DNA of 64,000 nt, taken from assembly GCA_006384855.1 (NCBI GenBank), contig VCJN01002655.1:1-64000 (forward strand). Reading direction: 5' to 3'. Shown here one piece after another: positions 1-64,000 of the stretch. The DNA is from Tetraselmis striata (Eukaryota > Chlorophyta > Chlorodendrophyceae > Chlorodendrales > Chlorodendraceae). The notes beneath the pieces are model-generated. The model ran no database searches. It worked only from the letters and a program-made list of their open reading frames with translations, and was not told the DNA's origin. Position 1 is the stretch's first letter, and each line of letters opens with the position of its first letter. Position numbers and translations under genes: made by a program.

Positions 1-137
1 GTGAAGAGATTGTCAGGTGTGGTCTGCGTAACGATGAATACAATATTGTTCTACTTCGCTCGGGGGCGCGGCACATATGAATATCATCGTAAGGGAGTCA
101 GCAGTCAGCTACCTGTAGTAGCAATAGCGACCGATTT

Positions 138-338
138 AAAACTGTAGGGTTTCCTTGGGAGGAACGACCTAGGAAACCCTGGTTTTCGCAGCGCCGTCAG
201 CGTTAAGTGACGACCCTGCCGGCCCGGTACGCCAGTACCGGCCGGCGCCGGTCCGGCGACGCCCTTTAACCGAGTATAAAGGGCGGCCGCGGACCGGGGG
301 CGCCTTCAGTTGTTGGAAGGCACCCGACTATATTGTCT
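138..338 (+). repeat. A1 terminal repeat of the DIRS-type element
   Basis: This 201-bp repeat is identical to 5365-5565 except for one base (AGCGTT versus AGGGTT). It carries a long GC-rich palindromic stretch and a TATAAA box, so it probably contains the promoter. Confidence 0.9.
275..280 (+). promoter_or_regulatory. TATA box of the DIRS-type element
   Basis: TATAAA lies inside the A1 repeat about 150 bp before the Gag ATG, and recurs in A2 at 5502-5507. It sits within an imperfect palindrome formed by CCCTTTA and TATAAAGGG. The promoter role is inferred. Confidence 0.5.
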
Positions 339-428
339 TCTACGACTGGTACATTTTCGTTTCGTCTTCGACTACAAAAATTCAAATTTCTTCTGCGTTC
401 TGTAGTGTGTTTGATCCCGGCACTCACC

Positions 429-1478
429 ATGGCTCGCTCCGCGAGTCCGTCTTGGGCGTGGCTCCTTGTCTCGCTTGTGGTGCTGTCACCTTGCGTTCTC
501 GTCTCTGTTTTAGCAGTGGACAAGTTTGAACTCGTCTGGAACGAGTTACTGGACTCTCGCAGAGCTCTTCGTGAGCAACTCGTTACCCGCGAAAATCATC
601 TCACTGTCCTAGGTGGTGACACTCCACCTGTAGACGGGGTAGCTGAATCTCCCCCTCTCGTCGCCGCTAGACAGGCAGTTGCTGATACGTCTGCTGCTCT
701 ACTCCGTATTGAACGTGAGGTCTCTGAGCTTAGGCAGGCAGTCGCGTCGTCGAGTGGTCCGTCTACTTCGGCTTCAGCTTCGAAACGCGTTGCGGAGGGG
801 GACGCCGACTACGACCGCAAGGGCAAGAGACCTGCTCAACCTCCGGCGGCGGAAGCTCCATCTCGCCTCATCAACGCACCTGAGGATGGATGGCTAGACA
901 AAGATGGTAAGGTTCACCGCCGCCATACCGCTGACGCTCGTAACCTTCAGCGCGACCTAGACGACGTCTTCCAGATCTATGACTGTTTAGCACCGGCGGA
1001 GGAGCCTCTGCGTGACTTAGTAGAGGACGGCACCGATCTTCCTGCTTCTTCGCCAGCTTCGTCTGCGGAGCTGTTCAAGTCGATTACCGCAGCTCTAGCT
1101 TTGTGCACTACTGTGGCTCTTCGGATTAACAAGCGTGGCAAGAAGCTGCATGTAGAACACGAGTACGGCGCGGAAGTCGCCAAGGAGTTCGATGCTGTGG
1201 ACCCTCTCGGCGAGAAGGGCTCAGCCGACAACAAGGAGCTGAAGAAGGCGCTGGAGAAGGTCAAGGCCAAAAAACCTTCTTCTTCCTCTTCGCGCGCCAA
1301 GCCTTCTTCCTCTTCTCGCAAGCCAGAGTCGTTTCGCCGCGGGAGCGACAACCGGAGGGAGAGCGGCCGCCGCGAGGAGAAGCCTCCTTCTGGTCGATCT
1401 TCTGCTGCAGACATCACATGCTATCGCTGCCAGAGGAAAGGTCACTTCAGTAGGGACTGCCCGAGTGCTCGTCGCTGA
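429..1478 (+). CDS. Gag-like protein of the DIRS-type element, CCHC zinc knuckle
   Basis: The ORF is open from 333, but the first ATG in frame is at 429 in a good context (ACCATGGC). I chose that start, giving 349 residues. A hydrophobic stretch near the N terminus is followed by a possible coiled coil with heptad-like Leu/Glu spacing, Ser/Lys/Arg-rich low-complexity segments, and a CCHC zinc knuckle (CYRCQRKGHFSRDC) just before the stop. Zinc knuckles in Gag proteins bind the element's RNA. This is the first ORF, as expected in PAT/Ngaro elements. The N-terminal hydrophobic segment is odd for a Gag, and the true start could lie downstream. Confidence 0.75.
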   Translation: MARSASPSWAWLLVSLVVLSPCVLVSVLAVDKFELVWNELLDSRRALREQLVTRENHLTVLGGDTPPVDGVAESPPLVAARQAVADTSAALLRIEREVSELRQAVASSSGPSTSASASKRVAEGDADYDRKGKRPAQPPAAEAPSRLINAPEDGWLDKDGKVHRRHTADARNLQRDLDDVFQIYDCLAPAEEPLRDLVEDGTDLPASSPASSAELFKSITAALALCTTVALRINKRGKKLHVEHEYGAEVAKEFDAVDPLGEKGSADNKELKKALEKVKAKKPSSSSSRAKPSSSSRKPESFRRGSDNRRESGRREEKPPSGRSSAADITCYRCQRKGHFSRDCPSARR

Positions 1479-1934
1479 AGCTGCGGAGTCTGCAATCCTC
1501 CTGGCCTGGCCAGTGATGGTGTTCGTGTAGCTGCAGTTAGGCCTCCGGGCAGCTGTTAGCCCTCCTCCGGGAGCTGAGCTCAGGCTCGTGTTATCGCAGC
1601 TCTGATCCTCCTCCGGGAGAGTCACCTGTTAGATGGTGTATCCTCGAGAGATACCTCGTTTGTAATGTACATGATGTTCCCTGCGACTCTTTGCTGCCCC
1701 TGGCAGTTGTCCCCCCAACTTTCACTAAGTTGGCTGATGATGCATTCGTGTGAAGATCGGCACACCCTGTGTGACGTTTCATATCTCTCGTTGTGTCGGA
1801 GCGATATTTATTTTGAAAATTCTGTTATTTTCAGTTTCAGACGATTGTGACTTCAAACTCACTGTTTGATTTATGCAGCAGTCATCCAAGCTGCTTGCTG
1901 ACCACTATGATGCTGTCTGTGGCGTTGGCATTTT

Positions 1935-4001
1935 GTGACAGTTTTATCGTCGGCTAATTTTGAGCTCCCTCATGAGCCAGCTCTGGACGTCAATTCCCCT
2001 GTGGAATCAGCTGGTGTTATCCGCGATGGCTGGCAATTTTGGGACAGCATTACTGATTCAGTCAGAGACAGTCAGGTCAGAGACTGGGTCAGGCATGGCT
2101 ACCGTATGAACTGGGCTGATGGTCCGGCACCACCCAGCCACCTGCCAAATCACCCTTCCGCGCTGCAGCACCCCGATTTCATTGATGGGCAGATCGCTCT
2201 GTTATTGCCGCTGGGCCATATCAGAGAGGAACCTGTGCGCCCTGTGGTGCTGAACCCTTTGGGTGTGGTCCCCAAACCCCATGGTGGACTCAGGCTGATC
2301 TGCGATCAGCGGCATGTCAACAAACACTTGGTTTACACTCCCTTCAGGATGGAGTCGTTATCTAAGCTGTCAGACTTGGTGAATCCCGGCGACATGCTGA
2401 CCAGCATGGACCTGACCCAGGGCTACTACCATGTCCGCCTCCATGACTCAGCTGCACCTTACAGCGGGTTTGAATGGAGAGGGAGATTCTACACCTGGCG
2501 AGTTCTATGCTTCGGGCTGTCTGATGCCCCTCGCTGCTTTTCTAAAGTTATGGGAGTCCTGGTGCGACACTGGCGCAGTAAGGGCATCGGGATGCTCTGC
2601 TATCTGGATGACTGGTTGTTCATCTCTGGCTCTGTCAGAAAGGCGCACTTCACGACTCAGCGAGTGCTGGCCGATGTTGAGCGCGCCCATGTCAACATCA
2701 ACTTCAAAAAATCCAGTCTGCGCCCTAGCTCCACCATCACCCACCTGGGGTTTGACCTGGACACCGTGGCCGGCACCTTCTCTGTGCCTCAGAAGCGATG
2801 GGATGCCCTTCAGCTTGACATCCAGTCCCTACTGCATGGCCACCGCAAGCGCCACAAAGTCAAGTTCTTGGCCAGCTGTACTGGGAAATTGATTTCCATG
2901 GGGCTAGCATTGGGCCCAGTTTCTCGCCTCTTTTCTAGAGGTCTGTATGCCAACATTGCGCAAGCAGAACAGTGGGGTCACCACGTTGCCCTCTCTGAGG
3001 AATCCCGTGAGGAGCTACGGTTCTGGGCCCGAGTGTCTAGGCAGCAGTTTACTGGGCGCATCGTACCTGACCTGGACAGCAAACTGTCCGTTTTTCTGGA
3101 GTGTGATGCTTCTGGCATCGGCTGGGGCGGTTTAGCCAGACCGACTGATGGCAGCTCAGACCCCGTCGCGAAAGCTCATGGCTTCTTCCTTCCGTGGGAA
3201 CGCGTCGAGTCCTCGACACACCGTGAGACTCGTGGTCTTCTCTTCGTTTTGAAGTCCCTGTCACACCTGATCGCAGGCAGACGAGTGCAAGTCCAGGTGG
3301 ATAATAAAAGTATGCTACCGGTTTGCCGGCACGGCTCTCGCTCGAGCCTGTCGCTGAACTCTGTCGCTCAACAGGTCTACCTCTTGTGTCTCTCCTTGGG
3401 AGCAGCTCTCTCTATTGTGTGGGCGTCCCGCGATGAGAATCCGGACTCCGACGAGATTTCCAAGATGCTCGACAAAGATGACTGGCAACTGCTGCCCAAG
3501 TTTTTCCGGCGCCTCAGCCTGAAGTGGGGCATCCACCATGTCGACCGGTTCGCATCCGACCTGAACCATCAAGTACCGAGATTCTACTCGCGGTTCTGGT
3601 GCCCAGGATGCGAAGGAGTCGATGCTTTCAGCCACTTCTGGGGTGGTAATGTGAATAATTGGATTAACGCTCCGTTTAGCTGCATTGGCCGAGTTGTGCG
3701 CAAGCTGAAAGCTGACCGTGCAGTCGCTACAGTCATAGTACCGCTATGGCCTAGTCAGTCCTGGTGGACTTTAGTAGCTCCTGACGGTAGACACCTGGCT
3801 GACTGTGTGGTCGATTGGGTCATGCTCGACAGCGGCGAGGAGCTATTCAGTTCTGGCGAGGGTAGTGGTAACAGCCGCCCGAGCTGCTCCAGGAACTGGC
3901 GCGTCCTTGCTCTGCGCATCGACTGCCGGCCCAGCGCGCGGCGCTCCCCAACACGCCATCGCTGCCTCCACCCACAGTGGTGTGACAGTCACGGCCCATG
4001 A
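1935..4001 (+). CDS. Reverse transcriptase / RNase H of the DIRS-type element
   Basis: The ORF has 688 codons counted from a GTG at 1935. The first in-frame ATG is at about codon 58, so the start is uncertain and splicing or reinitiation is possible. The RT core shows the catalytic SMDL (about residue 159) and YLDD (223-226). An RNase H domain follows with ECDASG (D391), E431 and D456. After it comes a region of about 100 residues rich in Trp, Phe and Pro (about 530-640) that is typical of DIRS-like Pol proteins. The family copies element RNA into DNA. The 3' end overlaps the recombinase ORF by about 200 bp in another frame. Confidence 0.88.
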   Translation: MTVLSSANFELPHEPALDVNSPVESAGVIRDGWQFWDSITDSVRDSQVRDWVRHGYRMNWADGPAPPSHLPNHPSALQHPDFIDGQIALLLPLGHIREEPVRPVVLNPLGVVPKPHGGLRLICDQRHVNKHLVYTPFRMESLSKLSDLVNPGDMLTSMDLTQGYYHVRLHDSAAPYSGFEWRGRFYTWRVLCFGLSDAPRCFSKVMGVLVRHWRSKGIGMLCYLDDWLFISGSVRKAHFTTQRVLADVERAHVNINFKKSSLRPSSTITHLGFDLDTVAGTFSVPQKRWDALQLDIQSLLHGHRKRHKVKFLASCTGKLISMGLALGPVSRLFSRGLYANIAQAEQWGHHVALSEESREELRFWARVSRQQFTGRIVPDLDSKLSVFLECDASGIGWGGLARPTDGSSDPVAKAHGFFLPWERVESSTHRETRGLLFVLKSLSHLIAGRRVQVQVDNKSMLPVCRHGSRSSLSLNSVAQQVYLLCLSLGAALSIVWASRDENPDSDEISKMLDKDDWQLLPKFFRRLSLKWGIHHVDRFASDLNHQVPRFYSRFWCPGCEGVDAFSHFWGGNVNNWINAPFSCIGRVVRKLKADRAVATVIVPLWPSQSWWTLVAPDGRHLADCVVDWVMLDSGEELFSSGEGSGNSRPSCSRNWRVLALRIDCRPSARRSPTRHRCLHPQWCDSHGP

Positions 4002-5157
4002 GTCAGCCATCACCCGTGGGTGTACATCCGCCTGGCCATGTAACCCGGTGGCTCCCTCCGATGTGGCCGGCACATCTCTGTTTAATGCTTTGATCTCTTC
4101 AGCTCCGCAACAGTGGGCTGCTGGCTCTAATCGTGGCTATGCCTACATATGGAATCGCTTTGTGATGTTCTGCGAAGCTCGGTCACCTCCCATGTGCCCA
4201 ATGCCAGCAGCCCCGATTGTGGTGGCTATGTTTTTACAAGCTCGGTTGGACGCCCGTTCTACCAACAGCTATTCAGTGATCAGGTCTGCGTCTGCGGCTA
4301 TATCGCAGATGCATCGGCTGAATATGCATCCCAGTCCTACCTTGTCCCCGTGTTGCACCTCTGTCCGGGCAGCAGCCAAGCGCACCCTGGGGCTCGCCGT
4401 GAAGAACGCCAAGGAGCCCTTCGCATGGTCTGACATCGCGAAGCTGGTCCGCCTTCGCTGCAAGGACGACTCAGGTATTTGTTCCTGGATAGTGGCAGTT
4501 GCCGCAGCCGTCAGTTTTGCCGGCTTCTGCCGCTACAGCGACCTCCGGGTCCTCCGGTGGGAGGACGTCTCCTTCCTCCCGACTTACCTGGAATTCCGCT
4601 TCGTGAAGCGCAAGAACGACCAGCACCGCCTGTGTGGCAAGGTGCGGGTCGCCAAGATGCACGGCGCCGTGGTGTGCGTATATGGACTCCTGCGACGGTA
4701 CCAGGCAGTCATGATCCGCTGGGCAACACCCACCCTACCAGTGTTCCCGGGGTTCAGCGGCACAGTCCTACGGCACAAGGGCGAGCTGGGGATGGTTCCT
4801 TCATCTTCCCCTATTGAGTACCCCACATTCAGACGCTACCTCGCACGGTGGTTGGGCCCGCTGCTCACCCCTGCGATGACTGAATCCGCTTTCCTATCCC
4901 GATTCGGCACCCAGTCCAGCCGAAGTGGCGGCGCTTCCGCCGCTGCTAACGCAGACATCCCGTTCGCAACATGGGGCCAGCATGGTTGCTGGAAGTCAAC
5001 ATCTGCTCAGCTCCGCTATATGGGGCTGGATGAAGAGCACGTCCTTTCCGTGTCGCGAGCGATTCTGTCACTTGCCGAAGAGGACGAACTGGACGATGGT
5101 GACGGTGACGGTTCACCATCCGACACTGACTCGAATCCCTCCCGGGAAGCAACTTAA
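3805..5157 (+). CDS. Tyrosine recombinase (integrase) of the DIRS-type element
   Basis: The open frame has 450 codons from a GTG at 3805. No ATG occurs before about codon 118, so translation probably depends on splicing, reinitiation or frameshifting from the overlapping Pol ORF. The C-terminal catalytic domain shows Arg I in GFCRYSDL (R243), the box-II arginine in QSSR (R373), His in QHGCWKS (H393) and Tyr in LRYM (Y405). The usual first His of the HxxR motif is Gln (Q370) here. The family inserts the circular DNA copy by site-specific-type strand exchange. The C-terminal tail is acidic (Asp/Ser-rich). Confidence 0.85.
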   Translation: MWSIGSCSTAARSYSVLARVVVTAARAAPGTGASLLCASTAGPARGAPQHAIAASTHSGVTVTAHESAITRGCTSAWPCNPVAPSDVAGTSLFNALISSAPQQWAAGSNRGYAYIWNRFVMFCEARSPPMCPMPAAPIVVAMFLQARLDARSTNSYSVIRSASAAISQMHRLNMHPSPTLSPCCTSVRAAAKRTLGLAVKNAKEPFAWSDIAKLVRLRCKDDSGICSWIVAVAAAVSFAGFCRYSDLRVLRWEDVSFLPTYLEFRFVKRKNDQHRLCGKVRVAKMHGAVVCVYGLLRRYQAVMIRWATPTLPVFPGFSGTVLRHKGELGMVPSSSPIEYPTFRRYLARWLGPLLTPAMTESAFLSRFGTQSSRSGGASAAANADIPFATWGQHGCWKSTSAQLRYMGLDEEHVLSVSRAILSLAEEDELDDGDGDGSPSDTDSNPSREAT

Positions 5158-5301
5158 GTCCCGGCCTAGTGGCAATTTACACCGTATTGGTGGTACCCCA
5201 TCCCTGTGTCTGTACTTAATTGAATATAATTCCCTGTGTAACTTGGCTCGCTTATGCCCGTGTACGGGCCCCGCCAGACCGGCCACTGTTCTTTCATCTG
5301 T

Positions 5302-5369
5302 TGGATCTTTCGGTCCCAGCCGACCCCGTACATTTTGATGCAAAATCTACGCTGTCTAGCTGCGAAAAC
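5302..5369 (+). repeat. B1 repeat of the DIRS-type element
   Basis: This 68-bp sequence is repeated exactly at 5927-5994 (B2). It runs directly into A2 with a shared AAAAC, forming the B1-A2 junction typical of split direct repeats. Confidence 0.9.
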
Positions 5370-5565
5370 TGTAGGGTTTCCTTGGGAGGAACGACCTAGG
5401 AAACCCTGGTTTTCGCAGCGCCGTCAGGGTTAAGTGACGACCCTGCCGGCCCGGTACGCCAGTACCGGCCGGCGCCGGTCCGGCGACGCCCTTTAACCGA
5501 GTATAAAGGGCGGCCGCGGACCGGGGGCGCCTTCAGTTGTTGGAAGGCACCCGACTATATTGTCT
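5365..5565 (+). repeat. A2 repeat of the DIRS-type element
   Basis: This is a copy of A1 (138-338) with one mismatch over 201 bp. Confidence 0.9.
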
Positions 5566-5926
5566 CCCACCCACCCGCCCGGAGACAATTTATTCGCTTG
5601 TGTTGTACATTTCCGGATGCTGCTCGATTTAGATTAGGGTTAGTCTGGTTAGTTGTGAAAGCACCTGAGGTGGGGAGTGCATATCATTTTGATATACGTC
5701 ATCCCACAGGGGTGTTGCGTGTCCGATAAGCCCAGGTGTGGCAGCAATTAGTCAGGCTTTCCCGGCGTCTTAGCCGTGATGAGAGGCCGAGAGCAGCATA
5801 GCGGAATGTACTGTCCCGATGAGCCACGTGATCGCTGGTGGCATGTAATTTACAAACACCGGCGGGGGCTCGGGACGCGCGGCGCCTTTCCGGACACCAT
5901 CCGGTCTGGCGGCCCCGTACCAGTCG

Positions 5927-5994
5927 TGGATCTTTCGGTCCCAGCCGACCCCGTACATTTTGATGCAAAATCTACGCTGTCTAGCTGCGAAAAC
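5927..5994 (+). repeat. B2 terminal repeat of the DIRS-type element
   Basis: This is an exact copy of B1 (5302-5369) and marks the right end of the element. The 361 bp between A2 and B2 hold no ORF of note. Confidence 0.9.
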
Positions 5995-7057
5995 ATGGCG
6001 CGGGGTGACTAATCTGGCGTACGTACACCGCGCGCATAGACCGCGCCGTCGGTTCGTCGTGCGTCACCGCCGCCGCGCAACGATCCCATCGTCGCTATAT
6101 ATGGTTACGGACTTACGGGCAACAAGGCGTCCGGACAATGCACGGAAAGTACCGGTTCTGGGGAAGGAAAAGCCTCCCTCAAGAATATAATAACGCGATC
6201 CCGTCGTCCATCGTCCGAAATGTCCATCCCGTCGTCCATCGTCCATCCTTCAGCTAGCTTGCACCCCGCCCTCCCACTCATAATCCGTAATCCTCGCCGC
6301 GGCAGGGATGCACTCAGCTTCCATCATTAGCCTCGCACGGCACCGCTGATCATGCCGATGCCAGGCGCGGTGGTGCGAGCGGCTGGCTCTGGCCGCACCA
6401 CGCAGACCAGTGCTCGTAGCAGGCAAAGCGGCATGGCGTTCCTACTGCACCAGCGGCACTGCGCGACGAGGGCTACCCCGGCTGCATATCTGCGCGCGTG
6501 CCCGGCGCGACCTAGCGGACTGCGACGCTCGCATCGAGGCCGAGCACAGCAAGGGGGTCAGGGGGTGCCCGACACGGCAATACGCTGCACGCGCCAGCAG
6601 TCTCGTCAGGACGGCGACCCCGCTGCCATCAGCCGTAGGTGGAAACGACCCGCCCGCATTTTAACAGTCTGCGCCTTTTTGAGACTGTGTAAATGCAAGG
6701 GCATCCTCCTGCCTCTTGCCATCATACTGGCTTAAACCTGGCATGCACAAATTCGGACCATGCGAGCTAAAAGCCCCCCCCCCCCCCCCCCCCCCCCCCC
6801 TGGTCAACCTCACTGATGCATGCTCTGCCGCCAGGACTCTTGCCGTGGCCGCCTTACTTTCTGGATGTCTCGCCTCAGCCCCTACTGGCGCCTCCGAGCG
6901 GCCTGTCCCGCTGGCCGGCCAGGCAAGCGGGGCGGTGTCAAACACTGCACTTGTGCCACACCGCGCCAATAAATGCAGATGCGGGTGTGCTTGACCCGGC
7001 AATTTGACAATCCGCTCTCTGGACCTGTCCCGTTTGTTTGGATGCACGCCTCCGCAG
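5995..7057. other. Gene-free stretch with short repeats and a C run
   Basis: I see no supported gene here. A short tandem motif (CCGTCGTCCATCGTCC-like) lies at about 6200-6250. The segment 6135-6173 resembles 25130-25165, sharing ATGCACGGAAAGTAC and TGGGGAAGGAAAA, so it is a fragment of a dispersed repeat. A C run lies at about 6776-6800. The last part may include upstream exons of the gene that follows. Confidence 0.5.
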
Positions 7058-8819
7058 ATCAGCCAGAATGGAGACGAATTCGCACAGCTGCGCGAGTTCT
7101 GGGACCTCCTGATGCAGCGGGCGAGGCAGGCCGTGGGAGGTATACATGCCCGAGCTGCCAGCTGGTGCCATGCCCGGATCTCCCCCGCGCGCAGAGACCG
7201 ATGATGCATCGGTCAGCCACATTGTGCATATGGAGCGCTCCCGATGTTGTCACACCGCAATTGGTGACAGCCCCGATCTGCATGCTCTCGCAGACGAATT
7301 CTCTTCTGCGCTGCTCGTTTACGAAGGCGGCCGGCAGGAGCTTCCCAGCGGCACGCCGGGCGACCCGGCCATGGACTTCCAGAGCAGCGGCCGGCGTGGC
7401 ACCGGCGTCTGCGGGGCCTTCCAGCCAGGTCGGCATGCGGATGCCCCCCCCTTCGCTGCAATAGGTTGCCCTTGCCGCGCCGGATGCGATGCCGCGGTGT
7501 GGTCGTGCCATGACACTCCTAACACTGCGTCAGGTTCCCGCCAGCCGTACGAGTTGTGCCCAGACACGCCAGGAGACCTCCCGCCCGATGGCGCCGCACA
7601 GAGCTGCTGTCGCCACTTCGCCTTCTGCGTGCCTTACTCCAGGTTCGCCACGCTCTATGCTTCTGCGGTGTCATGTGTGTGACTGCGAGCTGTGATGACG
7701 CTGCCAAGAGGCGCGTAATGCTCGCTGTTGTGTGTGTGTGTGTGTCGCAGGTTTGCGTTGGCCGCCATAGACAGGCAGAGCACGGTGGTTGTGTCGCCTC
7801 GGGTTGCTCGCCTTCCGCCGCAGACTTGGAAGGCCATCTTGGCGCACGAGGCAGGCACGTGCTGCTAGCGCTGCTTGATCGCCCGATTCAGCCCCCTCCC
7901 CCCTCATATGTATAGCGACATGCTTCTACAGAGTGGGGCGGGGATGAGAGGGAGAAAAAAGTTGCCTCCCACTGGTGCCCACATTGGTGCAGCTTCTGCA
8001 ACATGAACTCGGCGCGGGTTGGATGGAGCACCGCGTGTCCGCTCCGTGAAGGAGTGGTGGCCTGGTTGTCAGTGCCCTGCAATCACACTGGGAAAGGGGC
8101 ACAGGGCGGCAGCAGTGTAATTGTGGCTCCTCCGTAGGCCCACTAGGAATCGAATCGCCCCTTTCGCTGCTCGCATTGACAAGTCCGCAGTGTAGTCATA
8201 GTGTTTTCTGCTTAATGTTGACTTTGTTTGATTGTCGTGCCCCCGCCCTCTGCTTTGCGGAGAGGGAATGGGCGGAAAATGTCGAGCGCGCGCAAACGGC
8301 GTTTTTTTTCTTCCATATGCTTCGAATGACCGACAGCACGAAAATTCTCGGACCGTGCGACACTGTATTCGGCACTGACTGAGCGCCTGCTGCACTCAAT
8401 CGACAGGCCACAGCCTCGACTTCTACGTCAGCGGCAGGTAAGTGGTCCGCATCGCCGCCGCGGTGCCCCTCGAACACCGAGCTGCGACCCGTGTGTTCGG
8501 TTTGGCATATTCTGAGGAACGTTCGCTCATCTTTTTTGGCCACGCCATCGGACGCAGCCGCTACGGGCTGTACGACCACCAAGATAAAGTGGCGCCGGAG
8601 GTGCTCGCCGCCCTGAAGTCCGGCATGCTCAAGGAGAAGGACGCGGAGATTCGAGCGGACGACTTTGCCAACACCGTCTTTGCGGATCAACTGGGGAAGA
8701 AAATCTGCTACGAGGCCGCGACCACTCTCCAGCAGCTCACGCCGCTCGAAGTTCCGTGCGGTGCAGGTGCGCCCCTCCCAGGGCACGCCCCTCGTCGTGT
8801 TGTCGTGTGCAAGAGCTAA
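7058..8819 (+). CDS. Unresolved multi-exon gene, function not recognised
   Basis: Several short segments look like exons with compatible splice sites. 7058-7139 (after TCCGCAG) and 7294-7428 (after CTCGCAG) join in phase 1. Further candidates are 7573 to about 7640, 7752 to about 7850, and a piece ending at 8437 before GTAAGT. A longer coding-like stretch at about 8500-8770 is rich in Lys, Glu, Asp and Ala and ends near a GTGCGC donor. None of the translated pieces matches a family I can name. The start and the last exon are not established, so the coordinates only bracket the coding-like segments. A (TG)n run lies just before the 7752 acceptor. Confidence 0.35.
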
Positions 8820-9389
8820 GCCGACCCAAGTTGTGTTGACTGTTTGCTGTATGTATGTGTATGACATGGCCGCCTGCATGCAGAAGCCGGGAGCGGGGCC
8901 GCTCTGCTGGCTCATTTCCCGCACCCGCCGGCAAAGTCTTAACAAGTACCAATGAAGGAGGGTGGTTGGAGGGTTGGAGAGCCTCCAGAAGCAAGTGGCA
9001 CAAATATCGATGTGTATGGGGCAAAATTAGCCAGCATGGCATGACCAGCATGGCACGGCATCCTCTCAGAGAGTGAGAGGGGCCTTAAATGTGGCTGCAA
9101 AGACAAGGTGGCCGAGGGGCATCACTCCACCCCTAGCTGAGCTGCAGCCCGAAGCTCATCCACATCATGGTATGGTATGGTTAAACCGTCCGGCTCCCTG
9201 GCCCAGCGGTAGCTAAAGGGCATCACCGGACCTAAAGGTGACTACCTAAAGCCCTGACATCAAAAGCTCATCTACAGCTCATCTATATCATGTTACCGAG
9301 GGGCAACTGCTACAGCACACATGTCCAGCGCAGGCATCCCCGTCTTGCTGTCCCGTGAAAGGAAGGACTGTCCGCGGAGTCAAGTTGAG
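8820..9389. other. Intergenic stretch between convergent genes
   Basis: I see no supported gene. The sequence is the probable 3' region of both neighbours. Two short near-repeats of CATGGTATGG and CTCATC...ATCATG type occur at about 9155-9295. Confidence 0.4.
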
Positions 9390-11415
9390 TTAGAACAGCT
9401 TGGGAAGCGAGCAGTTTGTCCTCGCCACGTAGTCCTTGTACCGGGGGTCCGCGCCGTACTTCTCCTGGTGCTTTGCCTCCAGGCGCTTGGTCGCCCCATG
9501 CATGATGCCCTGGATGCCAAGTAGACCAAGCAGCGACACTCCCCACTGCACCTGCCGTGCGCAGCGAAAAGAGGCGCCAGTGGCATTGGTGTGAGAGGCT
9601 GGCAGGATTTGGCTCGGGGAAGTCGCCGCCATGGGGCATTACTTCAAAAAGGTCGGGTACCCAGGAGGAAACAGGTGGGCTGGGGCGGTACCGCATTGGT
9701 GTAGCTGGGCACGCCCGCCAGGAAGGTGCCAGCCCACAGCATCTGCTCGCCCGCGTAGTTGGGGTGCCGGCACAGCCTGAACAGGCCGCTGTCGCACCAC
9801 AGCCCGCCGTCGACGGCCTTCCGCTTGTGCGCAGACTTTTGGGCATCGGCGGCGGTGTTCATCGCCCAGCCAAGCCATTGGAGGCCTGCAGCCATAAACA
9901 TGAGCGCAGCAGTCACTCTGCTTGGAAATCGCGCCCGGGCCACTGTTGAAGGGAAGGGCTGTTGCACACTGTACAATAAATTGAATGATGTTTTTCATTA
10001 TGGGTCTCATCAGCGACCGACCCCCCCCCCACACCCCCCCGGGGCTACATTCTGTCCTGAAGTCAGTGTTGTATTAGTCAGCAGTGCTGGAATCTAATGA
10101 ATGCCAACTACTACCCATAACCACGCTTTGTGCTCTTGGTATACGGTTGCTGTTGAATACCACACTGATCGTCCCAATCGATGCTACAAAACAATTCATT
10201 CTTCAGATTCGCAGATTGATTTGGTATACACTTTCCAGCTTTGTCAAGGAAAGGACGGGGTGGAAACAGTGCATTTGCGCAAATGCATATACGATGTGGA
10301 ATCCGGCCGGAACATTTTGTGAGGGTCAATGAGCAGTCAATAAGGGCCAATACTATACCACCATTGGAATGACTGCGCTATGCTGGGAGTAACAGCAGAA
10401 TCTGGTTGGGCAGGAAACATGGGTTCGAGCGATCTCCCAATGCCGTCAGGGATGCTGCTGGTGGGAAGAGCCTACCAATGCCAAAGCACGTGATGGGCAG
10501 GCACGTGGACGGCGTCCTCAGGTGGAACAGCACGGGCGCGGCCATGCAGGTGTACAGCAGAGCCACGGAGACAATCATTGGGGTCCGCTTGATCTTATCT
10601 GCAAAGCATGCCCGGCCGGCAGCCGTTAGCGGCTGCTGCGGGCGGCGTTTACTTCAGAGGCACGATGCGCCGCTCAACCATAAACGGCAACGTGTGCCGG
10701 CAGGAGACGATCGTCAGCCTGAGCACACGCACCTGCAGCTGAGTTCTTCTTCTCCATCGGCTCCAGCCTCTTCTTGTATTCCGCGCCATCCTTCTTGCGG
10801 CCCAGTATCTCGCGCTCCCGGTTGAGCAGGAATCCCGCAAGCCGCACACCATGCGCAACCACACCCAGACTGTGCGCCGCCACTACACCACTGGGACCTG
10901 TTCATCCACACGCGCATCAGCAGGTGTTCGCAAGCGATGTTCAACCTACTGCATACGCACACGTGAACGCAGCACTAATGTTCAACGCAATATACAACAG
11001 TCGCCAGACAGTGTGCGTGTATCTCGGTGTCGGTGGGTATGTGTGCGTACGTGATACATAGCTACTATACCCTAAACTCCGGGATTTGAAATGCGCTAAT
11101 TGTCAAGGTTGAGGTGGGGCTTGGGGCACGCAGCGGGGAGGCGAGGTAATTGCGCCAATAGCCCCGAGGCAACTCTCGCAGGTGAGCGTTCAGCATCTGA
11201 CCTGGTTGGATCAACAGGGATATTGATGGACCTTGCCAGGCTGGGGTGGCTACGTGATCGAGTCGCGCACAGGGGCGAACCTGCCAGAAGGGCTGCGCCG
11301 GCGACGCTCGCCACGGAGAGGCCGTAGCCGACGCTGATCGCATACAGTGGCCGAACGAAGCCCAGCGAGGCCGGAACGACGGCTATGCCGGCTGCCACCG
11401 GCAACGCCCACTTTC
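9390..11415 (-). CDS. DUF1295 / steroid 5-alpha-reductase-like membrane protein
   Basis: Exons read on the minus strand are 11415-11281, 10869-10733, 10598-10476, 9915-9692 and 9551-9390 (TAA). Phases agree for the last four. Between the first two the phase does not fit, so at least one exon is missing, and the N-terminal exon was not found. The translation gives a multi-pass protein with segments around SVGYGLSVA, RTPMIVSVALLYTCMAA, GLFRLCRHPNYAGEQ and a KYGADPRYKDY tail. The RHPNYxGE motif and the C-terminal YxxY-type tail are hallmarks of the DUF1295 family, related to steroid reductases and ICMT-like methyltransferases. The substrate is unknown. The gene is divergent from the cytidylyltransferase gene. 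Confidence 0.75.
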
Positions 11416-12576
11416 CTGGACAGGTCCAACACGGGCTGTCCTTTAGTCCGCTTCACAGACAGGTGTAGACTGATAGACTCCAAAATGGGCAGCTTAGAAC
11501 AGAAACAACCGAAGTGCTCGTAGGAACTACTCGCACGTCGTAAGGCAGGCGTACCAGTGAGAAGCGAATTCAACACCGACATAGCGTAGTCCGTCGTACG
11601 GAGTCGGAGGGTGTCTTTACTGTCTCTATTGTAAAATAACACGCGGTAAGGCTAGATTCAGACAGTCTTCGTCTTCCTGTCTGAGAAGGGTGCAGCGGCC
11701 AGGATAGGTGGTGGTGTCAGCCCACCCTTATCCTGTGACAGCAGACTGATGCCACCTTTGAGGTCAGGGAGAGGGTAAGGATTGGCTACAGGTAGCAGTG
11801 ATTACAGGTTGCAGTGATTGCGTCAGCAATATCAGGAAGTTTGAGTATTTAAAAATATCAAGCAGTATTGGGGTTTAGTCGTCGCTACAGGGTATGATGC
11901 AGCAAGCTACGACAAGAAGGACCGTCAGGCAGCTACAGGGTACCTGCAGGTCGCTACTTCGCTGCATGTGATAGACGACAACGCCGATTTCTGGAGTATT
12001 TGGGTGTGAAGAATAATATGTTCCGGGACAGAAGATAGGGTGCCTGTAAAATCATTCCGATCCGTCATCCTATCGCGCCCACTGTCTGGAATATTCCATT
12101 TTGGGTTATCGTCGGTAGAATGTTGGCAGTAGAATTATTGATGCCGGAAATGGCATGCAGGTTCCAACTGACACTTCGCAGACCAAGTTGAGGAGTGACG
12201 ATCGCCGCCCGTTGTACTTTACGTAACCCTACGAAGTAAGGTCGCGGGTCGTAATATACTGAAGATACATCACGCGCCCGCGGTTCCGTGCTGCGCAGTA
12301 TGCTGCGGGGCATCGCCAAGGATGAGGGAACGGAAGGCGGCCCGGCGGATTACGCGCGTTGCGCCGCCGATTAGGCCGGGACTACAGTAGCGACTACTAA
12401 TCCTTACGACGACCCGCCCGGAAGGACGATCTGTTGACGCTACTGTATTCTTCAAAAACCTCACGTGCTTTGTGACCACCCGTCGGAGCGTGCACAGCCC
12501 CTGTTTCCCCTTGCCAACGGCCTCTGTACGGCGTTGTATGTCCGTCGATTCCTGCCCCAGGTAGCAGACCAGCGGG
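11416..12576. other. Intergenic region between divergent genes
   Basis: No gene is supported here. It probably holds the missing first exon of the DUF1295 gene and the promoters of both genes. A GTCGCTACAGGGTA-type motif occurs near 11880 and again at about 34178, so part of this stretch is dispersed repeat. Confidence 0.4.
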
Positions 12577-15079
12577 ATGGGCAAGGCTAGGAAAACAAGC
12601 AATGGCGCCGCCACCGTGGCTCGGCGCCGCGCTCCTGCCGGTACCGGTAACGGCCGAAGTAAGACAGGTGTCCGCGCCGCCGCCGCGTCGGACGACACGA
12701 CCGGGGACCAGCAGCGGGTCGGTGGCTGCGTTCCCGCTAGCCGCACGGCGGTGGACTTGCCAGATGGCACCGACCCGGCTCATCCCGTCCGGGTGTATGC
12801 TGACGGTACGGCCCCTCAGCCGGCGAAAGCCGCTGGACCCGCCACCTGCCGTCCCTTGGCCTGCCGACCCCGCTGCGCCCTAGCCGGCCTTGCCGGCCAA
12901 CCCGGGTACCTGTGAAGCCTCTGATCTGCGTACTCTACTCCACGGAGCTTGGCGCGTGTTACCTTGCAATTTTGCGCGCTGACCGGGCACTCTTCTGCAG
13001 GAATCTTTGACATGTTCCACTTTGGCCACGCGAGGGCGCTGGAGCAGGCGAAGAAGCTGTGAGTCCACCGCTTGGATACCGTCATGCGCGCTGCACTGCC
13101 TCGCCCACGCCTGCGCCTTGTGTCGGCGCCTGTGCCTGTGTGCCAGTCTTCCTGCCCACGCGCTTTTCGAAGCAGGGCTGAGCGCGCCACTGGCTCTGAT
13201 CTGCACCCACTGATCCGGGCGGAATGCCCCCCTCCCCTGTCCCCACCTCAGGTTCCCGCACACCACGCTGCTCGTCGGGTGCTGCAGCGACGCCATGACG
13301 CACACGCTGAAAGGGCAGACCGTCTTCAAGGACACCGAGCGCTACGAGTCGCTGAGGCACTGCAAGTACGGGGCGCAGGTGCCCCGGCTGCCTGCACGCG
13401 TGCGGGTAGTTAGTAACCGGGCTGCCACTCTCTGAGTGGGCTCTGAGGCTGAGCTGATGCATGCGCACCATCGTGCCTGACGCTGATGCCGCTGGCCGCT
13501 GCGGTGCAGGTGGGTGGACGAGGTCATCGAGGACGCGCCCTGGGTGGTGACCCAGGAGTTTCTGGACGCACACGACATCCACTACGTCGCGCACGACGCC
13601 CTGCCGTACTCGGACGCCAGTGGCCAGGCCAACGATGTGTACGATTTTGTGAGTCTTCCCGCTCCGAGACATGCGCCACACTCTGCTCAGATCCGCCAGC
13701 GTCTAGTGGGGGCAGGCGGTGGTAGTGATGTTTTCGTCCACGTCCACGTCCTCGTCATCTTTCTGGGCAACACCCGCAACTCGCCCATCATTGCATCATG
13801 CTGCTCCCCCAATGGCATGGCATGTCTCTCCATGAAATGGCGACCTCGTTGCAAGCCAGGGACTGATGCCGTTGCCGGCCCGCAGGTGAAGAAGATGGGG
13901 CGCTTCAAGGAGACGCAGCGGACCGACGGCATCTCCACGTCGGACATCATCCTGCGCATCGTGCGCAACTACAACGACTACGTCCTGCGCAACCTGAAGC
14001 GCGGCTACTCCCGGAAGGATCTCGGAGTGAGCTACCTGAAGGTGCGGCGCCGTCACGCAGGGACACAGCGCAACCGCAGCTCAAATCACTCCAGTCCCAT
14101 TATATATCACGTGTTCACTTCTATATTCAACATGTAGCTCTGATGGTGGTGAAGGGGTGGGGTCGAATGGGGGGTGCCCGATACATTCGGCCCCAGCTCA
14201 CCAAACTGCACGCCATTTTAATGGAACCAGGTGAACGCGGTGTAACTTGCGACATTTCAGTCGTTGGCCATTTAGTGTTGACATCAATGGTACGAGTGCA
14301 CCAGGTAGTTATCTCCAGGCGGTGTACGTAGCTCCACTTGAAGGTCACGCACCTGATTACATAAAACTCCATGTGTATGGAGTAACCCCATGCTTGTGTG
14401 CATTACTAGAGCTTGTCTGGTACAAGTGAAAAGAGCGCCTCATCATGCTTGGGAGCCTGTCAATGAACCCGCGCATGTGCTCGCGCCCCACAGGAGCAAC
14501 GCATCCGCGCCTCCAGCGACATCAAGAAGCTGGGCAAGAAGCTGAAGGAGCAGCACCTGCGGGTGGCGGACCGCGTGAAGAAGAACGTGGCCGACGCGCG
14601 CGTGATCCCGACGCGCCTGACGCGCCGGGCGACCGAGTTCTCCCGGAATGTGAGTAAACTTCAACTGTGGTGCATCTGCAGTGGGCAGCCACACACACCC
14701 ACACACACACACACACACCTGCGGCGCAGGGAGAGAGAGAGAGAGAGACTCCTCCAACCGAGTCCGCGACACCCAAGTGTGGGAAAACCATAAAATCCCA
14801 AAATTCCAAACCCCTGACGTCGGCCTCTGGACCGTGATCAGGGGCTCGAGCCGTGTGATTGTCCTGCTGCCACTGATTGAGACGCCGCCCCTGTTGGCGC
14901 GGGTGCGATGCTCCTCCGGACAGTGCGAGGCGACGCTGAACAGCGTCTGGACCGGAGAGTTTGGCCTGCAGCTGGGGCGGAACATGGAGGCCACGCTGAA
15001 CACCATGTACAGGAGCCTGAAGACAGCGATCGAGGGCAGCATCATCCCCATGGCGCAGCTGGAGGATGTGCTGGAGTAG
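12577..15079 (+). CDS. PCYT1 (CCT): Choline-phosphate cytidylyltransferase
   Basis: Exons are 12577-12805, 13001-13058, 13252-13365, 13510-13648, 13886-14041, 14494-14649 and 14924-15079 (TAG). Together they make 1008 nt, or 335 residues, with consistent phases. The enzyme makes CDP-choline from CTP and phosphocholine, the regulated step of the Kennedy pathway, at the ER or nuclear membrane. The catalytic domain starts at VRVYADGIFD, followed by the HxGH motif (HFGH), the LLVGCCSD strand, [11 protein letters not shown] and the RTDGIST signature, a variant of RTEGIST. A Lys/Arg-rich helical region follows that could bind membranes. The N terminus (about 75 residues) is basic and low-complexity. 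The start of exon 7 is the least certain boundary. [13 protein letters not shown] favours the choline rather than the ethanolamine enzyme. Confidence 0.93.
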
Positions 15080-15254
15080 GGGCGCCGCTGGGGGTGCGCT
15101 GCGGCTGGCTGTGGCTGCGGCTGTGGATGGGCGGAGTGGAACGGATGACAGCGGAGAGGGGCGTAGGAGGGGATGGGGCCCCCTGTAGGTTTCAATTCAA
15201 ATGACTTTTAGTGAATGCTTCCGAACGGTGTGGGATGTGGTGGGATGGCAGGCA

Positions 15255-15300
15255 CTTTTAGGGCTTTAGGGTTGTCAAAACCCTGAAACCCTAAGATTAG
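15255..15300. repeat. Telomere-like inverted repeat
   Basis: TTTTAGGGCTTTAGGGTT is followed after a few bases by AACCCTGAAACCCTAA. The two arms are TTTAGGG-like motifs in opposite orientation that could form a hairpin. Confidence 0.6.
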
Positions 15301-16609
15301 GATGTGTGGTGCGCGGCGTCCCTACCAACCCCGCCATGTGCGGGTCCTGGCGCGAGCCGGGGGCTGTGGGAGAGAGCGTGACGCGCGGCTGAGTGGCTGG
15401 CTGCAGAGAAGTGAGCAGGCCCGCCCGGGCGCCGCCCGCCACAGAGAGGCAGGCGTCGCGGTTTTTTTTCGCCCCCGGGACAGGCCTGGCACCAGTGAAA
15501 CCCTTGCAGCGTGTCTACGACGGCCGTTTAGGCAGCGATCCAGTTACGGAACGCCCTGGGTAGGCGACGCTCTGTTATAGTCATTAAACAAAATGCCGAA
15601 GCATTCTGAAAGACTAATTGAAGGCCAGTGACGGAATTTCCAACACTGTTGGATCACCGTCTAAAACACTGCCATCAAAATACCCGGCAGGCGTCGCGGT
15701 ACCTGGTGCGCGCGCTGTGGTAGTGCGGACCATCGATGAGGATCTGTACTAAAGTACTAAGGCGTACCCCAGGTACATTGTACATGTGCAGTAATGTACC
15801 AACACCAATGTCAACAGGATGGTTAGAGATGGAGTGCGATATGGTGTATACTGAGAGAGCGTGTCGTGGGGTGGGATATGATGGGCTGGGCTAGCAATTA
15901 GATATCGGATATGATCTGATGTGATGTTGTTGGGTATAATGGGACCTTATAGGTTGGTATGGCACGATATGATATGCATAGGATACGATGTGGTATGATC
16001 CATTGTGATGTGATGGGTTATTGGGAGGGGTGGGATTTGAGAAGATCAGAGAGAGGGGATATTGCTCGCTGCTGGCGCGGGGCAGCAGACCCGTGGCGAG
16101 AGTGCCAGAATGGCAACCGGCTCTATACACCGCTGATAGAGATGGAAACTGAGAGAACCGGCAATATTTCACTCATGACCATCGCGCATGGCTTTTCGTT
16201 TTGGCGCTGTCATATGTTGGTGGAAATCCAGGAAGCGCCACAACAACCAGTCAGCGACGATTATTTCACGCTTCCGAACCAGCAAAAGTGCACTCCTGTT
16301 CACATCTAATCGGCTGTATGTGGAAACATGCTGGGTATTTTCAGGGGTGGTGAGTACATGTGCCAACAGCGAAAAAGATGGAAAAAATGAAAATGCAGTT
16401 TCTGTTTTTTGGGGTTAGTGAATACAAAAATAATTGCGGCAGCGATATCGACACGAAAACAAAAGAACCGGTGTATTATCAGTCAAGTTTTGGCACGTTT
16501 TTCGTTGCATAGCACTGTAGCACCGGTCGCTAAGACAGGCAATCGCTGCATTGATGGTGGGATGCAAGATAGATACTCGTACGGACACCCACAACCACAT
16601 GTTTATACA

Positions 16610-17230
16610 TGAACACATAGATATATTTACATATGGATATAGATAAAGATATCGATATGCACATGTATACATAAATGGACAGATATATATATTATCTATA
16701 TATTAGATTATTGTACGTGTAGATCTACAGTGTTGATTAGATTGTTACAGATAGATTAAAACAGATAGATTAGAAGTTATTATTGATATAGATATACATA
16801 TTATAGATATATCTTGCATACCTATTTCAGATATAGAAATATATAGATGTATCTATAGATAACATTAATTAAATACATTGATATACAGAGTTAGAATATA
16901 TTACAGATTAGTAGATATCTATATCTACAGAAGAAATGTATCTGCATATACATATGTATACATATATGCATAATCTCATTGATAATATATAGATTATAGA
17001 ATATATTATATCATATTACGTTTTAATTATTTTATACATAATGTAATATTGCATATCTATATGCGTATCTATACATTTATCTCACATATTTATTATAATA
17101 TATACACATAATATAATATAGATACTATAGATAATATTATATCATATACGATAGATTATGTAGAATAGATTACACATTTTATATTATTTACACACACACA
17201 CACACATATAATATATATGAAATATATATC
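16610..17230. repeat. AT-rich low-complexity island
   Basis: About 600 bp are made almost wholly of ATAGATATA-, TATATCTA- and TACATA-type words with a short (CA)n run near 17195. The composition contrasts sharply with the GC-rich sequence on both sides. Confidence 0.8.
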
Positions 17231-17600
17231 AGTTACTGTTATCATGGCCGCAGATTTCTTATGCTCTGTTGTTTGATACTCAATCAGCGTAGAGGCTCCA
17301 TAAAGCCAAACTTATCAGATTGCAAGCAGCAGGCCTGAAGGATGACGGTAATCGAAGACATGACCACCATGCGGATTGGCCCGTTGCCGGCGGAGCCCAA
17401 CCGGCCTGTGGAATGCATCGACCAAGAATTTGATATTTGGAAGATACAACGTAACCCTGGTCAGTGTACCCGCCCAGGCTAGCTGTCTCATGGCCCAGCT
17501 ACATGAACCCGCAGTCCCGCATAGGGTCGGCTAGGCCCGTCGCACGTGAGCCTCTGAGGGTCAATTTGGGATGCGGCCCTTATATGGAGTGTCGCATTTC

Positions 17601-20600
17601 TCACAGGCCGACGTAATAGGAGCGCCCGTTGACGTTGTGCACTGGGAGCGTCTCCGGAGAGCTGGTGGCCCATTCATACCACACCTGGACGGGGTGGAAT
17701 GGGTGTGTGTGTTGGGGGGGGGGGGGGGGGGGGCGTCAGCGAGTCTGGCCGGACATCAGCCCTTTGGCATTGGGGCGGACGGGCGGGGTTTGCTGCTTGT
17801 GCGGACTGACCTTGTGAGCAGCCACGCATCGCCACATGTGCACCTCGATTTTGGATCCTGAAGGCACGAGGACGGGCTTCCGAAAGGGGAAGAAGATGGG
17901 GAACCAGCTGAACATGTTGGGCGTGTGCGTGGGCGGGTGGGTGCTCAGGGTGACGTCACCTGCCGCGCCATCGAGCGGCCATCACAATGTCAGGGACCGC
18001 CATACATGCTGCTGTATACGGTAACCTTCAGCAGTACAGCCCGACACCCGGCGCATCGAGAGCGGCGGTGCGGCGTACCATACAGCACCGACTCAAAGTA
18101 CCCGGCAAGGCCGTGCATGGCGACGGCCGGGGCATCCGCGGCGCGCTCGAACGCCATCTTCTTGTACCTCGTGTTGTCGATGTGATCCGATCTGCCGGGA
18201 GGCCACCCGGAACCGCGTGAGCGCTCATTTGCAGGCGGGATCAAATCAGCCGGCGGTCGGGGCCCGCGGGAACCGTACGCCCGCGCGCCGCCTCATCCGC
18301 CGACCGCCGACGACACGGGGCGCACCTGTTTGGGTGGGTAAAGGTGAACACCTCCTGCGTGTCGGCCAGCGGGTGGATCTTGTGGAACTTCACCACGTAG
18401 GGCGTCTCGAAGTGCTGCAGGTCGCCGTACGCCTTCACGTCACTGTACAGCTTGTTGGTGGTGATTGGGGTCTGCGGCACGGGGGCACCGCGGCGTTGAA
18501 AAAACAGCTTCGACACGTGACGAGGGCCGCGTTGCGGCTCGCTTCCCTCGGTGCGGAATACTGCCTTACTGCAACGTTGGCAAAGGGCAGCAACGATTCG
18601 AGGGGGCAGGCAGGTTTGCTGCGTGCACGCTGCGAAAGCGCCGCTGCCCGGGCGAGCGCCGACGCGGTGATAAGTAGACCGTGGAAGAGAGGGCCTGTCC
18701 TCCCTGCCTGAGGTCAGCTGCAGACCAAACTACAGGTATATATATCATACCGTAAAATTAAATACGGTTCGTGGAGCCCAAAAAGAATGAATTGTTCTGC
18801 ACTTTCGCGTCGGAACTTTCGAGCATTATTCGTGCTGTATTCTGAATTATTACTCCGTTTTTTAATTGTTTCCTATTTCGCGGGGGGTTCGAAAAAAGTT
18901 ATATTTCCGCGGACTGTTTGCACGGTAAGTAATGGAATTATAGCATATATAGGGTACTTTCCCATTTGTAGCGTTTAAGGTTTCTAATAGGGTTTATAAA
19001 ACTGAGACCCGACGTGAGGCTGAAATAATGACATGTGCTAAAGTGGGCGCTGGCACCATCGTCGCCGCTGCGGGGGATACGCTGCTCATCCGCATAGATG
19101 CGGGTGCTGGCGAGGCTGTTAACTCTGCTGCGAACAAGAACCCGGCCTGCCTGTCAGAGCTCAAATGTAGGCGAAAATATAACGTATTTATAGCAAATGT
19201 TCTCTTAGGTTGCCAGCCCCATCTGAAGCTTATAACAGTTACAAATGTTATGAATGCGCGCAATGGGTAAAAAGAAAAGTATAGTTCGCCCCGGGATATC
19301 GGCCGAAGCCGCCCCAGCACTTGACCTCTTGCGCCAACTGCAGTCGTCGGTCTGGCATAGCCCGTAGACCATTGCCTCATTCGAACCCCGAAGGCCTAAT
19401 GCATCAACCGGGTAAACCCAGGACACGCCGGCGATGGGTACTTTGGAAGTTTCTGCATGTGCATTTGCATGTGGCCGTGCAGTGGAAAGGGGTGGGTTGT
19501 CCGGGGGGACGGGGGGGGGGCATACCAGGAAACTTGTGTACGACTCCGGGATGCTGATGCCGCCATCCTTCAGGAACTCCTGTGCGCCTTTGGGGGGGGG
19601 GGGGGGGGGGGGGGGGCGCCACACAGCCTCAGCCCCCGCTCGCTGACAACGCCACGCGCGCACGGCCGCGGTTGCGAACGCACCGTCCAGACACTCGGGG
19701 GACAGCTCGTTGTCCCCGAACGAGCCCAGCAGCTCGCTCACGAGGATGTCGGCCTTCTCCGGCGCGTTCCACGAGCGCATGTCGGTGTGCACCACCGTCA
19801 CCGTGCTCTCCCACCTACCAAGCGCCCAGGCAATCCGGTAGATAAGTGCGCTACGAAGTTCTCAGACACATGTGCTCGTGTGTGTGTGTGGGGGGGGGGG
19901 GGGGGGGGCATTGGCAGCAGCTCACCCCTCGTGGAGGACGAGGTTCTGCAGAGTCACCACGGCATTGGGGTTCTTCTCCACCGCGTACACGCGCAGCTGC
20001 TTCTTGGCCCTCTTGGCGGCCTGGACCACATCCACATCGCCAGGGGCCAACCATGACGAATTGCGCTGCGGGCGGTTGCCGGGTGTGTGTTGCAGACCAT
20101 AAGGGGTGGGGGGGGGGGGGGGTGGGGGGGTACCTGGAGCGAGGCGCGCACGAGCGGGCCCCGTCCCGCCCCCACCACCATCAGCACGCAGACGTCCTCC
20201 TCCGCCGGGCGGTCCAGCAGCGCCTTGTACACCGCCTCCTGGTACGTGGTGTACTTCACGGTGTCCCGCTCAAACGTCTCGTACGTCTGGCTCTCCAGGT
20301 TGTCCTGCAGCGGCTGCAGCGGCGCCTGCAATGGCACAGCGGCAATGTGAGCACCGCTGCGCCCGCGGCATTCACCAGCACGGCGCGGCCTTTCCTACCC
20401 GATGAGATCAGGTGTACGGGCGGGCATCATGTGCACACCGTACACAAACACAGAAGGTCTGCGGATAAATAACGTTTTCGACCCCCCTCAAAGCAGGAAA
20501 AAGTATTAAAGGATGAAACATTGAAGAATACAGCTCCAATAAAGCACAAATACTTCGACGCAATGGTGCCAAACAATTCATTATCTTTTGGTCCCGCGGA

Positions 20601-23088
20601 CCGTATTTAATTCTACGGTCCCCAGGTGCCAACACGGTAACAAGAACACTGCAAAAGGAACCTGACCTGCCCATAGGTCGAATGTAGACGAGACTATTGC
20701 GGAACTGTGGCAAATGTTTGTATGAGTCGCAATCAAGCCCAATGCGCGGTGTTTAATGAGGGTTCCTCCGCACCTTCGAGTGCCAGACTGTATTCTGCCC
20801 ACCTCAGACAAGAGGAGGGGGGGGGGGGGGGGGGGGGGCGGCACCTAAGCATCTGGATTTACAGTATTAAATAGGTACTAAGGCACCACCCGCTCCATGG
20901 CATGGACATCCCACTTCCTGGTGGTCGTATCGCATTCGACCGCGAATTCGTAAAATTGCGTTGCTAAAAAGTGGCGGAGCATCACATGAATACTCCTCTT
21001 CCTGTTCATGACATGGGATGCCACCATTACCCCTCATCACCGCCACCGCGACCACCGCTTTCTCACGCACCCGTGCCACAAACGCATCGGCGGCCTGGGC
21101 ACACCTGCAAGTAGTCGCGATACGACATCTCCGCGATCTCCTGCTCGCTCTGGCCGGGCATCTTGCGGAAGAGGTAGCTCAAGTACTCCCAGTAGACGCG
21201 CAGCGGATGGCTGGCGTCCGGGTCCGCGTGCAGGGAAGGCCCGCTGGCCTCCCCGGGGGTGGGGTCGCTCGGCGGGGCGCCGCCGCTGTCGCTGACATTG
21301 AGCGCATGGTGCGGCTCCCCTGACAGGATCACCTGCAGGAAGACATGCTCCCCAATGAGCCAACAACACCCTCCCCGGTCTTGCCATGTTGGGGAATGGA
21401 GGTGTTTCTGGATCGGGAAGGCGAGCATGTCTTGCTCCATGGGATCCGGTTATGGCCGTGGGGGAGTCTTAGAGGCGGAACGGCGAGCATATCGGCCTTG
21501 AGGTGATTCGGTCAGGGGAAGGGAGGTGTTTTTGGGTAGGGAAGGCGAGCATGTCATGCTCCATGGGATTCGGTTATGGGCATGGGGGAGTCTTGGAGGC
21601 GGGAAGGGGAGCATGTCATCCTCCATGTGATTCGGCCAGGGGCATGGGAGTGTGTTTGGGGCTGGAGGGTGAGCATGCACTTGTCTTGTTGACGCTGTTG
21701 AATTCATAGCGGCGGTACCTGGATGTTGTGCTGGAAAAAGCACACCAGCAGGTCCTGGTGCGAGCGCGGCAGAGTGGGGAAGCCGCGCTTGTTCGTGGTG
21801 AAGACGCTGGTGGGAACCACGACGGCCTTGACGGGCTCGCCCAGCCACCGGCGCCACGACGCGGGCGGAGGGATGGACTCCGACAGCTGCAGCACCGCGC
21901 CCAGCAAGCTATGCGACTCGCACAGGCAGCGCATCTGGTGCCACCACTTCCACGAGTCGTCGTCACCTGGGGAGCGAGGCCGATGCGGGCGCGCAGACGG
22001 AACAGGTAAGCATGCGTGCATGCATGCATGGCCGGCGTGCAGGCAAGCTACTATGCCATCCGCGGCAGGCATCCCCACCTTCTGCCGGGGTGCCGGGGTG
22101 CTGATTGCCGCCGGCAGCCTCAGCCAGCTCGCGCTGCTCTGCCTCCGGGCTGACCAGCGGGACGCGCACCCACAGCCCCATGTTGGACAGCGAGTTGAGC
22201 GACTGCAACAGCCACGCAAGCGGCGCGTCAACGGGATCAGTCAGCGGCCAACTGTGCCCCAGTCCAGGGACGTCGGCGGTGCATGCGTGCGTGTGGGCTT
22301 GCCTGGTTGACCACGCGCGTGAAGTTGATGGCGGCCATGGGGCGCTGCGGCACCGGCAGCACGACCGCCTGGAGCGACAGGTGCGCGGCCCACGCCAGCT
22401 CCTGCTTCAGCGCCGCCTCGCTGTCCAGGCGGTACTCTGCGTCCGCGGCGTCCAGGTCGATCCACGAGCTGACGCTGCCCAGGATCTGCGGTGGCCGGCG
22501 TGCCCGCATGCGATGCCGTGGCGCTCACATGACTGCCATGTCAAAGTGGGCACAGCACGTTGCACAGCGGCGTGGGGGTACCTGGCTGCTCCATTGTGCC
22601 GAAGAGAGAATCAGATCGGAGCGTGTGAGAGGCGTTGGTCTCTCGCCCGAAGGGGTCTGCTCCGGCAGCCGCTTGCGGTACCGTTGGGGCACCAGGGGCA
22701 CCAGCAGGAAGTCAATGCCGCACAGCGTGGCGTCCTGTTGGGCGGGGGAGCAGGCGGGGGGGGGGGAGGGGGCAGTGGGGTGGGGCAAGTGAGGCTATGG
22801 GTTCACAGTGCAATGGCCGCTGCTGGTTGCTCTGTCCTGCTTCCCGCACCGGCAGTAGAGGTTGCCCGCACAAGGACAGTTCGCACGGCTAGCGCAAAGC
22901 AGCTCCATCCTATATAAATACAACTCGGAGCCTCGGAGGGCGGAGACGACTCCACCCTTCCCGGCGTATCCCAGATCATACCACACCGCAAGGCCCACCT
23001 GCAGAGACTGGACAAGGTCGGACTCGAAGTCCACCTCCACGCCCGAGTAGCGCGCATCGCCGCAGTCAGTTCGCCTTCCAAGGGGCAT
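17601..23088 (-). CDS. PRMT5: Protein arginine N-methyltransferase 5
   Basis: Minus-strand exons are 23088-22999, 22734-22582, 22485-22303, 22202-22079, 21966-21719, 21332-21105, 20325-20134, 20020-19926, 19814-19684, 19587-19526, 18471-18326, 18191-18079, 17959-17811 and 17684-17601. They sum to 1998 nt (665 residues; the human protein has 637) with consistent phases. The type II enzyme makes symmetric dimethylarginine on histones and Sm proteins. The start MPLGRR with RYSGVEVDF resembles plant PRMT5. A TIM-barrel-like N-terminal half is followed by [14 protein letters not shown], the SAM-binding [10 protein letters not shown], the [12 protein letters not shown] strand and the double-E loop [15 protein letters not shown]. 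The C-terminal beta-barrel ends in NGRSYYVGL. One intron is GC-AG, several carry long C runs, and one contains a SINE. Confidence 0.95.
19283..19432 (-). repeat. tRNA-derived SINE, 5'-truncated copy in a PRMT5 intron
   Basis: On the minus strand this matches the 3' part of the SINE at 58733-58985, including the motifs TTCGAATGAGGCAATGG, GGGCTATGCCAGACC and GACTGCAGTTGGCGCA. The tRNA-like head is missing. It lies in the intron between PRMT5 exons 10 and 11. Confidence 0.85.
22203..22302 (-). other. GC-AG intron in PRMT5
   Basis: The intron starts CAG|GCAAGC and ends TTGCAG. No GT donor nearby keeps the frame from VVNQ to SLNS, both conserved in PRMT5. Confidence 0.8.
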
Positions 23089-23382
23089 CGCTCCTATTGC
23101 GATGTGCTTCCGGAAGCTGCTGATGAAATACTGTCGCGCTCTGCTGCTGATGACTCGCCGCCGCTCGCTCACGCACGGACCAACCTGAGATGCGCACCCG
23201 GGGCTGTTGTCGAGCAGCAGTGCGGTGCATAAATTGAACACTGGGATGATCTAGCCAGAGGTTGTCCTGAGATTAGGGTTTTGATTCTCTGCCGACAGGT
23301 GATCTCCTGCAGCTGGCGGCGACAACGACGACGAACAAACAGCAGAGAACTTCGTCAACTGCCGGCGCGGCGGCGGCGGTGA
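23089..23382. other. PRMT5 upstream region
   Basis: This is the probable promoter and 5' UTR of PRMT5. I see no gene. It contains GATTAGGGTTTTGATTC near 23270. Confidence 0.4.
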
Positions 23383-23394
23383 TGACGATTTCGT

Positions 23395-25171
23395 TTTTTT
23401 AATTTTTTTTTTACATCGGGGCTTTTACAAAAGCGCACTACAAGGAGAACTAAGAGCAACTATGAGAGGTTGCCAGCAAAAGAGATACTTAAGCCTGAAA
23501 AACAAGGTCGAACAGGAGGACAGGGAGCCAAAAGACAAGAAGGAGCCAAGGGAACCACGAAGTCACTTAGCTGCCAGAAACTCCAAGAAACCCCCGCCCC
23601 GGGGTAGGCTATCAGGCACGGCGAGGACGCTTGCAGCCAACGACCCGGGTCATAGCAACACATGCCGACGAACGACGCGACGCGGGCGCAGGAGCACCAT
23701 CACGTGCCACCCGCGCGGCCGCGACCCCGCCAAGAACATTGTCTGCATGAGCCATGTTGATGAGCAAGGAGAAACGGCGGCGCCACGCAGACAAGAGCTG
23801 GCCGATATTCTTGCCATTGTGTGCTTGGCTAGCTTTCGCGAGCTCCACCAAGAAGGCCTCAGCGTGCGGGGCCAGCGAGCCAAACTCGGAAACGGCGAAA
23901 GGGACAAAGCGAAGCATGCCGGCGGCGTTTCGGACACCCTCGTCATACTTCTGGATTTTGTGGCGCTCTGCAGCCCGCAAAGCAGTCGTTGGATCCGGGG
24001 TTGACACGCCGAGGATAGGGGCAATGGTGGTATCGACAGCAACCGTGTTTCCGCGGATACCGCCATACCCGAAAAGCCCAACATCGGCGGGCCGCCCGTC
24101 GCTGCCCTTCGGGAGAGAAACAAGCACCGACGGCTCCGTGAGGATCTGGACACCCACGCCCAGCGCGGACTTCACGTCGTGGCAAATGTCGGAAAGGCCA
24201 TGTGCCGCCCACTCGTGTGCTGCGTGATTGGAGTCGCCCCCAGAGCAGCGTGCCACGTGATCAGCGTATGCAACCGCCCAAGTTGAAGGAGTGAACTCCA
24301 CGCCAGCATCCTCAAAACGGGCAAGCATGCCTTGTACCGAGAAGGAGCAAGAAGCACAAGAGCATGGCTCGCCAAGGGAGAGGACATGAGCCGCCGGAAG
24401 GCCAAATGGGCGGCAAGCGGCCACACGGAACATGGAATCGTAGTACTCAGGGGAACGCTCACGGACTTCACCAAGGCGACCCTCACATGGAGGATCAGTC
24501 ACCAGGAACGCCGTCGCAGCGCGTAAGAGGCGGCCTCGGAAGCGGTTGCTGTCAGGGCCGCTTCTAGGCATACGCGCAGCCAGCTTTGCGAAACGGACCG
24601 TGTGGATGCGGTGGCTCAGGGTTTCCTGTACTTTCCGCATGGAGTGCAAGGGGAAGTCCGAGTAATGCGGGATAGCTTGGAGGTCGGCCGCCGAGCGCAA
24701 AGCAGACGCCGGCTCAGCCCCGGCGTCCGAGCAGCCGGCCCGGGCGACGTGGGAGCGCTTGGAGGGGAGCAACTTCAAGGCAGAGGCCAACGGCCCCGCT
24801 AGATCTTCGAGCACCGCGTCTCCACACTCGTTAACGACACGCGTATGAGCGGCGCGAAGCTCGATAGCCCACATCGGCGCCGACGCGTTGGCGCCGGCAT
24901 CGAGCTCCAACGTTGGGGTGGCCAAAGCCTGGTGGATCGAGGACGCCCCAACAAGGTAGAGGCTCTGAGGGCTAGACACGCCGGACGGGTCGGAAAAGAA
25001 CGCCCCAGCGTCGCTCAGGGTGGCGTGTTGAGCACGGAGGAAAGTCACAGCTTGGCCAACCACGAGGGCGGCAGCGACACCATGGCTCGTTTTTTTAATC
25101 TTTTTGGTTAATACAGGGAGAGCGTCAAGAGAATGCACGGAAAGTACTGGGGAAGGAAAAACGTTAATTAC
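23395..25171 (-). mobile_element. 5'-truncated LINE insertion
   Basis: The insertion is flanked by a 12-bp direct duplication TGACGATTTCGT (23383-23394 and 25172-25183). On the minus strand it ends in an A-rich tail (AAAAAAAAATTAAAAAAA type) next to the left duplication. Both features mark target-primed reverse transcription. Only the region downstream of the RT domain remains. Confidence 0.88.
23612..25171 (-). pseudogene. C-terminal part of a LINE polyprotein (CCHC plus endonuclease-like module)
   Basis: The frame is open for about 520 codons but has no RT domain, so it is the 3' half of a LINE ORF truncated at the 5' end. It shows a Cys/His cluster beginning CSCASC with His and Cys near YADHVARC, then GRPADVGL, VAVDTT and a KIQKYDEG stretch. 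The order RPxD ... D ... K after a CCHC cluster matches the restriction-like endonuclease module of R2/NeSL-type non-LTR elements. This is inferred from motif order. The LINE at 25349-29807 has the same module. The apparent start upstream of 25171 belongs to flanking DNA. Confidence 0.7.
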
Positions 25172-25225
25172 TGACGATTTCGTCGTCATATCGTGTGATC
25201 CCGGTGCTGCTGATGATCGCTAACA

Positions 25226-25348
25226 AGAGGCATATCATACGGACATCGCGTCATCAGATAATCCTTGTCATCATCTACCGTTCGCGCACCGCGGGCTGCC
25301 ACGTCGACAACGCTAACGCATGACAAGAGATGTGATTCATACGGACAA
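25226..25348 (+). repeat. Outer part of the left Harbinger inverted repeat
   Basis: This is the perfect complement of 33789-33911. Its last 14 bp (25335-25348, ATTCATACGGACAA) recur at 29808-29821 as the target duplication of the nested LINE. Confidence 0.9.
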
Positions 25349-28300
25349 CTCCTCCCCCGACAGACTCCTCCCCCGACCCCCAGCCTCTGGCTGTGGCGTG
25401 GCCGGTGGGGGTTCAGCACCGTGGGGCGTCCTCTGGCCCCTCCAGGCCCCTCTGCTAGGGGGTCTCCCGTGGGGGTCGCGGTCCCGGCGGGGGCGGCGGT
25501 GGTGGTGGGCGCGATGGCGCGGGTGCAATCGTCGACGCCCGGCGGGGGCGTTGACTGGCAATTCCGGTGTTGCGATGGCGGCTGCGGACGCACCTACCGG
25601 CGGCCAGCCCCCTTGTGCACGCACGTGAACCACGGGATGGAGTCCGACGACCCGGAGGTAGCTGCCATGCACCTCGCCTACGCTACGACTTTCGACCCTT
25701 CTGTGTATCTGCGGTGCGTCCCACGAGACGGCTGCCCGCGCTCGGGCCACCACGTGTTCCATGGCGCGCAAGCGGCGGCCCGTGCCGCCACCTGCCAGTT
25801 CTGCCGCCCCCCTCCTCCCACGGCTCCGCCCCCCGGTGTGGCTCTCCCGGCGTCGGCGGCTGGCGTGCGGGCGCTGCAGCGCCAGCACGCGCCGGCTCCT
25901 GCCTCAGCCGCTCATGATGCCGCTCTCGCGGCCACCGCTCGGTGGTGCGCTACCAGCGATGTCTACCGCAAGATGCCCCGTACGCCGCTGCGGGGCACGG
26001 CTGTCGGCGTCTGTCCCGCAGCTCGGCCTGTCCTCTTCCCCCTGCTAGACCGTACGCTGGCCTATGCTGACCGCTTCCCTCCTACCGACGACCGGTCGTA
26101 CGGGGCCGAAGGCGCTGTCTGCGTATTTGCGGGGCTACTACTGCGACCCTACCCATCCAGCAGCCCCGCAGTTGTGCGGAAATTGGCGGAGCGGCGAGTG
26201 CGGCTGTGGGAGGCAGGGGATGCTGTGCGCGCCGGCTTCTCGGTGTGCGGGATGCAGCAACTGTGGCGCGAATCGCGGGATGGCAGCGAGTTACATAATT
26301 ACCAGATGGAGGCGGGTGAGCTGCCGACGACCACATCTCGGAGTGCCCGCCGACGGAAGCGCCGGCGATCTGCGAGGGCGCGGGCGGCTGCTGCTGAGGC
26401 TGCGGAAGGGGGCGCCGATGCTGCGGCTGATGGGGTGCCGCCGGCGGTGGTGGATGCTCACCGCCGGGCGGCGAAACTCACCGCTGTGCAGGAGCTGCGC
26501 CGCGCTCGCCAGGCGCTGGACACTGCTGACCTCGGCATGGTGTCTGACGCCGCTGCGGCGCTCCCTGCCCTCGATGCCCTCCATCCGCCTCCTGCTGCCA
26601 CCAGCCCGGAGTACTCTCCCCCCGAAGAACCGCCGGACCTGCAACGGGCGCCGCCGTCGTGGGGCGACAATGCGGATGAGGTTATGCGGTGGGGGGAGGA
26701 CCAGCGGCGGGTTCTGCGTCGTGCACCCCGCCTTTCCGCAGGGCATGTGGACTGGTGGCGTTGGGAGCACATCAGGGACCTAGACGTACCTTCATGGCGC
26801 CTGTGGGTGAACCGCTGCCTGGCGGGGCGGTGCCACTCGCGCACTGCGGCTTTCTTGGCGAGTGGCTCCGTCTTTGCGCTCCACAAGGACGACCCCGCCC
26901 GCCGCGCGCGAGGAGCGGGAAAAGCGCGGCGAGCCGCTGCGAGTACGCCCGCTCGGCGTCGGCTCCGTGCTGGTGCGCCTGGCCTCCGCCCACGCTCTGG
27001 GGCAAGTGGGTGCGGATGCGCGGGAGGTCATGGGCCCGGTGCAACGCAGCTTTCAGTCGGGAGCTGGCTGTGAGACGGCGTATATGAGCATGCGGGTGGC
27101 GCTGCAACTTTTCGGCGGGCGTGGTACTGGTGGGAAAGGACTACTACTCCTGGATATTCGGAATGCCTTCAATGAGGTATCCCGGGGTGCGATACTTTAC
27201 GGCTTGCTTCAGCACCCGCGGCTACCATACATGGCCTGATCCCTTTTTTCCAGATGTTGTACGATCGCCCTAGCGACCTGTACTACTACGCGACGGATGA
27301 TCCCGGTACTTTGCGCGCCACCCTACAGTCTCGTACGGGTGTACGCCAGGGTGATGTCCTGGCCCCGCTATACTTCTGCCTCGCTATCGCGGGCCCAGTC
27401 CAAGCGGTTGTGGCTCGTACCGCCGCTGATACTTTTTGCCAGAGTTTTGCGGATGATTGCGGCGCGGCCACTGCCGCGGCCCACGTTCCGCGCGTTTTCG
27501 ACGAGTACTGCACGGAGCTTTCCAAAGTCGGACTGATGGTACAGGACAGTAAGACGCGGTACGTTCGTCACCCCGGCGACAGCGAGTCCGAGTTGCGGAC
27601 AGTACGGGAGAAGTTGGCCCCGGGAGGATTTCGGACCCCGGCCGATGATCCTGTCCAGGATGGCGCCGTGTACCTGGGTGCTCCTATTAGCCATTACCCC
27701 GAGTGGATGACCGGCGCGTTGGGGCGGCGCCGGGAGGCCCACGCCACACTGTTGGAGCGCATCGCCTCCTTTGGCACGTCGGGATACGGCTGCCACCATG
27801 GGGCCATGCGGTTGCTGGTCGTATGCGCGGTGCGGCAGACTGGCTTCCTCAGCCGCATGATGCCGCCGTCGGAGCTGGACCCTTTCTTGGAGGCCGTGGA
27901 CGCCGCCAACATTTCGGCTGCGTTTTCGCTGCTTGGCCTGGACGCTTGCGACCAGTCTACACCGCGCATGGAGGCTGCAATCGTTCAGATGAGTATGCCC
28001 GCGGATTTTGGCGGTCTGAATCTGGCATTGCTGCAGTCCGAGGCCCCTGCGGCGTTTTATTCCGCGCAATCGGTTGTCCTGCCAAAGCTAGTACGGGAGT
28101 ACGGGCCCGCCCTTGGCCCCTTATACGAGGCGGTCCGCGCCGAGGTGTCGTCCGTGGCTACGAGTGCTTTGCCATGGGCGCGTGAGACGCGCCGCGTGTA
28201 CGAGACTGTACGGGCCCTAACCACGTTACCGCAAGAAGATGTGCGGCGCGCACGCGCGGCGTATGGGCACGCCCACGAGATCTTCGAGTTACTTACGGTC

Positions 28301-29807
28301 AGTAATGCTACGACCACCGCTGCATCTATCGGATCCAGCAGCTGGTACTACGACCCGTACGGGTACGAGCACTAGCGGAGGATTGCGCGTCACCACATCT
28401 CCTTTTACGGCCACTCCTCTTGGAGTTGGTACTGGTGAGGCCGCCTCTGCTGCCCAGCAATTGCTTCCTATCGGTGGTACGAGTACTGCCAATACCGTTA
28501 CTACATGCGCTTTTGTAGCTCTGAAGATACCGTCGCCGGGCGAATTAGTGGCACACCCTCCGTCAGCAGCCACTGTTTCCCTCCCAGAATCGCTGCCAGG
28601 TTCTACTGCTCCGCCCTCGGGTACGGGTTCGGGTGCGACCTCCGATGATCAACCCACGACCATGGTTGTCCAACGCCACCTCAGCCGTGCGATTCGCTTG
28701 CGTGACTTCGTGGCCCTCGATCTCAGCTTCCAACGTACTGGTGCAGCGGCCTCGCGACTTGATACCCTGCGCCTGTACAGCGCGTGCGGGCCGGGCTCCC
28801 TATCGCTTTTCCAGTCGGATCACGAGTCCGCCCGCAAGATTCCCCATGCTGCTTATGCGGCCGCCGCTGCGCGGGTACTGGGCCTTTGCCCGCGCGGAGG
28901 TTCCGCGCTTGTCACTTGCCCTGGCCCAACGTGTGGTATTGATCCCTTATGGCTTCGCTCTACGGATGGCTCGAACCGGAGCGCTACGGATTTCATCGTG
29001 GATCATCTACCCATATGCCCCGTAGCGAACTACAAGCACCGCATGCATACCGCTTTGAAGAATCTGTGGGCATCTGTGGCAATTGATGCGGGGGCGGTGC
29101 TTGACCGGGACCGCTCGGGAGCCGGCGACTTGACCCTTGAGACGAGTGGGCTGCGCCCAGCGGACCGCTCGCGGCCGTCGGACCTGACGCTGGCGGGGTG
29201 GGGAGGGGCAGCGTGCGATTACATGATCGACTTCGCGTGCGTGTCCTCCACGACCCCCACTTGGAGCAACGACCCCCGCTGGTGCATCCCGGGAATCGCG
29301 GCGACCGAGGCGGAGCATGCTAAGTTGGCAGCGGACCGGGCGTCTTCCGCCCCAGTGCAGGGTGTTCACCGGTACTACCCTTTTGTGGTTGAGGACCGCG
29401 GCCGACTCGGGAAGTCCGCTTTGACTGTGGTCTACATCTTCGCGGTGCTGTTGGCTGTGCGCAACTTCCCGGGCGGTCCTTCCGCCCCGACCTCTTGCTT
29501 TCTTCGTGGTCAATCCGTTCAGGCACTTCGAAACTTTGTCGCCGGCCAACCTGCTGAGTTCCGCCGTCACATGTCGCGCACACGGCGGGGGCTGTTGCAG
29601 CGGGTCTCGGCTTGCGTGCATGGTACCCTGGGCGGCATTCTCTCTGCCGGTGTGCAGATGGCCAAGTCTGATGCGTGTGCTCGTGCCCACTCTGCGTCTT
29701 CTCATGTTCCTGCTTCCACCCCGCAGTCGATGTAGAGGACCTTTCTGATTGCCTTTTATTTTGGTGATTTCCGATATCGCCTTCTGCTGCTAGCTCATGT
29801 AATTATT
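25349..29807 (+). mobile_element. LINE nested in the left Harbinger repeat
   Basis: A 4459-bp insertion is flanked by the direct repeat ATTCATACGGACAA (25335-25348 and 29808-29821). Removing it together with one copy restores a continuous Harbinger repeat. The insert has a 5' leader of about 165 bp, coding sequence for a C2H2 zinc finger, RT, and a CCHC plus endonuclease-like module, and a short 3' UTR ending CTCATGTAATTATT without a long A tail. It looks full length. Confidence 0.88.
25514..29735 (+). pseudogene. LINE polyprotein: zinc finger, reverse transcriptase, CCHC/endonuclease-like; frameshifted
   Basis: The first good ATG is at 25514 (MARVQSS). A C2H2 finger follows (CCDGGCGRTYRRPAPLCTHV). 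The reading frame moves near 26890, near 27240 and between about 28240 and 28375, so the copy is broken unless recoding occurs. RT motifs are LLLDIRNAFNEVSRG, TGVRQGDVLAPL and FADD, the catalytic core. The last part (28239-29735 frame) has CPGPTCG ... DHLPIC ... KHRMH, a CCHC cluster, then RPSDLTL and DYMIDF, the RPxD ... D order of restriction-like endonucleases. The family nicks target DNA and reverse transcribes its RNA there. Assignment to the RLE-bearing R2/NeSL-like group is inferred from this architecture. Confidence 0.82.
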
Positions 29808-29821
29808 ATTCATACGGACAA

Positions 29822-29975
29822 ATATCAAGATGCGTTGGTCTGTCATCAGATATCGCAAGAAATCGACCGGCGCTTCTAGTTCCGCCGCCGCCATCGGGCC
29901 CGCAAACACCATCTTTTCCCTCGTGTCTCTCGCCCCGTCCGTCCCGCCCATCCCCACTGGACAGTCATGGAGCGT
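29822..29975 (+). repeat. Inner part of the left Harbinger inverted repeat
   Basis: This is an imperfect complement of about 33631-33788. It contains ACAGTCATGGAGCGT, the counterpart of the transposase start region in the right repeat, but here the ATG opens only a short frame. Confidence 0.85.
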
Positions 29976-30105
29976 GCCAGACCCGCGTGTATATTGTACA
30001 CGGGGGCATTTCCAAATGCACGCGTCATCAGATAGCGGCCTCGGCCAGCCCATTTTCAAAACATTTTCGCCCAGTCTACCCACCTGCCCGGCACCCGCCG
30101 ACGCC

Positions 30106-32199
30106 ATGGCAGGCTCCACCGAGCAATCTCCGCAACGGACACCCAGGCGGGGCGTACCCACATGGGAGAACCCCCCTCCCCGCACTACGGGGGGTCCTGT
30201 TGCCCCTGGGTTCACGGTTTCGCCGCGGGAGCTACGTACGCGCGAAGGCCCGTGCACTGGCGGGGCGCAGCGGCTGCAGCCCTGGCGCCTCGCCCGCCGC
30301 CACCGCGCTGCGCCCGTCTCGCCCGCCCGCGCGTGGTCCTCCTGCCGCTACCCCAGAGGTGCAGGCGGCTGCCGCTCCGCCGCATCGTTCGGGCCGCGGG
30401 CGCGGGAAGTGCAAGCTGCCGGCGGACCTGGACGACGACGCCTTCATGCGGACAGCGGAGGAGGTCGACCCCGACATGCCTAGGGACCAGGCGGCGGAGG
30501 AAGATCCCCCGCGTGATGTCCCGGAGGGATTCACGCCCTGCTCGGTGCTCCCTTGCCGGGTGGGCGAGCTCATCGAGGTGGCGAAGTCGCAGCACCGCTG
30601 CCGGACGTGCCAGGGGCACTTCCATGCCATGTGCGCTGCCGCGGCCAACGGGAGCGAGGACCCCAATGACTGTGGGTGTGGCAAACTTGCAACTGCCAGT
30701 CCAGGGAAAACTACGGCGGTGAGCATCAGCCCGCCGCACGGCGAGGAACAAGTGCCCCAGGCGTTGCTGCCACCCAATGCGATGCGCGGGCAGAACGACC
30801 TCCTGCTTGCCTGGAAGGAGGGGGCGGAGATCAACAGTCTGGCCCGGAAGCCGCCTAAGGGCTTCGACCAGGCGATGAGCGAAGCCTGGTATCAAGCCAG
30901 GGATGCTAGGAGGAAGTGGCGCAACGCAGAAGCGCAGCGCAAGCGCCGGGGTGGAGGCAGGACAGCCGGCAAGGACGCAACGGACGCAGCAGGCAACGAC
31001 AGCCCCCATGATGCCAACCCGGAGTACCGTGCTGCTGCCGGAAAAGCCCCGATCGCGGAGGCCACAGGTGCAGGCAGGGCCCCCCCTGTGAAGGCATATG
31101 AGATTTGCCGTCTGGTGCACGCCATCACAGACGACAAGTGCAAGGACGCTGTGGACAGCTTGACAGTGTGGGTCACTAACAGAGGGCAGTTGGACGACAA
31201 GCAATCCCGTGTCCATCCCTGGTCCATTGTTGAGGCGGTCTTTAACGACCAAGATTTCCAGCCTGTCAACATTTTCCTGGAGCGCGAGGATGGCACCCAA
31301 GAACTATGTGCTATTGACCCTGGCCAGGCTCCCCAGTGCCACAGATCTGATGCCACTTTGCGGAGTGAGTTCCCTACCTTACCTTAGCCGCGTGTGGGTG
31401 TCTCTTGCCTGTGTCGTTCTTGCTGATGGCCCGCATTGCACGCTTACATACTGGTTCGGCGATTTAAAAGCCGTCTTGAACGACAAGCAGTCTGCATACA
31501 ACCGCAGCGGTCAGAATGCAGATGGAGAGCAGCTCCCCAAGCTTAATTTTGTTGCAGGGCGCCTTGATGTGTGAGTGCGCTGCCCATGACTGGCCGCTGC
31601 CCATCTTGATTGCCTGAATATACTGAAATTATCTGGCACCGTTGCGCTGCACATTTGCCTAGGTTGTATGCATGGGAGTTCTTGGACAGTACGGACATGT
31701 GGGACGTTGTCGGCAAAGAGCTGCCTCCCACTGCTCAGTTGGCTACGGAGATCTGTCTGAGCGACGGCGAGCCGGCAGACGAGCCGGTGGCAAAGAAACC
31801 ACGGAGGAAGAGGTAAGTTTATATGCCTGGGCGGCTGTGGATCTGTGTATATATCTACGTGCAGCTGTGCGCACAAAGTTTACATGGCTAGGCTGCTGTG
31901 TATCTGCGTATATATATCTGAGTGTTGGCCCCGCCCTCCCGGATTTGTTGTTCTGCAGCAGAAACCACTCGACCAATAGTAGCGGCGCCACCTTCACGGA
32001 AGACCCCTTGCGCACTGCCATCGCTCGCGCCCTAAATGTACAAACGGATAAGGAGGAGTCAAGCATGCGAGCAGGCAGCGAAGGTGGTAAAAACCATGAG
32101 TTTGATGCATTGATGCGGGTGGCAGAGAGCCAGTCCCTGCCGGAGGACATGAAGCAGGCTGCTGCTGCGAGAATTCGTTGTATGCTTGGGCTAGACTAG
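30106..32199 (+). CDS. Harbinger accessory protein, spliced, Cys/His cluster
   Basis: The long open stretch 29987-31387 lacks an early ATG. An ATG at 30106 (MAGSTEQSPQ) in another frame may supply the first exon. Later exons are likely at about 31450-31572, 31663-31813 (before GTAAGT) and 31961-32199 (stop). The main exon has a Lys/Arg-rich segment, then a cluster HRCRTCQGHFHAMC followed by CGCGK that could bind zinc, then a basic helix. Later segments include DLKAVLNDK ... YNRSGQ and a basic KKPRRKR. PIF/Harbinger elements usually carry a second, DNA-binding (Myb/SANT-like) protein that helps the transposase enter the nucleus and bind the ends. This ORF fills that place, but the fold was not recognised. 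Confidence 0.6.
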
Positions 32200-32278
32200 G
32201 TTTTTCATGCAGTAATATGCAATGATTGGCAATGACCACAGTAGGTTGGACTACAACTTGTAATAAAAATCTTACAAT

Positions 32279-33640
32279 TTACTTCTTTGCCACCCCGCGA
32301 GTTTGGCGCTGGTATGTTGGCCTGGCACGGCCAAGATCCCGCAGGTGCTGTGTGAGGCGGTCACGCATCGATGTCTTGGGATGCTTTCGCATAGACCTTG
32401 GGGCAACGGTGACCTGGTCCTGCCTCAGGGGTTTCAAGCGGTCCCCAATCATAATGTCTCTTGACAGCGGGGCAGAAAAGGGCATGTTGTCATCTACCCC
32501 CATGTTATGCAAATGAATGCAGGCATTCACCACAGCAGTGTTGTGCTCCATTGTGCCGGTCATAGCCCGGCGCAGGATGCCAAACTTCGCCGCCAGGAGT
32601 CCAAAAGCGCACTCGATGTTGATGCGGATGCGGCTCTGGTAGAAGTTGAAGTTGTCCAGGTAGACGCCGTCCTTGCCTGCCCTCCTGATTGCGCTTGTAG
32701 AGTGAGGAGTGATGAGGTAGTCGGAGCAGACATATGCATCGTCCCCAGCAATCCAAAACCCATCGGGTAAGCCCTTGCCATCCAATGCCCGACCCAGAGG
32801 GGACATCTTCCATGCCAAGCTGTCGTGCGTGCTGCCAGCAGTAGAAAGGTCATAGTAGATAATCCTGCGGTGAGCGTCAGCTACTGCCTGCAAGTTGATA
32901 CTAAAGAATTTTTTCCTATTCCGGTAGTGCTTCACATTCTTTACCTTCTTGGCGTTGGGCTGCCCAATGTGCACTGCCATCCCGTCCAACGCCCCTATGC
33001 ACCCAGGGAGAGTGTTCCCGCTGCGCTGGGTCATTTCGTCAGCAAGACGTTGTAAGTCTTCTTGGTTAAAGGGTCGGAAAGGAGTTTTGCAGCGGTTGTT
33101 GATGGCCTCCACTACCGGCCAAATGCAGGTGGAGTACACAGTTGTTGTACCGACACCGTAAAGGTCCTCGGCGTCGGCGAAGTTGCTGCCCGCCAGCCAC
33201 CTCAGCGTCACGGCAAGTTTGCACTCCGGCGGCACTGGGGAGCCCGAGGAGTTCCGGGCCTTACGCTGGCCGAGGTCGTCCAGCTCCAGGTCCGGTCGCA
33301 GCACGTCAAGCAAGCTCCAGAACCGCTTCCTGGTGAGCTTGAAACGGCGCCGAAACACGCCGTCCGAGTACTGCGACAGCCGGCGCAGTGCCTGATCCCT
33401 GTCGCGCTTCTCGTTGCCTGCACGGTTCGGATGGCGTGCGCCCGCGTTGCCATGGGGCGTGGCCCCGTTGTCCTCCTCATCGGTGTACGTTTCGTCTGTA
33501 TGCGGTGTGTCCATGTCTATGTCCAGTGCGGCCCCGGCAACGGCCAGCATCCGAGGAAACGCGTTGCCCTCCGACTGCGCGTTGCCGTAGGTAAGTGCAA
33601 GCCCTCCAACTTCGTCTACGGCAAAGTTGGGACGCTCCAT
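32279..33640 (-). CDS. PIF/Harbinger transposase (DDE_Tnp_4)
   Basis: This is an intact 453-residue ORF whose ATG lies inside the right terminal inverted repeat. An acidic N-terminal region is followed by a helix-turn-helix-like segment (about 150-170, NFADAEDLYGVGTTTVY) and the DDE core: D219 in GALDG, D273 in GSTHDS and E343 in NIECAFG, with GDDAYV between them. These match the catalytic D-D-E of HARBI1-type nucleases. The length is slightly above that of typical Harbinger transposases. The gene converges on the accessory gene and its reading frame is undamaged, so the element may have been active until the LINE insertion split its left end. Confidence 0.92.
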   Translation of the reverse strand: MERPNFAVDEVGGLALTYGNAQSEGNAFPRMLAVAGAALDIDMDTPHTDETYTDEEDNGATPHGNAGARHPNRAGNEKRDRDQALRRLSQYSDGVFRRRFKLTRKRFWSLLDVLRPDLELDDLGQRKARNSSGSPVPPECKLAVTLRWLAGSNFADAEDLYGVGTTTVYSTCIWPVVEAINNRCKTPFRPFNQEDLQRLADEMTQRSGNTLPGCIGALDGMAVHIGQPNAKKVKNVKHYRNRKKFFSINLQAVADAHRRIIYYDLSTAGSTHDSLAWKMSPLGRALDGKGLPDGFWIAGDDAYVCSDYLITPHSTSAIRRAGKDGVYLDNFNFYQSRIRINIECAFGLLAAKFGILRRAMTGTMEHNTAVVNACIHLHNMGVDDNMPFSAPLSRDIMIGDRLKPLRQDQVTVAPRSMRKHPKTSMRDRLTQHLRDLGRARPTYQRQTRGVAKK

Positions 33641-33911
33641 GACTGTCCAATAATGTGGATGGGCGGGAGGGACGGGGCGAGAGACACGAGGGAAAAGATG
33701 GTGTTTGCGGGCTCGATGGCGGCGGCGGAACTAGAAGCGGCGGCCGATTTCTTTCGATATCTGATGACAGACCAACGAATCTTGATGTTTGTCCGTATGA
33801 ATCACATCTCTTGTCATGCGTTAGCGTTGTCGACGTGGCAGCCCGCGGTGCGCGAACGGTAGATGATGACAAGGATTATCTGATGACGCGATGTCCGTAT
33901 GATATGCCTCT
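33631..33911 (-). repeat. Right Harbinger inverted repeat
   Basis: This is the uninterrupted copy of the terminal inverted repeat, about 281 bp. It includes the transposase start codon at 33640-33638. Confidence 0.88.
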
Positions 33912-34679
33912 AAACTAGCAGTTTCATGAAGGTGCTGGTAAGTCGCAACCGGCAACCTGTACCGGCAGGATACTGGTAGAAGGTTTATTTACATGAGCTA
34001 GCGCAGCAGAAGGAGATATCGGTAGAAGGTACTTAGTACGGGTAGTGGCGACCTAAGGACTGGTGGATAACGAAAAGGGCAGTAACAAATCCACCTACTA
34101 GAAAAGTAGTACTATAAAATCAACACAGCAAGCCGCCTAAAAGCGGCCCGCATCCTAAGGACTGGGACAGGGTAGTCGCTACAGGGTACAGGGGAGGTTC
34201 ACTTAAGAATGTACTTTTACTTGTGCCAGACTTTTTGACGCCGATACCTAACAGAATGAAGTCGGACAAGTTGCGCTTGAAAGCCCACCTGCAAAGGCAA
34301 CTTTTGTCCGTTGGGATTCTCGAGTTTGGTCCCCATTCGTTCTCAGGAAAAAGGCAAAGACCACCCCCTTTTGCGGTTATTAATCGGCGATGTCGCTTTA
34401 ATTACAAATAATAATACGAATACTGTTCGATATAATGTAAATTCCGGAAAAAACATTTCCGCAGCGCGCGTCGCCGCGCAGCTCGGCGGGTCGGACCAGC
34501 CCAGGATGGCGCATTCACCACGTCGTGCACGCAGCCCAGAGCTGTGCAGTCAGTCACCCAATACCCAGCCGCTGTACGTCGGTGCCTCAGCTGCGCTGTC
34601 TCGGCGATCGAGGGCGGCTTGGGTGCTCCGGACGGCAGTCCGCGCGGGCGCGCCCGTGTGTGGGATGTCGATGTCCAAG
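33912..34679. other. Gene-free stretch with dispersed-repeat fragments
   Basis: 33990-34022 is an inverted relative of the 3' end of the LINE at 29768-29802 (CGATATCxCCTTCTGCTG, TAGCTCATGTAA). 34066-34155 shares GGGCAGTAACAAATCCACCTACTA and AAAATCAACACAGCAAG with 58314-58360 and 58631-58712. No gene is supported. Confidence 0.6.
34066..34155 (+). repeat. Dispersed repeat family R1, copy 1
   Basis: It contains AAAGGGCAGTAACAAATCC, AAATCAACACAGCAAG and a GCCGCCTAAAAGCGGC hairpin. Related copies lie at 58314-58360 and 58631-58712. Confidence 0.65.
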
Positions 34680-36060
34680 GTGCGCATCAAGAAACCCGTG
34701 GTGCATCGTGCAACGACGAGCCTTCGAGTGTTTCTTTATCCTTGCCACCTGCTCGAGCCCCACCTCGCAGTACTCGTAGGCGTTCCTTTAGTCTCGTGCC
34801 TTCCTTGCAAACTTGCGGCATCTCTCAAACGTGAGGTAGTCGGTGTCCATAACTCGAAGGATGTTGATGTGCATGTTCTTCACCTTGCAGTCATTGATCT
34901 TGCGGAATAGCAGCTTGGCAGCTCCCCAGGCGTACTCCACGCTCTTGCCAGCAAGCTCAGGGTGATCTTTCGGGCTCATGAGAAGAATGTGCCCTCGGCT
35001 GTTGACTAGCTCCTCCAACGCAGACTTCTCCGACTTGAAGTCTTCAAGGTTGGCTAGCACCTTGTGAGCGCTCTCAAGCTATATGCCAATTTCCCACAGA
35101 CCGCGCTCCCACAGAACTTGCTTGGTTCCCTTGTTCTTGCCCACATATCCAGGCTGTGTCACCACTACCTCGCCCTTGGAGTTAGTGCCGGTGATGTCAT
35201 ATGGCGGGGATCGGGGTGGTACCTAGGAGGTGGAGAAGGCGGAGCACCTGACTGATGCTCTGGGAAAACGAAGTGTTTGACAGTGATAGCACAGACGCGG
35301 CAATCGTGGTGAGTGACAGTGCCATCAGGGCCTGCATACAATTGAGTGTCACGTTAGTCAGCAGTTTTCATGTGAAGGATTGTGCTTTGCACGTTTGCTC
35401 GAATCAACATATATATACATGCAGCAACACAATAACGCAATGGACAGCGCACTTCTGTCATCATCGCAGGCTGACTGCAAACGCAATCATTCGTCACCCA
35501 GGACCCTTCTCCAGGACGAATGGGATTCTTCTTGCCGCCCCAGTTCAAGTTAATGTTGGTGACACACAGCGCTCCCACCCTTAATTATGCATGGCCCTGG
35601 CTGTGATCAACCTCGATGCAAATTTGAAACTCGGGGAAGAGTACCTCGTAGCAATCCATCATTGCCTCCACTTGCTCAGCGAAGCTAACGTATGTCCACC
35701 ACACACATGTGCTGTACCGCAGGTACATGAGCCCTGGACTCGCCTCCAAAGGCGGCCGTGGCGGGAGCTGCTCAGCAAACAGGCATTGATCTTTTGTAGT
35801 GCAGCAGCTGGGAGCTTGAGCCCCCACCCAAGTAACTCGTCAGTGAAAGCTGAAGCCATCTCGCCAGTGCCCTTGCCCTTCTTGTAGAGCGGCATCATGT
35901 CGTTCACTACCCAAATACGCTTGGACCTTGCAAACGCCTTGAAAGCGCTCTCGCCCTGCCCGCTTCTGAGCAGTGGCATGTTGCACCTGCAGCCGTCAAC
36001 CCCGGTGTGGTTGGTGGAGTGAGCAAGAAACCGCCAGTCGGAGACTGAAATACCTTCAGT
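34680..36060 (-). pseudogene. Decayed DDE transposase (KGKG/GGKQP-type, eukaryotic)
   Basis: Minus-strand fragments appear in the expected order. They are IWVVNDMMPLYKKGKGTGEM (about 35900), QVEAMMDCYEVLFPEFQI and DHSQGHA (about 35600-35690), TNINLNWGGKKNPIRPGEG (about 35500-35560), KGTKQVLWERGLWE (about 35100), and SALEELVNSRGHILLMSPKDH ... EYAWGAAK ... KFARKAR (34788-35030). This resembles a DDE endonuclease-type transposase common in fungi and protists, where these blocks read WVN..M..KKGKG, DNS..H, MN..PGGKQP and E..WGAAK. An in-frame TAG at about 35083, a frameshift near 34788 and frame changes between blocks make it a pseudogene. The assignment rests on remembered family motifs. Confidence 0.6.
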
Positions 36061-37393
36061 ATTGTTCTAGCAGCTGCACCGGTTTGGCATGTAATGATGT
36101 GATGTCATTTGGAATATAAGCAAAAGCTGCTTGCATGCTGTCTACATTATTATCGACATTGATGCACGATGCGAATGTACGGATGTGGAGGGTGTGCATA
36201 TCATCTGCAGATTCGCACGTCCGAGGTTGGATGAAATGCTATTGACCCCCCTGGGAGGATATGGTATTTTATCCGAAGCTGCGGTGCAGCACCTCTCCTC
36301 CGTTAGCTTAGGTTCAAAAAACAATAGGCATAACCGCTGGTGGAAACCATATGACCAGTTGAGGTTGAAACTCGCCTGTACATATTGCGGAATTTGTCTA
36401 AGGTGAGTGCCTGGAGTTTGCCGGGCTTGCACACAACCCGCTTGGGCACCACATGCAATAATTCCCTGGCAGCCGCTTCCTTGCACGGATTTGCCAATGT
36501 CCATCCAGCGTGTGACGGCGCGCGATGCTGACGTTTCTGGCTGTGGGAAGTATAGAGCTGTAGCAGCGCATGTTATCTCAGCAGCAGCAACAACTTGGGG
36601 GGGGGGGGGGGGGAGGGGGGGGGGCTTCGTAAGGTACGCGCGCTGCATATAAATTCGCAAAACACGCGGCTGGCATTTTCGGCAAATTATCGCAGTATAT
36701 TACAGCAGTTTCAAAATTCTGTAGCCCTAATAAAACCCTTGTTTATCAGAATGACATCCTGGGTTTTTCTCGCGCCACTTTTTGGCCATTGTGCATATGG
36801 CGTGGGGATATAACAAAGCACCCTGTGGGCATGGCCAGACATTTTGGTCCATCCCAAAAAACTAGGGTTTCAGAACAATACATCAAACCCTAGAGATTTT
36901 GAAAACCCTATCTCACAACTTCTAGGGCTTTTTGTTTTGGACCAAAAAGGTACATGAGGAGCTTGAAAAATCTTGCAACATGGTCTGATCAGTTTTGAAT
37001 TTGACCCAAAAACGGCGCGAGAACAACCTGGAACAAGTAAAAGTACATTCTTCAATGAACCTCCCCTGTAGCCGGCGGCACGGCGAGCAGCAGCAGCACG
37101 CGCCGACCGTGCGCCCTTTATTTTTTGACGTGTACAGTATCGTCGTCAGTCGTCGTCGTTGACAACCTCCCGCATGGGCTTAGACGGCATTCGCAGTCAA
37201 GGCCTGGGGAAAAGGGCAGCGCGTGCGGGGCAACAGCGCAGCTTCTTCCGCTAGGGACATCTGCAATACCGGGCATGGGGACAAGCTCAGCACCCTGGCG
37301 TGCTACTCTGGCAAGGGACCGCCCCGTTACACGTTGCCCCGCCGGCGCTTCTCTCAAGTCTGGCATCAGTCAGCAGCGACTGAGAGAATAAAT
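36061..37393. other. Gene-free stretch with a G run and telomere-like motifs
   Basis: A G-rich run lies at about 36598-36624. 36858-36935 holds CTAGGGTTT and AAACCCTAG in both orientations. No convincing exon is seen; the end is probably the promoter of the next gene. Confidence 0.45.
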
Positions 37394-40300
37394 ATGAATT
37401 CGAGGCGGCGCCTCGACTCGCCCTGTTGTGACCGCGTAGCGATGCCTCACGGTGCAACAGCCAGCCCCATCAAAGGGGCTGGATACTTGAGCAGGGATAG
37501 CTCCGCGCTAGCAGACCAGGATCCCTCGATGATGACGCCCAGCGACGCGTCCGTCCAGCCTCGGAGCGCACGCGCTCGAAGGCCTCACTCGAGCGAGCTC
37601 ACTCACCGCACCCACCGAGCCTCCTCCTCAGGCAGGCGGAGCAGCCAGGCGCCGGAGCAGGCGGGCAGGCGAGCTGCACCCACGCACGGCAGCTCTCACA
37701 GCGCCCAGGCGGCCCGTCCCGCAACGCCGCCGTTGGGGGCCGCAACCACGCAGCACGCGGCTGCGGCCGCGGGATCCTCCCAGCACGCGCGCATAAGCAG
37801 CCGGAAAGCGGAGTTCCTGCGCGAGATGGGCCTCCTACCAGGCACGGGCGGCCGCTCAAACTCAGCCGGAGGGTCGCAGCGGGATCGCAGGGGCTCCCTC
37901 GCGGGGCTGCTTGCGCCACCGCCGAGCACAGCGCTCCGTGGCCGTGACACTACTGGCTCGCGGCAGCAGCAGCAGAGCGGGGACACGCGGCCTGCCAGGT
38001 GCGTTGCGCCGTTATGGGCTCGCTGACTTGCGTCAAGCGGGACAGGGAGCACTGCCTATGTGTCGGAGCTCCGAGTACAGTCAACTCTTCCGGTATGGGT
38101 TAAACGATTGCAGAAAATATAAAATAGACTGTATTTCCATGGGCGCCATGTCGGTGCACGATGACTGCGGTCCTCCCAATGCCGGCATTGAAACGCAAGA
38201 CTCAATGCTTGCAAAGAGCAGGGGAGAGGGAGGGAGGGGATGATTCGTGAGTTTTCGTCTGCCAAGTATAGCCTGTGCCCGGCCTTCCCTTGCCCGCATG
38301 GGTAATGCCCGCCATGTTGGCACCATCGTCCACATTGCCCACCATGACATGACAGCCACTGCCACCGCACCGGCACAGAGCCCCCCACAGGGAGGCATCG
38401 CCACGTGGACGGCAGAGTGTCGCGGAGCGCAATAGGCAAGTGTCTGCAGGACCGGCATCAGCCGCAGCGAGATCGACGCCGCGTTCATCCCTGCCAACTA
38501 AACATGGCGGCGCCTCGCGATCGCCGCACAGGCGAAACCCGAGAGCCCCGGGTACCCCCGTCTCCCAATCACCCCGTTCCCATCTCTACACCTCCGAGCC
38601 GTTCAATCATCATCTGCCCAATGCGGCCCTCGCATCGGCCTCATTCATCTGGCCGCCGCCATGCGCCTTAGCAGGTCCGGCCCCCGCGCCGGAGCCTCGT
38701 GCCAGGCGCCACGTGCGCTCAACGAGCGTGCTGTCCCGAGCCACCGCCAGCCGCGCAGACGGGCTGAAGGTGTCGGTGGCCGGAATGCTGGCGGTGCTGG
38801 TCAACACGGACTCCAGCTACCCGCTGAAGCTGCAGGTGGGTAGCGGCCCTGCCCGGCCGCCCCAGATTGCATGCTCTGTCGCGCTGCGCGGCGTGCGCTC
38901 TCTTTGAGAGTTCCGGGCTATTCGGCGCTGATGATGCATGGTGGTGTGATGTGTTGCACAGGCTGTGCATGGCCTCAACGGGGCGCTGATGGAGGCCAAG
39001 TCGCTCGCAGAGGCGGAGAGGCTGGGCTCCATGGCGGCGGCGCCAAAGGTTCTGCAAGCCGTTTTGGACATGGTGTGCCGCGCTGCCCGGCCTATGTGCA
39101 GCTGCTGTGCGCCCTCATTGAACACCTCCCTGGGAGTAACTGCAATCACTGTTATTCCTTATCTACAAATAAATACATATCTCAAATGCTTGGTGATTCT
39201 TTCATCAGCCAGGCTGCTGCTGGGCGAGTGCAAAGGTGCTCTGCGGCATGACATTTATAATCACTAGGAGGTTGGCGAATGCGCCGCTGCTGCACAGCCC
39301 GGACTAAGCATTTAGCTCGGATTATACATTTGACCACGAGCAGACGCATTGAGCTTCTGGTTACCTGCAGGTCACAAGCGGGCAGCCGCATGCGTATATC
39401 GCCATCAATGCGCTCCATTCCCTGGCATTCTGCGGGCGCACAAGCGGCCTCATGGTGAGATCAAACCCGCACGGCAGCTACGACATATAGCGATCTCTGT
39501 CTGCCACATGCCGATTACAAACACATTGATGAGCTATCGTCCTCCGTCTATTCCATCGCCTGCATTCCGGCCGGTGCTCCACATGCTGCCCCAGTGGGCA
39601 TATTGTCGCAAGTTGCTCCCTGTGCATGCCTAGCTTCTCTCACGGCGGTGCCTTGACCCGCTGGGCCTTGCCGCGCCGCATCTCGCCCGCGTGCTAGGTG
39701 ACGTCCGGGACGATGGAGGTGCTGCTGGGCCTGCTGCGCGCAGGGGGCGGCCTGGAGAGGGAGCTGCTGCACGCCACGCTGTCCTTCCTCGTCACGCTGG
39801 CAACCACGGCCGAAGGTGGGCGAGCATGCCGTCATTATTGCCAATGCCGAGGCCAAAATCAACACCACGAGCTCATGAAGCGGCAAAGATGCAAGCTGCC
39901 CCATTCAGGCACCCGCAGCTGGCCAGTAGGGGGGTGGCTGAGAGGTCGCATTGCCAGCTGAAAGTGTGTGTGTGTGTGCGTGCTTGTGTGGGTTGTCAAC
40001 AGGGGCCGCCCGCGCGGGGCAGCTGGCAGCGATGCGGCCGGTCATGAAGAAGCTGTTGGCGGTGCCGGATGGCCGAACGCGCCGCTTGGCACATCAGCTC
40101 CTCAGCGTGCTTTTGGGCAACCCAAAGGTGCGCATGCGCTCGATCAGACGCGTACCGGGCCAGGTGCGGCTCGAGAACCGCCGGGGTTCGGCAGTCCAGA
40201 CAGCGCAGCGCTATCACTAAATCATCCTGGTTAGCCCCCACGCGCGGCGGCTGGCTGTTTGTGCCGTGGCCTGGCTAATGCCCCGCAACCCCCTCGCATG

Positions 40301-40570
40301 TGCCTCAGGGTGCGCACGCCTGGGCCTCCCTCCCCTGGGTGCTTCCGACTTTGGAGCAACACCTCAACTCCGAGACCGATGAAGGGCAACGGCGCGCCGT
40401 CAGGTGCGGCGCGGGCCTGGGCGTTGGAGTGGCATGAAGTGACTGACACTCGCTGAGCGCGCTGTGTTGCGCTGGGTGCCGGTATGCCCTCCTACGCGCT
40501 GACCAGGTGCCTGTCTTTTTGGCGCAGGGACACGATGGGCCAAATACAAACGGCCGGCCCTGCCCCATGA
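37394..40570 (+). CDS. Unrecognised protein with armadillo-like helical repeats
   Basis: Exons are 37394-37998, 38706-38835, 38962-39072, 39371-39454, 39698-39815, 40003-40127, 40309-40403 and 40528-40570 (TGA), 1311 nt and 436 residues with matching phases at every junction. ATG 37394 was chosen; 37442 is also possible. The first 190 residues are Ser/Arg/Ala-rich and likely disordered, followed by a short conserved-looking block (RKAEFLREMGLLPG). The rest is a chain of amphipathic helices rich in Leu and Ala (VSVAGMLAVLV, IAINALHSLAFCG, MEVLLGLLRAGGG, LLHATLSFLVTLATTAEG), which resembles ARM/HEAT repeats. I do not recognise the family. The last exon is the weakest part of the model. Confidence 0.7.
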
Positions 40571-41256
40571 CACTGACACGGCGGGGCGTCCACGGCTGCG
40601 AGGCGGGGGAACCCCAAAATTTGCCCCGCGAATTGTGTTGTTTTTTCACGTCATGCCGTGGCGGTGATGCCGGACTGGGTGTCCCTCCTGGGCGAAACCC
40701 AAGCGTGCTGAATGAGACACGCGGTCTCTGTCCTGTGCTCCGGATATGAGACACATCCAGCAGTATGTGTCCACCAGGAGCGGCTCTGTACAGTACTATA
40801 CATCCAGATGCTGTGTTTATTTATGATAGATGCTCGATTGTACATTTACTGTGCTCGTACTGGTAGTAACCAAACGCGAGCACTTACATATTTATACATT
40901 ATCGCGACATGCCACCGGAAAATGGACGGCTCGCTGGTTGCAATGTCTTGTGCCCCCACCTGCCATGATGCCCCATTAGCACGCCCACGGAGCAGCAGCA
41001 CGCCGCCTGCTGCCACCTCACTGCCATGCATACCTGTGCCGCTTCAAGCACAATCTAGCAGGAATGTGGGAACTTCGAAGCATATCAGCGGCATCGGCGG
41101 TGCATTTGCTTACCATGCAAGATGGTCCTTTTCTGTGTTGGAATGGGTGAATGTATTCACCGCGCGCTCCGCACATTCCCTTCCCAAACCTCTCCATTTC
41201 AAAAAGGAAGCACATCACCACACGAGTTGGGTGCCTGTCGACTGGATGGCAGGCGT
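40571..41256. other. Intergenic region between convergent genes
   Basis: I see no gene here. It should contain the 3' UTRs of both neighbours. Confidence 0.45.
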
Positions 41257-41959
41257 CTACTCCAGGGACTGCCAGGCTGCATCGGCGAGTTCTTGGTTCC
41301 TGGCACGCAGCTCCTCCTGCAGCTGACGACGCTCGTACTCCTGCTGCACCTCCTTGGACACGCGCTGCCTGCGCTCCCTGCGCAACGGTGCTCAGCATCG
41401 CAGCGCATGTCACCACCAGCCCGACACCGCTACTGCTGCCAGTCATGTCTTCGGGTCGAAAAAGACAGGCAGCCACTACAGCGAAGTGACCACGTGACAG
41501 CTCACGAAAAGACCAGCACTCACTCGGTGGTTTCGTCCGCCGGCGGCTGCCGAGGCGCATCATTCGTACTCTTGCGCAGCCGCCTCCGCCGGGGCCACGC
41601 CAGCTCCGGCGCCAGCTCACCGCCTGCTGTTCCCACCATAGCGAGACAATCGCTCTACTGACGGATCCCCACCGCCGCTGCCCCTTGCGGACACTCGCAG
41701 TCGCTCGCTGCAGGCGTAACAACTCACCGGCGGGGTCACACGAGTCGACAGCGCCAAAGCACAGCGGCACCGACGCGAGTTCCAACGCCAGGACGGCCCG
41801 CCGGTGCAGCGCCGCGGACTGGAAGCCTCCGCCGCTCGGAGCGATATTCCTGGCGGGGCGTGAGGCCGGCGGCCTCGGGTGCGCCGCTCCTCTCGGGACC
41901 CGCGCCTGCTTCCGGAGTGTTAAGTCGGTCTTCTGGAGGCGAGCTGCGCATCGCCACAT
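41257..41959 (-). CDS. Small protein with possible organelle leader, function unknown
   Basis: Exons 41959-41728, 41623-41524 and 41377-41257 (TAG) give 453 nt, 150 residues, with fitting phases. The N terminus (MWRCAARLQKTDLTLRKQAR) is rich in Arg, Ala and Ser and lacks acidic residues up to about 50, like a plastid or mitochondrial presequence. A hydrophobic stretch (RRAVLALELASVPLCFGAV) follows, which could be a membrane or lumen-targeting segment after an Arg pair. The C-terminal half is basic (PRRRRLRK) and ends in a long charged helix rich in Arg, Glu and Gln (ERRQRVSKEVQQEYERRQLQ). A shorter product could start at ATG 41639, within the first intron of this model. No family was recognised. 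Confidence 0.6.
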
Positions 41960-43164
41960 GCTGCCTATCGCTGCCTAATAGCGACTATCACCTTCCGTAT
42001 CGACCCTGACGATTGCAGCGCTGACCGCGCAATATTTCCTCGGCAGGCGGGGTGAAAAGAGTACGGCCCTGACTAGGCTTGCATCTGGGGCAAAGCGTCC
42101 GTCAACGCAACGGATTTCTACGACTGTACTAGCTGTGCCAAGCGGGCGGAAGTGACGCTGAAGTGGGACCGGATGAGAAACGTCGCACCGCGTGCGTGCT
42201 TGTAGGGCCGCGGCGTTCGGCGTGCCTGCCCGCTCGGTAGGACCGGTACCATACCCGTAGGGCGGGTACGAGCGCCCGCTGCTTATGCTCCGAAACCAGC
42301 AGACACCAAGGATGATGTGCTGAGCGCCACCGAAGCTTCGACCCGTAATACCCGCTAAATACCGTAGCCCTACATATATAGCCCGTAGTACCAGGATTGC
42401 TCGCAAAAAAACTAAAATACCGCTCGTTGAATTATATATATATATGCTTTTGCGGATGTCCGGGCACGTTAAGGCCGCATGTTTCGGGCTACAACCGTAA
42501 CGATTATAGATCGGAACGTAACGTCCATTGCAACATGTGGCCACATCATGCGCGTGAATAAACTGTACGGCACGTGCGCGTCTCAATACCCAAGACGCGG
42601 TGGCGTGGGAGTGTGCTGGGTTTACTCGCACACGGATCACTCATACTTGGCACATGTCCTCTCAAGCGATGCGCACGCCCGATCCCCCATTAGTATAGCA
42701 TTATTTCCACCAACGAAAATGTGATGCATTGCAAATGCTGCACGCCAATAATTATAGTGCCACTCGGCTTGCGGTGATGTGCGATGGGCATGTAGCCACG
42801 CACTATCATACAAAAGCTCCGCCCTACGGCGAGAAGGCCGAGAAGACCTGTTCATGCTGCGCGCGTGCGATGAGTACGGCAACAGTTTTCCTGTGATGAT
42901 TTGCTCATATATAAAAACACGAAGTATTAATGTCTGGATTTTTTCAAGTAAGTAGCGGAATCCGTATACATCGGGCTAATACCCTGAATATTGTTCCATA
43001 CCCGGATTAATCTAGTGTAATTCAATGCCTTACACCCATGGTAGACAGTCACCAAGTGTGGCGTCGTGATATGCTTACGGGGGTAGCAATATTACGTCCT
43101 AAATATGGCTAGATATACATTCACACGGATGGTACAAGATGTGATTTTGAAGCGCTAGCGCCCC

Positions 43165-43434
43165 TCGCTCTGCTTTTGCTTACGTTTAAGTGCGGGTAGG
43201 AACGGCTACCACAAGCTCGGCAATATCGTCGGATTTAGCGCGCAATCAGAGCATTTCTCCCAAGCCGTACTACCCTTATTGGCAACATATGCATGCACTC
43301 GCTATGCTTTTGCATACGTGATAATAATCTGTGCGGTTGGGAACGGCTACAACGCGTGGCGACAGTGTCGGGTTTAGCGCGCCATAACATTATTTCTCCC
43401 TCGCCTTGCCAGCCTTTGCAACATATTCATGCAC
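43165..43434 (+). repeat. Tandem duplication, two units of about 135 bp
   Basis: Units 43165-43298 and 43299-43434 share TGCTTTTGC, GGAACGGCTAC, TTTAGCGCGC, ATTTCTCCC and GCAACATAT in the same order, with many point differences. Confidence 0.75.
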
Positions 43435-43953
43435 GCGTGGCTGATGCACGGCCTCGGTGCATGCACCTATGTGCACGTCGTTTGAATCCCTGAAAGCCGG
43501 ACATATATGTGGAGGGGTGTGGCGCCCGCCGCCATGCAGCGGCCCACCATGAGCGGAGAATATTGGGTGCGGCAGGCCCGGCGCCCCCCCCCCCCCCCTC
43601 CGTGTGGTGGGCGCTGGTAACCCCTAAGAGCAGTGCCCGGCTGGATGCGGCAGGGGGCTGAGCGGGGTGGCCGGTTGCGGCGGGTCCTTGGATCCTGCAC
43701 TGACCGGGGAGTCCCACGGGGGGCTTTTCAAGTAATACTCGTACTCCTGGTAGCGCCAACTGGCCAACTGAGGTTGGTGCCCGCCTTTCCCCGTCCAGTC
43801 CCCCGTGGGGATCCTACTGCAAGAGCTCAGATGGCGGGGGAGATGGAGGTGGAATCGGCGGACCACGGCTGAGGCCGGCGGACCGCCACAGCAGGCGCGG
43901 TGGGGCGATCAGCGCCGCGATGACCTGCGGCGTATTCTCAGCTAAGGCCGAAT

Positions 43954-43984
43954 AGAACCTAAAAATATACTATTTTTAGGTTCT
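43954..43984. repeat. Perfect hairpin, 13-bp stem
   Basis: AGAACCTAAAAAT and its exact complement are separated by five bases. No T run or gene end adjoins it, so no terminator role is claimed. Confidence 0.7.
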
Positions 43985-44514
43985 CCTACAAACCCTAGTA
44001 TAGCGGCTCACCGCGCGACCCACATATCCCGATAGAAGGCGATGATAAAATAGAATGATATACCAGGCGGCGGGCACGCCACTGCGGTAATTCCGCCAAG
44101 GGGAATTAGACCTTTTGTTCCACTCAGCAATTCAAAAAACGAGTGTACGACGAATTCCAGTAAACGCAGCCTACGTTCACATTAATCTCTCAAATATTCA
44201 AATGTTTGTTGTGGCGGGCGACGAGTGACGTCGTGTATATTGTGATGAACGCATGATTCATCGATGATTCGGCGGCATGGCAATTATTTTCACGAGGGCT
44301 CCGAAACCATCCAGAAATGACTACAGGCGGTGCCGCAGTCCAAATACTAATTGGAAGGCTGAAAGCATCTGAACACAGGCAGGGCACCGGGCGCGTATGT
44401 TTCACGTGCTCTCGCTGCGGCAGCCACGCGGAATCCTCAGAGCCCGGTAGCAATCTCGTTATTCTGGACGTCTCCCTCATGTTGCATTCGACATGCTTCA
44501 ACCTGCTTGTGTGT

Positions 44515-46070
44515 CTACCTCGACCAACTGTTGTCGTCGATCCGAAGGTACGGCAGGCTTGGCAGTGCTTGAAACACCCGCCGGCTCAGCTCAGACCCCG
44601 CTACATCGGGTTTCTCCCCCTCCTCAGCGCTCGCGTCTGCGTCTGAGCGGAGGACGTTCTCTAGACAGACCTGCTTCAACGCAGGAGCTGCGCTGATGGC
44701 GTGCACAAAGTCGTCAGCTCCCACCTCCCCTGGAGCAGCATCGAATGAGACGTTGAATACTTCCAGGGTACTTGGTATCAGCAGGGAGATGTCTCCGCTC
44801 GGAAGCAGCTGGGTGCCATCGATCCCGGTCATCTCCAGGGTCTGGAGGGCCGGTAAGCCCTTCAGCCCAGGCTCAGGGAGGGGTCCGACCAGTGACACTT
44901 CCTCACTTCCGGAGCCGCTGCTAATGATCAGATCCCGAAGGCCGACGATGCTGCAAAGCTCCCGCAGATCGGCCGCAAGACACTGGCAGTCAGTCATGTC
45001 CAAATACTGCAGCCCCGGCAGTGCCTTTGCCATGTCCTTCAGGACCCCGGGGGCCAGCAGAGCGGAGTGGATGCCCATGGTGGAGACCTGCGGAGCCAGC
45101 GGGGGGTGCGGCACGTTGTGGGTGCCATGGTAGTCTGGATGCATCTGAGCGCGCTCGTCATCTTCATCGTCCTCGTCCTCCGCCTTGATCAGCCACACCT
45201 CCCTGAGCGACTGTATGGGCGCCACCACCTCCATCAGCTCCATCAACACCAGAGGGGGGCGGACAGTCAGCTGCGACAGGTGCTGCAGCTGGCTGATTGG
45301 GCGGAGAAATCTGACCGAGGTCGCAGACCCGAGATGCAGCTTGCGCAGGTTTGTCAGCTTGGGAGTCAGCAGCGGCAGAGCTGTGTCAAAGTCCAGCTTG
45401 CATTCGAGAGTTTCCAGACAGGTGAGGTGCTGCAGCACCGACAGATCGTCGTGGTCATGCAAGTGGCCTGTCAGCGCGCCGATCTCAAGGCTCGTGAGGG
45501 AGGTCATGCGGCTGATGGCCTCGAGAGTTAGACTCAGGTTCTTGTCCTTCTGATTCTCGGAGCTTCTCAAGCTGAGGCGCTTTATGGATGTCGCATGCGT
45601 GGCCAGCGCCTCGAGATCGCGGTCAGACGGATCCAGCCCCGTGATGCTCAGGTGTTCCAGTTCGTCTCCATATGCCGCAGCAATGTGCTCCAGCCCGATA
45701 CCTCCCCCGGCCAGGAACGACTCCACCTCAGCCATGTTGACGTCGGGGCCTGTGAACGCCGGCCTGTCGGGGTGGCCGCACAGGGTCATGCTTCTGATGT
45801 TGGGCCAGCGCTGCTTCAGTCTGTCTGTCCACATCCCGGCCATTCTGCTCATGTTGTAGCGACAATCCACAGCCGTGCAGTGATGGGCAACCGCCCTGTC
45901 GCGGAGCAGCATCCACAGCAAGCACAATGGGGCCATTGGTTCAGCCTTGCGCTGCTGATGCACTCATCCACATATGCTGAGTCCATACAGTGGAGCTGAA
46001 ACTCCGTAAATCTTGCAAATGGAGACACGGAAGGGTGCCGCGGCGAAGTTCGAGGAGAGGGGGGGGCGGT

Positions 46071-46104
<34 letters not shown>

Positions 46105-46512
46105 CCACCGTTCCCACTCTTTGCATACCAGCCGCGCACTCTGTGCATTGTGATTCGAGTAGCTGTACGGGTTACTCTGCAACGCGGCGAAAATCTTCTC
46201 CTCCACGTCCTCCGGCAGCGCAGCCCACCCGCCACCCCCTCCCACCGCTACACCCCCTCCGACAGCCACCTGGTCCCGTTTTACGCTCGGCTTCGCGCGT
46301 TCCTGCGCGACGGAGTCCTCCCGGTGATAGCCGCGCCCCCCGGCCTCGGAGGTCTCCCCCCGAGACTCCCGCAGCAGCAGGTCCCGCAGCAGCGCTGCCT
46401 GCTCGCAGGGCAACCGGCCCTGCCGAGCGAGAGCGTCCACCGTGCGGTGGGTTGCCTCCAGTAGTAGCGATCTCGCCTCACCGACGCTCCGCGGTCCATT
46501 TGAGCGCGGCAT
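44515..46512 (-). CDS. F-box and leucine-rich-repeat protein
   Basis: Exon 1 is 46512-46105, with ATG in AGCATGCCG and donor CGGTGG|GTGCCC. It encodes a Ser/Arg/Gly-rich leader and an F-box-like segment (WAALPEDVEEKIF ... SARLVCKEWERW). Exon 2 begins near 45950 (acceptor not settled) and runs open to the TAG at 44515. It encodes about 470 residues of irregular LRRs, for example LEHLSITGLDP, LTSLEIGAL, LETLECKLD, LRKLHLGSA, LSQLTVRPP and LQTLEMTGI. F-box/LRR proteins recruit substrates to SCF ubiquitin ligases through SKP1; that role is inferred. The intron contains a run of about 30 C on the coding strand. Confidence 0.8.
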
Positions 46513-48393
46513 GCTTACACTGCTACTGTATTGGGCTCGGTGCAGCGACGAGGCGGTCTTTAGCGCGCGCGCCGCCCTTCTCCCAACCGTACAGGTAGTG
46601 AACCGCCGCGGTAACACTCAACGTAGTGAAAAGCGATGTTCTGAGGCCGGAACGGCGCGGATCAGGCGAGAGTGACGAAGCGTCAAGGATCGCAGGCTTA
46701 GCCGCGAGGAAGCCTTCGCGGGTATCGAGGGTGGTACCGGTAACAATGTTCTTCGTGATGCTGAGCTCAAGCAGTTGCGTCGCGCACAGCAGCCGTTTGT
46801 TTCCTCATCGTTTGAGCCATCGCCACGCGGCAGGGCTGATCACCTGATCGGGGCTGGAGCTGATGCCATCATCTTTCAAATTTCAAATAGCGACTGATCG
46901 ACTACGGCGGGTTCAATAGCGACCGACGTTCATGTCATGGATGCTGCTGGGGCCGTGCTGCTGCTCGTACTGCGATGCTGGCCTGCGCTGCTGATTCGCG
47001 GTCGGGTTCTGTTCCATAAAAAATGTACCATACTTCCGCGAACTGTGGCATAACATATCAAATTATACAAGTCGCTACAGGTACTGGTAAAAAGTAAATG
47101 TAAAAGTGAAGTTCGCCCCGGGACATCGGCCGAAGCCGCCCCAGCACTGCTTGACCTCGTGCGCCAACTACAGTCGTAGGTCTGGCATAGCCCGTAGACC
47201 ATTGCCTCATTCGAACCCGCCCGAAGGCCTAATGCATCAACCGGGTAAGCGCTACTGGTACGTGCTGTGGAGATACAGCAGCAGCAGCAGCACATTGCGT
47301 GGATTACTGAGTCGGAGCAGCAGCAATAACAATAATAAGACCAGTAGCACGCAGAATCTCTCATTTGGCAGTATATAGGGGTTCCTGCCTCCCAGCAGGT
47401 CCCATGTAAAAATATTATGGTCACAACAGAAAATACGCGTTTGATTTATTTTCGTAAAACACTGTTCCGTCCCAGCCGGAGGGGCGGACAGTCACACATA
47501 AGTGCGGAATCAAACATATTAATCAAATGCGCGGAATCAAACACATTAATTGAAATGGTGTTTAATTATTCATGATGCCACAATGATAGCGAGGCATATA
47601 ATTACTGAGGGAATGTGAAAGATCTTGTTACTATATTGAAATGCTGTAGGTGTTTTGAGGACGGCGCTATGCTTATACTCGCTCATTATAGTGCTCATCA
47701 GTAGTACCACACCGCACTAGTAGCAACGACTACACGCTGACTTAGTTGGCCGCGCCTACAGACTCGTGGGAGCGATGTTGACGACCAGGCCACACCTGCC
47801 CGACAGCATGTCGCTGTACAAAACTCCAAGTACAGTAACCAGTGCAAGCTGCGTAGGCCCGCGGGGATGTGCAAAATGGCTGCTGTTGCGATGCTCTTCG
47901 GCCACCTGCACGCTGTGCAACTGAACCTGAAACCCCCCCCCCCCCCCCCCCCCCCCCCCTCATCCGAGACACCCTGTGCAGGCAAGGCGCCAGCGTACAC
48001 CATACGGCAATGCGTAGTTTGGTCGATACACCTCCTCTTGCAGCCCTCCTGGACGGGGCTCGCCCAGTGAGCCAGACGGGCAAAAGCTGCCTGCACCTGC
48101 GGCAACGGAGCTGTGATGGACAATGATTACTACCATTACATCAGCCTCCGGCAACCTTGTTCCTCAACAGACACTACGCTGCAAACCTAAAATTGGGAGC
48201 CGTCATAGCAGTGCTCGTTGCTTCGTTTCTGCAAAACAGTGGACGCAGTGCTCTCGTCCAAAGGAATGGCTCCGCAGCAAAACAACCTCGCATTGAGCCG
48301 GCATCGACGGCCAGTACCGCCACGGGCGGAGATCTTCTCACTTGCTCACCACCGCCTGCGCAGGAATGGCACACCACTCAGCCACAGCTTACC
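46513..48393. other. Gene-free region with a SINE fragment
   Basis: It contains the upstream region of the F-box gene, a SINE fragment (47103-47250), a CAGCAG microsatellite (about 47277-47292), a C run (about 47934-47960) and, at the end, the 3' UTR of the glutathione reductase gene. No further gene is supported. Confidence 0.5.
47103..47250 (-). repeat. tRNA-derived SINE, 5'-truncated copy
   Basis: On the minus strand it matches the 3' part of the SINE at 58733-58985 (TTCGAATGAGGCAATGG, GGGCTATGCCAGACCTACGA). The tRNA-like part is missing. Confidence 0.85.
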
Positions 48394-52287
<3,894 letters not shown>

Positions 52288-54320
52288 ATTGTATAGTAGC
52301 AAAACAGTACCGAAGCCCAAATATCAGCCTCAGCAAGCTTTGGAATCGGTCAGTAGCGGCGGTTTGGGGAAGAGATCGGAGAGGCGAGCGCCACGGTAAA
52401 GCGAAGTCTGCTGCTTGCCACCGCCGGCCACCATCGTCATTTGCATCGGCATCGGTATCCCGTAGCAGCACAGCAGCGCAGCGCGATCGACGTCGTCATC
52501 GTCAAGGACAGCAGTGATGACGCGGGACGCACGCGCGCACCTCTACTGACGAACGCGCCGGCCCGCCCGTCGCGACCCTACACCGGCCCGGTCCTCGTAC
52601 CTGTACTTCGGAGTACGAGGACCAGGCCGGCGTGGATAGTGCTCTTCGTGCTCTGTCCGGCTATCCCCGCCCCCCCCCCCCCCCCCGTCAGCAGCACGCA
52701 TCACCCCCCGATCACCCGCAGTACTTTACCCCAATCCGACTCCTCCCCGGGATGTAAAAACCCCATTTTTCCGGGGCGGTGAAAAAAACACCGCCAACCC
52801 ATCGCAGGGATTACGCGCTACGCGCGAGCCTAGCGGGGCTGGGCCCCCGCCGCCCCTCAGCGCGACTGCGGTACCGGGCGGCTATACTCAATTAGTCATA
52901 TCATATGCTCTTTATATGATTATAGGCCCGGGGCGAGGCGTAATAACATTTGTTCTTTATATTAAATTGCATTGTGCGTTTCGTTGCTTTTATTCTGTCC
53001 CTTCAATTGTCTACATTTGCGTGAACGTCGATACCAAATGAATTGCACCTCGAGCGTGCATGCTGTTTGATTGTGCGTGCATCAATCAGGGCTGCGCGTG
53101 GCGGGCTTTTTTTGTCTCATCGAGTTTCTGCTTGACACGGCGAGTGGACGGACTGTCGCGTATCTCAGCATCGTTGGGGCTCTCATATAATTGCTTGGCT
53201 GGTTATCCATACGTGCCTTTCCTTTTGTCGGTCGATCAGGCTTGGCCACAAGCTCTGAATCAGCGTATAGGTCCTAAAGTAAAGGTAAAGTCCGCCCCGA
53301 GATATCGGTCGAAGCCGCCCCAGCACTTGACATCTGACCTCTTGCGCCAACTGCAGTCGCAGGTCTGGCATAGCCCTTATACCAATGCTTGATTTGAACC
53401 CCAAAGGGCAAATCATGCATCAACTAGGTAAACCAGGGACACGCAGTGTCGATATTGCCGAAACACATTGACCAGGAGTCAAATCCGGAACCTCTTGGAT
53501 AAGAGACCACCGCTTCAGGAATGTACTACCAGTGCGTAGGCCCTACTGCACATCGTCCTCAAATAAGCAATACAGACAGTCCAGCCCGCTCTTGCTCTTT
53601 TCCATTCTGTGTTTGTTGCTGTCCGGCCACAAGGCAGGAAAATCTTACATACTGTGCTGGCATTCATACCGGTGTAGGCTGTGAGTTCAAACACTGTTAT
53701 CGTGGTATTTCTGGGAGCATGGGTAGGGATGGTGCTGAGCCTCATCCATGAACAATCCACGGCGGTATTCAAGCATGCGTGCAGCGCTGTACCCCACCCG
53801 CCGTTCGGAAGCTGCTGGTGCACTTCGTGGTGCAGTGGCACATTCCCAATCGAAATTGTACTGGTTGCCAACCAGGCGGTCTGGCTCTGTGCTACTCATC
53901 AGATGCAGGGACCCCAAACTTTCAAGAGTTCAGTCTACAAGGAGGTGGCGGGGCAAGCGGGCCGGTGCCGGCACTGCTCAACGAAAATGTGACAGCACAC
54001 TCCGCCATTATCTTGTAGTGCCATACCACCAATGAAGCTGCCGCTGCAGTTTTGCAGAGTACGCCCCAAATCATGTAAGTAATGCAAGACAACAGTGCTT
54101 ACAATTAGGGGTCCTCCCACGGGTATTGCTGCACAAAGATTGCGCAAGCTTTAGTGCCTAGCTGCCGCTTACCCCCGTCGGACTTGCTACTTGCCAGATT
54201 TCGGCATTTGGCTTGTTTTGTTGTTCAATCGCAGTGTGTAGTGGCAGTACGAAGTGTGTGGGGCAGCACCGGGGATTGTCAGTCTCGGGGAGGGGGAGGG
54301 GGGGGGGGGGGGGGGGGGGG
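52288..54320. other. Gene-free region with a SINE and a hairpin
   Basis: It begins with the glutathione reductase promoter region. It then has a hairpin at about 52588-52621 (GGTCCTCGTAC and GTACGAGGACC around 12 bases), a C run (about 52672-52686), a SINE (53283-53520) and ends in a G run next to the stop of the LRR gene. I see no supported ORF. Confidence 0.5.
53283..53520 (-). repeat. tRNA-derived SINE, nearly full-length diverged copy
   Basis: The minus strand matches the SINE at 58733-58985 from the tRNA-like head to the 3' end, with many substitutions and a small insertion of CAGATGT type. Confidence 0.8.
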
Positions 54321-57300
54321 TTATTGGCACTGGCGGTTGATGAGGCGCTGCAGCTGCCGCTTGTCTTTGTCGTTGGTGATCTTGAGCGCGTCCATGCGCT
54401 TGTCGAATCGCACAGGGTCTTGCAAGGAGCGCAGGCCTGTTGGGGTGGTCAGCCCGCGCTCCTCCAGCTTGCCGTACAGGTGCGAAATCTTGAAGCTCTT
54501 GAACTCCCTCTCCATGTTGGTGGTATCCTCCGCCAGCACTGGACTGACTTCAACCATCCTCAATGCGGCGACGGTGTTCTCCATCTGCACCCTAGCAGGC
54601 GCCCCCATCTTGTCCAGAATTGCTCCAGCAGCCAAGCCAGCTCCATTCACAATTGCCACCCTGGTGTGCCTGTCGAAGCCCATAGGCGCATCCTCCATCT
54701 CGCTTAGCGCATCTTCAACGGGAACCTCCAGAACCTCAACTGCTGTCAACTGCTCGATGGTGTCCTCAACGGCGTCCCCCAGACCCTCAAAGTCGGAGAG
54801 ATCTGTCAAGACTTCCAGGCCGCCAGCAACGAGGGACATGGCCATTGGTATAGCAGAGGCCACCAGAGTCCCCACTCCAGGGGTGGCGCAGTTGAGGGCG
54901 ATTGTGAGTGCCGACACGCCGATCCGGACGATCGTGACTGCCTTGGCGTTCTTCGTCGCCATGGTGTTAACGTGCTGCATTGCCTGCACGGCGCTGGTTA
55001 CCCTGTTGAGGCCGTCTGAGAGGTGGCGGATGGACGCATCGTGCTTCTGCAGAAGCTGCTTGATGTCCTTCACGAAGTCGGCCTCTTCCACGAGCTTGAT
55101 GGTGGCTTGGGCCTCCAGCGTGTGCATCTGGTACTCGCTAATCATGTCGCGCTGCAGCGCGTACTTGAGCGCCGTCATGAAGAGCGCCTTCTTGGATGGA
55201 TCCGCAGGGATCGTCTTGGAGCCGGCGTGCAGCGCGCCGGCGATGAGCTGGCTGCGCTCCTGCTGCGTGATGGCGCCAGCGTTCTGCGCGTAGCCGGAGA
55301 TGGTGAAGAACATCTGCAGCTCGGGCCAGGCGGACACGAGACCCTGCAGATGGGCGAGCGTCATCTTCATGTCCGAGTTCTCGGTGATTGCTCCGAGCGC
55401 ATACATGAAGCCTTGCTGCCGCCCTCGGGCGCCCAGGGCAGCATTGCCAGCTGGCTGCCAGGCCGGACCTGCGGACGGCAAATGTCAGAGCGATCAGTCA
55501 TCGCGTCAATGCAACGCAGTTACAGATGTGCGGAGGGAGTAAGGCTGCACGAGGTGTGCCGGCCGATACTACGCCAATTGACACAGGTGGTTGGGCAGCG
55601 TGCAGCACCAGGATATGAGGGCTTGTGATTTGTACCAGGTGTAAGGGGGCAGGGCGTATATGTGTTGCACTGACATGTGGGCATACGCACCCAGTGTAAG
55701 ATACGCCATGGCCGTGTTCTCCTGCAGGGCGCAGTTGACCGCCTGCACGCTGTCCTCGTTGAGCCCGGTGTCTTAGTAAAGGCACAGCAGCGGCAATAAC
55801 GGCGCGTCAGTATACACCACGCAGTGGCAGCGTAGCTATTATGCAGCAGCGGGCGTAAAGTAGACAGGATAGACGCAATGAGCTGGAGTGCCTAGCTGCC
55901 GGCGCCCGGTGCCCCCCCCCCCCCCCCCCCCACCACCAAAACTCACTCTGCAGGTTCAGGCTGTCCAGCGTAGAATTCCACTTCAGCATCTCCGCGACCG
56001 CAGCAGCGGCATCCGCGCTTTGGATTGCATTGCCTGAATGTTGCGGGGACGGGGGGTCTCATTATTGCGCATGCAGGCAGACATAGGCCGGCTTCAACAA
56101 TCCTACGCGGAGCCCGGTGTGGTGAGCTGCTGCTGTGTCTTGCGTTGGGGGTAGGGGGGCGCACCCGACAGGTCCAACGACTGCAGGGAGGTGTTGGTCT
56201 TAAGACTCTCAGCCAGGGCAATGACCGCAGCAGCGTCGATCCCCGTGCCTGCCATGCCAAGTACGCGTCAATATCCATGTCTTGCGCATCTCTACGGGGG
56301 GTTGACGCAAGCCAGGGCAGATTATCACGCGCGCGCAGAAATAGGCCGCACCGCGGAGGTTGAGCTCGGCAAGAGTTCTGTTGGAGGCCAGCACGCCCAG
56401 CAAGGCCTGGAGGCCTTCCTCCCCAAGTTCGTTGCCTGTCACATCATTGATACCACGAGAGGGATTCGATACATGAGACTTCACAGGAATGCAAGCAAGT
56501 GCATGCTCATTATATACAATATAGACATATATGTATGTACATAAACATACACTAACATATATAGTAGAGGACGCGGCGGTGTCCATCACAATAAACATGC
56601 AGCAGGGCATCGCGCCTACCTGCGAGGTTCAGCTTTGTGAGGGAGGCGTTCTCCAAGAGAGCGTGTGCCAATGCCGCGACACCCTGGTCGCAGATTCCAT
56701 TGCCTGCAATCACGAGCGGCCCAGGTCAGGATTGGCGCCACAGGGGACCATGGGTGTGCGTCATGATATACATCACAGTGCCGCCAGCTTCAGCCGGGCC
56801 CGTAAAGCGCAGCAAGGGCGGGCAAGAGCGCCACGCGGTTACCCACCCTCCAGGTCGAGTTCCTTCACACAGGGGTTCGTCATCAGTGCATCGGCCATGA
56901 GATGGGCTCCCTGGTCGCCAATGCCATTGACTGATGCAGCACAGCGGCAGAACAATCAGCGAATGCATAACTGCAATAATCTGCAGCACAGATATTGCAG
57001 AGAGCGGCAGACGATTGGCCGTTTAGGGTTTTGACCGTGGTGCATGGCGTCCATGGGACATGTAGTCTGCTTTCCCTGAACTTATTCTGGTGTGACCGCA
57101 GGGTCAGGATAAATAAGTTACTTGACAACATATTGTGGACATATGTAAGGCCACATTACATCGGCAATATTTACAGACAAAGACCAAATACGACGACGTG
57201 CCAGCGCTAGGAGCGCCTACTATGGGTGCCGACACGTAACAAGTCCACTGCAAACAAGACCATACTGCCCTGCCTGCCAGAGGTCAAGCCAGACGAGAGC

Positions 57301-60300
57301 GGAACTATAGCGGATGCTCTGATGGGGTACATGAAAGCCCTATTAGATACTTAGAAGTGTACGAAGAGTATAATAACAACATAATAACAATCTTATGGAT
57401 GCTGCGTCGAAACCTTTAAGACGTTTTATAACTTTATCTACAACTAAAGTAACTAAAGTACTGGTTATTTCGTTCTACAACATCTATTGCACTCTATAAG
57501 AGGTGCATGTTTCAACCTTTAAGTCGGCATTAACATGAACTAGGGCCCACGGCCGTCGGGCATTCAATTCAAGAGAGCCTGGTTGCTGCAATTCTTTATC
57601 AAGGGCGGCAGGAGAGGCCGCGAGGGGCCGGTATTTCCACAAGGCAAAACTCACATGCCAGGTTCACGCATTCCAAGCGCACGTGCGAGCCGTTGGAGTT
57701 CTGCAGCAGCAACTTGACGGCCTCTGCTCCAGACGGGCCGATGGAGTTGCCTGATCACGGCGGAAATGCGTCAGTAGCAGCTCCACATATACAAAAGCGC
57801 AAAAGCAAAGAGTGAGAATGACGATGGCTTTATCAAAGTGAAGCGTCGAAGCGATTTGTATCCACCATCCCGCCGTAGGCGGGACAATAGTATTGTATTA
57901 TTGTATGAGTGTACAAGGTACATCCCTTGTTCGCTCGGTTGAGCGGTCGTCGTCTCGTACACGAGAGGTCCGTGTATCGAGTCCTGGCCGATGTATTTCG
58001 GCAATATCGTCCCGGCGTGTCCTGGGTTTACCCGGTTGATACATTATAGCCCTTCGGGGTTCGAATGAGGCAATGATTTACGGGCTATGTCAGACCTATG
58101 ACTGCAGTTGGCGCAAGAGGTCAAGTGCTGGGGCGGCTTTGGCCGATGTCCCGGGGCGAACTTTACTTCTATTTATTTTGTGTACGGGGTATGTAGTCGT
58201 ACACTCGTACTATGTACAGGCCGATGACGAATGCAGCGTCAGTACTCGTCGAGCTCGTCTACGAAACGACGTAGGGGTATTGCATTTCGAACACGGCGAG
58301 TGAAGCAGTACAGGTGTGAATTACAAAAAGGGCAGTAACAAATCCACCTACTACGAAAGCAGTACAGGTACATGATATCGCTGCGTGATTAGTTTATATA
58401 GCGCGGCCGAAATTAGGGGCGCGATGTCGTCCCATCTTATCGTCGTCCCAATAATTCATCAACTACTAATATGACATTGCGTTGCGTCATATATTATCGG
58501 GATATAAATCATTTTTCCGGGATATAAATCATCGTCACGCAATAAATAATCATGATTGCAGGTACCCGTAAGGATTACCGATAGCCGTGATTACTGGTGA
58601 ATGCACTTGTAGCTTTTAGATCCTGCCTGGTGTGAATTACAAAAAGGGCAGGTCCCCAGAATTAGAAAATCAACACAGCAAGGCGCCGAAAAGCGGCCTT
58701 GTACCTTTTAGGTAGTGGTTTGTTTACATACGTAGGTGGCTCCCTTGTAGGCTCGGTAGAGCGGTCGTCTCGTATGCGAGAGACCCGGGTTCGATTCCTG
58801 GCCGATGCATTTCGGCAATATCGGCCCGGCGTGTCCCGGGTTTCCCCGGTTGATGCATTAGCCCTTCGGGGTTCGAATGAGGCAATGGTCTATGGGCTAT
58901 GCCAGACCTACGACTGCAGTTGGCGCACGAGGTCAAGTGCTGGGGCGGCTTCGGCCGATGTCCCGGGGCGAACTTTACTTGTACGAAGGTGGCTTGATGG
59001 GATTTGACACTGAAGTAGAGGTACAGGTACCGCTCCTGGCAGTAGGAGATCAAATACCTCAAGGTGCACTTCTAAGGGAGTGGAAAACTCGCTATGAATC
59101 CATACGCATGCTCTGATGTATGTTATACTCGCACAGGTAGAGTGGACACTCGTAGTACGGGTACTTCTCGCGCCACCCGCTACTGTATGCGCTGACGATG
59201 ATGCGCGCCGGCAATCGAAATACAGTACTGGAGTATCCCCATTTATCAATTGGGCACGACGCAGTAGTACCCGTACTGGTAGCGACTACCCTGGATTTCT
59301 CGAATTTTGCAGCTAGCACATGTAATCCGGGGGCGGAAAAACAAAAAAAGCACACGTAATCACTACTCTGTAGTTAGCGCGACCTGATTGTCCTTTTTGG
59401 GTGATTTCCTAGCATGTCGCCTTCTGCTACTAGCTCATGTAGTTAGCGCGACTATTCACTACCGCACCCGCAGCGGAGCGAACCGGCGCACTGGCCACGA
59501 GTCGTCGCGTGACTCGTCGCCGATCAGCAGTACCCGTACTCGACCGGCGCGCGGGTCATTCGCGACTAGTCGCTGCTACGAGTAAGGATTGAAGTGGTGT
59601 GATGTTTTCGTACTGCTTTTAGCGGTGGATTTTTAATACTCGCCCTTTTGACGTTCACGAGTACAAGTACGGGGATATCTGCTCATACTGTACAGGAGGA
59701 TACACAAGGGGTTTTATGTACACGTGTACATGATCATGCCACCAATAACCCGAATAACGCTACGGGGTACATCAACTGCATATTGAAATCAGACCATGAC
59801 GCGTGTCACTTTTATTTTCACTTAGTCGCTATCTCAGGGCGCTATAGATCAGCGCTAGATGTAATGCTCCGGCGTATTGCTGTTTAATGAATAAATGAAC
59901 GGCTTCAAATTGATCTCAAACGAAATCGATGCATTACGTGGGTGTTTAAACCGAATGCTGTTTAGTGTCTTAACCAAATGTCTTGTGCTACTGTTGCGCC
60001 AATATATTAGCCTACTTGTACCTGCCTCTTGGGTGACAGTAAGCTGCTTCACGCAGATCTCAGGCAGGATAAGGACATGTTTAAATTAAAGCAGACCATG
60101 GGTGTTATCGAGGGTGTCGTCCTGGATCAATCTTCAATGTCTATAATCATTGCGGTATATATCCTAATTTACTGAATAAAATATATCTGATGAGTGCGAT
60201 GCTTATCGAAGGGCAGCTTTCATCAAGGGAACCCCCCCCCCCACCCCCACCCCCCCCCCCAGTTCACTCATTTGGAAGGAGGGTGGAGGCTTAGAAGGGG

Positions 60301-63300
60301 CGAAGGGCAAGGCGGGGGCTCACCGGAAAGATTGACTTCCGACAGGCTTGAGATCTTCGACAGCGTTTCCACAAGGCTGACTGATTCCTCCATACCAAAG
60401 GAATTACCTGCGCAGCGCCATGGCCCCAAGCAGTCAGCCGACCGCACACGGCGATTGCTGACGGCATCCGCCATGCTCGCACCGCTGGGCCGCAGCACCG
60501 CACCGCTGAGGTCCAGCTTCTGCAGACCCGATTGGTGCTCCGCGAGCGCCAGCATGGCTGCCTGGGCCATGGCCGCCGTGATGCCGTTCCCTGTGGTTCA
60601 CGCGTGCCAGCAGCACATCGCCATCGAAAAAGTCAATTGGCATCCCGATTTAATCCCTACAGTACCCGTTCATCCACGGCGCCGGGCGTGGGGTGGAGGG
60701 GTCGGCACTGCTAGGGCGCTGCTGCAGGAACACGTCATATACATACCGTACCATTCAGTTCGGTGTGCGAGTCCACACAATAATAAGGAATTGTTTTGTA
60801 CCATCGCGTCGGAATGTCCGCACATTTTAACGGCAAATTCTGACATGGTCTACCTCTTTGCGCTGGAAAGGGGGGGGGGGGGGCAAAAACAGCAATAATG
60901 GTATATAGCGAACCCAAAACGTGGTTTCAGTAAGCCTACAATTTCGGTTGCTTGCTAAATATCTAGATAGAAAAATCGCGTGACTTTGGTCCATATTGAT
61001 CTCAATTGATATTGACAGGTTTGGCAGGCTACTAAAGTATTAGTGACTATTTCCGCGGCGGGGCTGCTAGGAGAGTAGCATACAGGTGGCATACCTGCCA
61101 GGGACAAGCCGCGAAGGGCGGTCGCCTTCTTCAGCAGCCCCTTTGTCAGGGCCTCCAAGCCGCTGTCACCGATGCCATTCCCTGCGCGCGTCGCCGCATA
61201 CATGACCGACCTCAGCAGCTCAGCGCATGCATCCATCTCGTGCACACACGGGGGAAACTCATGACGGGGGCTACACATGCAGGCATGGGTCTTAGCCAAT
61301 CGCTCTGGGCACCCGTCCGCCCGAATCCATACCGGTCAGGTCGAGGTTGGTCAGCTTGCGCCCGTTCTTTGCCTGGGCTGCAAGCATGGTTGTGAGGGCC
61401 TGGATGCCGTCCACTTTGAGATGGAACGCGCCTGGGTCACACCCCCGCGCGGGAGAAGTGATCAGAGGCGGGGCGGCGGGGGGCAGAAGGGGGGGGGGGG
61501 GTCAGTTGCGCGCTGCTAGGCGAGGCACCACGTCCGTGAGCGGCGATCCCAGGGGTTGCAGGTTGCCATCAGCGTACCCGTGAAATTGAGCTGCTCCATG
61601 TCCTGCATCCTGCGGTACATCTTCTCCACCGTCTCCATCACCGTCTGGGCATCCGTGTTGTAGTGCTCTGCACAGCGAGGCAGGGCACACATGCAGCAAT
61701 CCGTACTCGGCGTCTGGGTCAGGTCAGGTGGCACATGGATGATGTGCCAGCCGCGGCGGCACGCACCGTCAATGTCGACCCTCTGCAGTGTGGCTCGGCT
61801 CAGCAATGCGGCGCCAATTGCTCTGGCGCCGGCCGGGGTCAGCGGATTGTCTGCACCGCCACAGCAAAACCACTCAGAATACATGCAAAGGAACTGCGAG
61901 TGGGTGTTCCTCCCAGGTGTTGTACCCAGCGCGCATGCAGCATGCTGTGCGAGTGATCATTACCCGTGAGCACAACGGTCTCAATGACCTGATTCTTCAT
62001 GAGCGCCGACGACAGAGCCTCAGCCCCCTCCGGCCCGATGCCATTGCCTGCCAAAGACGGGCAAAAATAGTCACCGCATGCAACGCTGGGCAGGACTCCC
62101 CGCATCATGCAAACTGGTCAAACTACTGGGCAGGGCTGTCGCACCTCGCAGATTCACCCGCTTGAGGGACATGTTGACGGCCAGAGCCTCGGCTAGGGCC
62201 ACCATCCCCTTGTCACCGATGGCATTGTCTACATGTACACCCCCAGGCGGTGGGAATGGCCGGGGGGGGGGGGGGGGGGGGGGGAGAGGTAATCATTGAA
62301 ACATTGATGTGCTGCATCCCCTGCGTTTCCCATGTGTTGTTTCTTCAGGCGCGGATCAGGGCTAAAGACTCCACGGAGGCATCCCACCTGCCAGGTTGAG
62401 CTCCTCCACAGCCACATGGTTCCGCAGAATCTCCACCAGTGAGAACACACCCTTCTTTCCAATGCAGTGCAGTCCACCTACGGCACAGGAGCATGGTACA
62501 TCTTACCGTATTCAGTGATGATTTGATGTAAGTTAGGGCATGCTGCATGTCTTCCACGATGCGAGCCAATGGCACAGCGAGGGGCTCATCTCAAGGAGGG
62601 TGGACATCCCCCCCCCCGGCGAGGCAGGATAAATTCTGCGACGACAGCATCACACCCACCTGAGAAGTTCAACCGGGTTGTCTGCTTGATGCTCTCATCG
62701 TTCATCAGGTTTTCAGCCGCTTGCCAGCCTTGCTTCGCTTTGTCTGCGCGTGCATGAGACAGTGTAGAAGCAAACAGAAGCCACACAGTCAGCCTCAACA
62801 TGCGGCTGCGTCATGTCTTTTAAAGACGCTTGGCGGAATGCCCACGCATTGACAGACTGCCGATGGCGCTGCGCACCATCAACAACAAACGTGACATCGG
62901 CCACGTGCATCTTGCGGCCAAGGGCGGCACCCCCCTCGCCGTTGATTTTGTTGCCTGCACATGCACAATGCGCTCAGAGATGGAGCGGCATGTCGACCGT
63001 CATTGGGCAGCATGCCGGGTAAGACGCCATCAGAGTGATTGACACGTGCATTGTTTATTGTTTACCAGTTATGGCTATAAACTGGCGACACCCTGGACTT
63101 CTGCTAGGGAACTCCAGACAACAACTTTAAACAGTGGTTTGGGGTGCTTTGGGCCATATTTTACTCCGACACACGGAAAGCAGGAGTTTGTGGCCTTAGT
63201 CACCACGTTTTGGGAGATTTGGGGGTACTTACTAGCCGGCTATTAACCGCTCACAAAGCAGATTGGGGACTTGGGGATAGAAACCAGTCGCAGGTACAAT

Positions 63301-63922
63301 GCAGGGTGGGGCATGCCACACGCCCACGCCGCACGCCGTTTCACCTTTCAGATTGATGTTGGAAACGCTCATGTTCACCGTCAGCATGTCGCCAATCTCG
63401 CGCGCCGTCTGGTTGCCAACACCGCACCCTGCGCGAAAGCCGCAATAACAGGCGTCAGCATGCACGGCTGGGTTCGCACAGTGGATCACGCAAAACCTTC
63501 GGATGCGCGTTGGATGGGCGTCACATGCGCCTCACTCACGCTTGAGACTCAAGTCCTTCAGGCAGTGGTTCTTCCTCAGCGCTTTCCCAAACGCCACGCC
63601 TCCTTCATCGCCGATGTCATTGCCTGGCGCAGGCACAGCGGCATAATTGAACTCAGCATTATCTCGCACAAGGACTGCAGCAAAACTCCATGGCCGTGGG
63701 GCGCCCTCAAAATACATTGCTGTTGTAAAGATGCAGCAGCAATCGGGGCACATCAATCAGCAGATACTCTGCTGGGGAGTAGGGCGGCGAACGCCATGTG
63801 GGCGAGAGGGGGGGGGGGGGGGGGGGGGGGGGGATTACCATCCATGATGAGCCGCTGCAACGAGTTGTTACTCTTGAGGGCGTCCGCAATGGCAGCAGCC
63901 CCTGAGGCCGTGATGTTGGTGC
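54321..63922 (-). CDS. Large LRR protein, one repeat per exon, with a novel C-terminal domain (5' end outside window)
   Basis: 21 LRR exons: 63922-63839, 63623-63540, 63428-63345, 62954-62877, 62743-62660, 62477-62388, 62228-62145, 62047-61964, 61850-61767, 61667-61578, 61431-61333, 61181-61095, 60590-60504, 60407-60324, 57750-57655, 56930-56847, 56703-56620, 56435-56352, 56248-56165, 56033-55947, 55771-55691; then the last exon 55468-54321 (stop). All junctions are phase 1. Twelve of the 21 are exactly 84 nt and the others 78-99. Each encodes one ribonuclease-inhibitor-type LRR such as GNGIGPEGAEALSSALMKN. The last exon adds 382 residues: helices, a small-residue-rich hydrophobic stretch, and a C-terminal segment weakly like a SAM domain. 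Start and any upstream domain lie beyond 64000. Function is unknown; an NLR-like sensor is one possibility, an RNH1- or RanGAP-like scaffold another. Confidence 0.88.
54816..54938 (-). other. Hydrophobic, small-residue-rich segment in the C-terminal domain of the LRR protein
   Basis: About 40 residues are rich in Ala, Gly, Val, Ile, Leu, Ser and Thr with no charge except one Arg (VRIGVSALTIAL ... VGTLVASAIPMAMSLVAGG). It follows an amphipathic Gln/Lys/Glu-rich helical region. It could span or insert into a membrane. Confidence 0.55.
57918..58168 (+). repeat. tRNA-derived SINE, full-length diverged copy in an LRR-gene intron
   Basis: It has a tRNA-like head with a degenerate A box (CGCTCGGTTGAGCGG) and the same body as the copy at 58733. 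The B box is changed (GTATCGAGTCC). It lies antisense in the 2.6-kb intron between the LRR exons at 60324 and 57750. Confidence 0.85.
58314..58360 (+). repeat. Dispersed repeat family R1, copy 2
   Basis: TGTGAATTACAAAAAGGGCAG followed by TAACAAATCCACCTACTACG, related to 34066-34155 and 58631-58712. Confidence 0.6.
58631..58712 (+). repeat. Dispersed repeat family R1, copy 3
   Basis: It starts with the same TGTGAATTACAAAAAGGGCA and ends with AAAATCAACACAGCAAG and a GCCGAAAAGCGGC hairpin as at 34066-34155. The middle part is deleted. Confidence 0.6.
58733..58985 (+). repeat. tRNA-derived SINE, best-preserved copy
   Basis: The head resembles a tRNA gene, with an A box (AGGCTCGGTAGAGCGG) and a B box (GGTTCGATTCC) 30-40 bp apart, giving an internal RNA polymerase III promoter. 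A tRNA-unrelated body of about 170 bp follows, containing TTCGGGGTTCGAATGAGG and GTCCCGGGGCGAACTTTACTT. It lacks a CCA end and continues past the tRNA region, so it is a SINE rather than a tRNA gene. Confidence 0.88.
59401..59446 (+). repeat. LINE 3'-end-like fragment
   Basis: GTGATTTCC, TCGCCTTCTGCT and TAGCTCATGTA match the 3' end of the LINE at 29762-29802. A third relative lies inverted at 33990-34022. Confidence 0.6.
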
Positions 63923-64000
63923 CTACAATCCACAAAGACCAGTCATGTCACGCAAAATTGCCTAAGCTGCACGAATGCAAGGGTACCAGTCTGCATGAAG

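Follow-up and report, generated by a model that had tools for sequence, protein, structure and literature searches.

We describe a gene of Tetraselmis striata, real, probably functional and apparently intact as judged from its sequence, in which each of 28 LRRs of the ribonuclease-inhibitor (RI) type occupies an exon of its own, a fresh variation on an already known gene architecture. Our preferred reading, to which we give roughly even chances, is that this is an intact nuclear gene of what is probably a green alga, and that its product, combining a 28-repeat RI-type LRR solenoid with a C-terminal domain, would be a membrane-associated LRR scaffold or sensor. Direct observations underlie this reading: the exon layout, the open frame, the LRR class, no recognisable NB-ARC or NACHT, and exons 24-31 being conserved on another contig, C2443.

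Gene model and exon layout

The window (the whole stretch of DNA analysed, 64,000 nt) had been described in an earlier note as containing 21 LRR exons of 78-99 nt, 12 of them exactly 84 nt long, all flanked by phase-1 introns. We rebuilt all 21 on the minus strand (55691-63922) by combining an AG acceptor, a GT donor, a length divisible by three and an open phase-1 frame, and both flanking introns are in phase 1 in every case (Table 1). Position 54321, previously given as the array start, instead lies in the stop codon that ends the terminal exon (1148 nt), which is not an LRR exon. Because the contig extends to 76663, the full gene could be modelled past the window end. The extension suggested in the earlier note completed the gene, adding seven LRR exons (64085-65745, contig numbering), for a total of 28, as well as exons 1 and 2, with a 128-residue N-terminal region ahead of the LRRs. 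The full model runs on the minus strand from 67024 to 54321 and comprises 31 exons encoding 1310 residues. All 30 introns of this gene are in phase 1, 29 of them GT-AG and one GC-AG; they share no sequence similarity with each other, and the codon at the exon junctions is Gly in 18 of 30 cases. Every LRR exon has a length that is a multiple of three (exactly 84 nt in 15/28), and no repeat lacks its own intron. The rule of one RI-type LRR per symmetric phase-1 exon was accordingly upheld, for a larger array than the one first noticed (28 versus 21).

Table 1. Features of the LRR gene
Feature	Length	Position	Strand	Remark
Exon 31	1148 nt	54321..55468	-	C-terminal 381-residue domain (P0002) and stop codon TAA
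Exon 30, LRR28	81 nt	55691..55771	-	kept on contig C2443
Exon 29, LRR27	87 nt	55947..56033	-	kept on contig C2443
Exon 28, LRR26	84 nt	56165..56248	-	kept on contig C2443
Exon 27, LRR25	84 nt	56352..56435	-	kept on contig C2443
Exon 26, LRR24	84 nt	56620..56703	-	kept on contig C2443
Exon 25, LRR23	84 nt	56847..56930	-	kept on contig C2443
Exon 24, LRR22	96 nt	57655..57750	-	kept on contig C2443
Intron 23	2573 nt	57751..60323	-	dispersed repeats including SINE-like copies; C2443 begins inside
Exon 23, LRR21	84 nt	60324..60407	-	
Exon 22, LRR20	87 nt	60504..60590	-	
Exon 21, LRR19	87 nt	61095..61181	-	
Exon 20, LRR18	99 nt	61333..61431	-	
Exon 19, LRR17	90 nt	61578..61667	-	
Exon 18, LRR16	84 nt	61767..61850	-	
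Exon 17, LRR15	84 nt	61964..62047	-	
Exon 16, LRR14	84 nt	62145..62228	-	
Exon 15, LRR13	90 nt	62388..62477	-	
Exon 14, LRR12	84 nt	62660..62743	-	poor consensus fit
Exon 13, LRR11	78 nt	62877..62954	-	
Exon 12, LRR10	84 nt	63345..63428	-	
Exon 11, LRR9	84 nt	63540..63623	-	
Exon 10, LRR8	84 nt	63839..63922	-	
Intron 9		63923..64000	-	part within window
Exon 9, LRR7		64085-64171	-	past window; contig C2142 numbering
Exon 8, LRR6		64436-64519	-	C2142 numbering
Exon 7, LRR5		64642-64725	-	C2142 numbering
Exon 6, LRR4		64843-64932	-	GC donor; C2142 numbering
Exon 5, LRR3		65071-65151	-	C2142 numbering
Exon 4, LRR2		65273-65356	-	C2142 numbering
Exon 3, LRR1		65659-65745	-	C2142 numbering
Exon 2		66440-66598	-	codon test; C2142 numbering
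Exon 1		66799-67024	-	start codon; codon test; C2142 numbering

When both strands of the contig (76,663 bases) were scanned for splice-bounded LRR exons at a score of at least 15, 19 matches were returned, 18 of which are exactly model exons, without exception in phase 1, while the remaining one lies elsewhere on the contig. As a control, the 12.2-kb gene region was randomised 20 times with a first-order Markov model, and the resulting sequences yielded two matches in total. The LRR exon signal exceeds chance. Ten of the 28 model exons (LRR 1, 4, 11, 12, 13, 17, 18, 20, 21 and 27) fall below this threshold, so their support comes from frame, splice sites and position. Exons 1 and 2 were assessed by a codon test, with a model trained on the remaining exons of the same gene; none of 3000 null windows, which may include stop codons and were partly drawn from introns serving as background, matched their scores. 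For exon 2, one reverse-strand frame was positive too (0.106 versus 0.224). The Pfam family LRR_6 matches the N-terminus plus LRRs with E = 2.7e-72.

The genome contains 63 places of the chlorophyll a/b-binding family, and for one of them the nearest solved chains bear the names of LHC or chlorophyll a-b proteins. The host is thus photosynthetic and probably of the green lineage, in agreement with the initial assignment. Among 11 loci around LRR_6 matches in this genome, phase-1 exons at a score of at least 14 occur only at L026 (C1487:3.0-5.2 kb). Like the gene described here, L026, modelled in part, has RI-type LRR exons in phase 1 (87 and 81 nt), but its neighbouring LRRs also lie within longer frames of more than one repeat. 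The 84-nt LRR unit recurs at L034 and L035 in a phase other than 1, and the unit at L033 measures 102 nt.

Second copy, selection and age of the repeats

Contig C2443 carries a partly colinear second copy that spans exons 24-31 only and retains all eight of the 3' exons it contains, with their splice sites and frames. Of 1743 coding nucleotides compared, 10 differ, six synonymously and four not (dN 0.0030, dS 0.0143). Substitutions number 10/1748 in coding versus 59/2620 in non-coding sequence (Fisher P = 5e-6), and indel nucleotides 0 versus 65. By this sequence comparison, exons 24-31 are under purifying selection. Decay of the array, for which frameshifts had been named as the sign, is very improbable: LRR11, LRR12 and LRR17 are poor matches to the consensus and intron 23 is swollen by repeats, but the frame stays open over 3933 nt with no stop or frameshift. 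Together with the selection on exons 24-31, this leads us to reject it.

A search for another copy of the gene's 5' half found none. In searches of the organism's own genome, the N-terminal domain has no second copy at E <= 1, and the C-terminal domain has none at E <= 0.1 other than that on C2443. We therefore reject a large paralogous family.

Growth of the array by tandem exon duplication, as originally proposed, is a plausible history, although few traces of it survive. Neighbouring LRR exons share on average 7.9 identical residues, compared to 7.5 for all pairs; by mean alignment score, neighbours are slightly at the top of 14 distances (24.6 versus 18.1-23.9), and the best nucleotide identity between LRR exons is 0.65. 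Given these identities and the dissimilar introns, a recent tandem expansion is rejected, and the LRR exons are, as far as their sequences tell, mutually old. The simplest origin of the layout would be an ancient duplication of an exon-plus-intron unit. Alternatively, introns may have been inserted repeatedly at the same spot of each repeat, which we consider improbable. The predominance of Gly at the junctions offers a uniform context usable as a preferred insertion site, and exons this diverged, with introns sharing no sequence, are unable to reveal duplication. However, insertion would have to account for an identical phase in 30/30 introns and for one intron in every repeat with none missing, and similar layouts occur in unrelated LRR lineages for which duplication or shuffling has been argued (PMC6564038, PMC11378527). 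The further proposal that repeats can be gained or lost in frame is formally true, as skipped or duplicated LRR exons would leave the frame intact; nothing observed here points to either today, and over the shared part C2443 shows seven LRR exons too, with none added or missing.

Comparison with known LRR proteins

The gene had been suggested to encode an NLR-like or RNH1-like sensor. The proposed profile search found neither NB-ARC nor NACHT in the modelled N-terminus and LRRs; this Pfam scan returned LRR families plus two matches under their cut-offs. A search of the organism's own genome gave no NB-ARC match at E <= 0.001 and 12 NACHT matches, each of which passes the family cut-off (E between 4e-6 and 2e-4) and none of which lies on the contig of the LRR gene. 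In 14 well-known control genomes the NACHT model matched 11 and the NB-ARC model six, so that the searches are lenient rather than blind. We reject NLR membership on the basis of the modelled N-terminus, with which the genome searches agree. In addition, the LRRs are central rather than C-terminal, with a single exon after them encoding a non-LRR domain of 381 residues. As the searches turned up no nucleotide-binding domain and the protein ends in an unfamiliar domain, this is no ordinary NLR. The likeness to RNH1 stands for the repeat type, ribonuclease inhibitor being the nearest solved structure to the LRRs (E = 1.5e-34). It fails for the protein as a whole: RNH1 is little beyond its LRR solenoid, whereas the algal protein has 28 repeats and adds 128 N-terminal and 381 C-terminal residues. 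No Pfam match to a ROC GTPase or COR domain, which define ROCO proteins, was obtained in any of the three protein pieces scanned.

The analogy to human NOD/NLRC exons drawn in the earlier note is supported. Most human NOD/NLRC genes have one 28-residue LRR per exon, while NLRP genes have two (171 bp in NLRP3) (PMC6642158). The algal gene likewise has RI-type LRRs in frame-preserving exons, 28 in number and of about 84 nt, with one repeat of the 28-residue type each, but it lacks NACHT and has 28 repeats and an extra C-terminal domain. Brown-algal ROCO (LRR-ROC-COR) genes have one 23-residue LRR per symmetric 72-bp phase-2 exon and a GTPase domain, and there are several of them, intensely shuffled and under diversifying selection (PMC11378527); here, also in an alga, the exons are mostly of 84 nt and in phase 1, the repeats are old and of RI type, and no family is seen. 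Tetrahymena LRR genes are similar in that they contain long rows of equal LRR exons, all sharing a single intron phase, but these exons are exactly 90 bp and in phase 2, in thousands of young genes from ten species (PMC6564038), whereas the present single gene has phase-1 exons of lengths varying around 84 nt. Among the matches listed in open-access full text, we found no description of a one-LRR-per-symmetric-exon gene in a green alga.

Terminal regions and possible function

The N-terminal region has no Pfam match, and its best PDB hit (designed ankyrins, E = 0.013) was judged to be due to chance. The C-terminal domain gave nothing above any Pfam or NCBIfam cut-off, its best PDB hit had an E-value of only 0.76, and it has no relatives in phage records or prokaryote genomes. 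For both domains, there were no matches in PADLOC and no relatives in viral contigs; a single plasmid match (E = 0.2) and PHROG matches (E = 0.012-0.074) were attributed to chance. Overall, neither domain has homologues beyond its own genome in collections made up of prokaryotes, viruses, plasmids and solved structures, with hardly any eukaryotic genomes.

The C-terminal domain is probably helical. An amphipathic heptad-like, coiled-coil-like stretch (residues about 130-161 of the domain) lies just ahead of two hydrophobic stretches (176-194 and 201-219), whose Kyte-Doolittle means over 19 residues (1.73 and 1.68) are the top values of the entire protein. The usual threshold for membrane segments is about 1.6. 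The two stretches could form a membrane hairpin; being barely above the threshold, they could instead make up the interior of a soluble bundle of helices. The domain is possibly membrane-binding, and a candidate for a new membrane-binding module.

In the architecture we favour, the 128-residue region precedes the 28-repeat solenoid, which would provide a binding surface in a probably intracellular protein, and the C-terminal domain would tether the solenoid to a membrane or change state there upon LRR binding. With such tethering or switching the protein would serve as an LRR scaffold or sensor at a membrane.

A structural role in the flagellum or another cytoskeletal assembly, as for radial spoke protein 15, DRC5 and LRRC34, is unlikely. 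The LRRs match solved chains of LRRC34 (4.9e-30), MOP84A (3.6e-26), radial spoke protein 15 (1.1e-21) and DRC5 (4.7e-18), which are axonemal proteins. However, the best stretches are confined to parts of the array and cover about 155-230 residues in generic RI repeats; ribonuclease inhibitor outscores all axonemal chains, and NLRP5 (5e-24) falls within their range. Neither terminal domain has a convincing match among the solved chains compared, and to our knowledge no axonemal protein has 28 repeats together with a hydrophobic C-terminal domain.

It is likewise improbable that the protein is an NLR-like immune sensor, in which the LRRs would recognise a pathogen product and the helical C-terminal domain, presumably comparable to the MLKL/HeLo executioner, would perforate membranes without a nucleotide-binding switch. 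The LRR class, a one-LRR-per-exon layout resembling that of human NOD/NLRC genes (PMC6642158), and the amphipathic and hydrophobic segments are consistent with it. Against it, the protein lacks NB-ARC and NACHT and the genome an NB-ARC match, there is no sign that the family is expanded, the repeats bear no mark of recent shuffling, the terminal domains are unmatched in PADLOC, and C2443 differs by just four amino acids in exons 24-31, unlike a fast-evolving receptor. Still more speculative is a 'switchless' green-lineage sensor, with the solenoid set directly on a membrane-active helical C-terminal domain and no nucleotide-binding switch, which would have reached the NOD/NLRC layout of one LRR per 84-nt exon on its own, so that the number of repeats could be adjusted by skipping exons.

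Should its expression and splicing bear the gene out, it would add a further lineage in which one LRR equals one symmetric exon, after animals, brown algae and ciliates. As the array is old and has no visible gene family, the one-LRR-per-exon layout alone need not mean a rapidly shuffling immune receptor, and the gene offers a clean test case for the relation between this layout and immune-receptor shuffling.

Structure of the LRR gene

The earlier note described 21 leucine-rich repeat (LRR) exons of 78-99 nt in the window, twelve of them of 84 nt and all flanked by phase-1 introns. Our reconstruction of these exons from reading frame and splice sites, after which they were joined, agrees on each point: lengths range from 78 to 99 nt, 12/21 exons are 84 nt long and all 21 have phase-1 introns on both sides. 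Contig C2142 (76,663 bases, the window being 1-64000; assembly of 224 Mb in 2903 contigs) was also read for 12.7 kb past the window end, which covers the part of the gene hidden from the earlier note. Seven more LRR exons lie there, bringing the total to 28, of which 15 are exactly 84 nt and all have a length that is a multiple of three. The array is preceded by two exons encoding an N-terminus of 128 residues (beginning MFSSCFC) and followed, downstream of LRR28, by exon 31 (1148 nt; 381 residues plus the stop codon). The joined reading frame of 3933 nt encodes 1310 residues and contains no stops or frameshifts. Of the introns, 29 are GT-AG and one is GC-AG; phase 1 holds for all 30, also where the array meets the N- and C-terminal regions. 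Immediately after the stop codon, and within introns as well, there are long homopolymer runs of G or C.

Exons 1 and 2 were assessed with a codon-usage test trained on the remaining exons of the gene, and both outscored all 3000 null windows. On the gene's strand the score was positive in the predicted frame only; on the reverse strand one exon 2 frame was also positive, though lower-scoring. A splice-bounded LRR scan of C2142 (score >=15, GC donors not accepted) returned 19 matches: 18 are exact model exons of the gene, all in phase 1, and one lies outside it. Twenty randomisations of the gene region gave two matches altogether. Ten of the 28 LRR exons score below the threshold, one of these having the GC donor.

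Features of contig C2142
Feature	Position	Strand	Remark
31-exon LRR gene	67024 to 54321	-	
Long G or C runs	54298-54320, 55912-55931, 62262-62284, 63808-63833		
Dispersed repeat, ~240 bp, likely SINE	58741-58980	+	A and B box-like motifs
Further copies of the repeat	about 58012-58168, 47096-47248, 19271-19431		
Glutathione-reductase-like exons	about 48400-51760	-	
Mobile element	68371-71439	-	past the window, upstream of the LRR gene

Genome setting and neighbouring elements

The chlorophyll a/b-binding family is represented at 63 places in the genome, and the best solved-structure matches of one light-harvesting (LHC) protein are chlorophyll a/b proteins, several chains of which come from green algae. 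The host is therefore a photosynthetic eukaryote, most likely a green alga. The genome is rich in similar LHC copies; C1767:222840-280606 holds five light-harvesting genes with equal or near-equal profile scores.

The A and B boxes of the dispersed repeat are tRNA-promoter-like motifs; ARAGORN detected no tRNA in it. A 1.6-kb query containing the repeat had 3206 candidate places in the genome, and most of the 40 scored were 95-98% identical. The mobile element has a tyrosine-recombinase-like frame of 553 residues (Phage_int_SAM_1, E = 5.6e-8) and another of 322 residues, and an identical peptide stretch is encoded close to both its ends. The glutathione-reductase-like exons were presumptively assigned from motifs; a 31-residue piece had no Pfam match.

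A second copy of exons 24-31

Exon 31 has a second copy, 99% identical, on contig C2443. Positions 1-44169 of that contig match window positions 59621 to 1 in the same order but opposite orientation, the larger pieces being ~93-99% identical; the alignment has gaps (mainly at ~0.1-6.0 and 23.4-37.1 kb of the window), leaving ~39.6 kb of these 59.6 kb covered. C2443 is probably the second haplotype of the region, and may instead be a large duplicated segment; the argument for purifying selection holds in either case. Exons 24-31 are present on C2443 with all splice sites and frames intact. Between the two contigs 10/1743 compared coding positions differ, 6 of the changes being synonymous and 4 nonsynonymous (dN 0.0030, dS 0.0143). 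Over the shared stretch substitutions number 10/1748 in coding versus 59/2620 in non-coding sequence (Fisher P = 5e-6), and indels amount to 0 and 65 nt, respectively. This low coding divergence speaks for exons 24-31 being real exons under purifying selection. Since no second copy of the 5′ half was found in the assembly, such support is confined to exons 24-31.

Evolution of the repeat array

Repeat pairs share on average 7.5 identical residues, and neighbours 7.9; nucleotide identity between exons reaches 0.65 at most. By mean alignment score neighbours rank first but barely (24.6 versus 18.1-23.9 at the other distances tried), and the introns of the gene have no similarity to one another. 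Judged from their sequences, the repeats are mutually old. Growth by tandem exon duplication, as proposed in the earlier note, is the simplest origin of the array but not provable from this gene alone. A rival explanation is that introns were inserted into the repeats, in most cases at Gly, the junction codon at 18/30 junctions. As for the proposed gain and loss of repeats, there is no present-day sign of it: all seven LRR exons covered by the C2443 copy are present there.

The one-LRR-per-exon layout is not shared by LRR genes across the genome: among 11 loci around LRR_6 matches, one gave phase-1 LRR exons, and others have LRR units in other phases. The locus with phase-1 exons (L026; C1487, 3000-5200) holds another LRR gene of ribonuclease-inhibitor (RI) type, in which these exons measure 87 and 81 nt.

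Protein domains and relation to the NLR family

LRR families alone pass the Pfam cut-off (LRR_6, E = 2.7e-72). The repeat consensus, NGIGxxGxxALxxALxxNxxLxxLxLx (from 22/28 repeats, some trimmed), is of the RI type. Among the best 60 of 65 solved-structure sequences, ribonuclease inhibitor ranks first (E = 1.5e-34), followed by LRRC34, other LRR proteins, NLRPs, radial spoke protein 15 and DRC5. The C-terminal domain had no convincing match in Pfam, NCBIfam, PDB, PADLOC or PHROG. Its residues ~130-161 form an amphipathic, heptad-like stretch, after which come two 19-residue stretches with the highest hydropathy of the whole protein (1.73 and 1.68), separated by a short turn-like spacer with Pro and Gly. 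The hydrophobic pair could possibly form a membrane hairpin, or else may be a pair of helices buried in a soluble fold.

An NLR-like sensor had been suggested, with the N-terminal domain to decide. The N-terminus contains no NB-ARC, NACHT or any other Pfam family. Six-frame, intron-blind searches of the genome, which domains split by introns elsewhere may escape, gave no NB-ARC match at E<=0.001 (79 candidates scored) and 12 NACHT matches past the family cut-off, none on C2142, with a lenient model that also matches 11/14 control genomes. Thus, by the criterion of its defining domain, the NLR family does not include this protein. Eight of the 12 NACHT matches, which include places on C116, C2068, C544, C551, C2552, C2711 and C237, fall within open reading frames 1374-1489 residues long and look like one gene family.

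The one-LRR-per-exon architecture is already known in kind. Published work describes one 28-residue LRR per exon in most human NOD and NLRC genes (PMC6642158), one LRR per 72-bp phase-2 exon in ROCO genes of brown algae (PMC11378527) and NBS-LRR genes in a few green algae (PMC8891106). No description of a green-algal one-LRR-per-exon gene was found among the matches listed in the literature searched, chiefly open-access. What is new is the combination: mostly 84-nt, RI-type phase-1 exons in a gene that lacks a recognisable NTPase and whose C-terminal domain is unfamiliar. The protein may act in an NLR-like mode, through recognition by the LRRs and an effect at a membrane.
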